From: a virus
Length of the DNA: 63,792 nucleotides
Virus record (IMG/VR): IMGVR_UViG_3300029787_000028
Span: 1,346-65,137 of that record
Direction: 5' to 3' (one strand)
Under the pieces are notes generated by a model, which made no database searches, was not told the origin of the DNA, and worked only from the letters and a program-made list of their open reading frames with translations. Both the position numbers and the translations under genes were made by a program. Of the stretch, positions 1 through 63,792 are shown in pieces. Position 1 is the stretch's first letter. Every line of letters starts with the position of its first letter.

Positions 1-108
1 ACGGCTGGAACTGGTATAGCATTGACTCAGATTGAGTTGATCTCAGCTGAAGCCACAGGAACAGGTGGAGAGACTGCTGACATTGAGATCTTTGCAGTTG
101 CAACCTAA
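1..108 (+). CDS. 3' end of a virion structural protein (partial)
   Basis: Reading frame 1 is open from the window edge to TAA at 106-108, giving 35 C-terminal residues rich in Ala, Thr, Gly, Ile and Glu (ends ...IEIFAVAT). The composition resembles the small head/decoration proteins at 18000-19154. The stop overlaps the next start (TAATG), so it belongs to the same operon. Function cannot be assigned from this fragment. Confidence 0.6.
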   Translation, partial: TAGTGIALTQIELISAEATGTGGETADIEIFAVAT

Positions 109-506
109 TGCCTACAGTAAAAAAATATAAGGATGGGGGTAAGGGTCCAGGCGGCCCTTTCTCTATGACCAAAGAAGAAGAGGACAAGGCAACAGTCGAT
201 GTGCTCAAGGGTGACAAGAAGTTTGTCAAGAAGGCCAAGAGGGACGAAAAAAGAACTGCACGTCTTATCAAGAGAAAAGGCGGTGGAGCTGAGGGATTGG
301 GTAAACTTCAGGATCAGCTTCAGGCCCGCGCAAAAAGAAAGCGCAAGAAAGAGGGGAGGCAACAGAAAAGACGAAACAGAAGATCAGCAAGACAGCTAGG
401 TCGTCAGCTCATGGCTAAGCGCGTGGGTAAGGCCCTTGGCCGTGGTAACTCTATATCTGCTAAAGAAGCTGGCTGCCAGGGTGCTGGTTGCGGCGCATAC
501 GAATAA
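108..506 (+). CDS. Small basic phage protein with KYKDGG N-terminal motif
   Basis: A 132-residue Lys/Arg-rich protein with a clear ATG overlapping the previous stop. It begins MPTVKKYKDGGKGPGG; a [KR]Y-x-x-GG motif recurs near the start of several other virion-associated proteins here (35191, 44006, 62973). The middle is almost all Lys, Arg, Glu and Gln (coiled coil or nucleic-acid binding), and the tail has two Cys (GCQGAGCG). It is probably packaged with or bound to DNA, but this is inference; no family is recognised. Confidence 0.7.
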   Translation: MPTVKKYKDGGKGPGGPFSMTKEEEDKATVDVLKGDKKFVKKAKRDEKRTARLIKRKGGGAEGLGKLQDQLQARAKRKRKKEGRQQKRRNRRSARQLGRQLMAKRVGKALGRGNSISAKEAGCQGAGCGAYE

Positions 507-510
507 TACT

Positions 511-822
511 ATGGAACTTAAAAAGAAAGATGAAAACGGAGGATTGACCAATCGTCAGGTTAGAAAAAACTCCAGGTTTCAAAACAAAGCTGCTAGAGAT
601 GCCGCTATTGTAACGCGAGGTGCAAAAGATTCAAAGGATCTTATGAAAAACCTCAGCCAGTACGATGAGAAGAAAGACAAAAGAGCTATTGCAAAGCAGA
701 TGATTAAAGCTGGCGCTATTGCGTTAGGTGGTGTCGCTCTTAGCAACCTAAGGTATCCCTCTGACGCAGCTGGAATGTCCATGGCGGAATACATTAAAGA
801 GCTCCGCAGAATAAATCGTTGA
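511..822 (+). CDS. Hypothetical basic protein
   Basis: 103 residues from ATG 511, which follows the previous stop by 4 bases; an upstream in-frame ATG at 436 lies inside the preceding gene and is less likely. The N-terminal half is charged (KKKDENGG, RQVRKNSRF). A hydrophobic stretch (AIALGGVALSNL) near residues 69-80 could be a membrane or buried helix. It ends 4 bases before the endolysin start. Function unknown. Confidence 0.65.
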   Translation: MELKKKDENGGLTNRQVRKNSRFQNKAARDAAIVTRGAKDSKDLMKNLSQYDEKKDKRAIAKQMIKAGAIALGGVALSNLRYPSDAAGMSMAEYIKELRRINR

Positions 823-826
823 AAAA

Positions 827-1306
827 GTGAAGCTGTCAAAAAATTTATCACTGTCAGAAGTGACCAAAAGCACTACGGCTAAACGCCTAGGCATAGACAA
901 TACACCAGATGAGTGGGTTACAGAGAATCTTAAAAAGGTTGCAGAGCATATTTTTCAACCTGTGCGCGAGCATTTCAAGTGTCCTATATTCGTTTCGAGC
1001 GGCTATCGCTCAGCGGAACTCAACAAGGCGATTGGCGGTTCAAAGCGTAGTCAGCATGTGGAGGGTAGAGCATTCGATCTTGACGCAGACGTATTTGGAC
1101 GTGTGTCGAACAGTAGCATATTCAACCACATACGAGAGAATCTACAGTTTGATCAGCTCATTTGGGAGTTTGGTGATGAAGACAATCCTGATTGGGTGCA
1201 CGTGTCTTACGTTTACGATGGCGTTAATCGTGGCAGGTGCCTCAAAGCTCTACGAGATGATAAGGGGAAGGTCTACTACGAAGTAATGTTTGGTAAATCC
1301 CTCTAA
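827..1306 (+). CDS. Peptidase M15 family endolysin (peptidoglycan peptidase)
   Basis: 159 residues with GTG start at 827, four bases after the previous stop. The zinc site of M15 (peptidase_M15_3/VanY-like) enzymes is visible: SxHxxGxAxD as S75, H77, G80, D84, and WVHV with H125. The SSGYRS motif at 57-62 is also typical of the family. The length fits single-domain phage endolysins. Role: cleaves peptide crosslinks of host cell wall at lysis, or locally at entry. No signal peptide, so a holin is needed; a candidate is at 43556. Confidence 0.88.
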   Translation: MKLSKNLSLSEVTKSTTAKRLGIDNTPDEWVTENLKKVAEHIFQPVREHFKCPIFVSSGYRSAELNKAIGGSKRSQHVEGRAFDLDADVFGRVSNSSIFNHIRENLQFDQLIWEFGDEDNPDWVHVSYVYDGVNRGRCLKALRDDKGKVYYEVMFGKSL

Positions 1307-1309
1307 GGC

Positions 1310-3559
1310 ATGGCTCTATACGACGACGCAAAAATCATGTTCTTGGCCTCTGCGGCTGCTGGAGTAGACAATAAAGACTTTAGCAAGGTGCCTTGTGTTA
1401 AGCCTGTTGAGGTAACGGGATCTGAGCTTCTGAGCAGCTCTGATGGAGATTGGACCCTTGGCACTGGGGCTTCAATCAACAATGGTGTAATAACTGTAGA
1501 CGGAAGTCAAAGTGACTCTATAAATCTTTTTCAGAATATCACAGACTTAGACAATAAGTCAGCAAAAATTTCTTTTACAATAAGCAATTATTCTGCAGGC
1601 ACAATACAGGGTCAGTTTTTTGGCGGCAATGAAGTAACGTCCTCTGTTGGACAAAATGGTACGTTTGCTTTTACAAAAGATATAGGTGGATCTCACAACG
1701 GAAATGCGGGATTTGGTGTTTCTTTAGATTTTGCAGGAACCATCAGCGACATCAGTATCAAAGAGGTTACAACAAAAGCTGCAGACTTTGACATCAGCAG
1801 AGACTCCAACCTCGACGCTACTCGCGTAGGCCCTAGTGGGTTGATCGAGAAGGGGAGGGAGAACTTGCTCTTACAGTCTAATAGCTTTGATACCACGTGG
1901 ACGACAAACAGTGCTTCAATAACTGGTGGTCAAGCAGGGTATGACGGAAGCAATAATGCGTGGGAGCTAAAAGCGACTGGCAACGGCACAACGCACTTAG
2001 CTCGTGTAACTCAAGATAGCCTTTCTGTATCTAACGTATCTACGTTTAGTGTACATGTAAAAGCAGGAAATACAAATTTTGTTCGTCTAAATGCCTTGAC
2101 GTCTGGAACTAACGTAAATAACTATTTTGATCTTTCAAACGGAACTGTAGGGTCTAGCCCTTCTGCTACAGTTGTTACATCAAGCATTGAGGCTGCGGGG
2201 AATGGGTTTTACAGAATCTCTATTACAAGCAAAGGTGATGCTGCTATTTCAGAGGTAAGAATACAGGTAGCAGATGCAGATGGAGACGATATCCCAGCAA
2301 CAGGCTCTTTCATCTATATCCAAGATTCTCAGCTAGAAGCTGGTCTTGTCGCTACTGACGTCATTACCACTGGGGCTTCTACAGCCACAGCTGGCATCAA
2401 AGAAGATGAACCGCGCTTTGACTACCCTCTTGCTGGTGGTGCCCCGTCTTTGTTGATAGAGCCGCAGAGAGAGAATAAACAGGCTTTCAGTGAAAATTTC
2501 TCAGCATATACTGCAACAAGAGCCTCTGTAACTGCAAACGCTGACACCTCCCCAGAGGGCCTTGAAAATGCTTCCAAGCTTGTAGAGGACACAACTGCTG
2601 GAAACACCCATAAGATGATCCCCCCTGCGTCAGATTCATACACTTCAGGAACTACATACTCTATTTCTGTTTTTGCCAAAGCAGCAGGAAGGACGCAGTT
2701 TAAGTTGACGGCTGGAACTACTGCTGTAGCTCCTTACAATGCAATATTCACCCTCACTGGGGAATCAAGCCCAACCACCCCCACCAACAATGATGAGGGT
2801 ACTGCCTCTATGGAGTATTATGGCAATGGCTGGTACAGGTGTAAAATCGAGGGATTTGAAGCGGATCAGACCGCCAGTACTACTCCAAATTTTTTCTTGC
2901 AATCTTCAGGCAACGCATCCTATGATGGAGACGGAACAAGCGGAATACTGTTTTATGGGTTTCAGCTAGAAGAAGGTAAGAATTGCACATCTTACATCCC
3001 TACTCACGGGGCTGCTGCTACAAGATCTACAGACAATGTAGCTGCGTTTGACACCAGCGGCTTCTCTTTTGGAACCACTTGTACTATCTTCTTTGAAGGG
3101 GTTATCAATGAAGCACCCAGCTCTTTTCTTAGACCCATAACTATGTTTGCCTCGCATGCTTCTCCTAGCACTGCGGAGCGCTTCTTGCTTTTTGCTGGAA
3201 GTTTTAGTAGCGGCACTTACACTCTTACCTCTCGACACAATACAGGTGGAGCAACTAAAGGTGTTGATAAATCTAGCCTTACAGTTGGAGCCAAAGTAAA
3301 GTGCGCTTCTGTGTTTAATGGCACATCTCAAAAGTTTTTTGTAAACGGAGATTTGGCTGGAACAGATACTATTACTGCTGCAAGTGTTTTTAACACTCTT
3401 GATCTATCACAAATAGTTGCAGATCAAAACCACACTGTTGGTTCTATTATGCTTTTTAATTCTGCTATAAGCGATGCTGATGCTTTCGTTCTTACTGACA
3501 CAAGCTATGAATCGTACAGCGAAGCTGCAGACTCATTAAATTATATTCAGCATGGCTAA
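1310..3559 (+). CDS. Large fibre-like protein with ConA/LamG-like modules (paralogue of next gene)
   Basis: 749 residues, mostly Ser/Thr/Asn/Gly and predicted beta. It contains repeated lectin-like signatures: ATRVGPSGLIEKGRENLL near residue 170, a second RENKQAFSENF-type unit near 385, and TSYIPTHGAAATRS near 560. The same signatures are in the downstream gene, so the two arose by duplication. Such modules occur in phage receptor-binding and head/tail fibre proteins, where they bind sugars. The stop overlaps the next ATG (8 bases), implying coupled translation. Target glycan unknown. Confidence 0.7.
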   Translation: MALYDDAKIMFLASAAAGVDNKDFSKVPCVKPVEVTGSELLSSSDGDWTLGTGASINNGVITVDGSQSDSINLFQNITDLDNKSAKISFTISNYSAGTIQGQFFGGNEVTSSVGQNGTFAFTKDIGGSHNGNAGFGVSLDFAGTISDISIKEVTTKAADFDISRDSNLDATRVGPSGLIEKGRENLLLQSNSFDTTWTTNSASITGGQAGYDGSNNAWELKATGNGTTHLARVTQDSLSVSNVSTFSVHVKAGNTNFVRLNALTSGTNVNNYFDLSNGTVGSSPSATVVTSSIEAAGNGFYRISITSKGDAAISEVRIQVADADGDDIPATGSFIYIQDSQLEAGLVATDVITTGASTATAGIKEDEPRFDYPLAGGAPSLLIEPQRENKQAFSENFSAYTATRASVTANADTSPEGLENASKLVEDTTAGNTHKMIPPASDSYTSGTTYSISVFAKAAGRTQFKLTAGTTAVAPYNAIFTLTGESSPTTPTNNDEGTASMEYYGNGWYRCKIEGFEADQTASTTPNFFLQSSGNASYDGDGTSGILFYGFQLEEGKNCTSYIPTHGAAATRSTDNVAAFDTSGFSFGTTCTIFFEGVINEAPSSFLRPITMFASHASPSTAERFLLFAGSFSSGTYTLTSRHNTGGATKGVDKSSLTVGAKVKCASVFNGTSQKFFVNGDLAGTDTITAASVFNTLDLSQIVADQNHTVGSIMLFNSAISDADAFVLTDTSYESYSEAADSLNYIQHG

Positions 3560-5372
3560 ACCAGCAATCGTTATTGGGGACGGCAAGTTCGCAACAAAAG
3601 ACACCAAGTTTCTTGGGTACGCTCAGGGGGACAGCTCTAGCAGGTTTGTAGCTCGTGAGCTTACTTACGACAGGGGGTCTAACCTTACAGCCACAAGGGT
3701 TGCATCTAATGGCCTCATCGAGAAGGGGAGGGAAAACCTTTTTAGGAATACAGTTTTTGCTGGTGCTGGACTAGACACAGAACCTACGGGTGGATCTAAG
3801 TTTATAGATAGCACAGGCGGAACATTCAATGTAACTAGCACAGCTGGTCAACTTAGGTTTATTACAGCATCTGACGAAAGGGCTTTTATTCAATCTCACT
3901 CTGTAACAACCGCATCTCTTTACTCCTTCTCTGTATTTGTAGACAAAGTTGTGACTACGCTTGCAGTCAACCATTTAATTTCAGATAGTGGTGAAGCAAC
4001 AGATATTCGCTATGAAGAGGATGGAGTAGAAATTTCTACATCTACAAATGTTCAGGCAGGTAAGCGATATACTCTGGTTGTCAATAAGACTAACACCAAT
4101 AGTACTAGGTTTAGAATTGGTTCTGGAACTTCAAGCAGAGTAGCTGGAGATGTAACTCTTTCAAAACCCCAGCTTGAAGTAGGTATTGTAGCAACTGATT
4201 ACATTGAAAATACATCAACATCTGCTGCAGTCAAAGCTGGTATCCTTGAAGATCAGGCTAGAGTAGATTACCTCAGCAACTCTAACGGTTATCTCTTGCT
4301 TGAGCCTACGAGACAGAACCTTGTTCCACACAGCGAGTATGCTGGCGGCTTTACTGAGGTGGGTACAGGCACAGTAACAGACAACCACTCAATTTCCCCT
4401 GAAGGTGTTAAGAACGCTTTCCAGTTAAGCGAGAGCAGCACTGGATTCTACAGAATTGAAAAAGACATTACTGTAGCCTCAGAGAATGTGGGTGACCATA
4501 CACTTAGCGTCTTTATAAAGAAGACAACAGGCGCCCTGTCTCACTATGCGGGGGTCCAACTAGACTCTGCAAGAAAATATGTTATTGTTGACACCACGAA
4601 CGGTACAGCAAATGAACACAATGGAACTGCCAATGACTCGTTTAGTGTCGAAGACTTTAGTGACGATTACTGGAGAGTGGCCATAACGAATGACCTTACT
4701 TCTGCCGCTGACTACAGGATTGGATTGTGGCCTTCCATCTCTTTAAACGGAATTACTATTGGCGCTACAGCTACTGGCTCTAATGTCTTTTATGGTGTTC
4801 AGCTTGAAAAAGGCGCTTTTGCCACCTCTTACATACCTACGCATGGGACTGCCGCAAGCAGATCAGCAGAAGGACTCCCCGCAAGCACTGGGGCAGTTGT
4901 TGACATGAGTAGCTTCATGAAGGGTGATGATGTCACTATTGTTATTCATTGGGCTGACAACCCAACTCAAATAAGAGACAGTTCATCAGGAGGCATTAGG
5001 CTTAGCAATGGAGATGCTCAGTCTGGTTCTATAAGATTTTACAGGAATGGTGGTTCAGCTTTGCAGCTAAGGGCGGTGTTTTTTGGCACAGACGGCAATA
5101 ACAACTCTGTAACCCTTGCCTCATCTACACCAAAAGTTGCTATAAGCAGAGTTAGATCAACAGGAGTGTTCACTGTTTATCTAGATGGCTCTCCTTTAGA
5201 TGTTGGTCTAACTGATGCAAATGGACAATTTACAAACAGCAACTTTGATGTTACATGGGACGATTTGCAAATCTCAGGAAGCAGTCAACAAAAAATACTC
5301 CTTGTAAAGCTGTTTGATCGAGCATTGACAAATTCAGGGGATAACAACGAAATGGCAAGTGAAACATCATGA
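3552..5372 (+). CDS. Fibre-like protein with ConA/LamG-like modules (paralogue of previous gene)
   Basis: 606 residues. The ATRVASNGLIEKGREN unit lies near residue 45, LLLEPTRQNLVPHSEY near 250, and TSYIPTHGTAASRS near 425. It therefore matches the preceding protein but lacks roughly its first 125 residues. The C-terminal part (about 450-606) looks like a single ConA/LamG beta-sandwich. Likely a sugar-binding virion appendage. Start ATG 3552 lies inside the preceding gene's last codons. Confidence 0.7.
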   Translation: MAKPAIVIGDGKFATKDTKFLGYAQGDSSSRFVARELTYDRGSNLTATRVASNGLIEKGRENLFRNTVFAGAGLDTEPTGGSKFIDSTGGTFNVTSTAGQLRFITASDERAFIQSHSVTTASLYSFSVFVDKVVTTLAVNHLISDSGEATDIRYEEDGVEISTSTNVQAGKRYTLVVNKTNTNSTRFRIGSGTSSRVAGDVTLSKPQLEVGIVATDYIENTSTSAAVKAGILEDQARVDYLSNSNGYLLLEPTRQNLVPHSEYAGGFTEVGTGTVTDNHSISPEGVKNAFQLSESSTGFYRIEKDITVASENVGDHTLSVFIKKTTGALSHYAGVQLDSARKYVIVDTTNGTANEHNGTANDSFSVEDFSDDYWRVAITNDLTSAADYRIGLWPSISLNGITIGATATGSNVFYGVQLEKGAFATSYIPTHGTAASRSAEGLPASTGAVVDMSSFMKGDDVTIVIHWADNPTQIRDSSSGGIRLSNGDAQSGSIRFYRNGGSALQLRAVFFGTDGNNNSVTLASSTPKVAISRVRSTGVFTVYLDGSPLDVGLTDANGQFTNSNFDVTWDDLQISGSSQQKILLVKLFDRALTNSGDNNEMASETS

Positions 5373-5734
5373 GAATATTTAGAAAATACGAGTTTGGCAG
5401 CCAGTCTGCTGCTACAACAAAGATCAATGCCTTGGGTCTTGACGAGGAAGGCAATCCAACCCACGGTCATTCGATTGCAAGGCTGGGTAATATCGTAACA
5501 ACACAAGGGGAGTATGATGAAGAGGGCAATCAAATTAAGGCCCCTGTATACTCAGAGAACTACCACGTCGATGTCTTGTGGAAAGACGAAGCATCTTCAG
5601 ACTGGGATAATCAGATGGTGTGGTGCATGCCTATGGGGGTGCACACCTTTGGATCGTCCAGTGCCAATGCAGAGTATATTGCGAAATGTCAGGAGCTACA
5701 CCCAGAGTGGTTCCCAGAACCTGAAGAAGACTAA
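5369..5734 (+). CDS. Hypothetical phage protein
   Basis: 121 residues, start overlapping the previous stop (ATGA). N-terminal FRKYEFGSQSAATTKINALG, then an acidic, Trp-rich second half ending PEPEED. The DVLWKDE...DWDNQMVWCMPMGVHTFG region looks like a compact fold. It sits just after the fibre pair, where chaperones or fibre-associated proteins are common, but nothing in the sequence shows a function. Confidence 0.7.
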   Translation: MRIFRKYEFGSQSAATTKINALGLDEEGNPTHGHSIARLGNIVTTQGEYDEEGNQIKAPVYSENYHVDVLWKDEASSDWDNQMVWCMPMGVHTFGSSSANAEYIAKCQELHPEWFPEPEED

Positions 5735-5736
5735 CT

Positions 5737-5892
5737 ATGCTTGGGCTTAGCACAACAATAGCATCATCGTCTTATGTTTCTAGACTAAGATCAGACGATC
5801 TTGCCATGGCATTTGCGTCTAGGGTTACCGCTGACGGTGGTACAGTAGAGAATACAAATGATCTTGAAAAGGATCTAAGGAAGCTTATTTAA
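5737..5892 (+). CDS. Small protein resembling the N-terminal module of phage fibre proteins
   Basis: A 51-residue gene read directly from the sequence: ATG 5737, two bases after the previous stop, TAA at 5890-5892. The segment DDLAMAFASRVTADGGT resembles the short helical N-terminal element seen at the start of many LamG-type phage proteins (pattern DADAxAFxxRVxxADG). It may be a remnant or a free-standing adaptor. Its end overlaps the convergent gene at 5889 by 4 bases. Confidence 0.55.
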   Translation: MLGLSTTIASSSYVSRLRSDDLAMAFASRVTADGGTVENTNDLEKDLRKLI

Positions 5893-6311
5893 GATTCTAG
5901 ATCTCTGTAAAGAGTTTGCACTAGCAGCCTCCCCCTTTGTGTAAGGGCGTATCTAACCCTGTAGTTGTATTTTGTCTCTTCTCTAAACAAGTGATCTTCT
6001 CTGGTGTCTGAGGGAGTCATCCTGTCGAAGTGTTTGTACAATATCCCTTCTTTTACAAGGGGGTATACATACTCCACACCAATCTTATTTGAGGAGATAC
6101 CAAAGTCTTCTGACGCATACTTTAGAGTAAAGAACTCTAGGTCGTAAGCCCACAGCATAAACATGATTTCTTTTTGAAATATGCTGTGTTTTTCTTTTGC
6201 GCTAAGCAGCTCTCTTCTTAGATATTTGAGGTAGTTACGTTTTACGTATCTTTGATTAAGCCTCGAAAACTCTCTGAAGAGTTTTTTCTTAGATACTTTG
6301 CTTTTGGGCAT
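5889..6311 (-). CDS. Winged-helix (MarR-like) candidate regulator, lone leftward gene
   Basis: 140 residues, very basic N-terminus (MPKSKVSKKK). Residues about 60-135 have a wHTH pattern: a helical AYDLEFFTLKYASEDFGIS segment, a possible recognition helix (KIGVEYVYPLVKEGILYKH), then a basic wing and RYALTQRGRLLVQTLYRDL at the end. The TxxGxxL ending is typical of MarR/PadR-like wHTH proteins. It is the only leftward gene in the first 48 kb and its start faces the next rightward gene with only 4 bases between. Regulation of the phage programme is inferred, not shown. Confidence 0.65.
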   Translation of the reverse strand: MPKSKVSKKKLFREFSRLNQRYVKRNYLKYLRRELLSAKEKHSIFQKEIMFMLWAYDLEFFTLKYASEDFGISSNKIGVEYVYPLVKEGILYKHFDRMTPSDTREDHLFREETKYNYRVRYALTQRGRLLVQTLYRDLES

Positions 6312-6315
6312 TCAA

Positions 6316-6621
6316 ATGGATTTACAGAACTACAAAGATATGGAGAGAGAAGGATTTTTGTTTGAGGTTCAGCAGATCGCTTTGGAGATAGAATCTTTGA
6401 TTGACAAGTATGACGTGAGAGAAGATGTCATGTCTTTGATGATTATAGGTCTAATTGATGAGATGGAAGACACTCATCAACTAAAGGCTGTGTATGGATA
6501 TAATCTTAGAGATAGAAGTGAGCTCGAAGAATTGGTTACATTTGCTCAAGACTCCTTTAAAGGAAATGATGAGCCAGATATTGATGATCTAATCAAGGGT
6601 CTTGGTATAAGTTTAAATTAA
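6316..6621 (+). CDS. Hypothetical acidic protein
   Basis: 101 residues from ATG 6316 (an upstream TTG at 6298 would overlap the divergent gene). Helical, acidic: QQIALEIESLIDKYDVREDVMSLMIIGLIDEMED and a DEPDIDDLIKGLG tail. No recognised family. The next gene starts directly after its stop. Confidence 0.65.
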   Translation: MDLQNYKDMEREGFLFEVQQIALEIESLIDKYDVREDVMSLMIIGLIDEMEDTHQLKAVYGYNLRDRSELEELVTFAQDSFKGNDEPDIDDLIKGLGISLN

Positions 6622-6861
6622 ATGGAAGGTGTAATTAGAAAAATTATTATAGGTCGTGATCCTAAAGACGCTATGGCCTACTATGTAGGCATGCGAGCTG
6701 GTAGCAGCAAGGTGAGCGCGATTGTTAATGATGAGGCTTTTTTATACAGGCATGGTAAGAACAGATACCTTGTATATCTTCAAGAAGAAGATGGGAGCAA
6801 TGTTTTATGGAAGTCTGTAGATGACATGCCATGTATCATTGAATACGATCTAAACTTTTGA
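6622..6861 (+). CDS. Hypothetical small beta-rich protein
   Basis: 79 residues. The ATG is immediately adjacent to the previous TAA. Alternating hydrophobic and polar residues (MEGVIRKIIIGRD, NRYLVYLQEEDGSNVLWKSV) suggest a small beta barrel. No family recognised. Confidence 0.65.
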   Translation: MEGVIRKIIIGRDPKDAMAYYVGMRAGSSKVSAIVNDEAFLYRHGKNRYLVYLQEEDGSNVLWKSVDDMPCIIEYDLNF

Positions 6862-6862
6862 T

Positions 6863-7180
6863 ATGGCTACAAGGACTTATCCTGACGGAACTGTTATCCC
6901 AGCATCTTTGCCTGCTGCGTATAAACGCGCAAAGAATAAGAATCAATACTGCGGAAATTGTGTGTATTGGATGGGTAACTACTGCACAAGATGGGAGGCT
7001 AGAGTAAAAGCAGGATACGTGTGTGCGTCTTGGGCTCCCAAACAAGCCATGTCTATTACTCCTGCCGCTGCGCCTGAAGTAGATGTATCCCCACCAGCTG
7101 TTCCATCTCCAACTCCTGCTCCTGCGCAGCCTCGTCAGACTACAGTGCGCAGAACTTCAAGGAGATCCTATGGATACTAA
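6863..7180 (+). CDS. Small four-cysteine phage protein with Pro/Ala tail
   Basis: 105 residues. The core has CGNCVYW...YCTRWEARVKAGYVCASW (four Cys within residues 30-57), a pattern found in a widespread family of small phage proteins of unknown role. It probably binds a metal or an Fe-S centre through the four Cys, as inferred from their spacing. The last 40 residues are Pro/Ala-rich and end in a basic RRTSRRSYGY. Confidence 0.7.
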   Translation: MATRTYPDGTVIPASLPAAYKRAKNKNQYCGNCVYWMGNYCTRWEARVKAGYVCASWAPKQAMSITPAAAPEVDVSPPAVPSPTPAPAQPRQTTVRRTSRRSYGY

Positions 7181-7325
7181 AAAATCCAGGGGTGTTGGTG
7201 ACACTGTAGAAAAATTCACTCAAAGAACAGGGCTAAAGCGCCTGGTCGAAAAGGTCTCAAAAGACTGCGGATGCAGTGAGAGACGAGATAAATTAAATAA
7301 AATGTTTCCCTACAAAAATCAATGA
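7170..7325 (+). CDS. Small phage protein with CGC...LNxMFPY motif
   Basis: 51 residues from ATG 7170, preceded by an unusually good Shine-Dalgarno-like AAGGAGAT; the longer frame from 7083 is unlikely. Pattern GVGDTVEKFTQRTGLKRLVEKVSKDCGCSERR...LNKMFPY. I recall this motif from other phages of Bacteroidota, also as an unassigned small protein. Overlaps both neighbours by a few bases. Confidence 0.7.
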   Translation: MDTKKSRGVGDTVEKFTQRTGLKRLVEKVSKDCGCSERRDKLNKMFPYKNQ

Positions 7326-7906
7326 AATCTTTAAACATGTTTATCGTTGAGCTGGACAGGCCAATCAACGATACAATCTCCACCAAAAGTGGAATTGAGT
7401 TATACATCGACACTCGATATGAGGGCGGTGAGTTCAAATACAGAGTTACTGACGGACCAGTCATAGCTACACCAGCTAAGTACAAAACCCCAGTTAAGAA
7501 AGGTGATAGGCTATACTTCCATCATCTTGTTGTAATGCAAGGGGGTCAAAAGCTGACAGGCATGGATAATAGCTACTTTGTCAAGTATGATCCAGAGCAC
7601 GCTATAAATAATCAGGCGATTGCTTACAAAGACAAGAAAGGAAAAATACATCCACTTAATGGTTGGAGCTTGCTGTCTGCTGTTGAAGAAGAGGAGAGAG
7701 AGGACGGCACTATTGAAGTAGTGTCTTTAAAAGAAGAGCTCCCAACCAAGGGTGTCGTTGCTTTTGATTCAAAAGAACTGAAGTCAATAGGCGTAAAGAA
7801 AGGAGATGTTGTTGGGTTCAAAGAAAACAGAGACTATCGCATCAAGATTGATGGGGAGGAGTACTACAGAACTCGCACTGAAGACCTTTTATACGTAGAG
7901 CAATGA
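7322..7906 (+). CDS. GroES-like co-chaperonin, apparently with two GroES-like halves
   Basis: 194 residues. The N-terminal half has GPVIATPAKY...VKKGDRLYFHHLV (about residues 47-70) and the C-terminal half has KGVVAFDSKELKSIGVKKGDVVGF...IDGEEYYRTRTEDLLYV (about 138-192). Both follow the Cpn10 pattern of a beta strand, a GD-V/L turn and the terminal DIL/DLL-V strand. Known phage analogues (T4 gp31 and others) replace host GroES in folding the major capsid protein with GroEL. It lies in the late half, upstream of the capsid genes, consistent with that role. The mobile loop is not obvious. Confidence 0.72.
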   Translation: MKSLNMFIVELDRPINDTISTKSGIELYIDTRYEGGEFKYRVTDGPVIATPAKYKTPVKKGDRLYFHHLVVMQGGQKLTGMDNSYFVKYDPEHAINNQAIAYKDKKGKIHPLNGWSLLSAVEEEEREDGTIEVVSLKEELPTKGVVAFDSKELKSIGVKKGDVVGFKENRDYRIKIDGEEYYRTRTEDLLYVEQ

Positions 7907-8172
7907 TTGATAAAGAACACCTGATGACTGTCCTCGAAGAAGAGGAGTGTCTTACTGCTGATGGATTTGACTCTGCTTTAGTGGGGTGCACCTGTGGCCC
8001 CAACATAGTTGCTGTATATGATATCAATAAGATGATTGAAGTCTTGATTAAAGAAGGCATGAGCTATGACGACGCTGTAGAGCACTTAGATTACAATGTA
8101 GTTGGCTCATACGTTGGAGAAAAAACACCTCAATACATCAACCTTGTCACGCAAGAAGTTTACAACGATTGA
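7903..8172 (+). CDS. Conserved hypothetical protein
   Basis: 89 residues; start overlaps the previous stop. Signature: CLTADGFDSALVGCTCGPNIVAVYDINKMIEVLIKEGMSYDDAVEHLDYNVVGSYVGEKTP. This matches a family common in phage and bacterial genomes that I know only as hypothetical. Probably a small alpha/beta fold; the D-x-D-AxEHLxYNVxG stretch is its most conserved part. Confidence 0.75.
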   Translation: MIDKEHLMTVLEEEECLTADGFDSALVGCTCGPNIVAVYDINKMIEVLIKEGMSYDDAVEHLDYNVVGSYVGEKTPQYINLVTQEVYND

Positions 8173-8188
8173 TGCTGCTCAGCGCTTG

Positions 8189-8434
8189 ATGACAAGCATG
8201 GAGGCAGCCATCAACAACATGATTGATGAAATTAAAAAACCTGTTGATCCAGAGATCAATGGTAGTGCTCGTAAAGCAGAGTTGCAGTCTATTAAGCAGA
8301 CAGCAACAGACTGTAAGGAGTTAATTGTAGAAAGACAGCGCTTAGAACAAATGATCAAAGACCTTACGAACAATGGATCAATCGAGCAAGCAAAAGACTA
8401 CAGCGGAGGCTTCGCTGAAAGATATTCTAAATGA
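8189..8434 (+). CDS. Small helical protein
   Basis: 81 residues from ATG 8189, 16 bases after the previous stop. Almost wholly helical with heptad-like spacing (AELQSIKQTATDCKELIVERQRLEQMIKDL). The last 62 bases overlap the next gene in another frame. Function unknown; possibly an oligomeric packaging or assembly factor given its place before the terminase. Confidence 0.6.
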   Translation: MTSMEAAINNMIDEIKKPVDPEINGSARKAELQSIKQTATDCKELIVERQRLEQMIKDLTNNGSIEQAKDYSGGFAERYSK

Positions 8435-8516
8435 TTGGCAGGCAATAGTCTGGCAAAAGAACAAAACTGATTTTAAATTCTGGGAAGAATCCTGGAATGA
8501 TGAGTTTGAGGACTGA
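8373..8516 (+). CDS. Small Trp-rich acidic protein
   Basis: 47 residues read from the sequence: ATG 8373, TGA 8514-8516, which overlaps the following ATG (TGATG). The C-terminus is rich in Trp and acidic residues (NDWQAIVWQKNKTDF, WEESWNDEFED). The stop-start overlap with the HNH gene supports a real gene despite its 62-base overlap with the gene before. Confidence 0.55.
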   Translation: MDQSSKQKTTAEASLKDILNDWQAIVWQKNKTDFKFWEESWNDEFED

Positions 8517-8872
8517 TGCCTTTTAAGGACCGTGATGTTAGGAGGGCTTACAATAAAGAGTACCAGAAAAAACATTACGAGAAAAACAAGGATTACTATA
8601 AGTCGAAAGCAAAACAGACTAAAGCACAGCAAAGAAGATGGAATAGAGAGTTTGTAAATAGAGTCAAAAAGATTTTTAGCTGTGTAGACTGTGGAGAGTC
8701 TAACACTCTGGTTCTTGATTTTGATCACGTCAAAGGAGACAAGGTTGAAAACATAGCAGACATGGTCCATCGTCCCAACTCTATATCAACTATAAAAAAA
8801 GAAATGAGAAAGTGTGAGATTAGATGTGCCAACTGCCACAGGATCAAAACACATGAAAGAAGAAATTCATAG
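8516..8872 (+). CDS. HNH endonuclease
   Basis: 118 residues. Basic helical N-terminus (about 1-50), then the HNH fold with CVDCG (C56, C59), LDFDHV (D70, H71), and CANCHRIKT (C104, C107, H108). The paired CxxC motifs bind structural zinc; the histidine and final residues form the active site. HNH nucleases next to terminase genes act in genome packaging in many phages (e.g. HK97 gp74). A homing role is also possible because it abuts tRNA genes. Confidence 0.85.
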   Translation: MPFKDRDVRRAYNKEYQKKHYEKNKDYYKSKAKQTKAQQRRWNREFVNRVKKIFSCVDCGESNTLVLDFDHVKGDKVENIADMVHRPNSISTIKKEMRKCEIRCANCHRIKTHERRNS

Positions 8873-8949
8873 CCGCGAGTATCCCCTCAAGCTTATACCT
8901 TGTAGAAAGGGTAACTGGTTACATGTGGGTTCAAGTCCCACTTCGCGGA
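8873..8949 (+). tRNA. Atypical tRNA-like element, anticodon uncertain
   Basis: A 7-base acceptor stem (8873-8879 with 8942-8948) and a perfect T arm (stem GTGGG/CCCAC around TTCAAGT, 8925-8941) are clear and the span is 77 bases. The middle is odd: no D arm is seen. One arm with a 7-base loop (CAAG-CTTATAC-CTTG, 8888-8902) could be the anticodon arm, reading TAT (Ile), followed by a hairpin GTAAC-TG-GTTAC (8911-8922). It lies 3 bases before tRNA-Arg. It could be a degraded tRNA or a tRNA mimic. Confidence 0.45.
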
Positions 8950-8952
8950 CAC

Positions 8953-9026
8953 GCACCTGTAGCTCAACTGGATAGAGCAGCACACTTCTAATGTGCAGGT
9001 TTAGGGTTCGAGTCCCTACAGGTGTA
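8953..9026 (+). tRNA. tRNA-Arg (anticodon TCT)
   Basis: Complete cloverleaf: acceptor GCACCTG/CAGGTGT (G-U at the first pair), D stem GCTC/GAGC, anticodon stem GCACA/TGTGC with loop CTTCTAA, T arm TAGGG-TTCGAGT-CCCTA, discriminator A at 9026. CCA is not encoded. It reads AGA/AGG-type Arg codons, and AGA is common in the late genes of this window, so it probably boosts late protein synthesis. Confidence 0.93.
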
Positions 9027-9045
9027 CTAAATTAAATTATATCAA

Positions 9046-9177
9046 ATGGCTAAGATTCAAGTTTCAACCTATCAAAAGAAGAAGATCCGTCGCAAGGGCG
9101 TACACGCCAAGACGAAAGCTTCAAAAAACAAAAGCTCAAAAAACTATCGCAAGCAGTATGCTGGTCAAGGACGATAA
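9046..9177 (+). CDS. Very basic 43-residue phage protein
   Basis: 43 residues read from the sequence: ATG 9046 to TAA 9175-9177. It begins MAKIQVSTYQKKKIRRKG, continues HAKTKASKNKSSKNYRK and ends YAGQGR, with about 15 Lys/Arg. A near-identical motif (RKGxHAKTK...KNYRKxYxGQGR) is widespread in phages of Bacteroidota. It overlaps the terminase start by 20 bases and may act in DNA packaging or be packaged; this is inferred from charge and position. Confidence 0.72.
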   Translation: MAKIQVSTYQKKKIRRKGVHAKTKASKNKSSKNYRKQYAGQGR

Positions 9178-11272
9178 ATATGAGGACTATGCTATCTCAA
9201 TTTGTCCCAACGGTACGCAAGGTGAAAGTATTGAACTTGGTGGGCTACTCATTATTCTTCCCGCTCAGCCTCCCAAGAAACAAATTGCAGGACATGCAAA
9301 GTCAAAGCGCCTGCAATTGTGGGAAAGGATTGATATGCCTGAGGAGCTGTCTAGGATTAAGTCTATGGATGAGTGGGCAGAAATGCCAAGGGAGTTTAGA
9401 GAAAAGTTTCGTCCGTATATCGAAGAGGAGTTTCGCCGTAGGCGTGAGGGTTTTTGGTTCTATAACAACGGTGTCGCTACGTATATTACGGGCAGGCACT
9501 ATATGATGCTGCAATGGACCAAGATGGACATAGGCTATCCATCTTACCTTGCCTTCCAACGTGATATATTTATACACCTCGTTGCGTGCGAGTCTGATCC
9601 GCGTTGCATTGGTCAGCTGTATACTAAGTGTCGTCGTTCTGGATATACCAATATCTGTTCTTCAGTTTTAGTTGATGAAGCAACTCAGATTAAAGAAAAG
9701 CTTCTAGGCATTCAATCAAAAACAGGTAAGGACGCGCAAGAAAACATCTTTATGAAGAAGGTGGTGTATATGTTCAGGAGCTATCCTTTCTTCTTTAAAC
9801 CCATTCAAGATGGTACTACGAACCCTCGAATGGAGCTTGCTTTTCGAGAGCCATCTAAAAGAATCACGAAAAAGAATAAGACATCACAGAATGGCGAGGC
9901 GTTGAATACAGTGATCAATTGGAAGAACACCACCAACAATGCATATGATGGTGAGAAGCTACATCTGTTGTATCTTGATGAGGCTGGCAAATGGGAAAAA
10001 CCTACGGATATAAGGGACGCCTGGAGGATTCAAAGAACCTGTTTGATCGTAGGGCGGAAAATCGTAGGAAAGGCAATGGTGGGAAGCACCGTAAATCCAA
10101 TGGACAAAGGGGGGAAGGAATACAAAGATTTGTGGAGCGATTCAAACCCAGTGGAGAGAAACAAGAATGGGAGGACTAGGTCTGGATTATACAGGCTATT
10201 TATTCCAGCTTTTGAATCACTAGAGGGGTTTTTTGATTTGTACGGAGAGCCTGTAGTTAACGATCCTGACTCTCCTGTTGAGGGAATTGATGGAGAGGAA
10301 ATATATACTGGATCAAAGTCTTACCTCAAGAATGAAAGGCAGGGACTTATGGAAGACCCCTCAGAACTTAACGAGGTTATCAGGCAGTTCCCCTTCACTA
10401 CAGACGAAGCATTTAGAGACAGCGTCCAAAGTACCTTGTTTAACATCACTAAGATTTATGAGCAGGTACAATACAATGATGACTTGTATCCAAATCCAGT
10501 GGTCGTAGGAAACTTCTATTGGAAGAATGGAGATCAAGACACAGAGGTTGCGTTCAAGCCTGACCCCAACGGTAGATTTCATATTGGGTGGATGCCGCCC
10601 CCAGAGATGCGGAATCAAAAAAAGTTTGACAGAAACAAACGAGTTGCACCAAATTCAAACATAGGTGTTGGTGGTGTTGACTCTTATGATCTTGATGCAA
10701 CAGTAGACGGCAGAGGATCTAAGGGGGCAATGCACATGTTTAACAAGTTCAACATGCATCACCCATCAAACATGTTTGTTCTAGAGTATGCTTCTCGCCC
10801 ACCGTTAGCCAAGATTTTCTACGAGGACTGCTTAATGGCATCTGTGTTTTACGGATATCCTTTGTTAATTGAAAACAATAAGTACGGCATCGCAAGGTAC
10901 TTTGAATCAAGGGGTTATGATGGGTATCTATTGGATAGACCTAAGCATTTGTCGAACAGTCCTGGTGCTCAAAAAGTGAAGACAAAAGGAATCCCCTCCA
11001 ACTCACAGGATGTTATTCACGCTCATGCTCAGTCTATAGAAGCATACATACACGATCATGTAGGAATAAATCATGATAGTGGTGAATATGGTAAAATGTA
11101 TTTCAATAGAACCTTGGAGGATTGGATTGGATTTAAAATCGACAATCGAACCAAGTACGACCTTAGTATAAGCTCTGGGCTGTGTTTGTTAGCAGCACAA
11201 AAAGAAAAAACAAAACCTAAATCTAGCTTCCAAGAGAAGAGGTTTTTTCGCAGATATAACGTAACTCGTTGA
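9158..11272 (+). CDS. terL: Terminase large subunit
   Basis: 704 residues, close to the usual size for TerL with an N-terminal extension. ATPase: Walker-A-like KCRRSGYTN at residues 157-165 (the GKT of the classical motif is absent) and Walker B LLYLDEAGKW at 270-279. Nuclease domain: GVGGVDSYD near 503-510 supplies the first acidic residue of the RNase H-like fold. Packages DNA through the portal encoded next. ATG 9158 lies inside the preceding small gene, 20 bases before its stop. Confidence 0.88.
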   Translation: MLVKDDKYEDYAISICPNGTQGESIELGGLLIILPAQPPKKQIAGHAKSKRLQLWERIDMPEELSRIKSMDEWAEMPREFREKFRPYIEEEFRRRREGFWFYNNGVATYITGRHYMMLQWTKMDIGYPSYLAFQRDIFIHLVACESDPRCIGQLYTKCRRSGYTNICSSVLVDEATQIKEKLLGIQSKTGKDAQENIFMKKVVYMFRSYPFFFKPIQDGTTNPRMELAFREPSKRITKKNKTSQNGEALNTVINWKNTTNNAYDGEKLHLLYLDEAGKWEKPTDIRDAWRIQRTCLIVGRKIVGKAMVGSTVNPMDKGGKEYKDLWSDSNPVERNKNGRTRSGLYRLFIPAFESLEGFFDLYGEPVVNDPDSPVEGIDGEEIYTGSKSYLKNERQGLMEDPSELNEVIRQFPFTTDEAFRDSVQSTLFNITKIYEQVQYNDDLYPNPVVVGNFYWKNGDQDTEVAFKPDPNGRFHIGWMPPPEMRNQKKFDRNKRVAPNSNIGVGGVDSYDLDATVDGRGSKGAMHMFNKFNMHHPSNMFVLEYASRPPLAKIFYEDCLMASVFYGYPLLIENNKYGIARYFESRGYDGYLLDRPKHLSNSPGAQKVKTKGIPSNSQDVIHAHAQSIEAYIHDHVGINHDSGEYGKMYFNRTLEDWIGFKIDNRTKYDLSISSGLCLLAAQKEKTKPKSSFQEKRFFRRYNVTR

Positions 11273-11277
11273 TTACT

Positions 11278-11286
11278 TATATTTGC
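11278..11286 (+). promoter_or_regulatory. Candidate Bacteroidota-type promoter for the portal gene
   Basis: TATATTTGC matches the TAnnTTTG -7 box. It is followed by ATG 11313 after 26 bases. No good TTG -33 box is seen at the usual spacing, so strength is uncertain. It spans the terminase-portal junction. Confidence 0.5.
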
Positions 11287-11312
11287 AAAAGGTAAAATGG
11301 AATCCCTATCTA

Positions 11313-13748
11313 ATGCAGGACACAAAAGGTACGAGTAAAGGGTTCCCAAATCCTCTTGCCTCCCCAGAAGAAAAAGCGTCAAAAGCTTACGGCACTCAAT
11401 ATGCAAAAGCTATTGATTCGCAGTGGGGAAGGATGACGGATGTTGGGAGTCTTGTAGGGAAAAGAAATAGAATATTTGCCAGAAGCAGAGACTATGCTAT
11501 TGGCACACAGGACACAAACATCTACAAGCAGCTACTTAACAGCCTTGACCCCAACGGTGGAGACGGTAGCTTGATGAATCTTGATTATACCCCAGTACCT
11601 ATTCTGCCCAAGTTTGTTCGCATTGTAGCTAACAAGATCCTTGCAAAGAAGATGTATCCTAATCTAGAGGCCGTTGACCCTCTGTCTACATCTCAAAAAA
11701 ACCAGAATAAAAGATTTCTGAAGTCTCAGGTTGCTAACAAAGATTTGTTGATGCAACTCAAAGAGCAGACTGGCCAGTCTTTGGGACAAGATCCTGAAAC
11801 CTTGCCTGATTCAGCTGAAGAGGTTGATATTCTGTACGGAGACAACATCAAGACAGGAGGGGAGATATCTGCTCAGCTTGCGACAAATCTCACTCTTGAG
11901 TGGAATCAGTTTGATGATTCTGTTTTTAGAAGATCTGTAAACGACCTGGTTGCACTAGGTATGGCAGTTGTTAAAAGGTCAAACGACCCAAACATTGGCA
12001 TTAAAACAGACTATGTAGACCCTTCTTTGTTTATACATAGCTATACAGAAGACCCAGGTTTTAATGATCTAACTTACGCGGGTCACATTAAAAAAGTCTC
12101 TATTGCTGAATTGCGCAGACTAGCAGGTGATGAGCTTTCTGAAGAAGATCTAAATAAGATCGCCAACAAGGTCAAAGGCACCAATGGCAACAACGCCAAC
12201 AAATACAGCACAAAAAAGTACGATCAAGACTTGAATACCATGACATACGGTTATGATGAATATACCGTCAATGTTTTGGACTTTGAGTTTTTGACTGTTG
12301 AGACCATGCACTTTGAAGAGAAAGAAAATCGCTACGGCAATTCTAATTTTTTCTACAAGGGGTTTTCTTACAAAGCACCTAAGGGATCTGTCTATGAAAG
12401 ACGTCCTCAGTGTATGGATATACAGGTTGTTTACCAGGGCAGCTATATTGTTGATTGTGGCATGCTGTATGGGTATGGCAAAAAGAAAAACATTCCCAAG
12501 ACCATTCACGACTTATCGAAGGCTACTCTGTCATACTCAGTTTCTGCAGTGAACCTGAAGGATATGATGCCTAAGTCCATGGTGGATAGCTGCACTGGCT
12601 TTGCTGACATGCTTCAGCTCACTCACTTGAAGATTCAGCAGGCAATTGCAAAAGCAAAGCCAGATGGATTGGTGATTGATATTGAAGGGCTGGAGAATGT
12701 ACAGCTTGGAAAAGGAGGGGAGCTTCAGCCACTTGATCTTCATGATATCTATGAACAGACTGGTGTATTCTACTACAGAAGTAAGAATCCAGAGGGGGGA
12801 TTCCAGAACCCTCCTGTTCGAGAGATTGGCAACAGCATTAGAAATATCAATGAGTTGATTGGATTGTACAATCACTACTTGAGGATGATTCGCGATACAA
12901 CTGGTGTCAATGAGGCTGTTGATGCCTCAACACCTAAGGGCGATGCTCTTGTGGGCGTGCAACAGCAAGCCATTCAGGCAAGCAACAATGCAACATATGA
13001 CATTACCAATGCTTCTTTAATACTCTTCAAAAAAGTTTGTCAAGACATTATCAAGTGCATTCAGATTTTGCCAGAAGAGTCTGTAATCTACGGAGCATAC
13101 AAGAGGTCTTTAGGTGACGAAAACATGGACGCCTTGTCTTCATTTTCAGAGTTGCCTATGTACAACTTTGGGGTTCTTGTCACAAAAGACATGGAGGATA
13201 AAGACAAAGCTTATTTGGAGCAAAATATCCAGATGGCTTTGCAGCAAAAAGAAATTGATCTTGAAGACGCTATTGCTGTACGAGGACTTACGGATGTAAA
13301 TCAAGCTGAGAGACTTCTCATTGTAAAACGTAAGAAGAGAATGCAAAGAGTTTCAGCGATGGCTGAGCAAAATTCTCAGCGTCAAAAACAAGAGGCTCTT
13401 CAAGCAGCTCAAGCAGCTTCTCAGCTCAAGCTTCAAGAAGCTCAGGTAGAAGCTCAGCTTGATATGGAAAAGATGAAGCTGAAGAACGAGATGGAGACTT
13501 CGCTTGAGACAATGAGGCATCAGTTTAGGCAAGAGATTGAAATGATCAAAGCCAAAGCTACTCTTGGGTTTAGAGAAGAGGATCAGGCGTTTAGAGAGAA
13601 GCTTGAAGTTCTTAAAGAGGATAGAAAAGATGATCGCCTTGAATCTCAAACAGCGGATCAGAGCAAGCTTATATCTCAAAGACAAGGCAAGAGAGAGGAA
13701 GTTGCAAAAGAGACAAAAGGATTGGTAGATAAAATATTTGAGGACTGA
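11313..13748 (+). CDS. Portal protein with long C-terminal coiled coil
   Basis: 811 residues from ATG 11313; a TTG at 11283 is in frame but overlaps the promoter-like box, so the ATG is preferred. Position directly after TerL, size, and the DTTGVNEAVDASTPKGDALVGVQQQAIQ segment (about residues 530-560) fit phage portals of this group. The last 130 residues are a Gln/Glu/Lys-rich coiled coil (RQKQEALQAAQAASQ...), unusually long. Forms the dodecameric DNA channel at one capsid vertex. Its stop overlaps the next start (TGATG). Confidence 0.82.
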   Translation: MQDTKGTSKGFPNPLASPEEKASKAYGTQYAKAIDSQWGRMTDVGSLVGKRNRIFARSRDYAIGTQDTNIYKQLLNSLDPNGGDGSLMNLDYTPVPILPKFVRIVANKILAKKMYPNLEAVDPLSTSQKNQNKRFLKSQVANKDLLMQLKEQTGQSLGQDPETLPDSAEEVDILYGDNIKTGGEISAQLATNLTLEWNQFDDSVFRRSVNDLVALGMAVVKRSNDPNIGIKTDYVDPSLFIHSYTEDPGFNDLTYAGHIKKVSIAELRRLAGDELSEEDLNKIANKVKGTNGNNANKYSTKKYDQDLNTMTYGYDEYTVNVLDFEFLTVETMHFEEKENRYGNSNFFYKGFSYKAPKGSVYERRPQCMDIQVVYQGSYIVDCGMLYGYGKKKNIPKTIHDLSKATLSYSVSAVNLKDMMPKSMVDSCTGFADMLQLTHLKIQQAIAKAKPDGLVIDIEGLENVQLGKGGELQPLDLHDIYEQTGVFYYRSKNPEGGFQNPPVREIGNSIRNINELIGLYNHYLRMIRDTTGVNEAVDASTPKGDALVGVQQQAIQASNNATYDITNASLILFKKVCQDIIKCIQILPEESVIYGAYKRSLGDENMDALSSFSELPMYNFGVLVTKDMEDKDKAYLEQNIQMALQQKEIDLEDAIAVRGLTDVNQAERLLIVKRKKRMQRVSAMAEQNSQRQKQEALQAAQAASQLKLQEAQVEAQLDMEKMKLKNEMETSLETMRHQFRQEIEMIKAKATLGFREEDQAFREKLEVLKEDRKDDRLESQTADQSKLISQRQGKREEVAKETKGLVDKIFED

Positions 13749-14197
13749 TGGCTGAAACAGCAAACTTTGACACAACAGAAGAGCTGAACATCGTCTGTAG
13801 AGAGGGCGACACCTTTTCTATGACAGTGAATCTCAAGGATTCTAATGGCACAGGTCTAACGCTAGTGACTGACGAGTATGTTTTTTACATGCAGGTTAAG
13901 TCAATCACTCGTGTTGGAGACAAGAGATCTGGTAGACAAAGGGAAAACGTTGTCCTTCAAACGCCAAGCATTGCTAAGGGGCGAGATACAGATGTTAGAA
14001 TATTTGAATCACCAACCCTGGACAACAGTGGTAACGTAACCATTGAGGCTTCTGCAGAAACCATGAGCCTAATTGCACCTGGATCATACGTATATGATCT
14101 GAAGTATGTCAAACCAAGCTCTACTGGACTTGACACTCACAAAGGAGTATTGAGAGGCTCTTTTGTAATTAACTCACAGGTAACTGATGCATTCTAA
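13748..14197 (+). CDS. Candidate fibre adaptor protein (BppU N-terminus-like)
   Basis: 149 residues, beta-rich: REGDTFSMTVNLKDSNGTGLTLVTDEYVFYMQVK is the pattern of the N-terminal domain of baseplate upper/fibre adaptor proteins. It is wedged between portal and a collagen-like fibre with TGATG and TAATG overlaps, which suggests that it joins the fibre to the virion. Confidence in the precise family is modest. Confidence 0.6.
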   Translation: MAETANFDTTEELNIVCREGDTFSMTVNLKDSNGTGLTLVTDEYVFYMQVKSITRVGDKRSGRQRENVVLQTPSIAKGRDTDVRIFESPTLDNSGNVTIEASAETMSLIAPGSYVYDLKYVKPSSTGLDTHKGVLRGSFVINSQVTDAF

Positions 14198-15834
14198 TGT
14201 CTGTATCTGTAAGCACAACAGCTGCCAACCAAGTTAGTGTTAGCGTAGATGGAGCTACTCAGCTGTCATTTACGACACAAGAATCTTCTGTATCCGTAAC
14301 TGAGGCTGCTGGTATATCCGTTACTGTCACTGAAAAAGGTCCAAAGGGAGATACAGGAGCCACTGGTGCTACAGGTGCTACGGGTGCCACAGGTCCAGCT
14401 GGTGCTGATGGAAAGTCTTATACTGTATCATGTGTCGATGGTGACAACAGTGATGAGGAGAAGATTAGACTCACAGACAATGACGGCACAACAGATGATG
14501 TAGTTCTAGAGGCTGGAACTGGTCTTTCTATAGCTAGAGCAGGTGATAAGATTACGTTCACCAACACAATCACTGACACGGATACAGTCCTGACTTCTGA
14601 GCAAGTCCAGGATATTGTGGGTGCCATGTTTAGCGGCAACACAGAGACAAGGATATCAGCCACTTATCAAGACGGTGACGGAAACATTGACTTAGTTGTC
14701 GATGATATGACTGCTGACACACAGCTTACTACAGAGCAAGTTCAGGACATTGTAGGTGCTATGTTTACTAGCAATACGGAGACTCGTATTTCAGCTACCT
14801 ATCAGGATGGTGACGGAAACATTGACTTAGTTGTTGATGACATGACCGCGAATGACAACACTACATACGGTGTGTCTTGCGTGGATGGAGACAACAGTGA
14901 CGAAGAAAAAATACGCCTTACAGACAGCAGTGGAGGAACAGATGATGTAGTTCTAGAGGCTGGGACTGGGTTGTCTATTGCTAGAGCTGGAGATAAGATC
15001 ACCTTTACGAATACAGTCAGCGACACAAACACTCAACTGAGCACTGAAGAAGTTCAGGATATTGCTGGGCCGCTTGTTGCAACAGGAGGCACGAAGACAA
15101 ACATTGCTGTCACCTATGATGACGCCAGCGGCAATATGGATTTCGTTGTTGCCTCAGATTTGAGCACCACAGGTAATGCTGGGACAGCTACGGCTTTGGC
15201 TACGGCTAGAGCTATCAACGGAGTAGACTTTGACGGTACTGCTCCCATCACTGTGACTGCGGCTGGATCTACTTTGTCTGACACCGTTACTGTGGCCAAG
15301 GGTGGTACTGGGGCTACTAGCTTGACTGATAATTCTGTTCTTACGGGTGCAGGGACAAGTGCTGTTGTAGCTGAAGCTAACCTTACGTTTGACGGCAGCA
15401 TACTGACGGTGACTGGTCAAAGAAAGATCCCAACTCCAAGCAGCACTGATCAATATTACGGAGATGTAGTGGCTTTTGGTAGCGGACCCGCTGGCACTGA
15501 TGGAGACATTGAGGCAGGAAAGCTTTACTATTTAGACTCTTCTCAGCAGTGGGAGGAAACTGACGCAGATGCCGCATCAACAGCTACAGGTATGATTGCT
15601 ATTGCAGTGGTTGATGATAATGCAAGATTTCTTGTAAAGGGATTGGCAAGACACGGAAGCTGGGCTGGTTTTACAACTGGAGATGTTTTGTATGTGTCAG
15701 GAACAGCAGGAGAGATAACAAACACAGCACCAACTGGAAGTGCTGACATCGTTAGAATTGTAGGTTACTGTACAAATGGTACTCAGAGGGAGATATACTT
15801 TGATCCGTCAAAAGACTGGATTGAGTTGTCATGA
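14197..15834 (+). CDS. Collagen-like fibre protein with internal repeats
   Basis: 545 residues. A collagen triplet run (GPKGDTGATGATGATGATGP, residues 48-67) would trimerise the N-terminal part. It is followed by alternating repeats: a VSCVDGDNSDEEKIRLTD unit (two copies) and an EQVQDIVGAMF...ETRISATYQDGDG unit (two good copies and a third decayed one). The C-terminal third resembles a fibre tip (GDVVAFGSGPAGTDGDIEAG; GYCTNGTQREIYFDPS). Likely a trimeric head or tail fibre contacting the host surface. Confidence 0.78.
   Translation: MSVSVSTTAANQVSVSVDGATQLSFTTQESSVSVTEAAGISVTVTEKGPKGDTGATGATGATGATGPAGADGKSYTVSCVDGDNSDEEKIRLTDNDGTTDDVVLEAGTGLSIARAGDKITFTNTITDTDTVLTSEQVQDIVGAMFSGNTETRISATYQDGDGNIDLVVDDMTADTQLTTEQVQDIVGAMFTSNTETRISATYQDGDGNIDLVVDDMTANDNTTYGVSCVDGDNSDEEKIRLTDSSGGTDDVVLEAGTGLSIARAGDKITFTNTVSDTNTQLSTEEVQDIAGPLVATGGTKTNIAVTYDDASGNMDFVVASDLSTTGNAGTATALATARAINGVDFDGTAPITVTAAGSTLSDTVTVAKGGTGATSLTDNSVLTGAGTSAVVAEANLTFDGSILTVTGQRKIPTPSSTDQYYGDVVAFGSGPAGTDGDIEAGKLYYLDSSQQWEETDADAASTATGMIAIAVVDDNARFLVKGLARHGSWAGFTTGDVLYVSGTAGEITNTAPTGSADIVRIVGYCTNGTQREIYFDPSKDWIELS
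14419..15120 (+). repeat. Tandem repeat block inside the fibre gene
   Basis: Unit 1 (encoding VSCVDGDNSDEEKIRLTD through DKITFTNT) starts near 14425 and near 14875, with high nucleotide identity between copies. Unit 2 (EQVQDIVG through NIDLVVDDMTA) starts near 14598 and 14736, with a diverged third copy near 15045. These lengthen a beta-structured fibre shaft and can change copy number by recombination. Confidence 0.8.
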
Positions 15835-16784
15835 GCGTAAACAAACTTTCTGGAGTTGCTTACAGCTCTATCAATAAGATTTCTGGTGTAGCAAAATCTG
15901 GGGTGGCGAAGGTGAAGGGTATAGTGCCCGTTTACTTCCTAGATACACATGCAGGATCAACATGTGCATACAGCCTTAGACAACTTTCCTCCTCTGCCAC
16001 AGTAGCAATTACTGTAGAAAATTCTAGCGGATCTACAGCAGATATTGGATTTACTGCGGCTGGAGGATTAGATACTTCGTCTCTTGCTACGCACTGTGGC
16101 AGTAACTATGGTCGAGTTTCTCGTTGGCATGATCAAAGCGGAAATGGCAATCACATGGATCAAAGTTCAGCGACTAGCCGTCCATATATTGTTGATGCCT
16201 CAGGCAATCTGATTACTACAACAAACAATTCAGTACCTGCTCTCAACTTCAATTTTTCATCTACAGGAAGGCATTTGCAAAACAGTGGTTTTCAAACAAA
16301 TAACGGAGATCAATTTTTGACTTCATATCTTGCAGAGTTTACATCTGTTACCGCTGGTCAAAACCTTGCGATGCAATGGACGTCTAGCACTTCAACTCAA
16401 GTGTTTGCCAATCAACTACTTGGGGCTTCAAGTAAGCTTAGGTGTGGTGCAAGATTTAATGATTCAAGCAAAAGCCTGGGAAGGGCAGATACAAGTGCTA
16501 CGGTATCAACAGGCGTGGAGTATATCGTCACCAACTTCATGTCTGCCAGCCCTTACACAGGAGACATTGATGTAAACGGAGATACTTCAGATGCTTTGAC
16601 TGGCTTCCCATCAAGTGGAGGCATTAACAATGGTAGTCAAGAATTTGCTTTAGGTCGCAGACCAGACAACGGCGCAGGTCAGTTTACGGGATTGATGGCT
16701 GAGTTTGTAATGTGGTCTGATTCTACGTTGCCAGATAGATCAAATGTTTTGTCAGATACAAACACTCATTACTCTGTTTTCTAA
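15831..16784 (+). CDS. Fibre/appendage protein with arabinofuranosidase-B-like ConA domain
   Basis: 317 residues. The pattern AYSLRQL...VTVENSSGSTADIGFT...GLDTSSLATHCG...RVSRWHDQSGNGNHM (about residues 44-120) matches the AbfB catalytic-domain-like (ConA lectin fold) family found in phage virion proteins. Catalysis is not shown; it is more likely a glycan-binding tip. The short N-terminus (SGVAYSSINKISGVAKSGVAKVKG) looks like an attachment segment. Overlaps both neighbours by a few bases. Confidence 0.7.
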   Translation: MSVNKLSGVAYSSINKISGVAKSGVAKVKGIVPVYFLDTHAGSTCAYSLRQLSSSATVAITVENSSGSTADIGFTAAGGLDTSSLATHCGSNYGRVSRWHDQSGNGNHMDQSSATSRPYIVDASGNLITTTNNSVPALNFNFSSTGRHLQNSGFQTNNGDQFLTSYLAEFTSVTAGQNLAMQWTSSTSTQVFANQLLGASSKLRCGARFNDSSKSLGRADTSATVSTGVEYIVTNFMSASPYTGDIDVNGDTSDALTGFPSSGGINNGSQEFALGRRPDNGAGQFTGLMAEFVMWSDSTLPDRSNVLSDTNTHYSVF

Positions 16785-17008
16785 TGGCAAAAGTTGCAAC
16801 AGATACTGGAAACACCATCACGTCAGGTTACGTTATGCGTATAGATGATATCGAGGAATATTTTGAAACAGAGGCAGGCGCTCTGTCGTGGGCCAAGGCT
16901 GGCAACATTCCTTCTGTAGAGTTCTATACGGACGACAGTATATCAGATGCAGACAAGCTTGATGATTTGATGTACGGAAACCTCATGGAGCACTCTGTTG
17001 ATATTTAA
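16784..17008 (+). CDS. Hypothetical acidic protein
   Basis: 74 residues, start overlapping the preceding stop (TAATG). Acidic, with DDIEEYFETEAGALSWAKAGNIPSVEFYTDDSISDADKLDDLMYGN. Possibly a chaperone or a cap for the fibre encoded just before. It ends just before the next promoter-like box. Confidence 0.65.
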   Translation: MAKVATDTGNTITSGYVMRIDDIEEYFETEAGALSWAKAGNIPSVEFYTDDSISDADKLDDLMYGNLMEHSVDI

Positions 17009-17016
17009 TATATTTG
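17009..17016 (+). promoter_or_regulatory. Bacteroidota-type -7 box 4 bases before a start codon
   Basis: TATATTTG matches TAnnTTTG exactly. The ATG of the next gene is at 17021, four bases beyond the box. Transcripts from such boxes normally start about 5-7 bases downstream, so the mRNA would be leaderless. No TTG is seen at the standard -33 distance. Confidence 0.55.
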
Positions 17017-17020
17017 CAAT

Positions 17021-17326
17021 ATGCCTACGGTAAAAAGGAAAGGAAAGATGCCCAAGAAGTTCTCCGTTAAGAGCGGGGACAAGTCTGCATCTGGAGGATT
17101 GACAGCCAAGGGCGTTAAAAGATACAGAGCTGCAAACCCTGGCAGCAAACTAAAAACTGCTGTAACCACCAAGCCATCAAAGCTTAAGGCAGGTAGTAAG
17201 TCAGCTAAGCGCCGCAAATCTTTTTGCGCTAGAATGAAGGGGATGAAGAAGAGACTTACCAGTGCAAAGACTGCAAGAGATCCAAACTCACGCATCAACA
17301 AGGCACTCAGAAAGTGGAATTGCTAA
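17021..17326 (+). CDS. DUF6321-like small basic phage protein
   Basis: 101 residues, about one third Lys/Arg. The stretch SGGLTAKGVKRYRAANPGSKLK, then KRRKSFCARMKGMKKRLTSAK and the end RDPNSRINKALRKWNC is a very widely conserved phage motif (DUF6321 as I recall it). The conserved Cys residues and charge suggest metal or nucleic-acid binding; role unknown. It is first in a run of four small basic genes. Confidence 0.78.
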   Translation: MPTVKRKGKMPKKFSVKSGDKSASGGLTAKGVKRYRAANPGSKLKTAVTTKPSKLKAGSKSAKRRKSFCARMKGMKKRLTSAKTARDPNSRINKALRKWNC

Positions 17327-17517
17327 TGAATGCTGTAAAGAAAAATAAAGGAGGTAAGCTGTCAGTTAGCAATAAAAAAGTTTCTGTCTCTCCCCCATCT
17401 GGATATCACTGGATGGAAGATAGAGGTCGATACTTTCTCATGAAGGGCGAATACAAGCCACATCCTGGGGCTGTCGCAAAAGCTGAGTTCAAACTTGTAA
17501 ATCATCCAAAGTCATGA
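17326..17517 (+). CDS. Small basic protein
   Basis: 63 residues from ATG 17326, which overlaps the preceding stop (TAATG); an upstream GTG at 17314 is less likely. The segment SPPSGYHWMEDRGRYFLMKGEYKPHPGA is recognisable in many phages beside DUF6321-type genes. Lys-rich N-terminus (KKNKGGK). Role unknown. Confidence 0.7.
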   Translation: MNAVKKNKGGKLSVSNKKVSVSPPSGYHWMEDRGRYFLMKGEYKPHPGAVAKAEFKLVNHPKS

Positions 17518-17648
17518 AAACTAAAAAAGACGCTTGTTATCACAGAGTAAAGGCAGGAGAGAAGGTGTTCCCAACTGCATATGCCAGCGGAAGAATTGCT
17601 AAGTGCAGAAAGGTAGGGATTGAGAACTACGGCAAGAGCAAGAAGTAA
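17514..17648 (+). CDS. 44-residue Cys/Lys phage protein
   Basis: Read from the sequence: ATG 17514 overlaps the preceding stop (ATGA), TAA at 17646-17648. It begins MKTKKDACYHRVKAGEKV and ends IAKCRKVGIENYGKSKK. The pattern DACYxxVK...V-P-AYASGxxxKCRKVG is frequent in marine phage genomes as a stand-alone small protein. Two Cys may pair or bind a metal. Role unknown. Confidence 0.72.
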   Translation: MKTKKDACYHRVKAGEKVFPTAYASGRIAKCRKVGIENYGKSKK

Positions 17649-17966
17649 ATGCCACCAAACGTCAGAAAGACAAAAAAAGGTCTAGCTCTTAAGCGGTGGT
17701 TCAAAGAAAAGTGGAGAACACCAAGGGGCAAAAAAGGCTATAGCGGAAAGGACAGAACCTTTCGCCCTACTGTTCGTGTTTCAAAAGATACCCCATCAAC
17801 TTGGAGTGAGCTGTCTCCCTCAGAGAGAGCTAGGGCTGCAAAAGAAAAAAGAGAGAAGGGTAGGGTGTCTCGATACAAAAGAAAAACAGAGAGACAGAAT
17901 AAACGAAAGACTAGAAAAGCGGAGAGAAGAGCAGAGAGCGGCATGCGCGTAATCAAAAGTAGATAA
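17649..17966 (+). CDS. Small basic protein with KGLALKRWFKEKW motif
   Basis: 105 residues; the ATG directly follows the previous stop. N-terminal KKGLALKRWFKEKWRTPRGKKGY is a known small phage/DUF5872-like motif; the C-terminal half is an extreme Arg/Lys/Glu helix. Likely nucleic-acid binding. Last of the basic cluster. Confidence 0.7.
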   Translation: MPPNVRKTKKGLALKRWFKEKWRTPRGKKGYSGKDRTFRPTVRVSKDTPSTWSELSPSERARAAKEKREKGRVSRYKRKTERQNKRKTRKAERRAESGMRVIKSR

Positions 17967-17970
17967 TACC

Positions 17971-17978
17971 TATATTTG
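17971..17978 (+). promoter_or_regulatory. Bacteroidota-type -7 box before the head-protein genes
   Basis: TATATTTG, followed after 21 bases by ATG 18000 with an A-rich leader (AACAAACAATAACTAAAAA), the usual translation signal in Bacteroidota. A -33 TTG is not evident. Probably drives the decoration-scaffold-capsid genes. Confidence 0.6.
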
Positions 17979-17999
17979 CAAAACAAACAATAACTAAAA

Positions 18000-18392
18000 A
18001 TGGCTACTACTACTGCATCAATTACCATTTCCAGCGGTGACCTCACTGGAGATGCCTTGTCTCTTAGCTCGACAGCGACGCTTACGAAAGCTGGCACAAC
18101 TACTGGCTTGGATCAAACTACTGGCGTTGGACGCATTCTATATGGGTCTGCTGGTGTAAACACTTTGATTGCTCATGCTGCTTATACAGCAGATAAGGCT
18201 CATAAGCTTTACATCAAGAATCCAAGCGGCACAGCTGCTGAGAACATCGTTATTACCCTTGCTTCTCAAGCTATTGGTCGTCTTTACGCTGGAGACTTTG
18301 CTCTTATCCCTTGGAATGGAGACACTGACATCAAAGTCACTACTAGTGACGCTAACATGGTTGTCGAGTATCTCTTGATCTTCGAAGCATAA
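18000..18392 (+). CDS. Putative virion decoration protein A
   Basis: 130 residues, beta-rich, Ala/Thr/Ser/Gly. Shares a layout with the next protein (AHKLYIKNPSGTAAENIVITLAS...GDFALIPWNGDTDIKV...NMVVEYLLIFEA), so the two are paralogues. Position upstream of scaffold and capsid, plus composition, suggest an abundant head surface protein. Start after an A-rich leader. Confidence 0.65.
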   Translation: MATTTASITISSGDLTGDALSLSSTATLTKAGTTTGLDQTTGVGRILYGSAGVNTLIAHAAYTADKAHKLYIKNPSGTAAENIVITLASQAIGRLYAGDFALIPWNGDTDIKVTTSDANMVVEYLLIFEA

Positions 18393-18799
18393 TGGCAACG
18401 GTAAGAGTCACACTGGGACTCTCAAGTGCTGATGTCATGTCAACAGCTGTTGGTCTAAATGTGGCCACTACGCTGTCTGCTGACTCTGGCAGTATTACAC
18501 GCGCCAAAGTCAAGGGAACTGCTGCAGACACAGATGATCTTGTCGTTTACAAAGCCAACGACAAACTTGAGAACGCTTATCTCTACATCCAGAACCTGGA
18601 TCAAGAGAAAGAAAATTACATTATTGTAAGAAACGAAACTGAGTCTAACACAGCTCTTGTCGCTAAGATTGGTGGTGGTGAGTTTGCATTTATTCCTGTT
18701 GCAGTAGACAAGACATACGAATGCATTGCCACTAAGGTCAACACTCTAGTTGAATATGGCGTGTTTGGTTTAGACAACTCAGCAGTAACACTCGCATAA
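18392..18799 (+). CDS. Putative virion decoration protein B (paralogue of A)
   Basis: 135 residues. Matches protein A in order of elements: N-terminal beta segment, ENAYLYIQNLDQEKENYIIVRNE, GGGEFAFIPVAVDKTYECIA, VNTLVEYGVFGLD. Start overlaps the previous stop (TAATG). Likely head decoration; inferred from context. Confidence 0.65.
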   Translation: MATVRVTLGLSSADVMSTAVGLNVATTLSADSGSITRAKVKGTAADTDDLVVYKANDKLENAYLYIQNLDQEKENYIIVRNETESNTALVAKIGGGEFAFIPVAVDKTYECIATKVNTLVEYGVFGLDNSAVTLA

Positions 18800-18809
18800 A
18801 AATTAAAAG

Positions 18810-19154
18810 ATGGCGACATTAGCAAATCAAGGAATAGCAAGTCAGGCTTCTTTTGGTCAACTAGGCAGTGCTTTTGTGGATGACGGAGGTGCATACACCC
18901 CACCCACAGGCAAGGTCGTAGTGGCCATTCAGTGCCTGGCTGACACCACATTTACCGTTTTAACTCCAGAGGCTACAGGAGATTGTTTTGGTATAGCTGC
19001 CAGTTCTGGCGTTGGAACCAATAACGAGCTGGTTGATAGCAGCAACATTTTCCCAAAAGGCATGACCATCTTTGGACGGTGGACTGCTGTTACTGCTGCG
19101 ACTGATACTGATGGAGGTGTCATTCTGTACCTGGGGCCAGCAAAACTCAATTGA
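18810..19154 (+). CDS. Putative head decoration protein
   Basis: 114 residues, beta-rich, with GKVVVAIQCLADTTFTVLTPE and FPKGMTIFGRWTAVTAATDTDGGVILYLGP, a pattern seen in small capsid-associated proteins of marine phages. Preceded by an A-rich leader (AAAAATTAAAAG). Function inferred from composition and place before the scaffold. Confidence 0.6.
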   Translation: MATLANQGIASQASFGQLGSAFVDDGGAYTPPTGKVVVAIQCLADTTFTVLTPEATGDCFGIAASSGVGTNNELVDSSNIFPKGMTIFGRWTAVTAATDTDGGVILYLGPAKLN

Positions 19155-19172
19155 ATATAAATAACTAATTAA

Positions 19173-20294
19173 ATGGAAAATACAATTCACCTTCAAGAAG
19201 AGTCGTTTGAAAAAGCTGAGATTTTTGACACGCCAGAGCAGCTCGCTGCCAGCATGCAACAAGAGTCTCAGCCTCAAGTAGAAGCTCAACCAGAGCAGCC
19301 TGCAGAACCTGCCCCAGTGCAGACTGAAGCTGCGCCCACTGAAGAGTCTACTACCCTAGAGCAAATTACTGAAGCTGCTGATCCACAGCCTGAACAACAG
19401 GTTGCTGAACAGCCTCAAGATGATAATTATAGTGAGGAGGAAATCGAGGCTGCGGTCTACACATACCTTAGCGAAAGGCTGGGGAGAGAGATCAATAGCT
19501 TTGATGAACTTCAAACAACCCCTGCTGTCGATGAACGTGTGCAGGCTATTGCTGATTTTGTGTCTGAAACAGGTCGTAAGCCAGAAGATTGGTTTACGTA
19601 TCAATCGATGAATCCGTCTGAAATGGACGATCTGACGGTTGTACGTGTACAGATGTCACAGCAATATCCTAATCTCTCTTTTGATGAGATCAACATGCTT
19701 GTTGGCAACAAATACAAACTGGACTCCAACGTCTATGATGACAAGGATGTCCAGATGTCTACCCTTCAGTTGAAGATTGATGCAACGGACGCTCGTGGCG
19801 ATATCGAAAAGATTCGTGAGTCGTACAAAGCACCAGAAGTTCAACAAGAAGTAAGTGGAAACCGTTATGACATTGACGACAATTGGATTCAGCATGCAAC
19901 TCTCGAAACGGAAGCAATGCAGGCGCTTGAGTTTGATCTAGGCAATGACAGAACATTTACGTTTGGGCTGAACGATTCTCATAGACAGAATCTGATGCGT
20001 CAAAATTCAAACATCAATTCGTTCTTTGACAATTACGTCAATGGCGATGGCTCATGGGATTACGACAAGCTAAACTCACACCTTGCTGTGATTGATAATG
20101 TGGACACCATTGTGGCGTCAGCATATCGTCAGGGACTGGGTGATGGGCAGAAGACTGTGGTGAGCAACGCTGCGAATATCTCTACAGATACTTCGCCTAG
20201 CGCATCCCAAAATCTAAATCAGGAAAACCCTCTTGCTCAGCAGGTTAGAACTTTGCTGCGTGGAGGTAGATCCAAAACTACTTTTAACATCTAA
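19173..20294 (+). CDS. Putative capsid scaffolding protein
   Basis: 373 residues, strongly acidic, Gln/Glu/Pro/Ala-rich N-terminus (residues about 20-90 low complexity), mostly helical centre, and a basic C-terminus (VRTLLRGGRSKTTFNI). An acidic helical protein with a basic tail placed directly before the major capsid protein is the usual arrangement of phage scaffolds, whose tail binds the capsid shell. No protease domain is recognisable. Confidence 0.68.
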   Translation: MENTIHLQEESFEKAEIFDTPEQLAASMQQESQPQVEAQPEQPAEPAPVQTEAAPTEESTTLEQITEAADPQPEQQVAEQPQDDNYSEEEIEAAVYTYLSERLGREINSFDELQTTPAVDERVQAIADFVSETGRKPEDWFTYQSMNPSEMDDLTVVRVQMSQQYPNLSFDEINMLVGNKYKLDSNVYDDKDVQMSTLQLKIDATDARGDIEKIRESYKAPEVQQEVSGNRYDIDDNWIQHATLETEAMQALEFDLGNDRTFTFGLNDSHRQNLMRQNSNINSFFDNYVNGDGSWDYDKLNSHLAVIDNVDTIVASAYRQGLGDGQKTVVSNAANISTDTSPSASQNLNQENPLAQQVRTLLRGGRSKTTFNI

Positions 20295-20305
20295 GAATAA
20301 CTATT

Positions 20306-21742
20306 ATGGCTAATATTCTTTCAACTCAGCCAGTAGTCGATGCTTCTAATGCAGCGGCTAACGCGGCTGGTAACAAGCCTTCGTTTCGCATTACGCCAGA
20401 AACGTACACAACTATTGACAGTCTTATTAAGACTACCAAAGACCACGTCCTTCCAGACTTGGTTGAAACTTACGGTGATCAGGGCATCACTGGATTCTTG
20501 AAACTCACTGGCGCCATCAACGCTGGCGGAACCTCTGATCAGTTTGACTGGTGGGAGTTGGGTCGTCGTCACTCTAAGTTGGCCTACACTTCAGGCCACA
20601 CTACCATCAACGGTAGCGGTGAGACTGTGACCATCAACTCTGCCTCTGACGTTGCAAGCAATGTTCAGGCTAACGACGTTGTGATGGACGCCGCAACTGG
20701 TGCTCGCTTTATCGTCAAGTCTGGCGGGTCAGGCACTGGCTCAGCAGCTGATGTTGTTCTCGTCAAGCTCGACGACTCAGCATCTGTTGAAGACACTGAT
20801 ATCGACTCTTCTGGTGGCGGTACTTTGATCAAGCTTGGTAACATGTATGCTCAAGGCACCAACCAGCCAACAGCATATGATGACATTGGTGTTCGCAAGT
20901 ACAGCAACTCTTACATGATCGTGAAAGGTCGTTACGAAGTCAACGGATCTCAAGCCACTAACATTGGCTGGGTGAACATTGGTGGTGGCGAATACCGCTG
21001 GTTCATGAAGGGTGAGCAAGAAGCTCGCGCTAAGTTTGAGGATCAGAGAGAGATGATGTTGCTCTTTGGACAGAAGAGAGACGACGCCACTGGCACAGGC
21101 TCTAACCTCGACGACGAGCTCGCTGGTTCTGAGGGTTACTTCTCAGCTATCGAAGACAGAGGTATCGTTGTTCAAAACGCCAATGCTAACCCAATGGATA
21201 GCTTTGCTGAGTTTGACGACTTGATCTTGGAACTCGACAAGCAGGGTGCGCCTTCTGAGTACGCTATGTACTTGAACAGAAAGCAGTCCTTGGCTATTGA
21301 CGACATGCTCGCAGCTGGTATCGCAACTGGAGTGACTGCTGGTTTGCCAGCACAGTTTGGTGCATTCCAGAACGATTCTGACATGGCCGTGAAGCTGGGC
21401 TTTAAGTCATTCACTCGTGGAGGTTACTCTTTCCACAAGCATGACTGGAAGCTGTTGAACGATCCAACCTTGTTGGGTGCTGGTAACTTCTTGCAGGGCG
21501 CTATGGTGCCTTTGATGAATGTTACTGACGCTCGTTCAGGTGTCAACGTTCCTGCTCTCTCCATGTTCTACAAGGAGGCAAATGGATACTCTCGTGAGAT
21601 GGAGCACTGGGTGACTGGTGGCGGCGTGTTGGGTCACACCAACAACGGCGATGCTGGTACTGACCAGGCTGCGTTCCACTACCGTTCTGAAATTGGCCTC
21701 TGCGTTCGCGCTGCTAACCAGCACGTAATGATCAAGGGTTAA
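20306..21742 (+). CDS. Major capsid protein
   Basis: 478 residues. The order terminase-portal-scaffold-this gene, the size, and features such as WWELGRRHSKLAY, GGGEYRWFMKGEQEARAKFEDQREMMLLFGQKRDD and the C-terminal HWVTGGGVLGHTNNGDAGTDQAAFHYRSEIGLCVRAANQHVMIKG identify the main shell protein (HK97-type fold is assumed). Codons end in C more than in neighbouring genes, as expected for the most abundant product. Confidence 0.82.
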   Translation: MANILSTQPVVDASNAAANAAGNKPSFRITPETYTTIDSLIKTTKDHVLPDLVETYGDQGITGFLKLTGAINAGGTSDQFDWWELGRRHSKLAYTSGHTTINGSGETVTINSASDVASNVQANDVVMDAATGARFIVKSGGSGTGSAADVVLVKLDDSASVEDTDIDSSGGGTLIKLGNMYAQGTNQPTAYDDIGVRKYSNSYMIVKGRYEVNGSQATNIGWVNIGGGEYRWFMKGEQEARAKFEDQREMMLLFGQKRDDATGTGSNLDDELAGSEGYFSAIEDRGIVVQNANANPMDSFAEFDDLILELDKQGAPSEYAMYLNRKQSLAIDDMLAAGIATGVTAGLPAQFGAFQNDSDMAVKLGFKSFTRGGYSFHKHDWKLLNDPTLLGAGNFLQGAMVPLMNVTDARSGVNVPALSMFYKEANGYSREMEHWVTGGGVLGHTNNGDAGTDQAAFHYRSEIGLCVRAANQHVMIKG

Positions 21743-21778
21743 TAGTCTTATTGTTTAACTATTAAAACCTAGATCATT

Positions 21779-22258
21779 ATGCCTATTTACTCTCATAAAA
21801 AATCAGGAGTACTTAACACTTCAACGAGAGTTGAGGTTAAGGATGGTTTTGTTCAAAACGGCGAAGCTGTGATTGAAATTCTTCAACCAGCCAACAGCCT
21901 TGTGACAAACGCATACTACAGACAGATTGATGCAGCAGCTTTTGCCACCAATACAGATGTTGGTGTTGAGCTTGGGATTACAGAAAGCGGCAATGAAATT
22001 GCATCTGATGCAACTGACGCTGTTCTGGATGGAGGAACTTCTATTCCTGCAAACTTTATTCTTCAGCTGAACGGAGGAACTGGTGTCACTTGGAACGGAG
22101 GCTACTCCGTTGGTGATGCGTCTGGACCTGCTGTTCCAGCTGGAGATGTTTTTGCTGCAGATGATAGAACCCTTTACTTTACAGTTACCACGACTGACGA
22201 CGTAGTCAACACTCAAGGTAAATACGAAGTAATTGTTGACTTTCAACTTTTCTCTTAA
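21779..22258 (+). CDS. Putative head protein (decoration)
   Basis: 159 residues, beta-rich, Val/Ala/Gly/Thr; alternating hydrophobic strands such as TLYFTVTTTDDVVNTQGKYEVIVDFQLFS at the end. Directly after the capsid gene and just before a strong terminator, where decoration/cement proteins are usual. No catalytic motif. Confidence 0.65.
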   Translation: MPIYSHKKSGVLNTSTRVEVKDGFVQNGEAVIEILQPANSLVTNAYYRQIDAAAFATNTDVGVELGITESGNEIASDATDAVLDGGTSIPANFILQLNGGTGVTWNGGYSVGDASGPAVPAGDVFAADDRTLYFTVTTTDDVVNTQGKYEVIVDFQLFS

Positions 22259-22265
22259 TGCGAAT

Positions 22266-22305
22266 GGGTTGGGGAAAGTCCCCAGCCCCTTTGCTTTCTC
22301 TTTTT
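22266..22305 (+). terminator. Intrinsic terminator after the capsid genes
   Basis: A 10-bp stem (22266-22275 with 22279-22288, one G-T pair) closed by a 3-base loop, followed by a T-rich tract (CTTTGCTTTCTCTTTTT). It separates the capsid block from the gene at 22331. Confidence 0.85.
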
Positions 22306-22330
22306 ACAAAAACAAAAAAAACCTATAAAT

Positions 22331-22801
22331 ATGGGACACTTTGATAAGCTGCAAGCTAAAAATATTGTGGCAGCTGAGGTAAAAGCTAGATATTCACAGA
22401 TGCCAGTTGTTGCTCTTGGTGACGCTGATGCAACTTTGACTTTTGACGATCACGCAGGCAGAACAATTTTGCTTGGGGCTATTGGCTCTAACAGAACCTA
22501 CACCTTGCCTTCAGATCCAGATGATGGTGACTGCTATCACTTTGTGTATGTGAACAGTGCTGCTGAAACTGAAAATCATTTGATTTCAGCTGGCACTGGT
22601 AACGCTAGATTCTTCTCTGGTGTAATTGCTCACCTCGACACGAACGCAGACAACGTTGCTGTTTATTCTAACGGAAGCTCTAACGAGCTCTTGACGATTA
22701 CAGACACTGGATTTGCTGACATCTGGTGTGTTGCTGACGGTGCAGAGTGGAAGATCTGGGGTTACGCAATTAGCGCAACAGCTCCAGCATTCGCTGACTA
22801 A
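22331..22801 (+). CDS. Putative head decoration protein
   Basis: 156 residues, beta-rich. The segment LTFDDHAGRTILLGAIGSNRTYTLPSDPDDGDCYHFVYV and the end IWCVADGAEWKIWGYAISATAPAF resemble small virion surface proteins. It stands alone between two terminators, so it may be made in large amounts from its own transcript; the leader is A-rich (AAAAACCTATAAAT). Confidence 0.62.
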   Translation: MGHFDKLQAKNIVAAEVKARYSQMPVVALGDADATLTFDDHAGRTILLGAIGSNRTYTLPSDPDDGDCYHFVYVNSAAETENHLISAGTGNARFFSGVIAHLDTNADNVAVYSNGSSNELLTITDTGFADIWCVADGAEWKIWGYAISATAPAFAD

Positions 22802-22820
22802 TAGCTAAAGATGCTACGAG

Positions 22821-22850
22821 AAAGGCCCCATAAGGGGCCTTTTTCTTTTT
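22821..22850 (+). terminator. Intrinsic terminator
   Basis: Stem AAAGGCCCC/GGGGCCTTT (22821-22829 with 22834-22842) with loop ATAA, then TTTTCTTTTT. The stem is almost the same as that of the terminator at 24972, so the two look related. Confidence 0.92.
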
Positions 22851-22853
22851 GCT

Positions 22854-22861
22854 TATATTTG
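22854..22861 (+). promoter_or_regulatory. Bacteroidota-type -7 box directly after a terminator
   Basis: TATATTTG, with ATG 22878 16 bases downstream. The terminator-promoter arrangement resets transcription for the head-fibre gene. Confidence 0.6.
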
Positions 22862-22877
22862 CGATACCTTTAATGCA

Positions 22878-24131
22878 ATGAAAAAATTCTTCCTGTTTAA
22901 GCGTCGTGACGTTAGCGCAACGTCAGCTACAACCTCTGATACAGGAGAGGGACTGGACATCTTAGCTGTGTCTACAGACCAGTTGGCGTTTATGACAGCA
23001 TCGCTTGGGAAGGTGAACATTGTGTTCAATGATGCCACTATCTACGAGGACAGCAATCTCCTCGATGGGGAATCATTTAAAAAAACAACAGTATCTGTCG
23101 CGTGTGAGCAGGGAGGTGAGGCAGCCTTGATAGACTCTATCTTGAACTTCATCTCCTCTGATCGCGTCAAAACAAACGTCATGCGTTTTGATGCTGTCGA
23201 GGGCAAAACCAATGTCAAGGAAGCCAAGATAGAATCCTTTACAGATGTGGTGTCAGAGGTCAAGCAGCTCCCAGTTGTGACCACCACACAAGAGATTAGC
23301 AAGAGAACCTTTATTGGGGGGACAGCAGCCACGGCTTTTGGAACTGGAAATACCCTTGCAGGTATTGACTTTGGAGATGGCAACAAGCCTTTCATCGACT
23401 TTCATGAAGATGGAATTATAGCCAGTGGTAGTAATGTCAATGGCTGGGACAATGCTGGAACAGGTGGCGCTACATATGATGTAGGCAGTGGTGATATTGT
23501 AGGCACAATACCTATTGATTCGTCAACAGGCAGAGCCAACAACGGATTGGCTACAACTGCTGCTGATTTTGGGACTAGTGACAATGTCGAACTTGGTGCC
23601 ACTTACACACAGTCTGGTCCTTTTACGGCATATTGTGTTGTAGGATTGAGCACCGCTGACATAGCTCTTCAGCCTAGAATTGGTTTTGTTTTTCAGGGAA
23701 GCGCCGCCACAGGGACAGGTCAAACATTTATGCTGTTAGACGCCTTTGACAATTTAAATTTTAAATTTAAGTTTAGTGATGACAAGGGAGACTTTGTAAG
23801 TGCGAGAAAGTTGAACCCCATTATTGAAGTCGATCAGCCTGAAGCAACACAGAGGACAGCATATATATTTGTTATTAGAAGGGATGAGTTCTCAAACCTA
23901 GCTGTACACGACCACACTGGTTCTGTTGTGGCTTTTGCAACCGCGAACACAACAGGCACACAACAGCGAACAGATGGGGATGTTATTTTTGATCATATTG
24001 GCAACGGAGGGTTTGATCAAAAGTTTACAGGCAATGTTGCTAGAATTGGAATCATTCCAAAAGACATAGGCACATCAGCTGCCTCTGAGTTGGCTATCAA
24101 TTTATCAAAACGGTATACACCATCATCTTAA
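22878..24131 (+). CDS. Putative head fibre protein with ConA-like C-terminal domain
   Basis: 417 residues. N-terminal 150 residues form an attachment domain (DILAVSTDQLAFMTASLGKVNIVFNDATIYEDSNLLDG...). From about residue 165 the pattern IDFGDGNKPFIDFHEDGIIASGSNVNGWDNAGTGG...FTAYCVVGLSTAD...RTAYIFVIRRDEFSNLAVHD...GNVARIGIIPKDI is a LamG/ConA-like sandwich. Likely a capsid-mounted sugar-binding fibre, given its site between decoration and connector genes. Confidence 0.65.
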   Translation: MKKFFLFKRRDVSATSATTSDTGEGLDILAVSTDQLAFMTASLGKVNIVFNDATIYEDSNLLDGESFKKTTVSVACEQGGEAALIDSILNFISSDRVKTNVMRFDAVEGKTNVKEAKIESFTDVVSEVKQLPVVTTTQEISKRTFIGGTAATAFGTGNTLAGIDFGDGNKPFIDFHEDGIIASGSNVNGWDNAGTGGATYDVGSGDIVGTIPIDSSTGRANNGLATTAADFGTSDNVELGATYTQSGPFTAYCVVGLSTADIALQPRIGFVFQGSAATGTGQTFMLLDAFDNLNFKFKFSDDKGDFVSARKLNPIIEVDQPEATQRTAYIFVIRRDEFSNLAVHDHTGSVVAFATANTTGTQQRTDGDVIFDHIGNGGFDQKFTGNVARIGIIPKDIGTSAASELAINLSKRYTPSS

Positions 24132-24141
24132 TTAAATCCTA

Positions 24142-24969
24142 ATGGAACAAACCAAAAAGCGCCCTGGGCGGCCTAAAGCCCAACCAAAAGCTCCTGCTGT
24201 AGAAACTGCACCAGTAGCAAAAAAGACTTTGCCTATTAAGCGCAAAGAAGCTGTTAACCCTAACGCAGAGTTTGAGCTTATGCGTAAATCAGGGGTCGTG
24301 TACATGCTCCCTCAAAAGGGTGTCACTGTATTTGACTCAGATAGAGACACAGTGCGTGAGCTTCGTTTCTGCCCCAATGAGCCATCTATATGGCGAGATG
24401 AGCAGTCAGAGAATGCAACACGACAGTCTGTAATCTTTCGTGATGGCAAGATGTTTGTCCCCAAGGCGCAGCCTAATCTGCGTATGTTCATGGAGAAGCA
24501 TCCCTTTAACGAAGCTAACGGAGGAAGCATCTTCAGACTTGTAGACAAAAAGCGTGATGCAGAGATAGAGTTGAAGAAAGAGTTCTTCTTAACTGACGCT
24601 GTATCTATGGTGCGTGATAAGGACATCCAAGACCTTTTGCCAGTGGCAATGTACTTTGGTGTCAACATCAACGCCCCTGTTTCTGATATTAGATATAATC
24701 TTCTTCGTATTGCTAAAACAAAAACGCAAGAGTTTATTGAGTCATTTGACTCGCCACAGGTTAGAACTCGTTCTATTTTGCAACAAGCTGCTGACTATCA
24801 AATCATCAAGATGGCCAGCGACTCAGTCAAGTGGTTTGACAGCAACAGCATGATTGTGTCTGTGCCTGTTGGCCAAGAGCCCCTGGATGTTTTGGCAAGA
24901 TTCTGCCTAACAGAAAAAGGGTCGCCAGTCCTAGCGACACTAGAAGAAAGACTCGAACGTCTAGCATAA
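24142..24969 (+). CDS. Conserved virion-region protein with AT-hook-like N-terminus
   Basis: 275 residues. Begins MEQTKKRPGRPKAQPK: KRPGRPK is an AT-hook (minor-groove DNA-binding) motif. Then Pro/Ala-rich linker and a folded domain with RELRFCPNEPSIWRDEQ and a helical C-terminal half. Such proteins sit between capsid and connector genes in related phages; function unknown. DNA contact inside the head is inferred from the AT-hook. Confidence 0.62.
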   Translation: MEQTKKRPGRPKAQPKAPAVETAPVAKKTLPIKRKEAVNPNAEFELMRKSGVVYMLPQKGVTVFDSDRDTVRELRFCPNEPSIWRDEQSENATRQSVIFRDGKMFVPKAQPNLRMFMEKHPFNEANGGSIFRLVDKKRDAEIELKKEFFLTDAVSMVRDKDIQDLLPVAMYFGVNINAPVSDIRYNLLRIAKTKTQEFIESFDSPQVRTRSILQQAADYQIIKMASDSVKWFDSNSMIVSVPVGQEPLDVLARFCLTEKGSPVLATLEERLERLA

Positions 24970-24971
24970 AG

Positions 24972-24998
24972 AGAGGCCCTGCGGGGCCTCTTTTGTTT
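24972..24998 (+). terminator. Intrinsic terminator
   Basis: Stem AGAGGCCC/GGGCCTCT (24972-24979 with 24984-24991) with loop TGCG, followed by TTTGTTTT. It is followed within 12 bases by a promoter-like box. Confidence 0.92.
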
Positions 24999-25001
24999 TC
25001 G

Positions 25002-25009
25002 TATATTTG
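25002..25009 (+). promoter_or_regulatory. Bacteroidota-type -7 box 4 bases before a start codon
   Basis: TATATTTG; ATG 25014 begins after only four bases (TGTC). Because the terminator ends just before, transcription of the connector-tail block probably starts here on a leaderless mRNA. Confidence 0.6.
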
Positions 25010-25013
25010 TGTC

Positions 25014-25775
25014 ATGGCAAGTATTGACAAAGTATATCGAACACTAAAGAACCTAGCCAACAAAGAGCAAAAAGGTTTCATTACTCCTGCCGTATTTAAC
25101 CGTTTTGCTGTCATAGCTCAGCAGAACATCTACAACGAATTGTTTGAGGAGCTTGTAGATGCTAAAAGAATCAGTCGTCAAAACCTTGATCCAGGAAGAG
25201 ACAAGTCTGTTCGCAAAAGAACGCTTGAGGATCTATCTCCTTTTGTGGCCAGAGAGTACAATTTGCCAGTCGCCACCACTACCGCCATAAATAATGTGTA
25301 CTTCAAGCCTGCGAATTTATCTCGTATCATTTCCATAAGCAATGGGAACACAAACACGGGCGGATACAATACCAATAAAATAAACATTGAGATTGTATAC
25401 GATGTAGAAAAAATGGATAGGATTTTAGGCAGTCGCTTATCTGGTCCTACACAAGCTTTTCCAGTTGCTTTAATATCAGACGAAATCGAGGTGTATCCTA
25501 GAAATGCAGTTTCAAAAATTGACCTGATATATTATAGAACTCCTGGAGGGATTACCAGCACAGGCTCTTACACTGACTCTGATCCTCAGTGGATTGCACT
25601 AAATACTGGATCAACGCAAGAGCTGGAGATCTACGATCCTACATCCACGATTGATTTTATGCTGCCAAATCACTATGTGTCAGAGCTTGTCTACGAGATG
25701 GCAAAACTGATTGGCATCAGTTTGAATGACGCAGCATTGACGCAAGTCGCTGCACAAGAAGAAGCTAGAAGATGA
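25014..25775 (+). CDS. Head-tail connector/ring protein
   Basis: 253 residues from ATG 25014; the longer frame from 24993 runs back through the promoter box. N-terminal helical FITPAVFNRFAVIAQQNIYNELFEEL, central beta region, C-terminal LPNHYVSELVYEMAKLIGISLNDAALTQVAAQEEARR. This gene pair (with the next) before a giant nozzle gene matches the ring/adaptor proteins of crAss-like and other Bacteroidota podoviruses. Assignment is by pattern and order. Confidence 0.62.
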   Translation: MASIDKVYRTLKNLANKEQKGFITPAVFNRFAVIAQQNIYNELFEELVDAKRISRQNLDPGRDKSVRKRTLEDLSPFVAREYNLPVATTTAINNVYFKPANLSRIISISNGNTNTGGYNTNKINIEIVYDVEKMDRILGSRLSGPTQAFPVALISDEIEVYPRNAVSKIDLIYYRTPGGITSTGSYTDSDPQWIALNTGSTQELEIYDPTSTIDFMLPNHYVSELVYEMAKLIGISLNDAALTQVAAQEEARR

Positions 25776-26701
25776 GTCAAAATAAAGTACCGCTTAGTCA
25801 CATAGTCAGGGATTTTATAATCACCTCTGACGGTGATGATTACGCAAACAATGTTTCTGATAGCGCGATCAGAAACTTTGCCTTAAGAGGTATTAGAGAG
25901 ATAGGCTTTGATCTTGGTAAGAAGATCAAGTCTCTCAAGCTGAGCATCAACACCACCAACAACACTGTGCCTTTGCCAGATGACTTTGTTGACATCACAA
26001 AGCTGGGGGTTGTAGGCAGCGATGGCGTGGTGTATGCATTTGGGCACAATAAAAATCTGAACATGTCTCGCAGGATGCAAACTGCTGATGATACAGTTAA
26101 AGATGATAAAGGAAGATATGGTGGTTCTCCTCCTGCCAGCATCACAGGCGCCTCTGATTATGATAGCGCGTCTGAAGGCACCCTGGTGGATGTTTTTTAC
26201 AATGGAGGGCTTGATCTTAGCTTGAATCAGATTGGCGACCGTGTAGATGAGAAGACGGCAACAGTAGGCGCTGGAAGTCCATCAGACGTAGGGGACAGAG
26301 ACTACTACATTTTTGAAAACTACCTGTATGAAGGGGGCTTGGGCAGGCTTTATGGTATAGGCGGAGGTCGCATGTTTGGTGAGTACAGAATCAACCTTGA
26401 CCAAGACAGGATTGAGATTGACACAGACAACGACTACACAGAAGTGGTGATGGAGTATGTGGCTGACGAAGCCAGAGCTGCTGATCCTGAGGTCCACGTC
26501 TATGCAGAAGAAGCTTTGCGTTCTTACATGTACTACAAGATTGTAGAGCGCAAGTCAAGCGTGCCCATGGCAGAAAAGCAAAGAGCAAGGTCTGAGTACT
26601 ACAACGAGAGAAGAAAAGCCAACGCTCGATTGAGTGAGTTTACCAAGACTGAAGCTCTGAAGACCATCAGAAAGAACTTCAAGCAAGCACCCAAGTACTA
26701 A
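25772..26701 (+). CDS. Tail adaptor protein (T7 gp11-like)
   Basis: 309 residues, start overlapping the previous stop (ATGA). IRNFALRGIREIGFDLGKKIKSLKLSI...VPLPDDFVDITKLGVVGSDGVVYAFGHN and the end AEEALRSYMYYKIVERKSSVPMAEKQRARSEYYNERRKANARLSEF are hallmarks of the tail tubular A/adaptor family in short-tailed phages. The protein forms a ring below the portal. Ends directly at the next start (TAATGG). Confidence 0.72.
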   Translation: MSQNKVPLSHIVRDFIITSDGDDYANNVSDSAIRNFALRGIREIGFDLGKKIKSLKLSINTTNNTVPLPDDFVDITKLGVVGSDGVVYAFGHNKNLNMSRRMQTADDTVKDDKGRYGGSPPASITGASDYDSASEGTLVDVFYNGGLDLSLNQIGDRVDEKTATVGAGSPSDVGDRDYYIFENYLYEGGLGRLYGIGGGRMFGEYRINLDQDRIEIDTDNDYTEVVMEYVADEARAADPEVHVYAEEALRSYMYYKIVERKSSVPMAEKQRARSEYYNERRKANARLSEFTKTEALKTIRKNFKQAPKY

Positions 26702-29700
26702 TGGCAGTAAATAAGATTACACCCCGCGCTCTTGACAAGAGTACGGACTATAAGCTGGTGCCCTCAACAGCATTCATTGATGCTGTAAACGTCGTTATGA
26801 CGGATGAGGAGGCCACTGAAGGGTTTGAGTACGGAGACGTAGGAGTAATTAAAAACTTGCGAGGAACGAGTGCCTTAGGGTTTCACACAGAAAAAGATGT
26901 GATTGCTGAGGGGGATTTCAAAATCATTGGCAGCACCACAGATCACAAGCTCAAGCTGATTTACTTCTTTGTGTATCATGAAGATATGAGTCAACAGGGT
27001 GTGTGGGTATATGACCCATATGGTCGCCTATCGTTGCCTGTAAAGTATGCTCAGTACTACAAAGACACCAATGGTATAGCAGATCTTACCCTGACAGACA
27101 TTGATCCTTACAGACAGGGTGCAATCAAGTGTGTCGCAAAGGGTGACTTCTTCAACTTCAATCAGCACTCTGTTGTCCAGGGTAGTGTTATCTATGGAAA
27201 CACGCTGAACCTGCCATCTTTGGTTGCTGAGTCTTTGAGGGGTGAGAACAACAGCTTTACCGTTAAGGTTTCAGACAAGCAAACTTTTGAAAAGGATTTT
27301 CATCTTTACTTCACTGACAACAACAATGAGCCTAAGAAGCTGAATGTAGCGCCAAGTATGTTTGGCAGATATTTGGCCGCATCATCTGACGCAACATACG
27401 AAGTTCAATTTGTTTCTGATGAAGGAGGATACTTTTCTGTGCCAGCAAACAGTTCTTCAGACATAGAGAAGATCAAGTTTTGTCATGCCTGCAAGCCAGC
27501 ACCGCTGTCAAGACCAACGTTTGATTGGATCGAGGACACATCAAGCAGAGCAAACAACTTTGAAAAAAGCGAAGGTTTCAAGTTTGCATACCAGGTTGTG
27601 TATAACGATGGAAGCACGTCAGCAATCTCTCCAAAATCACAGATAGCTGTTACTCCTAGCTTGTTGTTTCAGGGGGCTAACAAGAACCCTGATCATGCGC
27701 TTTACAATGTCTGTCAAATATTCATCTCATCAGAGATATTCTCAGGCAACTGGACAGGAGTAAAGCAAGTTAACATCCTTGCCCAAGAAGGCATTGGTCC
27801 TTACAAAGTTATTCACGAGGCTAAACAGATTAGTGGTGACGTTGTGTTCAATTTTAAGAACGACGTTGTTGGCATTCCTGTTTCAGAAAAAGAAGAGAAC
27901 AAATTCTTTGACAGTGTACCTCAAAAGGCTGAGGCTCAGGCTGTAGTGGACAACAGACTGATGTATGGGAACTATGTGGAAGGGTATCCTAACGAGGTTA
28001 TTGAGGCTGAACTAACCGTTGAATATGCTGAAAGAGGTAGTGAAAACTTTGGCTCTCCCATAAAGTTTGAAAAATCAATCATATCTGACACTCACGACAC
28101 AAGTAACGAAGGTGATGTTGTTCAAAAAATGTCTGGCTTTAGGATTACGATAGAAGACAATGATTTCCCTGAACTAGAAGTTAATGACACTATAAAGCTT
28201 TCGCTGTCATTTTTGCCTACCAATAATTTTCACTTATATAACGCTACAAACTCGTATCATCAGTCAAGACATCTTGGCGTTGAAAATGATGACGGTGACA
28301 TCGCAAATGGTGAGTTGCAGACTGGACCATACAGTACCTATAATCAGTTTCATCAGACGCCAGAAGAAGCAGGCGCCTTAAATATAACTCCGCTAGGAAG
28401 CCTGGACAGTGATTCCTCTTTTTCAGGAGAAGCACCGTCTTTGTATAAGAGTTCTTTTAATGCATTCAAAAACAATGGAGGCGTCGCTGACGTTACATGG
28501 AAGACAGTAGATTCTACAGGCACTTTGCCATCACCTACAACAGTAGCATTGGGTACTTCTGCTGCCAATCCGTTTATCATTCCCGCAGCACCCTTAGAGT
28601 TTAGCGTTAGATTACGGTGCATTCAAAGCTCAGATAGCAGCACTCTAAGAGCAGCTTTTTATGTAATTCTTGATAAGGTTTTTGGGGATAGAGGTTCTTT
28701 TGGGTTTGCTGATTATGATAGCCCTTATTTCGAGGTAGCGGAAAAGAATCCTTATTCTACGATAAATTGGGATCTGCCTTTGCAGAGTTCTCAACGATTT
28801 GAAGAGGGGTCAAACATGACAAAGCTGATCAGTATGGTCAGTAACAATACTTCAGGATTACCTGGAGGTCCATACGGTCCCAAGTGTAGAGGTGCAGTGA
28901 TTGCTAAAAAGGGAAGCGCTACGTTTGCCTTGAGAAAAGCAGAAGAAGAGGAGAGTGCAGCTGATCCTGTGTTTTCTGATGATGTTGCAAATCAAAGATC
29001 TAGAGAGTATAAAATTATACTTGACCACATCCCTTCTGAAGGTTTAGAACTTTGGACAGCAATTAGAAAATGGATGCCAAGATCTCCGTGGTGGTTTTTG
29101 AGTCCATCATTCATGGAGCAAGTTGCATCTGGAGAAGCGTCACTAGATAACTTTTATGCGTCAAGCATCTATGACGGGGGCACAAACTATGGGCCATATA
29201 TTGTTGATACGGAGAATCATGTGTTCCAACAGCAATTAAGTGCGTTTGACTTTAATGTTCCAGATCTTGAAGTAAGAGTAGAAAGCGCGTTTTCAAATGT
29301 TGGTCACCCAATAAATTCTGGAAGTCTTGAGGGCGCACAGCATTACACCAAAACGTTTGTGGGGTATGCTAGTAGTTTACCCTCTATCCCTGGCCCCTCA
29401 CCAGAAGGAACCTCATCTGTTTTTAATTACTTTATTACAAGTCAGTCTCCTGAGCAGGTTTATGAGCAAAACGGAATTATTCCTGACGGAAGAATATTTA
29501 GCTTGATGAGTGGTGAGGGAGGTCCAGGTGGTGATCTTCCTGGGGATAATTTTTCTGGAAATCATGAACACCCAAGCGAAAGCGATGGAACCAACCCCAT
29601 CTTAAAGGGTTTAAATTTTGCAAGCTCTGCTTATGGATTTGTGAGTTCGTATTATCCATTTACAGGTTTTGCACCAGAAGGAATTTCCATAACTGGCCCA

Positions 29701-32700
29701 TGGTTTACGGGTCTAATTCACTCTAACAGCTGGATTAGAGATGTTGGGGTTATTTTTGATCCAACAGAGCAAGATGTTGTTTTGTCTGTTGAGGGAGAAT
29801 TTCAGAATGGTGGCACAGACTATGGGGGTAGAACAACAATGCCTCTTATCCAAGGACCTCCAGGTGGAGTTGTCAGAACAGACACGTCTGCGGCTGTAGT
29901 TATATGTAGGGCCAGTGAGTTGTACTCTTACAGATACTCCTCCTTTACTTTTGACGAGGACCGCTCTTGGGATCAATACCCAGGACTAAACTTCACCTTT
30001 GCTCTCCAAAACAGTTTTTTAAATTTCTTGTCTACACCAACATTTCAATACACAATATCAAGTGGTGGTTATGTTGGACAAAATCTGTACAGGAGGTCTT
30101 TTAAATCTAGCTCAGATCATGATTTTGGAGTGGTGTTTTATGATGTTCACGGAAGAAGGTCTTTTGTAAATCCCATTGGATCTGTATACGTAGAAGGTTT
30201 TTCATTAAATGAAAGAGGGGAAAGTAAAGGAACAGCGGCAGTAAGCATAAGGCTGTTAAGCTCTCCTCCATCATGGGCTCAAAAATATCAGATTGTTTAT
30301 GGTGGAAATAAGTCCATAAGTAACTTTATTCAATACACAACAAACAACGCCTATATAGAGCCCACTAACAACATAAGTGAGGAAGATCAAGAAGCGAGTC
30401 TATCTCTAGAAAACGGCAAGATATATGTGTCTTTAAATTTGCTACAGTCATCCTCTATTTCATATGCAAAGGAGTTTGGAGCTAGAGGTGAAGATGGAAG
30501 TTTGTCTGTTTACAAATTTACAGAGGGCGACAAGCTTAGAATTATTTCTTACGGCGACTCTGATACGAGGCAATACCCTAATAACGCAGTTTTTGAGGTT
30601 GTTGAATTAAGAAATTTTGACCCACTACAGTCAGAGACAAACCCTCTTGTGGCTAGTGAGGTTGATCCAGGAGCAGAGCTATTTGGGGATTTTGTAGTCA
30701 TATCAAACAATGAAGATGCAGAAGGATTTGCATTCTCTGACTTATTGGGTGGTGGTTCTTTTTGGGATCAAAATGTGGTGTTTGAAATCTTCAGCCCTCA
30801 AAAATCTGCAGGAGTAGAATTTCAAGTTTACAGTGAAATTGGAGATGTATACGATCTTCAAATCAACCCATATGGGGCACCAACTTATTCTCAAAACCCT
30901 GTATTGGTTTATGAGGGGGATGTTTTCTTTAGGCCAACAGCTACAAATTTAAATTTTCATGAAGACACTCAGTGGACAGACCTGTTGTCAGTAGATACAG
31001 ACGGAGTTGATGGGGCAACTGATTTTAGTAGCAACTTTCAAAACCTTTTGTTAGAAAGCCCACGATCAACTGACCTCTTTCCATCAAAAATAAAGGCTAT
31101 AGGAAGGTCGAACGTTGCTTCCACAAATGCAAAAACTGTAAGAAGAGAGGCTGGAATTATCTACTCAGAGAAAAGCAACCCAGAGTCAGACGCATTTAAC
31201 TATTCTTCTTTCAATGCATCGTTGTTTCCTTTCAAAGACCTTGAAGAAAGGTTTGGAAACATCAACTTCATAGATGAGCTGGGTGGCAATCTGTTTGTCA
31301 TACAGCAAGATAGATGCACCAAGGTGCCAGTGTCAGCTACCATACTTGCAAATGTCGTTGGTCAGGAACAGCTTATTGCATCGAACGATATACTTGGTAA
31401 GGAGCAGGTGTTCTCTGTAACAGCTGGGTGTGATAACAACCCTGAATCAGTTGTTAGGATTGACAACACCTACTACTTTGCTCACAAGAGCTCTGGCAAG
31501 GTGTTCCGCTTTGTCGATGGCCAGGGGTTGGAAAACATTTCTGATGTTCAGATGTCCAGCTACCTTAGGTCGAAGTTTAGAAGAGCAATCGCTCAGTCGT
31601 CATCAAACAGCAACAATGACGTAAGGATCGTAGGTGGATATGATCCAGTAAAACAAGAGTATCTGCTCACTGTGTTGGACCCAGCTGATGTCAGCGAAAC
31701 AACAAGTGATGAATCTACGAATGTGCAGGGCTGCACAGATCCATCTGCTATCAACTACAACTCAGAAGCCAACATCAACGACGGCTCTTGTGTATTTGTT
31801 GATCTCAGCGCACCATGCCTTCGTTCTGCTGATGTTGACGACAATGGGTTTGGTCTTTGTGTATTCCCTGATATCCCACAGGGAGAGATTGATACTCGCA
31901 CATTTGTTATGGCCAATGTTGGCGACCAAGATCTTGTCCTAGACAATCCTGTTGTCAATGCCACAAATGCCTTAGGCGCCAATGTTTTTTCAGCAACTCT
32001 GGAAAATTACTCAATCCCCCCTAACGGCTTTACCACACTAACGATACAGGCTCTGAGTAATAGTATAGGAGAAGCCACAGCTCAGGTTGTTGTGCCTAGC
32101 CTAAACGGAGAGCAAGAAGGTGGGTGTTTGTCAGGAGTCACCTTTGATGTAAACGCCAACATCGTCACATCTGTTGATACTACTCCAGAGGAGTTTGTTG
32201 ATGTTGCTATCTATCTAGGGGGAACCTTGATTGATCAACAGTTTGCGTCTCTTGGTCAGGGTATATGGAGCGTAACAATTGATCAGAACAGCGTAATACA
32301 AGCTGCTTCTAACTCTTTCTCTGGTGTTGGTCCAAGAGCTCTGCTGGAAGCAGAGATATCCATTCCCTTATCTACAGCCCCAATCTTAGATTCAGACAAG
32401 ATTGAAATCTCAGGAACGATAGATAATGTAAATCCTGAGTTGAGATTTAGTCAAGCACCTGGTGCAGAGTTTTCTGAACTCGTAGAGGAGAAGAAGTTTG
32501 AATTTTCAATAGGTGCAAATCAAGTAGGGGGACAGGATCAGCAGATAAGAGTACCCATTTGCAGTGTTAGCTTCCCTCAGCTTACCAGTGGGATTGATGT
32601 GTTTGATGTTGATGAGGCAACGGAAGCTCAAGGTGGAAATCAAGGGGTTTACGATATAGGCCAGATTACGTTCAAGAAGGAGACGATTATGGAACACTAT

Positions 32701-34200
32701 CGTCTTTCAACTGCGGTTGGGACTCAGGATCAAGAGGAGTTGGTGTTAAATAACCAAGCATCCTTGAGCTTGATTTCTACACCCATTGAGCAAAGCACTT
32801 TCAAGATAGCCAATCTAGATAAAGATCAGAATGGCGTCATATCTTTTGATGACATAGACTTTTTGTTTGCCAACATCCCATTCTACAACGCTGCCCTTGA
32901 TATCAATGGCGATGGCATTGTAGATGAGCAAGACTACTTGTTGGCTCGTGAATACGTTGGCCAAATAGTTCCAGACGTAGTTACTGGTGATGGCTTGCCA
33001 GATGTTCCAGGCCTCGTTCTTAATCTCAGCTGTTATACATATCAAGACGGAGACGCTGTCTGGAGGGATCAAACTGAAAATGACTATCACTTCTTGGCGG
33101 GCACAGGAGAGACTCCGCTGCCAATCAAGAACAGTGACGGAAGCATTACCGTTGGGCGTGGACCACTAGCTCAAACACTTGTAGAGGAGTTTGACGAATC
33201 GCAACTCAATGATCTTAGGTTTTTTATAAGGCCAGGTGTTGAGTTTGACGATGATGGAACTATTACTCGTAGAGACAAGTTCATTCCTGATACAGATCAA
33301 AACTATAGCTACGAGTTTATCTTCAGATATACGAAGCAGCCTATGGAGACCATTGTAGACGTTACTGAAGTTGCCGTTGGTGGAGATGATCTTGGGGATT
33401 TTGTAAGTGATACAGGGTTTTACTTCGTCAAGGAGGTAGACATTTTTAGAGGTCACGGACAAATCAATTACAATGCCGCTTTTGATGCAGCTGGGTTTGG
33501 TACATCACTCCTGGGTGCATCTGGATATCGACCAGGTGAGGCATACTCAACCAACCCCGTAGACAACTCATATGCTTGCAGTAAGTTTATAGGATATAAT
33601 AACTATGCAGGTGGCGGTTGGGGCTTTGGAACGAGATACTCTACCCATGCTGTTGCAAATGCCTCTAATACAATTTTTACTCCGTATGAGGGACTGTATA
33701 GTCACTCTTATTTTGGCCAAGGCGATGGGGCCAGTTCGTTGCAGGGTCAGTATGGTTCTTTTGGAACGCTTGACTTGGTCATTCCAGGTTACGACTATGG
33801 CATTCAAAATGGATATGGTCAAAACTTTAACGGGACGGGGGCAATTCCTTCTGCATCATACAGTAACTATACCAACGAGCAAGAGGTTATAAACGTTGTT
33901 CAAGTTTCAGTTGATTGCGAGAACAGCATAGCAAAAATGTATGTCAATGGAGTATTGAGAGATACAACTACGGACAAGGTTGGAATAGGACTTCCCCACA
34001 TAAACGATTCTGACCTTAATCCTGAAGTCATTAGTGGTTTGGGACCTGGAAACTTTTTGATAGGAAAGTCAACTCAAGGGGGCTGGAAAAGCCCAAGAGG
34101 TATTGATGTATATATGCTCAGGGTTTATGACGTAGCCCTTAACGACGACACCATCGAAGAAAACTACCAGTCTTACATTCAACACTACATTCCATCATGA
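26701..34200 (+). CDS. Giant tail-nozzle protein with GCTD, dockerin-like and ConA-like modules
   Basis: 2499 residues. The N-terminal part (VNKITPRALDKSTDYKLVPSTAFIDAVNVVMTD...IKNLRGTSALGF...IGSTTDHKLKLIYFFVYHE) matches the beta-propeller nozzle proteins of Bacteroidota podoviruses (T7 gp12-like role). Added modules: a GCTDPSAINYNSEANINDGSC unit at residues 1677-1697; two EF-hand-like loops (DKDQNGVISFDD and DINGDGIVDEQD) at 2038-2087, a dockerin-like pair; and a ConA/LamG-like domain from about 2100 to the end. The DNA exit tube is thus fused to host-type surface-binding modules. No signal peptide is seen. Confidence 0.75.
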   Translation: MAVNKITPRALDKSTDYKLVPSTAFIDAVNVVMTDEEATEGFEYGDVGVIKNLRGTSALGFHTEKDVIAEGDFKIIGSTTDHKLKLIYFFVYHEDMSQQGVWVYDPYGRLSLPVKYAQYYKDTNGIADLTLTDIDPYRQGAIKCVAKGDFFNFNQHSVVQGSVIYGNTLNLPSLVAESLRGENNSFTVKVSDKQTFEKDFHLYFTDNNNEPKKLNVAPSMFGRYLAASSDATYEVQFVSDEGGYFSVPANSSSDIEKIKFCHACKPAPLSRPTFDWIEDTSSRANNFEKSEGFKFAYQVVYNDGSTSAISPKSQIAVTPSLLFQGANKNPDHALYNVCQIFISSEIFSGNWTGVKQVNILAQEGIGPYKVIHEAKQISGDVVFNFKNDVVGIPVSEKEENKFFDSVPQKAEAQAVVDNRLMYGNYVEGYPNEVIEAELTVEYAERGSENFGSPIKFEKSIISDTHDTSNEGDVVQKMSGFRITIEDNDFPELEVNDTIKLSLSFLPTNNFHLYNATNSYHQSRHLGVENDDGDIANGELQTGPYSTYNQFHQTPEEAGALNITPLGSLDSDSSFSGEAPSLYKSSFNAFKNNGGVADVTWKTVDSTGTLPSPTTVALGTSAANPFIIPAAPLEFSVRLRCIQSSDSSTLRAAFYVILDKVFGDRGSFGFADYDSPYFEVAEKNPYSTINWDLPLQSSQRFEEGSNMTKLISMVSNNTSGLPGGPYGPKCRGAVIAKKGSATFALRKAEEEESAADPVFSDDVANQRSREYKIILDHIPSEGLELWTAIRKWMPRSPWWFLSPSFMEQVASGEASLDNFYASSIYDGGTNYGPYIVDTENHVFQQQLSAFDFNVPDLEVRVESAFSNVGHPINSGSLEGAQHYTKTFVGYASSLPSIPGPSPEGTSSVFNYFITSQSPEQVYEQNGIIPDGRIFSLMSGEGGPGGDLPGDNFSGNHEHPSESDGTNPILKGLNFASSAYGFVSSYYPFTGFAPEGISITGPWFTGLIHSNSWIRDVGVIFDPTEQDVVLSVEGEFQNGGTDYGGRTTMPLIQGPPGGVVRTDTSAAVVICRASELYSYRYSSFTFDEDRSWDQYPGLNFTFALQNSFLNFLSTPTFQYTISSGGYVGQNLYRRSFKSSSDHDFGVVFYDVHGRRSFVNPIGSVYVEGFSLNERGESKGTAAVSIRLLSSPPSWAQKYQIVYGGNKSISNFIQYTTNNAYIEPTNNISEEDQEASLSLENGKIYVSLNLLQSSSISYAKEFGARGEDGSLSVYKFTEGDKLRIISYGDSDTRQYPNNAVFEVVELRNFDPLQSETNPLVASEVDPGAELFGDFVVISNNEDAEGFAFSDLLGGGSFWDQNVVFEIFSPQKSAGVEFQVYSEIGDVYDLQINPYGAPTYSQNPVLVYEGDVFFRPTATNLNFHEDTQWTDLLSVDTDGVDGATDFSSNFQNLLLESPRSTDLFPSKIKAIGRSNVASTNAKTVRREAGIIYSEKSNPESDAFNYSSFNASLFPFKDLEERFGNINFIDELGGNLFVIQQDRCTKVPVSATILANVVGQEQLIASNDILGKEQVFSVTAGCDNNPESVVRIDNTYYFAHKSSGKVFRFVDGQGLENISDVQMSSYLRSKFRRAIAQSSSNSNNDVRIVGGYDPVKQEYLLTVLDPADVSETTSDESTNVQGCTDPSAINYNSEANINDGSCVFVDLSAPCLRSADVDDNGFGLCVFPDIPQGEIDTRTFVMANVGDQDLVLDNPVVNATNALGANVFSATLENYSIPPNGFTTLTIQALSNSIGEATAQVVVPSLNGEQEGGCLSGVTFDVNANIVTSVDTTPEEFVDVAIYLGGTLIDQQFASLGQGIWSVTIDQNSVIQAASNSFSGVGPRALLEAEISIPLSTAPILDSDKIEISGTIDNVNPELRFSQAPGAEFSELVEEKKFEFSIGANQVGGQDQQIRVPICSVSFPQLTSGIDVFDVDEATEAQGGNQGVYDIGQITFKKETIMEHYRLSTAVGTQDQEELVLNNQASLSLISTPIEQSTFKIANLDKDQNGVISFDDIDFLFANIPFYNAALDINGDGIVDEQDYLLAREYVGQIVPDVVTGDGLPDVPGLVLNLSCYTYQDGDAVWRDQTENDYHFLAGTGETPLPIKNSDGSITVGRGPLAQTLVEEFDESQLNDLRFFIRPGVEFDDDGTITRRDKFIPDTDQNYSYEFIFRYTKQPMETIVDVTEVAVGGDDLGDFVSDTGFYFVKEVDIFRGHGQINYNAAFDAAGFGTSLLGASGYRPGEAYSTNPVDNSYACSKFIGYNNYAGGGWGFGTRYSTHAVANASNTIFTPYEGLYSHSYFGQGDGASSLQGQYGSFGTLDLVIPGYDYGIQNGYGQNFNGTGAIPSASYSNYTNEQEVINVVQVSVDCENSIAKMYVNGVLRDTTTDKVGIGLPHINDSDLNPEVISGLGPGNFLIGKSTQGGWKSPRGIDVYMLRVYDVALNDDTIEENYQSYIQHYIPS

Positions 34201-35180
34201 GTCACTTTGAAGGTATAACGCTGGCGTTTTCTCATAGAGATAGGGTGTGGAGGACCAGGTACAGCTTCAGCCCAACTTCTTATGGGTATGTAGACAACCT
34301 GATGCTGTCCACAAATGGAAGGCACCCTTCATCTTCTGCGCTATCACCTCTGACATCGAACTCTTTTTGGTTGCACGATTCAAACGAGGATCGCAACAAC
34401 TTCTATGGGTTTCAGTACAAGATGGAGGTGGCCTTTGTCTCGAACTACAACCCTAGTTCCACTAAGATATTCAAGTCAATCTCTGCTGAGTCCAACTCCA
34501 CTAAGTGGAAGGGCTTTGTTACTACAAATAACAACCCCTTTACAGGAGAGAATAACGAAGAGTATCAGGTCAGCTCTTTGCCTGATTTTGTGAGAAAGGA
34601 GGGTATCTCATACGCAACCATACTGTCGTCTACAGCCAACTCAACGGCCAACCTTTCCAGTGCCTTTACAGCGGCAGATGGAATTGCATTTAATATTGAT
34701 GTTTTACAGCCAGTATTTTCAAATACATTCTTAGAGTGGGATGCAGATATACTCCAACAGCATGGACAGATTACAGCTGGGGAGGCGTGTTGGGTTGTTG
34801 TGCCCACTTCAAACGGTTTGTTTTACATCAAGGGTGACACCTTAGTTGGCATAGAAGGAAACACACCTTCTGTTGCAGAGGGGTACGCTTATATAAAGAG
34901 CTTGAATGCGCAGGACCAGACTGTTAGAATTAGGATGTTTGTGACTGAGTCTGCTGCTAACAACTATCCATTTGAGTGGATGCAAGACGGTAGTGATAAC
35001 GACATTATATCAGACCTCGTATGCATTGAGACACCAGCCTTAACGAACGGTGATTTTATGAGAGGGCAGTACATGAATGTGTACCTCACGAACGATTCAA
35101 AGAAGCCTGTTGAATGCTTGGCCTTCAACATAAATTACGAACCCACTAGACTCGACCACAGTTTAGGTCAAAATTCATAA
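34197..35180 (+). CDS. Tail protein, partner of the nozzle
   Basis: 327 residues; start overlaps the nozzle stop (ATGA). The segment WRTRYSFSPTSYGYVDNLMLSTNGR...FWLHDSNEDRNNFYGFQYKMEVAFVSNYNPSSTKIFKSISAES is a pattern normally found in the C-terminal part of nozzle/tail-hub proteins of this group, so here it seems to be split into its own gene. Likely closes or caps the nozzle. Confidence 0.66.
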   Translation: MSHFEGITLAFSHRDRVWRTRYSFSPTSYGYVDNLMLSTNGRHPSSSALSPLTSNSFWLHDSNEDRNNFYGFQYKMEVAFVSNYNPSSTKIFKSISAESNSTKWKGFVTTNNNPFTGENNEEYQVSSLPDFVRKEGISYATILSSTANSTANLSSAFTAADGIAFNIDVLQPVFSNTFLEWDADILQQHGQITAGEACWVVVPTSNGLFYIKGDTLVGIEGNTPSVAEGYAYIKSLNAQDQTVRIRMFVTESAANNYPFEWMQDGSDNDIISDLVCIETPALTNGDFMRGQYMNVYLTNDSKKPVECLAFNINYEPTRLDHSLGQNS

Positions 35181-35185
35181 ATTTG
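35178..35185 (+). promoter_or_regulatory. Bacteroidota-type -7 box 5 bases before a start codon
   Basis: TAAATTTG fits TAnnTTTG; ATG 35191 starts five bases later. It overlaps the stop of the preceding gene (TAA 35178-35180). Another possible leaderless transcript start. Confidence 0.5.
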
Positions 35186-35190
35186 TAGCT

Positions 35191-36369
35191 ATGGCGTACC
35201 AGAAAGAAAGAAAATATGGTAATGGTGGAACGGCTGCTACTGCGGCTGAATTAAATCTGCAGTCCCTTGGTGTGTCCGCTGGCGGCTCAGCGTTTGGTGG
35301 TCTTGCTGGTTTGTTTGGAACAGGTCCAAAAGCTCAACAAGAGTTTATTGATGCCGCTGGTGTAGCCAGAGACGACATACAGGCTTTCTACGACAAGGCA
35401 GGCAGTGGTGGCTACGACCTTGACCTGACCCTTGATCCCGCTTACAATCAGCTGTATGAGATGTCCAGAACAAGGACGTCTGCAGACCCGCTGTTGAGAC
35501 AGGGGGCCACAGCAGTTGATGCTCTGCAGCAGGGAGGAGAGAGAAGTTTGTTGGCTGGGATAAACCCTACAACCAGAGCTATGGCGCAGGGAGAGCTCAA
35601 CCTTGGGTTAACAGATCAGCAGAGGGAGATAGCTGGACTTCAAGCCCTGGGTGGCGCAAGACAAAATCTTTCCACTCAAGAAGCATTGAGCAACAATGCT
35701 TTTACAAGGCAGCTTGGATTGAATCAATTGCAGCAAGCTCAAGCGTCTGAAGCCACTGCTTTGCAGAATGTGCAAGACATGAAGATGGCTCGTCAAAATG
35801 CTCTTGGTCAGTTTGCTGGGGGTCTTGGCTCCCTTGCAACATTGGGGCTGATGGCTGAACACGGAACAAAAATACCTAAATACATGATGGGCGGTAAATA
35901 CGAAGATGGGGGCGAGATGAACCCTGGGCTCAAGAAGTTGAAAGAAAATCACCCAGATGTTTTTGAAAAGATCACTGGCAAAGAGGCGGAGCATGGGATG
36001 AAATATCCAGGCGGTGGCATGATGCAATACCAGATGGGGGGTGAGGTGCTTGCTCAGATCATGGGTGCCAAAGGAGGACAGCCTCCAGTTCAGGGACCAC
36101 TGCCTGGTGAGCCATCCCACTCAACAAATCCTATCGACATGATCGACAAGGAGGGTAATAAGGTTGGTGAGGCTATGGGTGGTGAGTTTATCATCAGCGA
36201 CATCCAAGCAGAAGAGATGATGCAACCATACATGGCTGTCAAAAAAGCCATAGAGGACGAGGAGAGAGAGCCAACAATGGAAGAACTCATGGACATGTAC
36301 AAGTCAGTTGATCAAGTGTTAGGACAGCCTCAGTTCCAAGATGAGGGGGCTGCAATGCAAATGACATGA
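35191..36369 (+). CDS. Internal virion protein with repeated KY-x-x-GG motifs
   Basis: 392 residues. A first helical half (QQREIAGLQALGGARQ..., Gln/Ala-rich, residues about 100-220) and a second half with several Gly-Gly motifs: RKYGNGG (start), KIPKYMMGGKYEDGG near 230, GMKYPGGG and QYQMGG near 270, EAMGGEFIISDIQAEEMM near 330. Proteins with GGEFIIxxxQ are internal/ejected proteins or tail cargo in many phages. Followed by two further internal proteins. Confidence 0.62.
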   Translation: MAYQKERKYGNGGTAATAAELNLQSLGVSAGGSAFGGLAGLFGTGPKAQQEFIDAAGVARDDIQAFYDKAGSGGYDLDLTLDPAYNQLYEMSRTRTSADPLLRQGATAVDALQQGGERSLLAGINPTTRAMAQGELNLGLTDQQREIAGLQALGGARQNLSTQEALSNNAFTRQLGLNQLQQAQASEATALQNVQDMKMARQNALGQFAGGLGSLATLGLMAEHGTKIPKYMMGGKYEDGGEMNPGLKKLKENHPDVFEKITGKEAEHGMKYPGGGMMQYQMGGEVLAQIMGAKGGQPPVQGPLPGEPSHSTNPIDMIDKEGNKVGEAMGGEFIISDIQAEEMMQPYMAVKKAIEDEEREPTMEELMDMYKSVDQVLGQPQFQDEGAAMQMT

Positions 36370-38003
36370 TCAACAACAACTCCAGGTTTGTACCTAAATA
36401 CACTCCTAACAGTGTTAAGGAGCTTGTAGCTGCACCATTCAAAGAGATGGCTGCTGGCATGCAGCAGATGGCTGCATCGCAAGCCCAGCGAGACCAAGCG
36501 CTCATGAAAGAGCGTCAAGGACAGCTTAACAGGCTGTATAAAGTAGCTGACGGAAAGAGGGAGGGGTGGTCTATGCAGCACAATAAAGAGTTTGACTCTC
36601 AGTTTCAACAGTCTCTAGGAAGGGTTCGTAACGCTCCAACACAGGAAATGTCTGATAGACTAATGCGTGAGGAAGTGAACAGGATAAACAGGATATATGG
36701 CACCTTTGACTATCACGCAAGAGTTAGGACGGGCAGAAATAGCGGAAGGGATGAGTATACAGAGTACATGGAGGGAGAAAGAAAGTGGGGTGGTACAGGT
36801 TCACCTGTTCTGAGCCTGGAGGACTTGAGGTCTAGGGATCAAAACTGGGAGAACTCAACTGTAAACATCAGAACAGAGGACGTCAATGGATATCAAACTG
36901 CTGTTGGTGATTACGTAGACCCCAAGGGAAGAAGCGTTAGAGAGTTTACTGCAAATAGATTTATGCAGGAGGAGGTGCCTTACACAGAGCAGACAGACAG
37001 TGATGGGGTGACATACCTAGTCCCTCAAAACAATCCAGACGCCAAGGTTGCTGTCTCTGGCCCTGAATACTTTCACCCATTTCTTGGTGACAGAAGCTAC
37101 TATTTGCCAGACTCTGTTCCTAACCGCGTAACCCCTTTGGAGTTTGCAGATCTGAGTGCCTTTAGAAATCTCGAATCATCTTTAAATAGACAGGTCAACA
37201 GCGACGCTTCAAATAAAATCACTCCAGCTCAGGCATCTCAGTCGATGCTTACGAGTATGACAACGGCATACAACTCTAAGGCAGAGTTTGAGCAGTCTGC
37301 TATAGCCTTGTATGAGCAAGAGTACCGTGACGAATATGATCCCAAAGACTTTGAGCCAGACCAACAGACTGGTCAAAGCTTAGCAGAGGTAGAGGGTCGA
37401 AAAAGCCCCAAAGACTTGTTTCTTGAAAAAGCTTTGGAGGCAAGAAGTGGTTTTAATCTTAGCATTCCAAAGGCATCTTCAGGCACGAACAACACTCTGT
37501 TGTTTGCCAATGTCGAAAAGCGCGGAGCCACAGGGTTGCCAGACAATGTCAACTTCTCTGCTGAAGAGTCAGCTAGGTATAACGTATATGGAGAGAAGGC
37601 AGAAACACTTAGGGGTCTGGCGGGTGAAGAAAGAATAGATATGGTATTCCCTGAAGAGATCAATCTTCAGTTCAACGGTGAGAAAGTAAACACAGTCAGG
37701 ATGTTTGCGGACGCTGGTATCATACTTGTTGAAAGAGTCAATGCTGACGATGTGGGGCAACCATTCCCTGGCCTTACTCTCGAAAACAACCTTGACGAGT
37801 TGTACGGAGATCTCTTGCCCACGGGCGGCTGGGAAAAGAAACCAGAAGCAAAGTACTTTATCGTCCCCATCTTTGGCAGTGATAGCCAGTACAGCGACGG
37901 ATTGAGAGCGCTTGAAGAAAACATCGTAAGCGAGTACAAGAGAGCTGGCGACATTGAGCTTGGAGACAAGCCCTTGAGAAACATTTACAAGACAGGAATT
38001 TAA
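36366..38003 (+). CDS. Internal/ejected virion protein
   Basis: 545 residues; start overlaps the previous stop (ATGA). Helical, charged: PFKEMAAGMQQMAASQAQRDQALMKERQGQLNRLYKVADGKREG near the N-terminus, then mixed alpha/beta with many Asp/Glu. No enzyme motif seen. Its place between the KY-x-x-GG protein and the 1860-residue protein suggests a component of the ejected core. Confidence 0.6.
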   Translation: MINNNSRFVPKYTPNSVKELVAAPFKEMAAGMQQMAASQAQRDQALMKERQGQLNRLYKVADGKREGWSMQHNKEFDSQFQQSLGRVRNAPTQEMSDRLMREEVNRINRIYGTFDYHARVRTGRNSGRDEYTEYMEGERKWGGTGSPVLSLEDLRSRDQNWENSTVNIRTEDVNGYQTAVGDYVDPKGRSVREFTANRFMQEEVPYTEQTDSDGVTYLVPQNNPDAKVAVSGPEYFHPFLGDRSYYLPDSVPNRVTPLEFADLSAFRNLESSLNRQVNSDASNKITPAQASQSMLTSMTTAYNSKAEFEQSAIALYEQEYRDEYDPKDFEPDQQTGQSLAEVEGRKSPKDLFLEKALEARSGFNLSIPKASSGTNNTLLFANVEKRGATGLPDNVNFSAEESARYNVYGEKAETLRGLAGEERIDMVFPEEINLQFNGEKVNTVRMFADAGIILVERVNADDVGQPFPGLTLENNLDELYGDLLPTGGWEKKPEAKYFIVPIFGSDSQYSDGLRALEENIVSEYKRAGDIELGDKPLRNIYKTGI

Positions 38004-38004
38004 G

Positions 38005-41000
38005 ATGGAAGAAGAAGAACTGCTTAAACTGTACGAACAGTACTCTCAATCTGGATTCTCTCAGAACAAAGCATTTAGGCTGATGACTGGCGCTGGATAC
38101 GACACTCCAGAAGCTAGAACCTATATGGCCTCTCTGTACACTGACGGTCCTAAAAAAAAAAGTCAAGACGCATCTCAAGCGGTATCCAGTACGGAGGAGG
38201 TTTCTACGGAATCTACCTCAGCTACGCCTCAGGTTCAGCAGCCAGAGAGTGGAGATTTGGATTCTCCTGTAACTAGTTTTGACCTTGCAATAGAAGATCT
38301 TTTTCCTGGTGGCCTGAACGTAGCCCCTGCACAAGCTGACGGACCTCCCAACAGATACAGGGCTACAGCTGGCGGTGCATACAGGATCAATCCTACACCA
38401 CTTGCCAACGCTGAGCAAGACTACGAGCTTGACAGGATACTTCGATCCATGGGGGCTGATACATTCCATCAGTTTGCCATGGCTTCAGCTCGTCCTGTAC
38501 AGGCACTAGGTCAGCAAGGAGCTGACGAGTTGTACAAGGGCTTCTTACCTGAAGGGTTGTTGGGGGACATCATACGTCCAGGCGAGGCCACGGTGAATAG
38601 ATACGGTGAGGTGTTGGACAGGTTGGCCATGGCCTACGTCCTTGATGAAAGAACGCAAAAGGCAGTTGAGGGGGGCATGGATATGGAGCGGGCCCTGCTT
38701 GAGAACAAGGACTGGATGAAGAAGTTTGTAAAGTTTTCTGAGGACGACTTTACAGACAGGGGGCCAAACCCTTACAACATAGGCATGAAGAGAGATCTCT
38801 TTAACAGAGAGATGAAGAAGGTTGAGAAGGAAGTAGATGCCAAGAGGAGAGAGCTGGAGGTTGACTACGTCAACAACTACTATGGCAAGTCGTTTGTGGA
38901 TGCTCTGCCTGTAGAGTACAACGAAAAAATCGAAGACCCTGAAGGGAAACAAGTGCTCACCAACGCATCAAGAAGCAAGCTGGCCTCTTTGGAGAAGCAG
39001 TTCAAGAGACGCACAGGATATGCGATTGACTTCTCTGGGGACAACAAGGTTGGCAATAGACCACTGTTTCAGGTGAAGCCTGGATTTAGAGGCACGATTA
39101 AGTTTGAGGGGGAGGCAGTAGATAAGCTCACAAATAGCTCCGTCAGCGTACTTGATGGCATGACGTATTTGCTGTCACGCCTAGGGGGTGGCATGCTAGG
39201 GGCTACTGAGACATACACAGATGAAAACGGAAACGTTGTCAATGTGGGCGAGCTGATGATGTCAGAGGTAGATCTGCATCTTAAGAGAAGTGAAGAAGAG
39301 ATGCAGGAGCTGAATGAGAAGATGAATGAGTATCAGCTCAATGTCTCAAGCTCCCTGGCAAACGGAGACTTTGCCAGTGCTATGGAGCAAAGCTTTTTGA
39401 TGACAGCAGAGAGCGCACCATACTTGGCCCCTATGCTTCTTACTAAAAAGCTGGGGATTACAGGCTCTGCAGCTATGTCTACGTTTTTGGGATTGGGGGT
39501 CGAGGCAAATTTGATCAAAGAAGACAAGACGTTTGATACGTTCGTCAAAGACGGCAAGAAATACAACTACTACGAAGCAGCAAAAGAAGCTGGAACCTAT
39601 GACATGACGGAGCTGGAGAAGCAGTTCGAAATAGAGACTGATTACTTCAAGAGATGGGGATTCTTAGGATCTGTTGCTGCAGCTGACTTTGGTGTAAACC
39701 TTTCACTGAACAGGGCCTTGATGGGTTCTTACAAGAAAGGTATGAAGCTCGAAGCAGAGAGCTGGTTCAAGGGGTGGGCGTATGGACAGAGAACTGCCCT
39801 TGGGGAGAGCGCCATGGCCACCGCAACGTCTATGTTTATCAGGAACTGTGATGAAGCACTCAAGGGGGGAAACATTGACTTTGAGCAGGCGGCGAGTGAT
39901 GCAATAGAGATGACCATTAGCACAGCTCCGCTGACTATGTTGTTGCACACAGCGGGTAGCGCGGCAAGATCTATCAGGGGCACTGCTGCTACTCCACAAA
40001 CTGTGCCGCTGAATGCAGAAGAGATGGGTGCCTTGAACAGGCAGGTGCTGGAGTATCAGAGAAAGGTGTCCAAGTCAAGAGACCCCAGGTTTATTGCGGA
40101 AGCCAATCAGTTTATCCTGAACAACAGAAGAAAGGTAGCAGATCTGCGTCAGGGCAACGTTGACTATCTAACATACTTGCACGAGAAAGACCCCTCTGCT
40201 TTTTTGGAAGTGAGCAACGCCTCTTTGACACTGGAGCGTCTGAAGCTGAACTACAAGAATACGAACGACCCCAACCTCAAGCTGCAATACAAAGAGAATG
40301 CAACCGCATTGCTCTCAAGGCTCGATGAAATATACGGGAGCAACAAGGCTGAGTTTGAGAAGTTCCAAGGGACAATTCGTGGTGTAAGAGAGAGGGAGGA
40401 AGAGAGAGCTGATCCCAATCAAGTGGGTGGACCTAGAACCAGACAGCAGGATCAAAGAGTCCTTGACGAGCTCACCACGCCACAACAAAGAACAGACACT
40501 GACCTTATCCCAATAAAGCCAGAGCCAGATCCTACGCTGTCACCTTACGCAAAAATGAATGACAGGATGGCTGGCCTGAGACGCATTGGTCAAAAGGCAA
40601 GAGAGAAATTTAATCAGTTTTTCAGAAGCAGTGGCGGTATAGGCAACAAAAACATTGAAGAGGTTGTAAGGTCAAAGCAGAGGCTGGACTCAGGATGGAT
40701 AGACGAGGTTCAGTTTGATGCTAGGCTTTGGAGACAACTGCTGAAGCAAGTAAGAAGACCAGAGGGTCTTGCTGGCAGGAAGAGAAGCAAGGCAGAGATG
40801 CAGGTTACTCAAGAGGCTATGTATGATGTCTTGACTGGCAAAGCCAAGATGGAAGACGCTAGACTCATGGACCTGACGCCTCAGCAAAAAGATCAGCTGC
40901 AATACTTCAGAAGTCATGTAGACAGCCTGTCTAGTCAACTTATTAAAACACTGCAAGATGCACCAGCTGGGTCTCCTGAGAGCATGAAGGCACGCCAAGA

Positions 41001-43587
41001 GTTGATTGAAAAGATTCAAAGAAACAAAGGGGCGTACTTGACGCAGTCTTACGAGCTGTTCATGGATGGTGGCAAGAGACTTGACCTGCTCTTGGGGCAC
41101 AAAAAGGACATGCCAGCCAACATCAGAAAGGCATACGACGATGCTGTTGAGTTTATTGCAGATCAGTTTGACAACGACATCACCTCAGATACGCCCCTCA
41201 CAAGGCAACAAAGGTTGCAGCTTGCTGACCAAAAGCTTGGGCAATACCTGCAAAGGCTGAAGGGGGGCAAAGAGGGGACATCGTTTGGTATCCTTGGGGC
41301 CATTGACGCACCATTCCTGAGAGCTAAGAAGAATGATTTGGCACAGCCAATTCAGCAGTTGTTGGGCAAGATTCAAGACCCAATGAATGCTTACTTGACC
41401 ACCACATCTAAGCTCAACTCTTACCTGGCAAACACAAGATGGCAAACAGAGTTGTCCATGGTTCTAAAAGAGTCTGGGATCAGTCGTCTTGGACAGGAGT
41501 TCTCTGGTATGACTTCAGACATGGGGCGCATGGTGCCCTTGGTTCCTGACGGTGACCGTTGGCTGCCACTTACTCAAACCTTTGTGCCTGAAGGATTTAA
41601 GACAGCCTTTGATAACTTGATGCCCCTGAAGAGCATTGACAACGACATCATGAAGTTTGCCGTTTCAGTGACCTCAGCTGTCAAGGTTGGTAAGACTGTC
41701 TTCTCTCCCACCACCACATCAAGAAACCTGGTGAGTGGTACGTTCCTGGCTATGGCGAACGGGCACCTCCCTGTCAACCCAGCCAACCTTGGAAAGACCA
41801 TGGATGCTGTCACGCAAGCGTGGGGTGCCAGTGCAAAGCGAGGAATCAAAGGCAAAGGTAAGTATGCTGACTCTGTATGGAGGGCAGAAAGAAAGAAACT
41901 CATCGAGATGGGTATTCTTAATGACGGTGCCAACTCTGGTGAACTCATGGCCTTTATCAACGACAGCATGGGTGGTGATATCAAAAGGATTCTGAAAGGC
42001 AAAGGGAGGACAGGTATCAAAGACTTCTCTCAGAAGCTGTACGCATTTGGTGACGACTTCTATAAGGTCAATGGATACTATCAAGAGCGAAAAGCTTTTG
42101 TTGACTCTGGTATGTCCGTGGCTGAGGCAGAAGCCCAAGCAGCAGCTCGTGTAAGAGGGGGCTACCCCACATACAGCTACATCTCAAAGGGTGCAAAGCA
42201 GTTGAGAAGGTTCCCTGCCGCTGGTTCGTTTGTCTCGTTCCCTTACGAGATGTACAGAACTACGGCCAATCAATTCAGATTTATGGCTGAAGACTACCAA
42301 GCAGGTAGAACAGGCATGGCTATGAGAAGGGCTATGGGCTTGTTGACGTCTGGTGTAACAGGCTATGCTCTGTCTGAGTACAGCATGGACAAGCTTGGCA
42401 TGACGGACCAGGAAGATCAAGCGATCAGAGCCCTTGGTCCTGGATGGCAGAAGCTGTCTCAGCTGGTGTACTTAGGGACTGAAGACGGTTCACCCATGTT
42501 CATGGATGCGTCTTACGCCTTGCCCCACGAGGTGGTCATGAAACCAATAAGAGCTTTGTTTGGATCTAATCCAGACGATAAAGACCTGATGGACAACATG
42601 ATGACCGCTGTTGGCGAAGTGGTGAAGCCTTTCATTGATCAAGATGTTACAACACGCTTTGTCAGTGGCCTTGTAGGAAACAGAAATGAGAACGGTCGAG
42701 AAATCATCAGCCTGTCGCCAACTGAAAAGAAGCAAGGATTTGGAGGGCTCTTTTCAGCATGCATGGATGACAGCGCGAGAGGCACTAGAAACTGTTACAA
42801 CGTGCTTGCTCACTTCATCAAAGGTGCAGCACCTGGTGTCGCCATCAACGCTGCTGAATTTTTGAGAGCTGGAGCGATAGAAGAAACGTATGAACTTTTG
42901 AAAGGTGAGGAGTTGCCCAACGGTCACCCACTTGAAGAAGCCCAGGATGCGTTCCAGGATTACTTCCCTCAGAAAACCAGCTACAAAGAGTACACCATTA
43001 GGGATGCGGTGTATGCTTTCTTTGGAGCTCGTGTCAGCTACATGCCCCTTGATGTAGCAGGGGCAAACTCAATCAGAGAGTGGGACTCACATGCCCAAGA
43101 CGAGATGAATGAAGTGTGGCATCTGACCATGCCACAGCCTGAGCTGACCATGCCTGGGGAGATTGATGAGAGGGCAGCAGAGTACATCTACCAAAACAAC
43201 GAGGCGCAGAACAATATCCAAAGAACAGTGGATCTAGTTACAACACTGGACATGGAGTTAAAGGATATCGTCAAGATGTTGGATCGAGGGGGTATACCAG
43301 AAAAGGAGATGGGCTTCTACCTAACAGACAGATATGTATTCCCTCCCTTGATCTCTCAAGAACAAGTACAAAACCACATAGAGTCGCAGACCTGGACAAA
43401 GGGAATAACCACAGAGGAGAGAATAGAAATAATCAAGGCTGGGTGGAGAAACGCAGGGCAGTTCAACAGAGCTGTAGCAAACGGATATAAAGAAACACTG
43501 AGGGACGCAGGTCTTTCTGAATCAGAGATTGAAAACAAACTAAAAGAAATGAGAGATGGCCTTGGAGAAACAAACTACGAAGATTAA
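38005..43587 (+). CDS. Giant internal virion protein (large polyvalent-protein type)
   Basis: 1860 residues, one base after the previous stop. Helix-rich. A hydrophobic stretch (APYLAPMLLTKKLGITGSAAMSTFLGLGVEANL, about 470-505) could be membrane-active. Residues about 1230-1420 hold SPTTTSRNLVSGTFLAMANGHL and KLYAFGDDFYKVNGYYQERKAFVDSGMSVAEAEAQAA, typical of the large polyvalent/ejection proteins of podoviruses. No lysozyme catalytic motif and no polymerase motif is visible. Probably enters the host with the DNA. Confidence 0.65.
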   Translation: MEEEELLKLYEQYSQSGFSQNKAFRLMTGAGYDTPEARTYMASLYTDGPKKKSQDASQAVSSTEEVSTESTSATPQVQQPESGDLDSPVTSFDLAIEDLFPGGLNVAPAQADGPPNRYRATAGGAYRINPTPLANAEQDYELDRILRSMGADTFHQFAMASARPVQALGQQGADELYKGFLPEGLLGDIIRPGEATVNRYGEVLDRLAMAYVLDERTQKAVEGGMDMERALLENKDWMKKFVKFSEDDFTDRGPNPYNIGMKRDLFNREMKKVEKEVDAKRRELEVDYVNNYYGKSFVDALPVEYNEKIEDPEGKQVLTNASRSKLASLEKQFKRRTGYAIDFSGDNKVGNRPLFQVKPGFRGTIKFEGEAVDKLTNSSVSVLDGMTYLLSRLGGGMLGATETYTDENGNVVNVGELMMSEVDLHLKRSEEEMQELNEKMNEYQLNVSSSLANGDFASAMEQSFLMTAESAPYLAPMLLTKKLGITGSAAMSTFLGLGVEANLIKEDKTFDTFVKDGKKYNYYEAAKEAGTYDMTELEKQFEIETDYFKRWGFLGSVAAADFGVNLSLNRALMGSYKKGMKLEAESWFKGWAYGQRTALGESAMATATSMFIRNCDEALKGGNIDFEQAASDAIEMTISTAPLTMLLHTAGSAARSIRGTAATPQTVPLNAEEMGALNRQVLEYQRKVSKSRDPRFIAEANQFILNNRRKVADLRQGNVDYLTYLHEKDPSAFLEVSNASLTLERLKLNYKNTNDPNLKLQYKENATALLSRLDEIYGSNKAEFEKFQGTIRGVREREEERADPNQVGGPRTRQQDQRVLDELTTPQQRTDTDLIPIKPEPDPTLSPYAKMNDRMAGLRRIGQKAREKFNQFFRSSGGIGNKNIEEVVRSKQRLDSGWIDEVQFDARLWRQLLKQVRRPEGLAGRKRSKAEMQVTQEAMYDVLTGKAKMEDARLMDLTPQQKDQLQYFRSHVDSLSSQLIKTLQDAPAGSPESMKARQELIEKIQRNKGAYLTQSYELFMDGGKRLDLLLGHKKDMPANIRKAYDDAVEFIADQFDNDITSDTPLTRQQRLQLADQKLGQYLQRLKGGKEGTSFGILGAIDAPFLRAKKNDLAQPIQQLLGKIQDPMNAYLTTTSKLNSYLANTRWQTELSMVLKESGISRLGQEFSGMTSDMGRMVPLVPDGDRWLPLTQTFVPEGFKTAFDNLMPLKSIDNDIMKFAVSVTSAVKVGKTVFSPTTTSRNLVSGTFLAMANGHLPVNPANLGKTMDAVTQAWGASAKRGIKGKGKYADSVWRAERKKLIEMGILNDGANSGELMAFINDSMGGDIKRILKGKGRTGIKDFSQKLYAFGDDFYKVNGYYQERKAFVDSGMSVAEAEAQAAARVRGGYPTYSYISKGAKQLRRFPAAGSFVSFPYEMYRTTANQFRFMAEDYQAGRTGMAMRRAMGLLTSGVTGYALSEYSMDKLGMTDQEDQAIRALGPGWQKLSQLVYLGTEDGSPMFMDASYALPHEVVMKPIRALFGSNPDDKDLMDNMMTAVGEVVKPFIDQDVTTRFVSGLVGNRNENGREIISLSPTEKKQGFGGLFSACMDDSARGTRNCYNVLAHFIKGAAPGVAINAAEFLRAGAIEETYELLKGEELPNGHPLEEAQDAFQDYFPQKTSYKEYTIRDAVYAFFGARVSYMPLDVAGANSIREWDSHAQDEMNEVWHLTMPQPELTMPGEIDERAAEYIYQNNEAQNNIQRTVDLVTTLDMELKDIVKMLDRGGIPEKEMGFYLTDRYVFPPLISQEQVQNHIESQTWTKGITTEERIEIIKAGWRNAGQFNRAVANGYKETLRDAGLSESEIENKLKEMRDGLGETNYED

Positions 43588-44002
43588 AGACACAGGCTTG
43601 GGCAAGTGGCTCAAGTCAAAAGCACCTAATGTGCTCAATGTTGTTGGGGACTTGCTGCCAGACAGCGGCGGTCTTGGTATTGTAAAAAATCTTATTGATA
43701 AAGATCCTGATGTCAACACTGACGAAGGTGTGGCTGCTGTCGATGCAGAGATTCAGTTCCAGAACAACGTGACTGAAAGATGGAAGGCTGATATGGGCAG
43801 CGATGTCAAGCTGGCTAAGCTTATCAGACCAGTCACTTTGATCGCATTGATGAGCATGTTTATGGTGACTATGTTTATAGACAGCATGGACAACGTCGCA
43901 TTTAACGTCAAGGATTCTTATGTAGATTTGTTGCAGGTTTTAATGCTAACAGCATTTGGTGCATACTTTGCTGGTCGCACCATAGAAAAGGCAAAAAAGT
44001 AA
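43556..44002 (+). CDS. Holin of the 3TM/gene-transfer-agent type
   Basis: 148 residues; starts 32 bases inside the preceding gene. NVTERWKADMGSDVKLAKLIRPVTLIALMSMFMVTMFIDS...NVKDSYVDLLQVLMLTAFGAYFAGRTIEKAKK matches the 3TM holin family (PF11351): conserved ERWxxD, RP, and GRTIEK with membrane segments at about 93-110 and 122-140. Forms lesions in the inner membrane to release the endolysin (M15 enzyme at 827). Confidence 0.8.
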   Translation: MALEKQTTKIKDTGLGKWLKSKAPNVLNVVGDLLPDSGGLGIVKNLIDKDPDVNTDEGVAAVDAEIQFQNNVTERWKADMGSDVKLAKLIRPVTLIALMSMFMVTMFIDSMDNVAFNVKDSYVDLLQVLMLTAFGAYFAGRTIEKAKK

Positions 44003-44005
44003 GTC

Positions 44006-44830
44006 ATGAAAGTCAGGTATGAACATGGTGGTGAGCACGATCCAATCAAGCAGATCTTAGCAAATCAGTTGGCGGCTGACAGGGCAGACCTTGGCTTTTC
44101 TGCAAGCCCCTCAATGCAGTTGTATGGGTTTGAAGATGGGCCCGTCAACATGAGACCAGACTTGCTCTTAGATGTTTTGGGTGGGCCTGCAACGGTTAAG
44201 GCAGGTGTCCAGGGCATCAGACAACTCATGAAAAAAAGCCCAGAGCTTTACAAAAAGTTGATGGGATCTGGAACTAAAGTAGTAGATGATGCTGCAAAGC
44301 AGGGTGGATTTGATCCCACAGATATTGCTGCTTTGAGGAAAGATGGGGTTTCTGAAGAAGAGATCATGAAGCTTGTGAAGGGCCCCCAAACAAAGATGAC
44401 AAAGAAAACTGCTGACAACACTCAGGCTTACATAGAGCGCATGAAGAAGCAGAAGGTTCAGAATCAAGCCAACAGAGCTCTAAGAGAAGCGGCACGGGAC
44501 GAATCTCAGCAATTCATAAATATGCAAAGAAGACTTAGCGAACTTGGGATGGAGGCTGCGGAAGCAGAAAAGATTGCACAAAAAATCTTCAAAGAAAACG
44601 TAGATGACATCTTTACTCAGGCAAGAATAGATGACATGGTGCTTGGTAAGGGTGATCAACTGGCGAAACAGCTTGGACCCACTATGCAGGAGCTGTACAA
44701 AACAAACAGGGGTGTGTTCGATGCCATTTATAATGAGCTCATCCAGCCTGTTACATCTAAAAAAATAAGCGGCGCGGTGAACCCACGCATGAATCAGTTT
44801 GGTGGCAAGATAAATGTGAGAAAGGCATGA
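44006..44830 (+). CDS. Virion-associated helical protein with RYEHGG N-terminus
   Basis: 274 residues. Starts MKVRYEHGGEHDPIKQ; the same RYEHGGxHD occurs at the start of the partial protein at 62973. The remainder is helical (KKQKVQNQANRALREAARDESQQFINMQRRLSELGMEAAEAEKIAQKIF). Its last codon overlaps the next start. A packaged or assembly protein is likely; the motif may be a sorting or processing tag. Confidence 0.6.
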   Translation: MKVRYEHGGEHDPIKQILANQLAADRADLGFSASPSMQLYGFEDGPVNMRPDLLLDVLGGPATVKAGVQGIRQLMKKSPELYKKLMGSGTKVVDDAAKQGGFDPTDIAALRKDGVSEEEIMKLVKGPQTKMTKKTADNTQAYIERMKKQKVQNQANRALREAARDESQQFINMQRRLSELGMEAAEAEKIAQKIFKENVDDIFTQARIDDMVLGKGDQLAKQLGPTMQELYKTNRGVFDAIYNELIQPVTSKKISGAVNPRMNQFGGKINVRKA

Positions 44831-46968
44831 GGTGTTTGTTGTTTATGCTTCTCCCTTTGTTTGCTACTGCTCAGACAGGGTGGGTCTCTATCTCTATACA
44901 GGGTGATGCATACGGCAACGAAACCACATGGCTACTTCGTGATTCCAGCGACGCAATTGTTGCAGGATCTGCACCCCTGCAGGGGGAGTATCCCTATGTT
45001 GAGGCTTTTCTTCCTCTGCCTGTAGGTGATTACACCTTTACTATCTACGACTCTTTTGGTGATGGCATTTGCTGTGACTTTGGTGAGGGTTGGTTCTCAA
45101 TCAACACTTGCGTCTTAGACACCACGGTGTACGACTTCAACGCCTCAGAGCAAACCATTCCGTTTGAGGTGCTGGCATGCCCCCCACCAATCTTTGGATG
45201 CATGCAGCAGGGAGCTCTGAACTACCATCCCTGGGCAACCGCCCCTGCACCCTGCGACTTCCCTCCTGTACAATGCGAAGAAGGATACAACAACATCCTT
45301 GTCACAGTTACGCCTGATACTTATGCAGCTGAGATCAGCTGGGATCTAATCACAATCCCAGATGGTGAGGTCATTGCAGAGGGGTCAGGCTATTCTATTG
45401 TAGGGGCTCCCATTGTAGAGGCTGTATGTCTGCCCATTAGTTCAGAGTTCAAGGTAAACGTGTACGACACATTTGGTGACGGCATGTGTGGTAGCTGCTA
45501 TGGCGGAGTGGATGGCAACCTACTTGTTTCCAACCTATGTGGAGAGACACTGTACTACGTAGGCGACACCACACAGTACGAAGTAGTGTCAAGTGATACT
45601 ATCGTGATCGACCCATGCTTCCCGCCCATACCTCAGGGATGCACAGACTCGTGGTTTACAGAGTATGACCCTGGTGCTGTTATCGACGACGGTAGCTGCC
45701 AGACAGAAGTGATATTGGGATGCACTGATCCTCAAGCAATTAACTTCAACGAGGATGCCAACACACTAGAGACAGAGAACAACTGTGACTTTACTCTGAC
45801 ACTTACAGACGGCGCAGGCGATGGATGGTTTGGCAGCTGGATTGGCGTGCAGCAAGGTGACGAGATCTGGGGGCCTCTTACGATGCATCCTAACGATGAG
45901 TTTGAGAAAGAGATTCAGATTCCCCTTTACTCTGGAGAGGCAGTCAGGGTCATGTTCTTTACGCAGGGCAACGCTGAGACAACAGCTTCACAGTGTGGTT
46001 TCTACTTCGATGGACCCAACGGTGTATTCATGGAAGGCGGAACCAACCCATGGTCAGACGCCATCAAAAAGTTTCCGTTCAAGTACGATGGTGTGCCTGT
46101 GTGCGGAGACTTCTGCGAGCCTGCTATCATGGGCTGCACGCTTAGCTTCGCCTGCGACTACAACCCTGAAGCAAACGTTGACGGTGACTGCACGTTTCCT
46201 ATCGAGTACTATGGATGCGACAACGAGTGCATCAACGATGCTGACGGCGATGGAGTCTGTGATGAGCTGGAGGTCGAGGGGTGTCAGGACTCAGAGGCAT
46301 ACAACTACAACGAGGATGCCACTGATCCAGCTGATTGTGAGGACGTTGTGTTTGGGTGTACAGATCCCATCATGTTTAACTACAATGAGGAGGCGAACAC
46401 TGAGAACAACAGCTGCGTGCCGTTCATCTACGGATGTACGATCCCTGAGGCACTGAACTACGACCCTACTGCCAACACCAACAACGGTAGCTGCGAGCTA
46501 CCCATGCCTGGGTGTATGGACCCTGACGCTGCCAACTACAACGTGTACGCCAACGTACCTGCGAACGAGGACTGCCTGTATGATGCGGGGTGCATCACTG
46601 GTCCTGGCGAACCATACTGGGCCAACGACTACTGCTACTCGTGGGTGATTGAGGTTGATCCCTACTGCTGTGAGGTAGGATGGGATGCCGTTTGCATTGA
46701 GATGCACGAGTACTGCAGCCAGGGTGTAACCAATGTCGAGGCTCTGGGCTACAACTCAATTCAGATATGGCCCAACCCAACATCTGGTGTGCTCAACTTC
46801 CAGGCCCCCGCAGAAGCATTTGCAGACGTTTACAGCCACTCTGGGCAGCTTCTGATGTCATGGCAAGGAGATAGAGAGATAGACCTTACATCGCTGCCTA
46901 ACGGCTTGTATGAGATTGTCATCAACTACAAGGGCAGAATTAGGGTTGAAAGAATCGTGAAGCAATGA
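44827..46968 (+). CDS. Exported protein with GCTDP repeats and type IX secretion sorting domain
   Basis: 713 residues. Signal peptide about 1-16 (MRCLLFMLLPLFATAQ). Two related beta domains each with a YDSFGDGICC / YDTFGDGMCG motif (about 60-75 and 215-225) and a third, more diverged. Then roughly eight GCxDPxAxNYNxxAN repeats with paired Cys, one DADGDGVCDE calcium-type loop, and a C-terminal T9SS type A sorting domain (IWPNPTSGVLNF, about residue 646, ...LPNGLYEIVI, end RIVKQ). Such proteins pass the outer membrane by the host T9SS and attach to or leave the surface. Highly unusual in a phage late operon. Stop overlaps next ATG. Confidence 0.85.
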   Translation: MRCLLFMLLPLFATAQTGWVSISIQGDAYGNETTWLLRDSSDAIVAGSAPLQGEYPYVEAFLPLPVGDYTFTIYDSFGDGICCDFGEGWFSINTCVLDTTVYDFNASEQTIPFEVLACPPPIFGCMQQGALNYHPWATAPAPCDFPPVQCEEGYNNILVTVTPDTYAAEISWDLITIPDGEVIAEGSGYSIVGAPIVEAVCLPISSEFKVNVYDTFGDGMCGSCYGGVDGNLLVSNLCGETLYYVGDTTQYEVVSSDTIVIDPCFPPIPQGCTDSWFTEYDPGAVIDDGSCQTEVILGCTDPQAINFNEDANTLETENNCDFTLTLTDGAGDGWFGSWIGVQQGDEIWGPLTMHPNDEFEKEIQIPLYSGEAVRVMFFTQGNAETTASQCGFYFDGPNGVFMEGGTNPWSDAIKKFPFKYDGVPVCGDFCEPAIMGCTLSFACDYNPEANVDGDCTFPIEYYGCDNECINDADGDGVCDELEVEGCQDSEAYNYNEDATDPADCEDVVFGCTDPIMFNYNEEANTENNSCVPFIYGCTIPEALNYDPTANTNNGSCELPMPGCMDPDAANYNVYANVPANEDCLYDAGCITGPGEPYWANDYCYSWVIEVDPYCCEVGWDAVCIEMHEYCSQGVTNVEALGYNSIQIWPNPTSGVLNFQAPAEAFADVYSHSGQLLMSWQGDREIDLTSLPNGLYEIVINYKGRIRVERIVKQ

Positions 46969-47999
46969 GATACCTCGCAACCACATTGCTGTTGTTGATC
47001 ACCTTCAACGTGTCAGCACAGGCAGTAAAGAAAGCATTTAAGTTTGCCACCTTCTACACCGCCTTCAGTGGTGGTAACTCCCTGTCAGACAGAGAGGTCT
47101 TTTCTGTGGCCAACGGCTTGCAAACTGACATTGTAGAAACTCCGTTTGACTTTGCCCTTACTGCAGGCGTTCGCAAGATCGCACGCTTTGGATACGAGAA
47201 CAGAGCCAACACATTCTACAACGGAACAGAGAAGTCTTACGGAGACGCCGCCACCATTGGTAAGGTGAGTGGCTTTGAGTTCTTGTTCGAGGGAGACTAC
47301 AGGAGACAGCAAGGGGTCAACTACCTAGACCAAGACTACTTCCTTAGGTATGTGGCTGACAAGTGGATCACCAAGGTGGAGTTCCTGCAGGATGGATTCG
47401 CTGACGTCAGGTACTTCGAGGCATCCCAGAGAGCCAGGGTCAAGCTTGGTAAGCTGTCCCTCAACGCTGGAATCATGCAGAGATTGTCAGAACCCTATGG
47501 TTACGATCCTTTGAACGAGTGGTTGCTAGACAACAATCAACTTCATTTTACTTCACTCGCTCTGCAAGAGGGATACGATATTGATGTGAACACAGGTGAG
47601 TTCTTCAGCCCTGATGGGACACTCGTTGCTAGTAGCTACGAGGTGTGGGAGGAAGTTGTTATCCCCCAGGCGCTCGAAGATTACGTGAGCAAGAAGCGTG
47701 GAGAACTGGACAATCAATGGGTTCATTCTGTGGTGGTTGGCTTTGACTACTATCACTTCACCAAGAACTTTTGGGTGCATAGCTGGGCCAACCTGATCCC
47801 CTACCACCTAGACACAGATGGAGAGTACTCGTATCATAGGTTTGTTAACAGCGGGCAGTGGATAGACTACTCTGGGGGTCTTATATTTGGTAAGAGGTTC
47901 AATAAAAGTTTTGGTGTATTCGCAGAGGGTAAGTATCATAAGTACTGGGACAGGTCATGGCACGACTTCTCTCTGGGAATCAACTATGTAATAATTTGA
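46965..47999 (+). CDS. Outer-membrane beta-barrel-like protein
   Basis: 344 residues with signal peptide (MRYLATTLLLLITFNVSAQ). Alternating amphipathic strands with aromatic girdle residues, e.g. GFEFLFEGDYRRQ, ARVKLGKLSLNAGIMQRL, SVVVGFDYYHFTKNFWVHSW, GGLIFGKRFNKSFGVFAEGKYHKYW, and a C-terminal strand ending DFSLGINYVII. This is the look of an outer-membrane barrel. It overlaps the T9SS-type gene (ATGA), so the two are probably made together and act at the host surface. A role in exclusion of other phages or in lysis is possible. Confidence 0.72.
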   Translation: MRYLATTLLLLITFNVSAQAVKKAFKFATFYTAFSGGNSLSDREVFSVANGLQTDIVETPFDFALTAGVRKIARFGYENRANTFYNGTEKSYGDAATIGKVSGFEFLFEGDYRRQQGVNYLDQDYFLRYVADKWITKVEFLQDGFADVRYFEASQRARVKLGKLSLNAGIMQRLSEPYGYDPLNEWLLDNNQLHFTSLALQEGYDIDVNTGEFFSPDGTLVASSYEVWEEVVIPQALEDYVSKKRGELDNQWVHSVVVGFDYYHFTKNFWVHSWANLIPYHLDTDGEYSYHRFVNSGQWIDYSGGLIFGKRFNKSFGVFAEGKYHKYWDRSWHDFSLGINYVII

Positions 48000-48000
48000 T

Positions 48001-48285
48001 ATGGCTCAGCAGATAGGGGAGGATACGAAGATCACACTAGACCTAAAGACCATAGGTATGGCAGCCGCAGGGATTGGCACAATCGTAGCCATGTGGTTCG
48101 CCCTGCAAGCAGACATCGCAGAGGCAAAGGAACTGCCTGTCCCCCCATCTCCAGATATCACGCGCATGGAGTTTGACATGAAGGATCAGCTAGTCCGTCA
48201 GACAATCATGAGTACACAAGAGGATATCACTGAGATAAAAGAAGACATTAAGCGTATCGAAGAAAAAATAGATCAACTCAGATGA
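48001..48285 (+). CDS. Membrane-anchored coiled-coil protein (possible spanin or second holin)
   Basis: 94 residues: one membrane segment (TIGMAAAGIGTIVAMWFAL, about 17-35), a Pro-rich spacer (ELPVPPSPD) and a C-terminal coiled coil (EDITEIKEDIKRIEEKIDQLR). That layout resembles inner-membrane spanin subunits or single-TM holin-like proteins. Adjacent to the barrel protein and near the holin, so a lysis role is plausible but not proven. Confidence 0.65.
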   Translation: MAQQIGEDTKITLDLKTIGMAAAGIGTIVAMWFALQADIAEAKELPVPPSPDITRMEFDMKDQLVRQTIMSTQEDITEIKEDIKRIEEKIDQLR

Positions 48286-48288
48286 CCT

Positions 48289-48651
48289 ATGAAAGCTTTA
48301 GCCACCTGCATACTAATCTTACTTTTTTCCGCCGCAACATACGTTTCTGTACCTGCAGAGGATGAAGTTTGTGAATCAGGTATTTGCGTAGTAGAGTTTA
48401 ACGCGAGCTTCAATGCTCAAAACAGTGTAGAATGGATCGAAAGCCTCAGCGACTGCGTCACAAACCGTGTAGACATTGCCTCTGCACCAAGCCTTCAGCA
48501 GGAGCACAAGATTGTGGTAGTACCCACGATCGTTGTATTCAACGAGGGAGAGGAGGTGAAGAGATTTCAGGCGAACATCATGATGACGATGGAGGCCAGC
48601 AAGGATGACGTACAGGGGGCCATCGACGAAATATTGATGAGCGACTTCTAA
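48289..48651 (+). CDS. Exported thioredoxin-fold protein lacking the CxxC
   Basis: 120 residues. Signal peptide about 1-19 (ATCILILLFSAATYVS). The fold is suggested by CVVEFNASFNAQNSVEWIESL, VDIAS, and VVVPTIVVFNEGEEVKRFQA, where VPT holds the cis-proline (P79) of thioredoxins. The WCGPC active site is replaced by FNAQN, so normal redox chemistry is unlikely; two Cys at 28 and 33 precede it. Last gene of the rightward late operon, two bases before the convergent early operon. Confidence 0.68.
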   Translation: MKALATCILILLFSAATYVSVPAEDEVCESGICVVEFNASFNAQNSVEWIESLSDCVTNRVDIASAPSLQQEHKIVVVPTIVVFNEGEEVKRFQANIMMTMEASKDDVQGAIDEILMSDF

Positions 48652-48652
48652 C

Positions 48653-49156
48653 TCAGTATTTTTTATCGTACTCCCAAACTCTGTATGACACCAGAGTCTT
48701 GATGTCGTGAAGCTTGAGAAGAGAGATGACGTCTTTCTTCCCCTCCCTTGTGTATCTCTTTAGGTAGGCGTTCTTGTACTTGGTAACTGCCTCGTCAGAG
48801 ACGTGCTTCTCGCAAAAGAATGCCAGCTCTTGCCTGTCTACTATGACAAACCCCCCTTCTTCTGGCATGTCGAACGCGATGATGGTGGCACCACCGTATA
48901 ACCAACCTTTGTTCCCTCTCACGTTTGTAAACTCACACCAGATTTGATCTGGAAGGTTGTTGCCCTTGACATCGACACCCCACCGCTTGCCTGCTGGCGA
49001 CATAGCCAACCAGTAGTCGATATGCTCATGCATATCCTCCGTGTGACTGGACTTGGTGACCAACAGCCCCTTGTGTCTGGCTGCCCTGAGAAACCTTATC
49101 TCTGCGACCCTGCCAGTGCTTGACTGATACTCACTGCGACTTGGCTTGATGTTCAT
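48653..49156 (-). CDS. PD-(D/E)xK nuclease-like protein
   Basis: 167 residues. Active-site residues: E19 (TGRVAEIRF), D47 (HIDYWL), and D62-V-K64 (WGVDVKG), the classical order of PD-(D/E)xK enzymes. Last gene of the leftward early operon; its start overlaps the small gene upstream. Might be a DNA-processing, host-DNA degradation or recombination nuclease; substrate not evident. Confidence 0.72.
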   Translation of the reverse strand: MNIKPSRSEYQSSTGRVAEIRFLRAARHKGLLVTKSSHTEDMHEHIDYWLAMSPAGKRWGVDVKGNNLPDQIWCEFTNVRGNKGWLYGGATIIAFDMPEEGGFVIVDRQELAFFCEKHVSDEAVTKYKNAYLKRYTREGKKDVISLLKLHDIKTLVSYRVWEYDKKY

Positions 49157-49349
49157 CGATCAGAGTTTTAATCAGGTCAAGCTCCTGATAAATTTTGCTT
49201 TTGCTTTCGAGCACCTCTCGATACACCTTTTCAAAGTCCTCTTGTGGATAACCCTGGTTGTCGTGTATGGCTTCATACAAGTCATCTACGACCTCATGGA
49301 TGCGGTCGCAGGCAAAGTGATACATCCAACTAAGCTCAGATCTCTCCAT
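49131..49349 (-). CDS. Small helical protein between two nucleases
   Basis: 72 residues, acidic, helical (CDRIHEVVDDLYEAIHDNQGYPQEDFEKVYREVLESKSKIYQELDLIKTLIDEHQ). It overlaps both neighbouring nuclease genes (14 and 26 bases), so the three are translated together. Possibly a partner or inhibitor of one nuclease; inference only. Confidence 0.65.
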   Translation of the reverse strand: MERSELSWMYHFACDRIHEVVDDLYEAIHDNQGYPQEDFEKVYREVLESKSKIYQELDLIKTLIDEHQAKSQ

Positions 49350-49791
49350 TCTTAATAGATGCTAGTATTTCCTGGATGGCGTGGTCCACTTGCTCCCTGT
49401 TCTTAGCTAAAAATACAACATCTGGGGCCTGTTTCTCCACCAAATGTTTGAGGAACAGCTTCCATCTCATGGGGAAGTCATGATGCGATGGCAGATACCC
49501 TTTCGTTTCTATGACCCACGCATGATCCTTACCCACAAAATCAGGCTTGTATGTGATGGGCAGCACAACAGAACCTGTCTTGTCCGTCATGTGCTTTGCC
49601 CTAGCCGTCATCTTGAAGTACTTGTTGGGATATCGAAACTTGTCTTGCAGTTCGTAGGTGTGCTCTTCATAATCGAAAGCCAACCCATTCTGTTTCAGTT
49701 GATCCGCACAATACTTTTCGATTGCAGATGCGTATCTTCCCAAGCTTTTCTTTCGAGAGGTCTTTCTGCTCCTCTTCGCTTTCTTTCGCAT
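49336..49791 (-). CDS. T7 endonuclease I-like Holliday-junction resolvase
   Basis: 151 residues. After a basic N-terminus (KKAKRSRKTSRKK), motifs: E24 helix (SAIEKYCADQL), YKPDF (D84), VIETKG (E95, K97), then DFPMRWKLF (R109-W110). This order E...PD...ExK and the trailing RW match phage endonuclease I (PF05367). Resolves branched DNA made in replication and recombination before packaging. Lies beside the primase-helicase gene. Confidence 0.85.
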   Translation of the reverse strand: MRKKAKRSRKTSRKKSLGRYASAIEKYCADQLKQNGLAFDYEEHTYELQDKFRYPNKYFKMTARAKHMTDKTGSVVLPITYKPDFVGKDHAWVIETKGYLPSHHDFPMRWKLFLKHLVEKQAPDVVFLAKNREQVDHAIQEILASIKNGEI

Positions 49792-49807
49792 GAGTCAATA
49801 TACACCA

Positions 49808-51610
49808 TCAATCCTTCAAAAAGCTGGTGTTCAGTGGCATTTGTTTTTCACTCTCATTAAATGATAACGTGTCGAACAGTGGCTTCTGTGCTGCCCAGCT
49901 AGTAAATCCTGTATGTGATAGGTTCATAGTCATGCGGTAGGGCTCTTCCAGTGGCGTGGGTCTACCACCTGTCTCCGTCACCCTGACTTTCCTGACGTGG
50001 AACTCAGTCATCTTCCTGATGTTGTGGTCTGGAGACTGCACCTTCCTGTGAATCGTCACAAAGCAATCACACCTGTTCACAAACTTACCCCCTCCCTCTG
50101 TGTCCTCTGCGTATGGGGCGATGGGCAATCCGTCTGGGCCTTTGCGACGTTGAGCCTCTGTAAATGCGTGGGTGTTGACCCATACAGCGATGTCGTTAGC
50201 CTTGCTGAATGTCAAAAACTCTGATGCTGCCTCGTAGTGGTAGTCGTGTGGGGTGATGCTGCTGTTTCCAAGGTCCAACTTCAAGCTGTTGTATGGGTCC
50301 ACGAATATGCCATCGAGTCCACGCTCACGCATGATCTTCTCCATAAACAAGATGATGTCGCTGTAGCTATACACCTGGTTGTTGTTGATGATCACAAAAT
50401 GCTTCTGCACCCATTCGTATGCCATCGTTCGCTCGTGGTAATTCATGTCAGTCACCTTCTTGTTCATGGCAAACTGCATGAGCTCCATCTTCACAGACGC
50501 CGTCTGGTTCTCGCTAGAATATATAGCCCACTTCCATCCGTGCTTGATTGCAGCGTTCACAATCATGTACAGCACCGTGGTTGTCTTTCCCACATTGCTA
50601 TGTCCATTGAGGATGACGAACTCCTTTTTGTACCTGAAGTATTCGTCCAACGCTTCATCCCCTGTGGGCAGTCCAAGCTCAATCAACCCCTGACTGAAGT
50701 CATCAATCCACTTCCAGTCCACATCGTCTGATGCAATGAAGGACATGTCCCCATCATTCAACTGCATCTCCCTCTCTACTGACTGCTCCTCACGCATCAG
50801 ATCCCTGATGGGCATCAGCTTCCCGTGCTCAAGGCCATCACGTATCGTGTGCATAGCCTGAGACTCACTGTCAATGTCTCTCTTGGTTATTTCCCTGATG
50901 AGTACACGAACAGCCTCGTCCTCCTCAATGCGCCCAGCTGCAACGTATCCACCACAGAGCTTGGACGCTCTCAATAAACTCGCATGCTTGTCACCGTCGT
51001 CAGCATGACGGATCATACGGGCCGCCAGGTTTAGGCGCATGTAATCTGTGTGATCCCCCTTGACCTCTATCTTCTCCTTCTCCTCCCTGTTTTCTACGAG
51101 CAGCCCAGCAAACTTTTCGTGATTTTCCTTGATCACAATATCTGGGTCGTATGACTCAAAGCAAGCACGAGATTCGTTGATGCCTGACTCATCAACGTCC
51201 AACCCATACTGACTGTCAAAGTACTTTACTAGTGCTCTAAAATGATCCCTGTGTCTTTCAGGGTTGGTGATCTTCACCAGAGCCTTGACGCCATGGCCAC
51301 TGGGTGATACCCAACAGGACTGCACATAGTTGTCTGTCGCTAAGGATGTCTTGGTGCTGTCTACATCAACATGATCGAAGTCCAAAACGATAAAGCCAGA
51401 GTGCTCAAAGAGAGCTTCGTCAGCGCGTTCTGAAAACTCACCACTCCAACATACAACGGGTAGTTGCTTCTTCTTCTCAGTCTCTCCGTCTCTTACATCA
51501 CTTATGGTCGTAATCGACTTCCCATCCTGAATCCTTGACAGTGCTTGTTGTAGACTGACGTGCCAGGGGTTGGTCTTGTCGTAGACGTTCTTGAATATTG
51601 TTACTTTCAT
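49808..51610 (-). CDS. Primase-helicase (BT4734/VirE-N-like primase with DnaB-like helicase)
   Basis: About 600 residues; ATG 51610 chosen (MKVTIFKNV), with an alternative ATG at 51622. N-terminal primase-like domain: GFIVLDFDHVD (D-x-D near 81-83 counted from the upstream ATG) and CWVSPSGHGVKALVKI. C-terminal RecA-type helicase: Walker A GHSNVGKTT (about 340-348), then AIYSSENQ and GIFVDPYNSL (Walker B). Primes and unwinds DNA at the phage fork. The VirE-N primase type is characteristic of Bacteroidota. Start overlaps the upstream gene by about 113 bases. Confidence 0.85.
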   Translation of the reverse strand: MKVTIFKNVYDKTNPWHVSLQQALSRIQDGKSITTISDVRDGETEKKKQLPVVCWSGEFSERADEALFEHSGFIVLDFDHVDVDSTKTSLATDNYVQSCWVSPSGHGVKALVKITNPERHRDHFRALVKYFDSQYGLDVDESGINESRACFESYDPDIVIKENHEKFAGLLVENREEKEKIEVKGDHTDYMRLNLAARMIRHADDGDKHASLLRASKLCGGYVAAGRIEEDEAVRVLIREITKRDIDSESQAMHTIRDGLEHGKLMPIRDLMREEQSVEREMQLNDGDMSFIASDDVDWKWIDDFSQGLIELGLPTGDEALDEYFRYKKEFVILNGHSNVGKTTTVLYMIVNAAIKHGWKWAIYSSENQTASVKMELMQFAMNKKVTDMNYHERTMAYEWVQKHFVIINNNQVYSYSDIILFMEKIMRERGLDGIFVDPYNSLKLDLGNSSITPHDYHYEAASEFLTFSKANDIAVWVNTHAFTEAQRRKGPDGLPIAPYAEDTEGGGKFVNRCDCFVTIHRKVQSPDHNIRKMTEFHVRKVRVTETGGRPTPLEEPYRMTMNLSHTGFTSWAAQKPLFDTLSFNESEKQMPLNTSFLKD

Positions 51611-51863
51611 TTTCCTTTGCAATCATGAGCAGGATCATATATCCTACGATGTCTTTAAGTGTGTCCTCCGTATCCTCTACGAGCCCACTGTTTTGTATCC
51701 GTTTTAGTTTTTCATCAATGCGAATCTTGATGCTGCTGCTCGCACTCGCTTGACTGAAAATACTCAGGGGGCTGAGGGCCGCGTCACCATAAGCTGCGTT
51801 CTTCTTCAGAAGCAAGCTTTTAATCTCCTCACACTTTTTCTTGATGCTGTCTTTTGTGCTCAT
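51498..51863 (-). CDS. DUF1599/nucleotide-modification-associated domain protein
   Basis: 121 residues. LLLKKNAAYGDAALSPLSIFSQAS...IRIDEKLKRIQNSG...EDTEDTLKDIVGYMILLMIA matches the DUF1599 (nucleotide modification associated domain 1) family: K-N-x-x-Y-G-D, R-I-D-x-K, and D-x-x-G-Y. The fold is MazG-like in pattern. The last 35-40 residues, beyond the conserved core, are encoded in a 113-base overlap with the primase gene. May act on nucleotides or modified bases. Confidence 0.75.
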   Translation of the reverse strand: MSTKDSIKKKCEEIKSLLLKKNAAYGDAALSPLSIFSQASASSSIKIRIDEKLKRIQNSGLVEDTEDTLKDIVGYMILLMIAKENESNNIQERLRQDQPLARQSTTSTVKDSGWEVDYDHK

Positions 51864-52119
51864 CTGTAGTCAGGTTTGAGTATGAAATACGTTTCTTGTC
51901 AATGATGTCCCTCACAATGATGTGCTTATCTGATTTCGCATTCTTTCCATACAGCTCTTGTCCAAGCCTGTGCATGGTTTTGCTGTCATACTTGCGAATG
52001 TCCGCAGGCGTATCAAAGACGGATACTATCCACACGACACGCTCGTGTACAACCTTCTTTTTTTTGAAGGCGACACGAGCGGTCATGTAATAGATAGGAG
52101 CTTTAGAAGGGGAGGTCAT
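51829..52119 (-). CDS. Hypothetical basic protein
   Basis: 96 residues from ATG 52119, which overlaps the end of the SSB-like gene by 17 bases; the upstream extension is unlikely. IYYMTARVAFKKKKVVHERVVWIVSVFDTPADIRKYDSKTMHRLGQELYGKNAKSDKHIIVRDIIDKKRISYSN suggests a small alpha/beta fold. No family recognised. Coupled to SSB, so probably in DNA replication. Confidence 0.62.
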   Translation of the reverse strand: MTSPSKAPIYYMTARVAFKKKKVVHERVVWIVSVFDTPADIRKYDSKTMHRLGQELYGKNAKSDKHIIVRDIIDKKRISYSNLTTDEHKRQHQEKV

Positions 52120-52399
52120 CCTCCTTCTGCGCTGCTTTCTTAGCGCGTTTCTCCTTCGCAGCTTCGCTGTTAGGATCGTACACACGGCAGCATGACTTGC
52201 CGTTCTTAGACATGAACATGGTCAGGTAGATGTTGCCACCTTGTCCTTGTTCGTTACGCGATGTAGCGTACTTCTCAATCATCTCCTTCATCTCGTGGTC
52301 TTTCAGACGCACGGTCCAGGCAATGATGTTTTTGTTGTCGTCCCGCAAGGGCTCTTCAGCGTATCCACAGAGGACGCTGTCATACTTTTGATCGCTCAT
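52103..52399 (-). CDS. Putative single-stranded DNA-binding protein
   Basis: 98 residues from ATG 52399 (MSDQKYDSVLCGYAEEP); the in-frame extension to 52453 lacks a leader. Beta-rich core (IIAWTVRLKDHE, GGNIYLTMFMSKNGKSCCRVYD) and a Lys/Ala linker ending in EDDLPF, the acidic tip typical of SSB proteins that binds partner proteins. It lies between the exonuclease and helicase genes. The OB fold cannot be proven here. Confidence 0.65.
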   Translation of the reverse strand: MSDQKYDSVLCGYAEEPLRDDNKNIIAWTVRLKDHEMKEMIEKYATSRNEQGQGGNIYLTMFMSKNGKSCCRVYDPNSEAAKEKRAKKAAQKEDDLPF

Positions 52400-52494
52400 A
52401 GTATAGGGTTTAATTAAATAGTTGGTGTAAAAATAGGAGAATGGATAGGGCACATGCCACCCAGAAAACTTGGGTGATTACAATGCCCACACAT

Positions 52495-53253
52495 TCAGAC
52501 AATAAATTCAGCAAAATGCTCTTCAGAGTTTTGTTTTCCATTCAAATAATTGTTGATGTTCTCAAGGGCTTGATGGAATTTCATCTCACCTCTGAACATG
52601 GTTTCTTCTGAACACTTGACGTTAGCTGGGTAGTAGGGGTATGTCTTCTCTTGCACCACCCAGTAAAAATCTTTGATACCAAAGACCTTGCTGTAGATGT
52701 ATGCTTGGATGTCATAGCTGAAGCTGTTGACATCATACCTGAACTTGTCTATGCTGCGCGATGACTTCGAATCAATGATGCGATCATCTTGTAAGCAATC
52801 CAAGAACCCCTTGAGTGGCACCCCATCCAGGTCAACATTGAACTCAACCTGGAACTTACCACCATCGAATTGTGTGTAATACAAGCCACAGTCTTTGAGT
52901 CTTGTGATCATCGTCTTGGCCTGATCCCAGTCTTCCTGTGATACAAGCGTTTGATCCGTGTTCTTCGATGCTTGTTCTGCCTTCCACTCTTTGTATCGCT
53001 TTGTGCTTCTAGGATTGCGGCCACCAATATCAGCAACCACATCGCTGTCGTCAAGAGTATAATATAACTCATTGGCTTTGTCTGGTTCGAACAACAGCAT
53101 GTCGTACAACGTGCCAAAGCGTAACGCATCTGACTCTTTCTTCAGCTCACCCCTCATGTACATCTCCCACAAACGCATGTCTCCAAGCGCATGCTTAATA
53201 GAGCTGTATGAAAGGTGTGGCTTACCCACTGCCTGTTCGAGCTGCTTTCTCAT
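52495..53253 (-). CDS. RecE/exonuclease VIII-like PD-(D/E)xK exonuclease
   Basis: 252 residues. HLSYSSIKHALGD and LRFGTLYDMLLFEP (about 13-57) are the family's N-terminal motifs; QVEFNVDLDGVPLKGFLDCL (D152) and RIIDSKSS (D161, K163) form the metal site; YDIQAYIYSKVFG (180-192) is the QxxxY helix. A match to the exodeoxyribonuclease VIII PDDEXK family. Chews 5' ends to feed the annealing protein two genes upstream. Confidence 0.85.
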   Translation of the reverse strand: MRKQLEQAVGKPHLSYSSIKHALGDMRLWEMYMRGELKKESDALRFGTLYDMLLFEPDKANELYYTLDDSDVVADIGGRNPRSTKRYKEWKAEQASKNTDQTLVSQEDWDQAKTMITRLKDCGLYYTQFDGGKFQVEFNVDLDGVPLKGFLDCLQDDRIIDSKSSRSIDKFRYDVNSFSYDIQAYIYSKVFGIKDFYWVVQEKTYPYYPANVKCSEETMFRGEMKFHQALENINNYLNGKQNSEEHFAEFIV

Positions 53254-53465
53254 TCTGAGATGCTGTATCGTGCAATCTGAGTGGACTCCCCGTGCCTGTT
53301 GGGGACAGACACAAAGTCTCGTTCGATTTCGTAGCTCATCTCTTTGATGTCATGGATGCGAGCCGCTAGGCGGTAGCACCCAAGATCACGCATGGCTTCA
53401 AGAGCTGTGATAGATCCGTGGTCACGGATGTATTCCACAATACGAATGGCTTGATTCTGTCTCAT
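53250..53465 (-). CDS. Helix-turn-helix protein (HTH_39-like)
   Basis: 71 residues. RIVEYIRDHGSITALEAMRDLGCYRLAARIHDIKEMSYEIERDFVSV is the HTH_39 pattern (GSIT...EA...G..RLAARI..L). Overlaps both neighbours by 4 bases, so it is co-translated with the recombination genes. May be a DNA-binding regulator or recombination cofactor. Confidence 0.8.
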   Translation of the reverse strand: MRQNQAIRIVEYIRDHGSITALEAMRDLGCYRLAARIHDIKEMSYEIERDFVSVPNRHGESTQIARYSISE

Positions 53466-54016
53466 CGTACAAACTTCTGGAGTCCTGCCACCTGCTTGTC
53501 CGTAAGCTGTTCACCATACTTCTTGGTGATGGCCTGGAAAGCTTTCTTCTTGTCTGATTGAGACTTGATGTACCCTACAGCTTTGTCCATGATGTTTTCG
53601 ACGGGGGCATCAAGGGCTTTCGCAAGTTTCTGTACAACAGGATTGTCCACGAGTTCTTGCTGCTTCGCAATGGCTTCTTCCACTTCATTGGCCGAGGCGA
53701 TAGAGGTATCAATGCCGATTCCGAGCATGGCCAATGAACGCCCAACGGCTGATGTTTCACAGTTTTCGACATAGCTAGTCTTGTTGATGTTAGATGATCC
53801 GCGCTCCTCGTGGGCATGACCCACAGCCACCACACGCCCCTGCTCATTGGCAATTGTGCATTTGCAAACGCACGTCTTGTCGTCTAGCATGGGGAAGTCT
53901 GTTGCTATCGTCCAGTTTTTGTACTGCTGCTCTTGTCGAAAGAACTTGATGCGTTCGTTGACTTCAACGTACTGCTTGCCACGGATGTTCGTGGTCTTGA
54001 ATTTGTAGTTTGACAT
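53462..54016 (-). CDS. Single-strand annealing/ERF-like recombinase candidate
   Basis: 184 residues. YVEVNERIKFFR, NWTIATDFPMLDDKTCVCKCTI...GRVVAVGHAHEERGSSNINKTSYVENCETSAVGRSLAMLGIGIDTSIASANEVEEAI is a conserved phage family whose core resembles ERF/Rad52-type annealing proteins. The pairing with a RecE-like exonuclease strengthens this. The helical C-terminus (KALDAPVENIMDKAVGYIKS...) is variable. Has its own promoter upstream (54039-54069). Confidence 0.7.
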   Translation of the reverse strand: MSNYKFKTTNIRGKQYVEVNERIKFFRQEQQYKNWTIATDFPMLDDKTCVCKCTIANEQGRVVAVGHAHEERGSSNINKTSYVENCETSAVGRSLAMLGIGIDTSIASANEVEEAIAKQQELVDNPVVQKLAKALDAPVENIMDKAVGYIKSQSDKKKAFQAITKKYGEQLTDKQVAGLQKFVR

Positions 54017-54038
54017 TGAGTTGAATTGAATTGTTGTG

Positions 54039-54069
54039 CAAATCTATGTTGAAAGTTATTTCTGTGCAA
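54039..54069 (-). promoter_or_regulatory. Leftward Bacteroidota-type promoter for the recombination genes
   Basis: On the minus strand: TTG (54069-54067), 20 bases, TAGATTTG (54046-54039), fitting TTG-N19/21-TAnnTTTG. A start near 54033 would give a leader of about 17 bases to ATG 54016. It overlaps the end of the DnaA-C-like gene. Confidence 0.65.
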
Positions 54070-54487
54070 GTCCCTTGTTCTGTTTGGCTAGAATCCTGCA
54101 CTTCATGTCCATCAGGCCAATGATGACTCTGTCTATGTCCTCAAGGGCTCTGCGTGGACTGATGTCTACGTTGTATGACTCATGAAAGATGGGTGCAATG
54201 TCCAATCCTCTTGTCACATTATTCACCACCTCAACTGCTGTTGCATACTTGTTGCGATACGCGGGTGAGAACCTGATCATGGGTTCGTGCTCTTTGTTGT
54301 AGTGTACGATCGAGCTGTGGTCCTTGTCGAACAAAGCACCAATACTGGCGTATGACAGGTATGGTCGAAGGGCGTTCGATACAGCTGCACGGTGTTCAAC
54401 CATGGGTCTGTATCGTTTGACATCGTCAATCTTTTCCCCAATCTGTCTTTCATATTCCGCTCTGACCTGAACGGCTAACTCACTCAT
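54056..54487 (-). CDS. DnaA C-terminal (domain IV)-like DNA-binding protein
   Basis: 143 residues from ATG 54487 (MSELAVQ), which overlaps the previous stop; the extension to 54517 is unlikely. HRAAVSNALRPYLSYASIGALFDKDHSSIVHYNKEHE (about 32-68) is the DnaA domain IV signature (G...DHSSIVHY for the usual GGRDHSTVIHA). There is no AAA+ ATPase domain, so it binds DNA only, possibly directing replication to a phage origin or blocking host DnaA boxes. Confidence 0.78.
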   Translation of the reverse strand: MSELAVQVRAEYERQIGEKIDDVKRYRPMVEHRAAVSNALRPYLSYASIGALFDKDHSSIVHYNKEHEPMIRFSPAYRNKYATAVEVVNNVTRGLDIAPIFHESYNVDISPRRALEDIDRVIIGLMDMKCRILAKQNKGLAQK

Positions 54488-54863
54488 TATTCCTCTCATT
54501 GTGTTGGTGCTTTGCAATCTCTAGGATTCGCAAATATGTGGCCAACACCTTGAACGTGTCAAGTACAGACGTGTGGAATTTTTCGATTTCCTCAAAGCTT
54601 AGGCGGTCTGACTGCGACAAACCCATGTCATCAATCAGTTCTTCTCCTGCCAAACGGGACTTGAGTTCGTCCACCACCACGCCAATGGTGATGCCAGCAA
54701 CATCTACAAATCCATCTGCTACCTCTGAACCGCTTTGATTGAGCCAGTCCTTTGCCCCCATCTTGAAAACATCAAGACGTACAAGCTTTCCTGCGATGAT
54801 AGTGGAGTGCTCTCCATCCTGTTCCTGCTTGTCTACGATTTTGTGAATATTTTTTTGTGTCAT
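54480..54863 (-). CDS. Hypothetical acidic protein
   Basis: 127 residues, mixed fold then helical: KLVRLDVFKMGAKDWLNQSGSEVADGFVDVAGITIGVVVDELKSRLAGEELIDD...EEIEKFHTSVLDTFKVLATYLRILEIAKHQHNERNNE. No family recognised. It is first after an AT-rich gap with a 16-bp palindrome (54900-54915), so it may open a new transcript. Confidence 0.65.
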   Translation of the reverse strand: MTQKNIHKIVDKQEQDGEHSTIIAGKLVRLDVFKMGAKDWLNQSGSEVADGFVDVAGITIGVVVDELKSRLAGEELIDDMGLSQSDRLSFEEIEKFHTSVLDTFKVLATYLRILEIAKHQHNERNNE

Positions 54864-54899
54864 GCTTTGTAGCTGTTTATATGTTAGTTTGTATATAGA

Positions 54900-54915
54900 T
54901 ATATAAGCTTATATA
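54900..54915. repeat. 16-bp perfect palindrome in AT-rich gap
   Basis: TATATAAGCTTATATA, within the 55-base AT-rich gap 54864-54918. It could be an operator, a promoter element, or part of an easily melted origin. The gap is otherwise without genes. Confidence 0.7.
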
Positions 54916-54918
54916 CTG

Positions 54919-55131
54919 TTAAGAAGCAGGTGGTTCATCCTTTGATTCATTCGAATCATCATATCCCTCTGGTCTCCAACCACTTAACAGCTTCCTCTTA
55001 GTGTACTCCTCCAAGACCTGTGGGTTATCTTTCAAGAATCTCTGCATTTTACGTCGCCTGGCTCGCGGCGTGTGATCGTTCCTGCCCACGTCAAACTGCG
55101 GGACAGATGGGGGTGTGTCTTTCTTAGGCAT
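54919..55131 (-). CDS. Hypothetical basic protein
   Basis: 70 residues from ATG 55131 (MPKKDTPPS), overlapping the end of the upstream gene by 8 bases. Basic middle (TPRARRRKMQRFLKDNPQVLEEYTKRKLL) and an acidic Ser/Asp/Glu tail (YDDSNESKDEPPAS). Unknown role. Confidence 0.6.
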   Translation of the reverse strand: MPKKDTPPSVPQFDVGRNDHTPRARRRKMQRFLKDNPQVLEEYTKRKLLSGWRPEGYDDSNESKDEPPAS

Positions 55132-55510
55132 AGATTCCTCTTTTGTGTGTGAACATGGCATTCAACTGCAAGCCATCTCTGTTGTCGTGCGTGTCTGTAA
55201 ACCAGTGCGGGTTCTTCCGTGGGTTGTACTTATAGTGCGTCATCTCATCAATGCTGTATGATTTCATGCTGTAGTCCGCGTCCCAGACGGCGATGTTCTC
55301 GCACTCCACCCACGCACAGACCGTCTTGTTTTCTCCATTAAAGATTCTCTTGGCCGTCGCGGGTTGATTGCCAAGCTTGCAGTCTAGCATCTGAATGCTG
55401 TACGAATCAGGCTCGTAGTATTTTTTGGTGCCTCGCTTCTTGTCGAACACCTGCCACTTCATGTAGTTCTCACCTTTGGCCAGGTGGAATCGCACCCTGT
55501 ATCTTTTCAT
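55124..55510 (-). CDS. Conserved hypothetical early protein
   Basis: 128 residues. MKRYRVRFHLAKGENYMKWQVFDKKRGTKKYYEPDSYSIQMLDCKLGNQPATAKRIFNGENKTVCAWVECENIAVWD is a pattern I recognise from early regions of marine phages, always as hypothetical. Mixed alpha/beta, basic. No catalytic motif. Confidence 0.72.
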   Translation of the reverse strand: MKRYRVRFHLAKGENYMKWQVFDKKRGTKKYYEPDSYSIQMLDCKLGNQPATAKRIFNGENKTVCAWVECENIAVWDADYSMKSYSIDEMTHYKYNPRKNPHWFTDTHDNRDGLQLNAMFTHKRGIYA

Positions 55511-55522
55511 GTTGCATGAATT

Positions 55523-56161
55523 TTAAGCATTTAGTTTTTCCATTTGGTAATTTGCAAGCTTCTCGAAATTCCTGACCCCTGTGTACATGTCATACCACGT
55601 CCTGTCTTCCATCTCATCCCACAGGAAGTCAATGGTCCTGGCTGATGCCTCTTTGTGTGTTACGTTTAGTGCCATCGTGCTCACCAGATAGCACAGTGCA
55701 TTCTCAGGCAGGTTATGGTTGTTAAGCTCTAAAAAATTGTAGTCGTATTCGCTTGTTAGGTGGGGGACCATCATAGAAGCAAGACTCTTTCGAGTCCTGC
55801 CCTTCTTAATGCCTGAATCCTTAATGAATTTCATACGTCGCTCCCAGATGCCTGGCGCATGCCTTTGAACCATTTTGTCCCTGTTTTCAGACTCCACATG
55901 TGATCTCATGACGGCATATATCTTGCTGTAGAAAGCAAGCACATCGTCGTACTCGTCTTCTTCGATGCTATGAGCCTCCATAAAATGATGTAAATCTTTC
56001 TTTAATGTGTCAGTGTCAACCTCTCTGATTGTCTCTGTAGGGATGCCCATGGACACCATGATTTCTGGGTTCCATAAAGCTCTTGCCATATCTTGCTTCG
56101 ACTCCGTAGATGTGATTGCCGCGCTCAGAATCTGAAGCTCATGTCCTTGCAGTTCTTTCAT
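55523..56161 (-). CDS. Hypothetical helical early protein
   Basis: 212 residues, mostly helical, acidic/basic mixed (VDTDTLKKDLHHFMEAHSIEEDEYDDVLAFYSKIYAVMRSHV, GIWERRMKFIKDSGIKKGRTRKSLASMMVPHLTSEYDYNFLEL). No motif or family recognised. ATG 56161 overlaps the previous stop (ATGA). Confidence 0.68.
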   Translation of the reverse strand: MKELQGHELQILSAAITSTESKQDMARALWNPEIMVSMGIPTETIREVDTDTLKKDLHHFMEAHSIEEDEYDDVLAFYSKIYAVMRSHVESENRDKMVQRHAPGIWERRMKFIKDSGIKKGRTRKSLASMMVPHLTSEYDYNFLELNNHNLPENALCYLVSTMALNVTHKEASARTIDFLWDEMEDRTWYDMYTGVRNFEKLANYQMEKLNA

Positions 56162-56409
56162 GTCAATCGTTTAGGGGTTTCTTGAGGAAGGCTGTCGAAG
56201 TTCTTGCTTTCAAGCCTGCGATGTTCTGCTTTTATTTCAGGGTTGCTCATGAGTGCAGCCCTCTTGAGCTCATAGTTCAACAGCTTGCCGCACTCCCCTA
56301 CAAGCTTCGCTGTCGCTGTCGCCTTAAAGACATCAATCTCATCGTTGTCTAACTTCTCTAGGGTTGATGTGAGCTTGTGAAACAGGCTCTTTGTATTTAC
56401 TGGTTGCAT
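56158..56409 (-). CDS. Hypothetical helical protein
   Basis: 83 residues. FHKLTSTLEKLDNDEIDVFKATATAKLVGECGKLLNYELKRAALMSNPEIKAEHRRLESK is the layout of small phage proteins related to terminase-small-subunit/early helical regulators, but I cannot assign one. Leader AATTAAACCCATAATT precedes the ATG; a near copy precedes the SSB-like gene. Confidence 0.65.
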   Translation of the reverse strand: MQPVNTKSLFHKLTSTLEKLDNDEIDVFKATATAKLVGECGKLLNYELKRAALMSNPEIKAEHRRLESKNFDSLPQETPKRLT

Positions 56410-56423
56410 AATTATGGGTTTAA

Positions 56424-56798
56424 TTAGTTTTTGTCTTCTTCACGCTTGATGAGCTTGCGTTCAAGCATGGCAATCTGGTCGTCACGCAAGGCTACGAGTT
56501 CACGCTGCTCACGCCACGCTTTCTTGTACACTTGTGTCTCATGATGCTCATCTTTGTGTGCTTTCTCAAGCTCTGCAATCTCGTCTGTCATCAGGGCCAT
56601 GTTGGTCTTGAGTTCCTCGTTGCGCTCGCCCACCTCTACGTTCTCGTCGAGAAGCCTGTCAGCGTATTGCTTCATGTTGTTGTATGCGTGTTCAAGCTCA
56701 TCGACTTCACTCTTGAGTTTCTCAACTTCATTGGTTGCAATCATGAGGCGGTCATTGAGGGCGGCCTCAAGCCCTGTGTTTTTTGCGTATGTGTTCAT
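56424..56798 (-). CDS. Coiled-coil protein
   Basis: 124 residues from ATG 56798, which overlaps the preceding stop (TGATG); a TTG two codons earlier is less likely. Almost entirely a heptad coiled coil (NEVEKLKSEVDELEHAYNNMKQYADRLLDENVEVGERNEELK...DEIAELEKAHKDEHHETQVYKK...AMLERKLIKREEDKN). Likely oligomeric; function unknown. Confidence 0.68.
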   Translation of the reverse strand: MNTYAKNTGLEAALNDRLMIATNEVEKLKSEVDELEHAYNNMKQYADRLLDENVEVGERNEELKTNMALMTDEIAELEKAHKDEHHETQVYKKAWREQRELVALRDDQIAMLERKLIKREEDKN

Positions 56799-56977
56799 CA
56801 CCAATCAATTACTGCGTTGTGGTTTATTGTTGTGAGGTGTACTTCGTTGGAGAACGGCAGGCTCTGCACAAAGAAGTCGTAGGTGTCGTCTGTCACGATC
56901 ACGCCACGCACATCTAATGTGACGAGCGCGTCGTCTGGGTATTCGTACAGGGCGTCGATGAGTTCAGCTTTCGTCAT
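56798..56977 (-). CDS. Small early protein
   Basis: 59 residues read from the sequence: ATG 56977 to TGA 56798. It begins MTKAELIDALYEYPDDALVT, continues LDVRGVIVTDDTYDFFVQ and ends NHNAVIDW. The pattern MTKxELIxxL...PDDAxVxL is shared by small phage and plasmid proteins of unknown role. Stop overlaps the coiled-coil gene's start. Confidence 0.65.
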   Translation of the reverse strand: MTKAELIDALYEYPDDALVTLDVRGVIVTDDTYDFFVQSLPFSNEVHLTTINHNAVIDW

Positions 56978-57083
56978 GGTATTCGTTTTCGAGTTTGTAA
57001 AGGGTGTCCAGAACCTGTTGCAGTTCGTACTTGATGTCCGCCACTTTGTGGCAGAGGTCTGCGATGATTTCGTGTTTAGTCAT
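56964..57083 (-). CDS. 39-residue helical peptide
   Basis: Starts at ATG 57083 (MTKHEIIADLCHKVADIKY), which overlaps the previous stop (ATGA), and ends ...LYKLENEYHDES. One amphipathic helix with heptad spacing. It overlaps the next gene by 14 bases. Function unknown. Confidence 0.58.
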   Translation of the reverse strand: MTKHEIIADLCHKVADIKYELQQVLDTLYKLENEYHDES

Positions 57084-57175
57084 TTGTCTTGGATGTGTCT
57101 GATTATGCATAGGATTCCCAGTGCTGTCAGGTACATGGATAGTCCTGACAGGCAGTAGATGTCGAACGTGGTCAT
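57080..57175 (-). CDS. 31-residue membrane peptide after repeat element copy 1
   Basis: Read from the sequence: ATG 57175 to TGA 57080. Begins MTTFDIYCLSGLSMYLTALG and ends CIIRHIQDK: one hydrophobic membrane segment with a short basic tail. It lies just after a 35-base element (57194-57228) whose near copy at 60729 precedes another tiny membrane peptide. Stop overlaps the next start. Confidence 0.58.
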   Translation of the reverse strand: MTTFDIYCLSGLSMYLTALGILCIIRHIQDK

Positions 57176-57193
57176 GAATTAAAGTTTGAAAGT

Positions 57194-57228
57194 GGTGAGG
57201 TCGCCCCTCATAATCTTGACTTGATTGT
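57194..57228 (-). repeat. 35-base repeated leader element, copy 1
   Basis: Minus strand: ACAATCAAGTCAAGATTATG followed by AGGGGCGACCTCACC. Contains a small hairpin TGAGG/CCTCA. Copy 2 at 60729-60764 differs by a few bases and one insertion. Both lie about 20 bases before the start of a tiny membrane peptide gene. Confidence 0.75.
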
Positions 57229-57236
57229 CGTGCGTG

Positions 57237-57302
57237 TGGAAGGGAGGTTGGGATTCGAACACAACTGCCATCGTATGATGTACGCACCATCTGCGCTCCC
57301 TT
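57237..57302 (-). tRNA. Degenerate or minimal tRNA-like element with encoded CCA
   Basis: Minus strand: acceptor arms GGGAG/CTCCC (57300-57296 with 57246-57242, extended by A-T pairs), a D-like arm CGC-AGATGGT-GCG, a short arm CATC-ATAC-GATG where the anticodon arm should be, a T arm TTGTG-TTCGAAT-CCCAA with one mismatch, and 3' TTCCA, i.e. an encoded CCA. About 62 bases before CCA, so it lacks a normal 5-bp/7-base anticodon arm. Not expected to decode. Confidence 0.45.
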
Positions 57303-57311
57303 GAAAAAGGT

Positions 57312-57342
57312 GGGGGTGGCATGACGTTTCATACACACCCCC
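57312..57342 (-). terminator. Hairpin, possible leftward terminator
   Basis: GGGGGTG/CACCCCC (57312-57318 with 57336-57342) with an inner ATGA/TCAT pair. On the minus strand it is followed by ACCTTTTTC, a short T run, just before the tRNA-like element and just after the gene ending at 57354. Confidence 0.6.
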
Positions 57343-57353
57343 TTGGTCAAACT

Positions 57354-57566
57354 TCACTCAACCAAATACTTTTTGTACTGAACTACCATGTCAATCGCTT
57401 GAATCATGGCGTATGTCTTCTGTTGCTCGATGGTTCCTGCCACTTGTGGCTTGGGCAAAGTAAACTTAAAACAGCCTTCCTTGCAAATGTGCCCCATCGT
57501 GACACTACCCATCATGATCGCCTGTGCGATGTCATTTGTCAGCTTTATCTTCTCCTGATGTGTCAT
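57354..57566 (-). CDS. Small early protein
   Basis: 70 residues: KIKLTNDIAQAIMMGSVTMGHICKEGCFKFTLPKPQVAGTIEQQKTYAMIQAIDMVVQYKKYLVE. A helix-strand-helix layout with two Cys. Starts 35 bases inside the preceding gene. No family recognised. Confidence 0.62.
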   Translation of the reverse strand: MTHQEKIKLTNDIAQAIMMGSVTMGHICKEGCFKFTLPKPQVAGTIEQQKTYAMIQAIDMVVQYKKYLVE

Positions 57567-57684
57567 TCTTTTTTTTCTTCAATGGTGGGATGGTCACGAA
57601 GTGAATGTTGTGCTTCTTGAGTGCCTTCTCTTGCATCTGTGCAAGCTCCTTCACGAGGTTGAATTGTGTGTTGTCGTTGCTCAT
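57532..57684 (-). CDS. 50-residue early protein
   Basis: Read from the sequence: ATG 57684 overlapping the previous stop (ATGA), TGA at 57532. Begins MSNDNTQFNLVKELAQMQEK, contains IHFVTIPPLKKKKN and ends GEDKADK. Helical then Lys-rich. Unknown role. Confidence 0.58.
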   Translation of the reverse strand: MSNDNTQFNLVKELAQMQEKALKKHNIHFVTIPPLKKKKNDTSGEDKADK

Positions 57685-57827
57685 GTCAAATCAAATGCTG
57701 TGCCTTTGAAGGCGTTTTCGAGGATGCGTTTGTTGTTGCCGTCTGCATGATACCATGTGTCGATGAGTCGATACATGAATCCACCGCAGGTCTTTTGGCG
57801 TTGCTCTAATTTTTCGCTCTGTGTCAT
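57681..57827 (-). CDS. 48-residue early protein
   Basis: Read from the sequence: ATG 57827 overlapping the previous stop (ATGA), TGA at 57681. Begins MTQSEKLEQRQKTCGGFMYR, ends LENAFKGTAFDLT. The stop-start overlaps on both sides support coding. Function unknown. Confidence 0.58.
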   Translation of the reverse strand: MTQSEKLEQRQKTCGGFMYRLIDTWYHADGNNKRILENAFKGTAFDLT

Positions 57828-58000
57828 GATTGTGGTGTGATGTTGAATGAACGGACTTCGTAGAATTTTTGGTACCCATCCTTGTAGTTGTCCAACTGCC
57901 TCTGTGCTTGCTCTTTCTTCTCGAAGAAGGTGTGAGAGCCAAAGATTGCGTCAGATGCAGGGTTGCCTGTGGTGACGTGTGATACTGCGTATAATGTCAT
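57824..58000 (-). CDS. 58-residue early protein
   Basis: Read from the sequence: ATG 58000 to TGA 57824. Begins MTLYAVSHVTTGNPASDAIF, contains FFEKKEQAQRQLDNYKDGYQKFYEVRSF. A small alpha/beta layout, similar to phage proteins that format input features as short strands around one helix. Overlaps both neighbours. Confidence 0.6.
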   Translation of the reverse strand: MTLYAVSHVTTGNPASDAIFGSHTFFEKKEQAQRQLDNYKDGYQKFYEVRSFNITPQS

Positions 58001-58188
58001 GATTCTTGTTCTTGTTTTAAGAGTTCGAGGTGTTGGTCTGCTCTCCAGATGATTTCCTGCTTGGAGATTTGAACGTACACGTCTGGGTTGGAGGTCATGA
58101 CGAGGATGGTGCCGTCGTCTTCGAGTTCAGCGGGGATTTCAAATCGCTCTAAGCATTCGAGGCAATCTTGTAGTGTGATTTTATGCAT
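57997..58188 (-). CDS. 63-residue acidic early protein
   Basis: From ATG 58188 (MHKITLQDCLECLERFEIPA), overlapping the upstream gene by 8 bases; the longer frame is unlikely. VMTSNPDVYVQISKQEIIWRADQHLELLKQEQES at the end. Acidic, helical. Function unknown. Confidence 0.6.
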   Translation of the reverse strand: MHKITLQDCLECLERFEIPAELEDDGTILVMTSNPDVYVQISKQEIIWRADQHLELLKQEQES

Positions 58189-58489
58189 TGTCTTGAGTTT
58201 CAGTATTAAGTTTTGAGCATTCCTCGTAGTGCGAAGCCGTTGCGTCATCGACGTAGCCGCACTCATCGCATGGCTCAACTTCTTCGTATTGATAGTCGTC
58301 CTCGTCCTCCCACTCCGTGTAGTAGTAGTATTCGTCGTCGTATGCCTCCTGTGCGGTCTTGTATGATGTGTGCTCCTTGAGCCACCATTCGATGCCCACC
58401 TCTTCAGAGACATAGTATGCACCATCGCAGATGCAGAATCCTTTGTTCATGCCCTCTCCTGTGACGGAGCATTGTCTTGCGTACTTCAT
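58181..58489 (-). CDS. Conserved cysteine-containing early protein
   Basis: 102 residues from ATG 58489 (MKYARQCSVTGEGMNKGFCI), right after the previous stop. Very acidic and Tyr-rich (AYDDEYYYYTEWEDEDDYQYEEVEPCDECGYVDD), with CSVTGEG...CICDG at the start and CDECG later. The pattern CxVTGxGMxxGxC...Y-E-DDYYYYTEWE...DYQY is known from Bacteroidota and other phages. Cys pairs could bind zinc. Negative charge suggests DNA mimicry as one option. Confidence 0.7.
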   Translation of the reverse strand: MKYARQCSVTGEGMNKGFCICDGAYYVSEEVGIEWWLKEHTSYKTAQEAYDDEYYYYTEWEDEDDYQYEEVEPCDECGYVDDATASHYEECSKLNTETQDNA

Positions 58490-58490
58490 G

Positions 58491-58826
58491 TCAGTGTGTT
58501 TTGCGTTTGATGTCGTTGCCTGTTTTGACGGACACGCTTCCGTCTGCATGGAGGTGATACTCGTACTCCTCCCACACCTCTGCGTCGATGGGGATGATGC
58601 CCCACCCTGTGTCCCGTGACGAGTCAAGTTTGTACTTCTGTGCGTCGAATGCGCTTGACCGCAGGAGTTGTGCGAGTTTGTAGTCAGGGTCGTCGCCCCG
58701 TGCCTCTGTGAAGGTTCTGTTGAACTCCTCAAGCCAAGGGAGGGTAGCTGTTTCGTACCCGTCCCAATGCTTGTATGCTTTCACGGAAGTCTGTCCCTCC
58801 ACAATGATGGTTGCTCGTGTTGCCAT
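58491..58826 (-). CDS. Conserved early protein (MATRA...HWDGYE family)
   Basis: 111 residues. MATRATIIVEGQTSVKAYKHWDGYETATLPWLEEFNRTF...GWGIIPIDAEVWEEYEYHLHADGSVSVK is a family spread in phages and bacteria, always hypothetical. Conserved HWDGY and a C-terminal beta hairpin. Unknown function. Confidence 0.75.
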   Translation of the reverse strand: MATRATIIVEGQTSVKAYKHWDGYETATLPWLEEFNRTFTEARGDDPDYKLAQLLRSSAFDAQKYKLDSSRDTGWGIIPIDAEVWEEYEYHLHADGSVSVKTGNDIKRKTH

Positions 58827-58828
58827 GA

Positions 58829-59101
58829 TTAGCTGTATTTTTCTTCAATTCGTTGTTGAGTTGCTTCACAGCATTCCACCCATGCTTCCATATTGATGAG
58901 TGATACTGCGCCTCCTTTTTTACGTCGCTTTCGTTCGTCTTCAAGGATTTGCTCCTTGGCTTCGACGTAGTGGTCGAGGCCACGCTGAAGGCAGTCGAGG
59001 ACTACCATTTGCACGAGTGCTCCGTGCTTGTTGTACCCTGTCATGAGATGTGACATGAACTCGTCGTTGGTCATGTCCTTGATGTCGATGGGACTTTTCA
59101 T
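58829..59101 (-). CDS. Hypothetical early protein behind the CAAACTTCACA leader
   Basis: 90 residues: DIKDMTNDEFMSHLMTGYNKHGALVQMVVLDCLQRGLDHYVEAKEQILEDERKRRKKGGAVSLINMEAWVECCEATQQRIEEKYS. Mostly helical. Preceded by hairpin 59133-59171 and the leader CAAACTTCACA (59115-59105) only 3 bases from its ATG. Function unknown. Confidence 0.68.
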   Translation of the reverse strand: MKSPIDIKDMTNDEFMSHLMTGYNKHGALVQMVVLDCLQRGLDHYVEAKEQILEDERKRRKKGGAVSLINMEAWVECCEATQQRIEEKYS

Positions 59102-59104
59102 GGT

Positions 59105-59115
59105 TGTGAAGTTTG
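59105..59115 (-). promoter_or_regulatory. CAAACTTCACA leader element
   Basis: Exact 11-base match on the minus strand, 3 bases before ATG 59101. Same 11-mer precedes genes starting at 61436, 61683 and 62178; a one-base variant precedes 60372. Confidence 0.75.
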
Positions 59116-59132
59116 AGTTGTTTAGTGTGTTC

Positions 59133-59171
59133 GTGTGTTAGACTCTTCACTATGTTCAGAGTCTAACACAC
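59133..59171 (-). promoter_or_regulatory. 13-bp intergenic hairpin
   Basis: Perfect 13-bp stem (59133-59145 with 59159-59171) and 13-base loop, in the gap 59102-59181. No T run follows on the minus strand, so it is more likely a processing or regulatory hairpin than an intrinsic terminator. Confidence 0.75.
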
Positions 59172-59181
59172 TCACACTACA

Positions 59182-59343
59182 TTAGTGGTTGGTGGGGTTG
59201 ACTTCCCACACTTCGTCGAGATGATACCTGTGCTTGCGTTTCATATATTGTATGAAGTTATCATAGTGGTTCTTGTCACGGAATGTTTTACTAATAGTAA
59301 ACTTCCTGCCATAGGGGATGATGAACTGAATTTTCAAGTCCAT
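59182..59343 (-). CDS. 53-residue basic early protein
   Basis: Read from the sequence: ATG 59343, TAA at 59182-59184. Begins MDLKIQFIIPYGRKFTISKT, ends VWEVNPTNH; contains DKNHYDNFIQYMKRKHRYHLDE. Mixed strand and helix, His-rich end. Start overlaps the upstream gene by 10 bases. Unknown role. Confidence 0.62.
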   Translation of the reverse strand: MDLKIQFIIPYGRKFTISKTFRDKNHYDNFIQYMKRKHRYHLDEVWEVNPTNH

Positions 59344-59936
59344 AGCTCACGAATCATAAGCCATACGACGGCCTGCAAATGTGCAGGTGCATACCCCATG
59401 TCATGTGACATACGTTGGAACCTGCGTTCCATGATGTCATACTGCTTGGGTGTGACGGTGGTTTCAAGGGGCTTGCGCTTGTTTGATACACTTTGGAATG
59501 CCAATAACATCCATGAATCAATTGTAACAGCATTCATGTCTTTTGCACCCACATTTAGAGCGAAGCGATGGGTCTTTCGACTCGTTTCTTGGATTGACTT
59601 GGTGCCTTTGGCAATGTTGAAAGCCTTGATTTTGTTCGTGTCAAATGTCGAACACTTCACCATGTCATGTGATACGTTGTCACGAACTGCTTGACATACG
59701 TTCCATGCGTCAATCTTGTTGCGTTCCCACTTGTTTCTTGGGGAGAGGGCTGAGATGACACCCCCTGCCATAACAGGGGAGATGTCAAACTTGTTAGCCA
59801 TACTCAAAGCGAACTGCTGGGCTTCGTCATACCATACGAGGCCGTCTTGCTTCATGTCATGTGATGCCATGTCATGCCAATGTGATACGTTACGCCGCAT
59901 CTTGGACAGCGTCTTGTCAAATGTTTGTGGATTCAT
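59334..59936 (-). CDS. DUF7178-like/helical phage protein with repeated SHDM
   Basis: 200 residues from ATG 59936 (MNPQTFDKTLSK), overlapping the previous stop (ATGA). WYDEAQQFALSMANKFDISPVMAGGVISALSPRNKWERNKIDAWNV is a family signature common in phages (A...ALSP...W..N); the arrangement resembles helix-hairpin-helix DNA glycosylase folds, but catalysis is not shown. SHDM occurs three times and a WHDM once; the DNA beneath carries a repeated ACGTATCACATGACATG-type motif. Confidence 0.7.
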   Translation of the reverse strand: MNPQTFDKTLSKMRRNVSHWHDMASHDMKQDGLVWYDEAQQFALSMANKFDISPVMAGGVISALSPRNKWERNKIDAWNVCQAVRDNVSHDMVKCSTFDTNKIKAFNIAKGTKSIQETSRKTHRFALNVGAKDMNAVTIDSWMLLAFQSVSNKRKPLETTVTPKQYDIMERRFQRMSHDMGYAPAHLQAVVWLMIRELWT

Positions 59937-60085
59937 TGCTGTTGATTGTTCAAGTATGCCAAAGCATTCTTGATGGTGGTACATTGTGGCACATTTTCTG
60001 TTGTGCCGTCAGTGAAGTGCAACTTGTTGAGTTCTGGGGCATATGCATGGCGCTCAAGCCCAAGGATAGGATGGATTCTTTTCAT
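59933..60085 (-). CDS. 50-residue early protein
   Basis: Read from the sequence: ATG 60085 overlapping the previous stop, TGA at 59933-59935 overlapping the next start. Begins MKRIHPILGLERHAYAPELN, contains LHFTDGTTENVPQCTTIKNALAYLNNQ. Small alpha/beta. Both flanks show ATGA coupling, supporting a real gene. Confidence 0.65.
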   Translation of the reverse strand: MKRIHPILGLERHAYAPELNKLHFTDGTTENVPQCTTIKNALAYLNNQQQ

Positions 60086-60372
60086 GCTGTTTGCTTTGTG
60101 AGTTCGACGAAGTTGTCACCCCAATTGTCACACATGATCGTGTGCCTGCTCCCATCATACCCTGTACATACGGGGTTGAAGCCTGTGATTTCGAGGTGTT
60201 GAAGGGCTTGCTTCAATGGGTCACCAATGGCGTAATCATATGACATGACTATGGTGTCTGTGTGGCTGAACTCCTTTGCGGCAGGTTCAATGATTGCAAC
60301 TCTGGCACCAAGGGTGTTGGTGGGGCCAAGGAAGGCTACCTCAAGAAGGCGGTAGTTAGGTGTATCTGACAT
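60082..60372 (-). CDS. Small early protein
   Basis: 96 residues: NYRLLEVAFLGPTNTLGARVAIIEPAAKEFSHTDTIVMSYDYAIGDPLKQALQHLEITGFNPVCTGYDGSRHTIMCDNWGDNFVEL. A beta-strand pattern with central helix. Similar proteins are found in early phage regions without assigned role. Leader TAAACTTCACA is 4 bases before the ATG; the first residues MSDT match the next upstream gene. Confidence 0.7.
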   Translation of the reverse strand: MSDTPNYRLLEVAFLGPTNTLGARVAIIEPAAKEFSHTDTIVMSYDYAIGDPLKQALQHLEITGFNPVCTGYDGSRHTIMCDNWGDNFVELTKQTA

Positions 60373-60376
60373 GATA

Positions 60377-60387
60377 TGTGAAGTTTA
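60377..60387 (-). promoter_or_regulatory. CAAACTTCACA-like leader (one mismatch)
   Basis: TAAACTTCACA on the minus strand, 4 bases before ATG 60372. It overlaps the stop region of the gene upstream. Confidence 0.6.
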
Positions 60388-60597
60388 CTTGGTACGAAAT
60401 TCTTTGAAGGCGATTCTGGCTTCGCCAAGGGCGTCGAGTTGTCTTTCGAGACGTTCGATTGTCCATTTTGCCTGCTCCATGATGTCCTTTTGGGCATGGA
60501 GGGCACGCTTGGTGGATTGCCAAACTTCTTCCTGTTTGTCCAGAGAGTCCATAAAGTCCAGCTCTGCTGGGTCAAAGGTCATGTGTGTATCTGACAT
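60385..60597 (-). CDS. Coiled-coil early protein
   Basis: 70 residues: FDPAELDFMDSLDKQEEVWQSTKRALHAQKDIMEQAKWTIERLERQLDALGEARIAFKEFRTK, a continuous helix with heptads. Starts MSDTHM; the leader CACATATCATG is the same as that of the next gene, indicating duplication of the start region. Confidence 0.65.
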   Translation of the reverse strand: MSDTHMTFDPAELDFMDSLDKQEEVWQSTKRALHAQKDIMEQAKWTIERLERQLDALGEARIAFKEFRTK

Positions 60598-60607
60598 GAT
60601 ATGTGTA

Positions 60608-60712
60608 TTAGAGGCCTGAGCCGTTGTTCATGTTGAGCCAATCGTTCAACAGATTCCACAGAATCAACGTGGATATGATGATGACGCAAACGGAGATGAT
60701 GGATGAAAGCAT
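60608..60712 (-). CDS. 34-residue membrane peptide after repeat element copy 2
   Basis: Read from the sequence: ATG 60712 to TAA 60608-60610. Begins MLSSIISVCVIIISTLILWN, ends NMNNGSGL: one clear membrane segment. Like the peptide at 57080 it follows the 35-base repeat (60729-60764). Confidence 0.58.
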   Translation of the reverse strand: MLSSIISVCVIIISTLILWNLLNDWLNMNNGSGL

Positions 60713-60728
60713 GGGGCATAAAAATTTT

Positions 60729-60764
60729 GGTGAGGACGGCCCTCATTATCTTAGACTTGATTGT
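60729..60764 (-). repeat. 35/36-base repeated leader element, copy 2
   Basis: Minus strand: ACAATCAAGTCTAAGATAAT then GAGGGCCGTCCTCACC; small hairpin GAGG(G)/CCTC. Near-identical to 57194-57228. Followed by AAAATTTTT and the tiny membrane peptide gene. Confidence 0.75.
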
Positions 60765-60765
60765 T

Positions 60766-60800
60766 GGGGGCACACATCACATCATATGATATGCACCCCC
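60766..60800 (-). terminator. GGGGG/CCCCC hairpin, possible leftward terminator
   Basis: GGGGG (60766-60770) with CCCCC (60796-60800), enclosing the palindrome ATCATATGAT (60781-60790). Same place relative to the repeat element as the hairpin at 57312. Just after the gene ending at 60807. Confidence 0.5.
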
Positions 60801-60806
60801 TTCACA

Positions 60807-61436
60807 TCACATCAACTCTGAAAGCTGACGGAGGGACAGGTCGCTGAAGCTGACTTCGTTGGCCGTTCCATCCAATGGGAACTCCAAATCAAGCTTCGCT
60901 TGGAAAGCCTTCAGCACCTCTTCCTTTTGAGCCTTCGCCCTTTGTGTGATACGTTCCGTGCTTCCGTTGGCCTTGCTGACCTCAGCGACAGCTTTCTGTG
61001 CTTCCTTGACGGAAGCCTTGGGCTTGTGCTTGGATGGTGTGATAGGTGTATCAGGGCGGCCATGGAAGGCTTTCTCTTGGCGGTCAGCTACCCTTTGGGT
61101 AGGGGTGGCTTTCTTGGTCGTCGTCTTACGACGCTTTGGCTTGGCCTTGGCTTTGGGCTTGGTCACCTTTGGTGGCTCTTGTGTCATACCCTGTGATACG
61201 AGGAACTGCTTGAACAACTCCATCATCTCATCAGCCCCTTGGGGCTGATCTGTGTGTGATACCTTAGGCTTGGGTGCCTTGGGTTTGGGGAGTTCGACTG
61301 CTTCAACGAACTCAAGGAGTTCATTGATGGCCTTTCGAGCAGCCCCTTTCTTCACCTTGGAAGGTGAGAAGTAGAACTCATTGACTGAGACAGACACTGC
61401 CTTCAGCAGTGAAACACGATTGGTTGACTTTTTCAT
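60807..61436 (-). CDS. Lys/Pro/Ala-rich early protein, possibly DNA-binding
   Basis: 209 residues. Middle third is histone H1-like low complexity (KPKAPKPKVSH, KVTKPKAKAKPKRRKTTTKKATP); the ends are helical (KGAARKAINELLEFVEAVELP; VLKAFQAKLDLEFPLDG). A non-specific DNA-binding role is inferred from charge. The gene carries about seven tight hairpins (e.g. 9-bp 61230-61249). The start codon lies in hairpin 61432-61446. Confidence 0.68.
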   Translation of the reverse strand: MKKSTNRVSLLKAVSVSVNEFYFSPSKVKKGAARKAINELLEFVEAVELPKPKAPKPKVSHTDQPQGADEMMELFKQFLVSQGMTQEPPKVTKPKAKAKPKRRKTTTKKATPTQRVADRQEKAFHGRPDTPITPSKHKPKASVKEAQKAVAEVSKANGSTERITQRAKAQKEEVLKAFQAKLDLEFPLDGTANEVSFSDLSLRQLSELM

Positions 61437-61465
61437 TGAAAATGAATTTGAAAATGTGAAGTTTG
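61432..61465 (-). promoter_or_regulatory. Start-codon hairpin plus CAAACTTCACA leader
   Basis: Leader at 61465-61455 (minus), 18 bases before ATG 61436. TTCATT (61432-61437) pairs with AATGAA (61441-61446) around a 3-base loop, so the AUG is inside the stem. Confidence 0.7.
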
Positions 61466-61484
61466 AAGTTGAAAGGGAGGGGTC

Positions 61485-61524
61485 GTTACTGACACTGTTC
61501 GTAAGAACTCACAGTGTCTGTAAC
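61485..61524 (-). promoter_or_regulatory. Strong intergenic hairpin
   Basis: GTTAC-T-GACACTGT (61485-61498) pairs with ACAGTGTC-T-GTAAC (61511-61524): 13 bp with one T-T mismatch; inside, GTTC/GAAC is an alternative. Lies between the genes at 61543 and 61436. No T run after it on the minus strand. Confidence 0.78.
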
Positions 61525-61542
61525 TCCCCCTCTGTTGGTTGG

Positions 61543-61683
61543 TCAGTCCATCAACTCGTTGATGATGGCTTGCTGAAGGTCTGTCGAGAGTTCAAGGAAC
61601 TCCGCATCATACCACAGGGTGGCAGGTGAAGGAGTCCAGAAGATTTCAAGCAAGGCTTGAACTTTGAGGGTTGAATTATCCAT
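61543..61683 (-). CDS. 46-residue early protein
   Basis: ATG 61683 (MDNSTLKVQALLEIFWTPSP) chosen because the CAAACTTCACA leader ends 10 bases before; the longer frame is unlikely. LWYDAEFLELSTDLQQAIINELMD at the end. The short gene holds three perfect mini-hairpins. Function unknown. Confidence 0.6.
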   Translation of the reverse strand: MDNSTLKVQALLEIFWTPSPATLWYDAEFLELSTDLQQAIINELMD

Positions 61684-61704
61684 CGAAGATGATTGTGAAG
61701 TTTG
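61681..61704 (-). promoter_or_regulatory. Start-codon hairpin plus CAAACTTCACA leader
   Basis: Leader at 61704-61694 (minus). CATC (61681-61684) pairs with GATG (61688-61691) around GAA, covering the start codon. Confidence 0.65.
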
Positions 61705-61716
61705 ACAAGGGATAAA

Positions 61717-61738
61717 CAGACCCCCCAAAGGGGGTCTG
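61717..61738 (-). terminator. 9-bp hairpin, possible leftward terminator
   Basis: CAGACCCCC (61717-61725) pairs with GGGGGTCTG (61730-61738), loop CAAA. On the minus strand TTTATCCC follows. It lies between the first and second early genes. Confidence 0.65.
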
Positions 61739-61749
61739 AGATACTGCTT

Positions 61750-62178
61750 TCAGCAGTGGTTGAAGAACTTGATTTTCTCTTCCAAAGGAAGAGAGCGAGC
61801 CCACTTACATTCCTCTTCGAGGACATCTTGGAATTTCATTCCAAAGGGTTGTAGCAGAGCTACAATGTTTCTGAACTCAACAACTGTGTTGTTGACTCTG
61901 TCAGAAGCAGCGAAGTAAACTTCGCCATCTTCGACATCGACTTCAAACAAGGTTCCCTTGTCAGTTTGGTACTGAGCAAATTGAACAAGTTCAAATTGCT
62001 GCTCTTCCAACTCTTCGAGTTGTGACTCGACTTCGTCGAATACTGCCTTCGGCAGCTTGATGTCCTTCGGACATTCGAAGACTCTGATGATTTCGTCAAC
62101 GACGTAGTCGTTGTTGAACAGGGCTACAACTTCGTTGTAAGAGTACTGCTTCGCAGTAGGTTGAATTGATGTGTTCAT
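61750..62178 (-). CDS. First early gene; its DNA is a string of mini-hairpins
   Basis: 142 residues from ATG 62178 (MNTSIQPTAKQYSYNEVVAL), 11 bases after the leader; the extension to 62244 reads through the promoter. Acidic: VESQLEELEEQQFELVQFAQYQ, VDVEDGEVYFAASDRVNNTVVEF, ends KIKFFNHC. No family recognised. It is the first gene from the leftward promoter (62220-62251). About seventeen perfect 5-8 bp inverted repeats with 2-3 base loops fill it. Confidence 0.7.
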   Translation of the reverse strand: MNTSIQPTAKQYSYNEVVALFNNDYVVDEIIRVFECPKDIKLPKAVFDEVESQLEELEEQQFELVQFAQYQTDKGTLFEVDVEDGEVYFAASDRVNNTVVEFRNIVALLQPFGMKFQDVLEEECKWARSLPLEEKIKFFNHC

Positions 62179-62189
62179 CGTAGATGAAT

Positions 62190-62200
62190 TGTGAAGTTTG
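62190..62200 (-). promoter_or_regulatory. CAAACTTCACA leader of the first early gene
   Basis: Exact 11-mer, 11 bases before ATG 62178. The start codon lies in hairpin TTCATC/GATGAA (62174-62188), and a small hairpin GGCAA/TTGCC (62204-62215) precedes the leader. Confidence 0.75.
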
Positions 62201-62219
62201 ACTGGCAACATTGCCGCCA

Positions 62220-62251
62220 CAAAGGTATGGGCAACTTCTGGCAAAATCCAA
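62220..62251 (-). promoter_or_regulatory. Leftward early promoter
   Basis: Minus strand: TTG (62251-62249), 21 bases, TACCTTTG (62227-62220), matching TTG-N19/21-TAnnTTTG. Transcription would begin near 62214, about 36 bases before the first early gene. The best candidate for the main early promoter. Confidence 0.7.
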
Positions 62252-62777
62252 CCCTCTTCTTACTGCGCGATTTTTCCCGCGTGAAGGTTACGAAGTAACC
62301 CGTGCGAAAACAGGCGAAGAAGTGGCCTCGCGCCCAAGCATCATGCGGCGTATGTGCGAGGTTCGACGTTGTTAGTGTTAGTTGGTTGGGATAGTCAATA
62401 GCAAACCCTGTACGTTACTGTATGTGGTCCTTTGGACTGCGCGTGGTAAGGCGTAGGGGTTTTGTCCCCCTGATGGAATTGTCAATACTTTCCAGGGATT
62501 TGGCAGGGCCTTGGCCTTTCTCTTCCGTTGTTAGAACCCCTTGGGGTTCCAACAAAGCTGAAAAGATGTGGCAAAGTTGACCAAAGGTCAAGGGGAGGGG
62601 GGTCTCGCAGCGCATTTGTGTATGCAGGTGTAGACGTACACAGGTGTATATAATCCCCACGGTGCGTATTTCTCCGCTTTTTTCTCAATGATCGTTCGCT
62701 CATCGACTTCGAGTGGGAGCATTAACCACAGCCTGATCAAACACTTACACCCTGTTGCTTCTAGTGGCTGTTCAGGG

Positions 62778-62808
62778 TTGACTTTTAAAATTTTCTAGTA
62801 TAACTTTG
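62778..62808 (+). promoter_or_regulatory. Rightward Bacteroidota-type promoter 1
   Basis: TTG (62778-62780), 20 bases, TAACTTTG (62801-62808). Fits TTG-N19/21-TAnnTTTG. Would start transcription near 62814, giving a leader of about 160 bases to ATG 62973. Confidence 0.65.
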
Positions 62809-62937
62809 CTAAACTATTTAGAAGGTTGTCACTGTACAGATGGTTGTGTGTGCACACAAAGCTGATGCGCGTACTCTCGTGGGTAACAACTATTACTATA
62901 ACGCAGGGATAGCTGTGTTTTGTGCGTAACCAGGCTG

Positions 62938-62967
62938 TTGTAGTCCTCTGCAGAACGTTTATATTTG
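62938..62967 (+). promoter_or_regulatory. Rightward Bacteroidota-type promoter 2
   Basis: TTG (62938-62940), 19 bases, TATATTTG (62960-62967). ATG 62973 is only 5 bases after the box, so the mRNA would be leaderless. The best-formed promoter in the window. Confidence 0.75.
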
Positions 62968-62972
62968 CAGGT

Positions 62973-63792
62973 ATGAGATCTAAAGTCAAGAGAAAGCGTG
63001 GTTTGCAGCCTATTAAGAGGTATGAGCATGGTGGCCCGCATGATGTTCTTGGAAATCCTATCCCACCAGCATCCAGGGCTGACACCGCTAGGCTTGTAAG
63101 TGCGGGTCAGGCGCAGATGCAGGAGCTTTTAGATCAGGGGTATATTCCTTTTGGTGAGTCAGCCATTAAAGACACTGACACCAGAACAGACTGGGTTAGT
63201 GCTGATAGAGGATTCTTTGCAGATAACAGCATACTTCTAGGTGAGATTGAAGATGCCATGCTTGAAAAGCCATGGTTGGCGTACAAGATGTATCCTCCTG
63301 GATATTCTGCATTGGTTGCAGATGATCTGGACTGGAGCAGCGGATTCTTTTCAAAGTACGCTAGGAAGGTAGAGAAGTTTGTTGAAGACAACCAGAGGAA
63401 ATACTTTAGAGATCGCCCATTTAGTCAACTTAAAGAAAGTCTAGAAGAACTTTTAGAAAACAAAGATCAGAGCTCTTTCTACAGAGTAACGCAATCTTTA
63501 AACAGATTTGTAGATCTAGCCAAGCAGTTTCCTGGGAGAAATGACGATATGCTTTATACAGAGAGCATAAAGGATGCTGTTGGTGATTTGAGATCTTACG
63601 ATCAAAAGCTAGAACGACTTAATGCAGTTCAAGATTTTGCTGAGATCCCCGTTTTCCCATTGGACGACGAGGGCAACAGAAGAAGACAGACTGTAGAAGA
63701 AGAGTACGGGAGGTCTATTGACAGCTCTCCTGCGAAATTTGGAGGCACAAGATCTAAAGAAGATGCTCGATTCTACAGAGAAATTAACAGAT
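62973..63792 (+). CDS. Virion-associated protein with RYEHGG N-terminus (partial)
   Basis: Open from ATG 62973 to the window edge (273 codons, no stop). Begins MRSKVKRKRGLQPIKRYEHG, followed by GPHDVLGNP. The RYEHGGxHD motif is also at the start of the protein at 44006. The rest is charged and helical (FGESAIKDTDTRTDWVSADR; KYARKVEKFVEDNQRKYF; FNRFVDLAKQFPGRNDD-like segment near residue 175). Probably an internal or tail-associated structural protein, first in a rightward operon. Confidence 0.68.
   Translation, partial: MRSKVKRKRGLQPIKRYEHGGPHDVLGNPIPPASRADTARLVSAGQAQMQELLDQGYIPFGESAIKDTDTRTDWVSADRGFFADNSILLGEIEDAMLEKPWLAYKMYPPGYSALVADDLDWSSGFFSKYARKVEKFVEDNQRKYFRDRPFSQLKESLEELLENKDQSSFYRVTQSLNRFVDLAKQFPGRNDDMLYTESIKDAVGDLRSYDQKLERLNAVQDFAEIPVFPLDDEGNRRRQTVEEEYGRSIDSSPAKFGGTRSKEDARFYREINR

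Follow-up and report, generated by a model that had tools for sequence, protein, structure and literature searches.

A conserved gradient of perfect mini-hairpins runs through the first early genes of a likely Bacteroidota podovirus and its relatives

In the virus record IMGVR_UViG_3300029787_000028 the early transcription unit is selected, over its first 1-2 kb, for many short, Watson-Crick-perfect hairpins, which occur wherever the codons permit. The stretch of DNA that was analysed, here called the window (63,792 nucleotides; positions 1346-65137 of a record of 65,137 bases), holds this array with near certainty, and the same array lies in the same place in about 25 non-redundant related IMG/VR contigs. 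We infer that the molecule under selection is DNA. Our leading explanation, to which we give a probability of roughly 0.4, is that the hairpins form in a transcription-coupled manner in the non-template strand or in cruciform DNA of the early region. The array might then represent a new class of cis-element, namely a positional gradient of DNA mini-hairpins embedded in the coding sequence that follows an early promoter, with the proteins evolving around it.

The source of the window is likely a podovirus of Bacteroidota, a host assignment deduced from its proteins, because its large terminase shares 41% identity with those of Flavobacterium elemo phages and 47% with that of a spring podovirus, and one of its proteins contains a crAss-type muzzle domain. 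A contig 91% identical to it spans the ends of the record, which implies a circular or circularly permuted genome. A DNA search of named phages gave no match, and no relatives were found in bacterial genomes. Leftward genes, including those for a primase-helicase and an exonuclease, lie left of 62178, and rightward genes lie right of about 62970. The features of the array locus, and the hammerhead ribozymes found in related contigs, are listed in Table 1.

Table 1. Features of the array locus in the window and hammerhead ribozymes in related contigs
Feature	Coordinates	Strand	Remarks
Array core	61543..62188	(-)	22 perfect hairpins, stem 5-9, loop 2-4; conserved in relatives
Core hairpins 1-6	61549-61564, 61588-61602, 61645-61661, 61717-61738, 61743-61757, 61776-61794	(-)	
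Core hairpins 7-12	61811-61823, 61828-61844, 61849-61865, 61877-61895, 61910-61925, 61947-61961	(-)	
Core hairpins 13-17	61981-61994, 62008-62022, 62015-62030, 62027-62039, 62043-62055	(-)	
Core hairpins 18-22	62060-62074, 62097-62113, 62125-62139, 62144-62158, 62174-62188	(-)	
Start-codon hairpin TTCATC-TAC-GATGAA	62174-62188	(-)	ATG within 3' arm
Thinner downstream part of array	60807..61542	(-)	209-aa gene and spacer before it; includes hairpin 61432-61446 and hairpins in QRVAD and RRKTT codons
Untranslated leader	62189..62646	(-)	hairpins 62204-62215, 62286-62300, 62534-62549, 62577-62591
Promoter-like motif GGGGATTATATA	62647..62658	(-)	conserved; sole exact match within the window
First early gene, 142 aa, pI 4.3	61750..62178	(-)	13 hairpins of stem at least 6
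Second early gene, about 46 aa	61543..61683	(-)	3 hairpins of stem at least 6
Third early gene, 209 aa, pI 10.0	60807..61436	(-)	lysine/arginine-rich helical protein
Hammerheads, L009	8643-8698, 9254-9305		
Hammerheads, L010	8665-8720, 9166-9219		
Hammerheads, L011	9045-9097, 9247-9298		
Hammerheads, L031 (three), L053, L055, L056, L058			
Hammerhead, L003 (Flavobacterium phage elemoF)	16045-16102	(-)	

A sequence-only reading of this DNA had reported dense perfect mini-hairpins at 61550-62188, continuing to 62591. Between 61549 and 62188 we counted 22 non-nested perfect inverted repeats (stem 5-9, loop 2-4; 19 with a stem of at least 6), about 20 times the background rate, and further perfect hairpins begin at 62204, 62286, 62534 and 62577. 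Counted along the whole window, hairpins with a stem of at least 6 reach 25/kb in 61400-62200 vs 1.2/kb elsewhere. The array also extends left of the span first reported, into the 209-aa gene, and is bounded upstream by the promoter-like motif. Its densest kilobase contains 23 hairpins, vs at most 7 in any kilobase scanned of lambda, N4, phi14:2, phi4:1, elemoF and MW202828. The loop counts were reproduced exactly: ten hairpins have a TTC loop on the plus strand, seven of them closed as C(TTC)G, that is C(GAA)G on the sense strand, and these loops fall in all three codon phases (5, 4 and 1).

An origin of the array in chance or codon bias was ruled out by shuffling synonymous codons while keeping the protein (500 replicates). 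The 142-aa gene has 13 hairpins vs a shuffled mean of 2.2 and a maximum of 7 (0/500), the 209-aa gene 5 vs 0.53 (0/500), and the gene of about 46 aa 3 vs 0.61 (2/500). Shuffles of the codon order of the 142-aa gene gave 0.47, which implies that the amino-acid sequence itself has been partly shaped by the hairpins.

The relatives were found by searching with the 209-aa protein, which returned 13 loci, and with its alignment, which returned 30; the contigs were then thinned to the non-redundant set, and only half of one palindromic contig (L013) was used. A search with the 657-aa neighbour gene returned the two closest relatives only. Nearly all relatives have a hairpin peak at the array locus, of 7-30/kb vs about 1, and relatives of the 209-aa protein mark the locus in every one found. 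In more distant relatives, found via a downstream gene, arrays are weaker or absent: L054 has 15 hairpins/kb, together with a distant relative of this protein, and L060 and L062 have 9-10/kb. The 209-aa protein has a near-invariant segment, KATPxxRVADRQEKAFHG; comparison with PDB and Pfam found nothing, and its AlphaFold model is poor (pLDDT 70, pTM 0.26). The 142-aa protein has no PHROG match.

Comparison with the relatives revealed selection on pairing. Between the window and its relative L006, 1 of 366 stem bases has changed, vs 118 of 1496 outside; at third codon positions the counts are 0/55 and 1/21 in stems vs 7/88 and 32/188 outside. Loops mostly change as fast as the outside sequence, or faster. 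The stems of L015 and L016 differ by seven double changes vs one single, and alignment A2 has both-side changes in 34 cells vs 10.0 when shuffled (0/500), its rows being related, so that cells do not count as independent events; sliding the partner by 1-3 columns left 0-8 double-changed cells. Some of these changes pass through the protein. Among relatives, CGTCGTC-GTAA-GACGACG (RRRKTT) becomes TCTAGAC-GTAA-GTCTAGA (SRRKSR) or CTCGAC-GTAA-GTCGAG (TRRKSR), so the amino acids change and the hairpin stays. The hairpin at the QQRVAD site is, depending on the lineage, CAGCAAC-GA-GTTGCTG, CAACTC-AGA-GAGTTG, CTACCC-AAA-GGGTAG or GCTACC-AA-GGTAGC. Turnover is high, with many hairpins replaced by different ones nearby and the density kept. 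These comparisons show purifying selection that maintains the pairing of stems, in part through compensatory changes. Together with the codon shuffles, stem conservation, covariation that at times passes through amino-acid replacements, and turnover at kept density agree with the earlier proposal that selection acts on a nucleic-acid structure, DNA or RNA, and not on protein.

The array is ordered with respect to the start of the early unit. The motif GGGGATTATATA or a near-match precedes the first start codon by 432-480 nt in 9 of the 9 contigs checked. Hairpin density is at background upstream of this motif (1.1/kb), 8.6/kb in the leader (1-6 hairpins of stem at least 6 in each relative) and 19.3/kb in the next 1.2 kb of genes. 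It is greatest at the first start codon and fades over about 1.5 kb; successive 300-bp bins from this codon average 29, 21.5, 14.8, 11.1, 6.7 and 2.9 hairpins/kb. Position counts more than gene identity, although not perfectly: the 209-aa gene family has 24-26 hairpins/kb as first gene (L015-L017) and 9.5-20.6 as third (L006, L009 and L010), and only 15-16 in two lineages where it is also first. In the relatives the array ends upstream of the operon's first hammerhead ribozyme; in seven of them the interval from the promoter-like motif to this hammerhead has 9-21 hairpins/kb, and the next 1.5 kb has 2-10/kb.

Early genes of the window (at 62174-62188 and 61432-61446) and of many relatives share a leader of the form TCAAACTTCAA..TTCATC-NNN-GATGAA, which puts the start ATG inside a hairpin arm. 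Long hairpins of the type TATATACTCTCT..TCACTACGTTCA..GAGAGTATATATA are repeated between early genes in L013:1-3700. The hammerheads have an intact core and strong covariation, and they occupy intergenic gaps of the relatives' early operon, with cleavage placed immediately upstream of a leader and start codon. We found 38 matches in 41 sources, below the Rfam gathering scores where tested, and none in the window. At the gathering score, Rfam 15 returned only tRNAs, and relaxing the E-value limit to 1 brought no match in the array. Hammerheads flanking phage genes are generally known (PMC3088659).

The geometry of the loops bears on which molecule is selected. Enrichment is 33-fold for loops of 3 nt, 11-fold for 2 nt and 8-fold for 4 nt, and loops of 0, 1 and 5-9 bases are near background. 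The closing pair is pyrimidine-loop-purine in 91% of distinct hairpins, and C(GAA)G is the form favoured on the sense strand. Two-base loops are common in DNA, and RNA generally does not form them. In 4-base centres the innermost pair is complementary in 61 of 103 cases vs 25% expected (P 2e-13), which points to true 2-base loops. Loops of the GNA type, a stable class in DNA, are enriched on both strands (57 GNA and 35 TNC among 158 triloops). On the sense strand GAA is the only GNA loop with strong enrichment (GAA loops, mostly on the sense strand: 48 observed vs 4.0 expected), which simple DNA stability does not explain.

Hammerhead stem III hairpins from the same operons of the relatives served as RNA control. 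Loops of the GNRA or UNCG type occur in 9 of 19 of them vs 13 of 271 in the array (Fisher P 8e-7), and their inner pair is complementary in 3 of 13, the RNA expectation (P 0.018); some stem III ends are C-TT-G and C-AA-G. In the array, perfect 7-bp stems are enriched 18-fold, whereas no excess over background is seen for stems carrying a single mismatch, G-T (18) or A-C (21), and double changes of the transition type, which pass through G-U, are not in excess (42:36). Hammerhead stems, which are certainly RNA, likewise have no G-U variation outside one conserved position, so the scarcity of G-U is weak evidence for DNA and not decisive.

The main rival, almost as probable, is a reading in which local hairpins cover the 5' part of the early transcript. 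Such mRNA structure might serve compaction, protect the transcript against nucleases, Rho or defences that target RNA, or provide sites for an RNA-binding protein of the phage, and start codons inside hairpins would tune translation. It fits the confinement of the array to the transcript between the promoter-like motif and, in relatives, the first hammerhead, as well as the fall in density from the 5' end, the sense bias of GAA and GTAA loops and the start codon held within a hairpin. The compensatory stem changes are also those of a conserved mRNA structure, and folding programs rate the same hairpins as equally or more stable in RNA. The sense strand has an RNA fold z of -7.5, though the antisense value is -6.6. 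Against this reading stand the 2-base loops with selected inner pairs and the great excess of triloops over tetraloops, which are unlike RNA, the difference from the genuine RNA hairpins of the same operons, and an array with no excess of G-U stems and few loops of the RNA type. Loop geometry thus favours DNA and confinement to the predicted transcript suits both molecules alike, which leaves DNA a slight lead.

If DNA is the selected molecule, the trigger would be negative superhelical stress, arising during transcription of the early region or its entry into the cell. Mini-hairpins or cruciforms with loops of 2-4 nt would then snap out of the non-template (sense) strand, or of both strands, and these extruded hairpins would take up negative supercoiling and might present an array to a DNA-binding protein of the host or the phage. 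A candidate binder is the basic 209-aa protein from the array locus itself, which has no recognisable fold. The likely outcome would be that early transcription is made efficient or that the incoming genome becomes established. The frequent turnover of hairpins at homologous sites counts against this explanation.

It is unlikely that the array is instead the single-stranded side of a replication origin, an R-loop or unwinding element whose hairpins position a primase or primosome. Hairpins do serve as signals on single-stranded DNA in other systems, the phage encodes an AEP-type primase-DnaB helicase, and the array adjoins the divergent control region, downstream of the promoter-like motif. 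However, GC skew over the whole window follows the direction of the genes and does not switch sharply at the array, the array is one-sided, and an origin would not need dozens of diverse sites.

A mutational origin, in which template switching in short inverted repeats homogenises the arms and functionless hairpins accumulate, is quite improbable. Polymerase template switching yields perfect arms and inverts loops (PMC8604942), and in keeping with it near-perfect stems are not enriched and 5 of 104 loop changes are exact inversions; most loops change by single substitutions. Homogenisation of arms predicts that stems change about as much as the sequence outside, whereas between the window and L006 they change more than 20 times slower than the flanks, with no double change. 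Template switching may touch loops but cannot account for the slow change of the stems.

Two proposals of the sequence-only reading were not supported. Mobile palindromic repeats (REP/RPE-like) were rejected, as the stems are diverse and homologous sites differ by substitutions and not by insertion of units. Hairpin promoters for an encapsidated RNA polymerase, as in N4, are very improbable. The P1-P3 promoters of N4 have perfect 5-7 bp stems and a 3-base G-N-A loop, and form in supercoiled double-stranded DNA (PMC4496689). The array resembles them in stem size, in a 3-base loop of the sheared G-A type and in its early-region location, its sequence predicting hairpins of this form, and N4, scanned in the same way, has its densest kilobase in the early region. 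N4, in contrast, has three sites of conserved sequence upstream of genes and a giant vRNAP, and the array has about 30 sequence-diverse sites, at 20-30 hairpins/kb inside genes. At the two N4 early hairpins checked (90 and 557) the template strand carries the GNA loop, and the GAA of the array is on the sense strand, mostly inside genes. No relative of the N4 vRNAP or of phi14:2 gp65-gp67 was detected among the large window proteins, where very distant ones could escape.

Among other known systems, the hairpin/cruciform of the BPP-1 DGR, in which structure outweighs stem sequence and a sense-strand G-R-N-A loop is conserved (PMC3240598), similarly lies in or beside coding sequence. It is, however, one hairpin only, beside the variable repeat, with a stem of 7-10 bp and a loop of 4 bases, whereas the array has many hairpins, its tetraloops are a minority and it is not known to have a repeat pair; no retroelement or reverse transcriptase was recognised among the window proteins scanned, a part of the genes. 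Known ordered RNA structures in viral coding regions have larger loops, G-U pairs and longer-range pairing. The array shares with them the compensatory evolution of stems within coding sequence, but consists of local perfect hairpins only, with 2-4-base loops, in a dsDNA phage. Frpo/ssi promoters are hairpins in the first-expressed region of incoming conjugative plasmids; they are few, long and imperfect, and act on transferred ssDNA, whereas the array is spread across genes. No comparable array was found in the open literature, the scope of our search (subscription papers lay outside it). We call the array categorically new; the nearest known elements, the N4 and DGR hairpins, are not arrays through genes.

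In these phages whole genes carry a dense second code, a perfect hairpin every 20-40 bases that forces amino-acid and codon choice, at a density set mainly by promoter distance and less by gene identity. If the code is in DNA, selection for hairpins at the level of the strand, during transcription or entry, can extend over kilobases of a dsDNA genome; if it is in RNA, the mRNA has a structured segment of unusual strictness and density. The paired changes and the gradient make the array directly testable under either reading. Conserved protein segments such as QQRVAD should be read with caution, as they can partly reflect a nucleic-acid constraint.

It is worth mentioning that the ends of many IMG/VR contigs (e.g. 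L012, L041-L043 and L047) form a cluster no more than about 3 kb from the array; the hairpins may disturb sequencing or assembly, or a genome end may be nearby. L013:1-9750 is perfectly duplicated in inverted orientation about a hairpin also present in L014, and is probably a snap-back chimera formed at an array hairpin.
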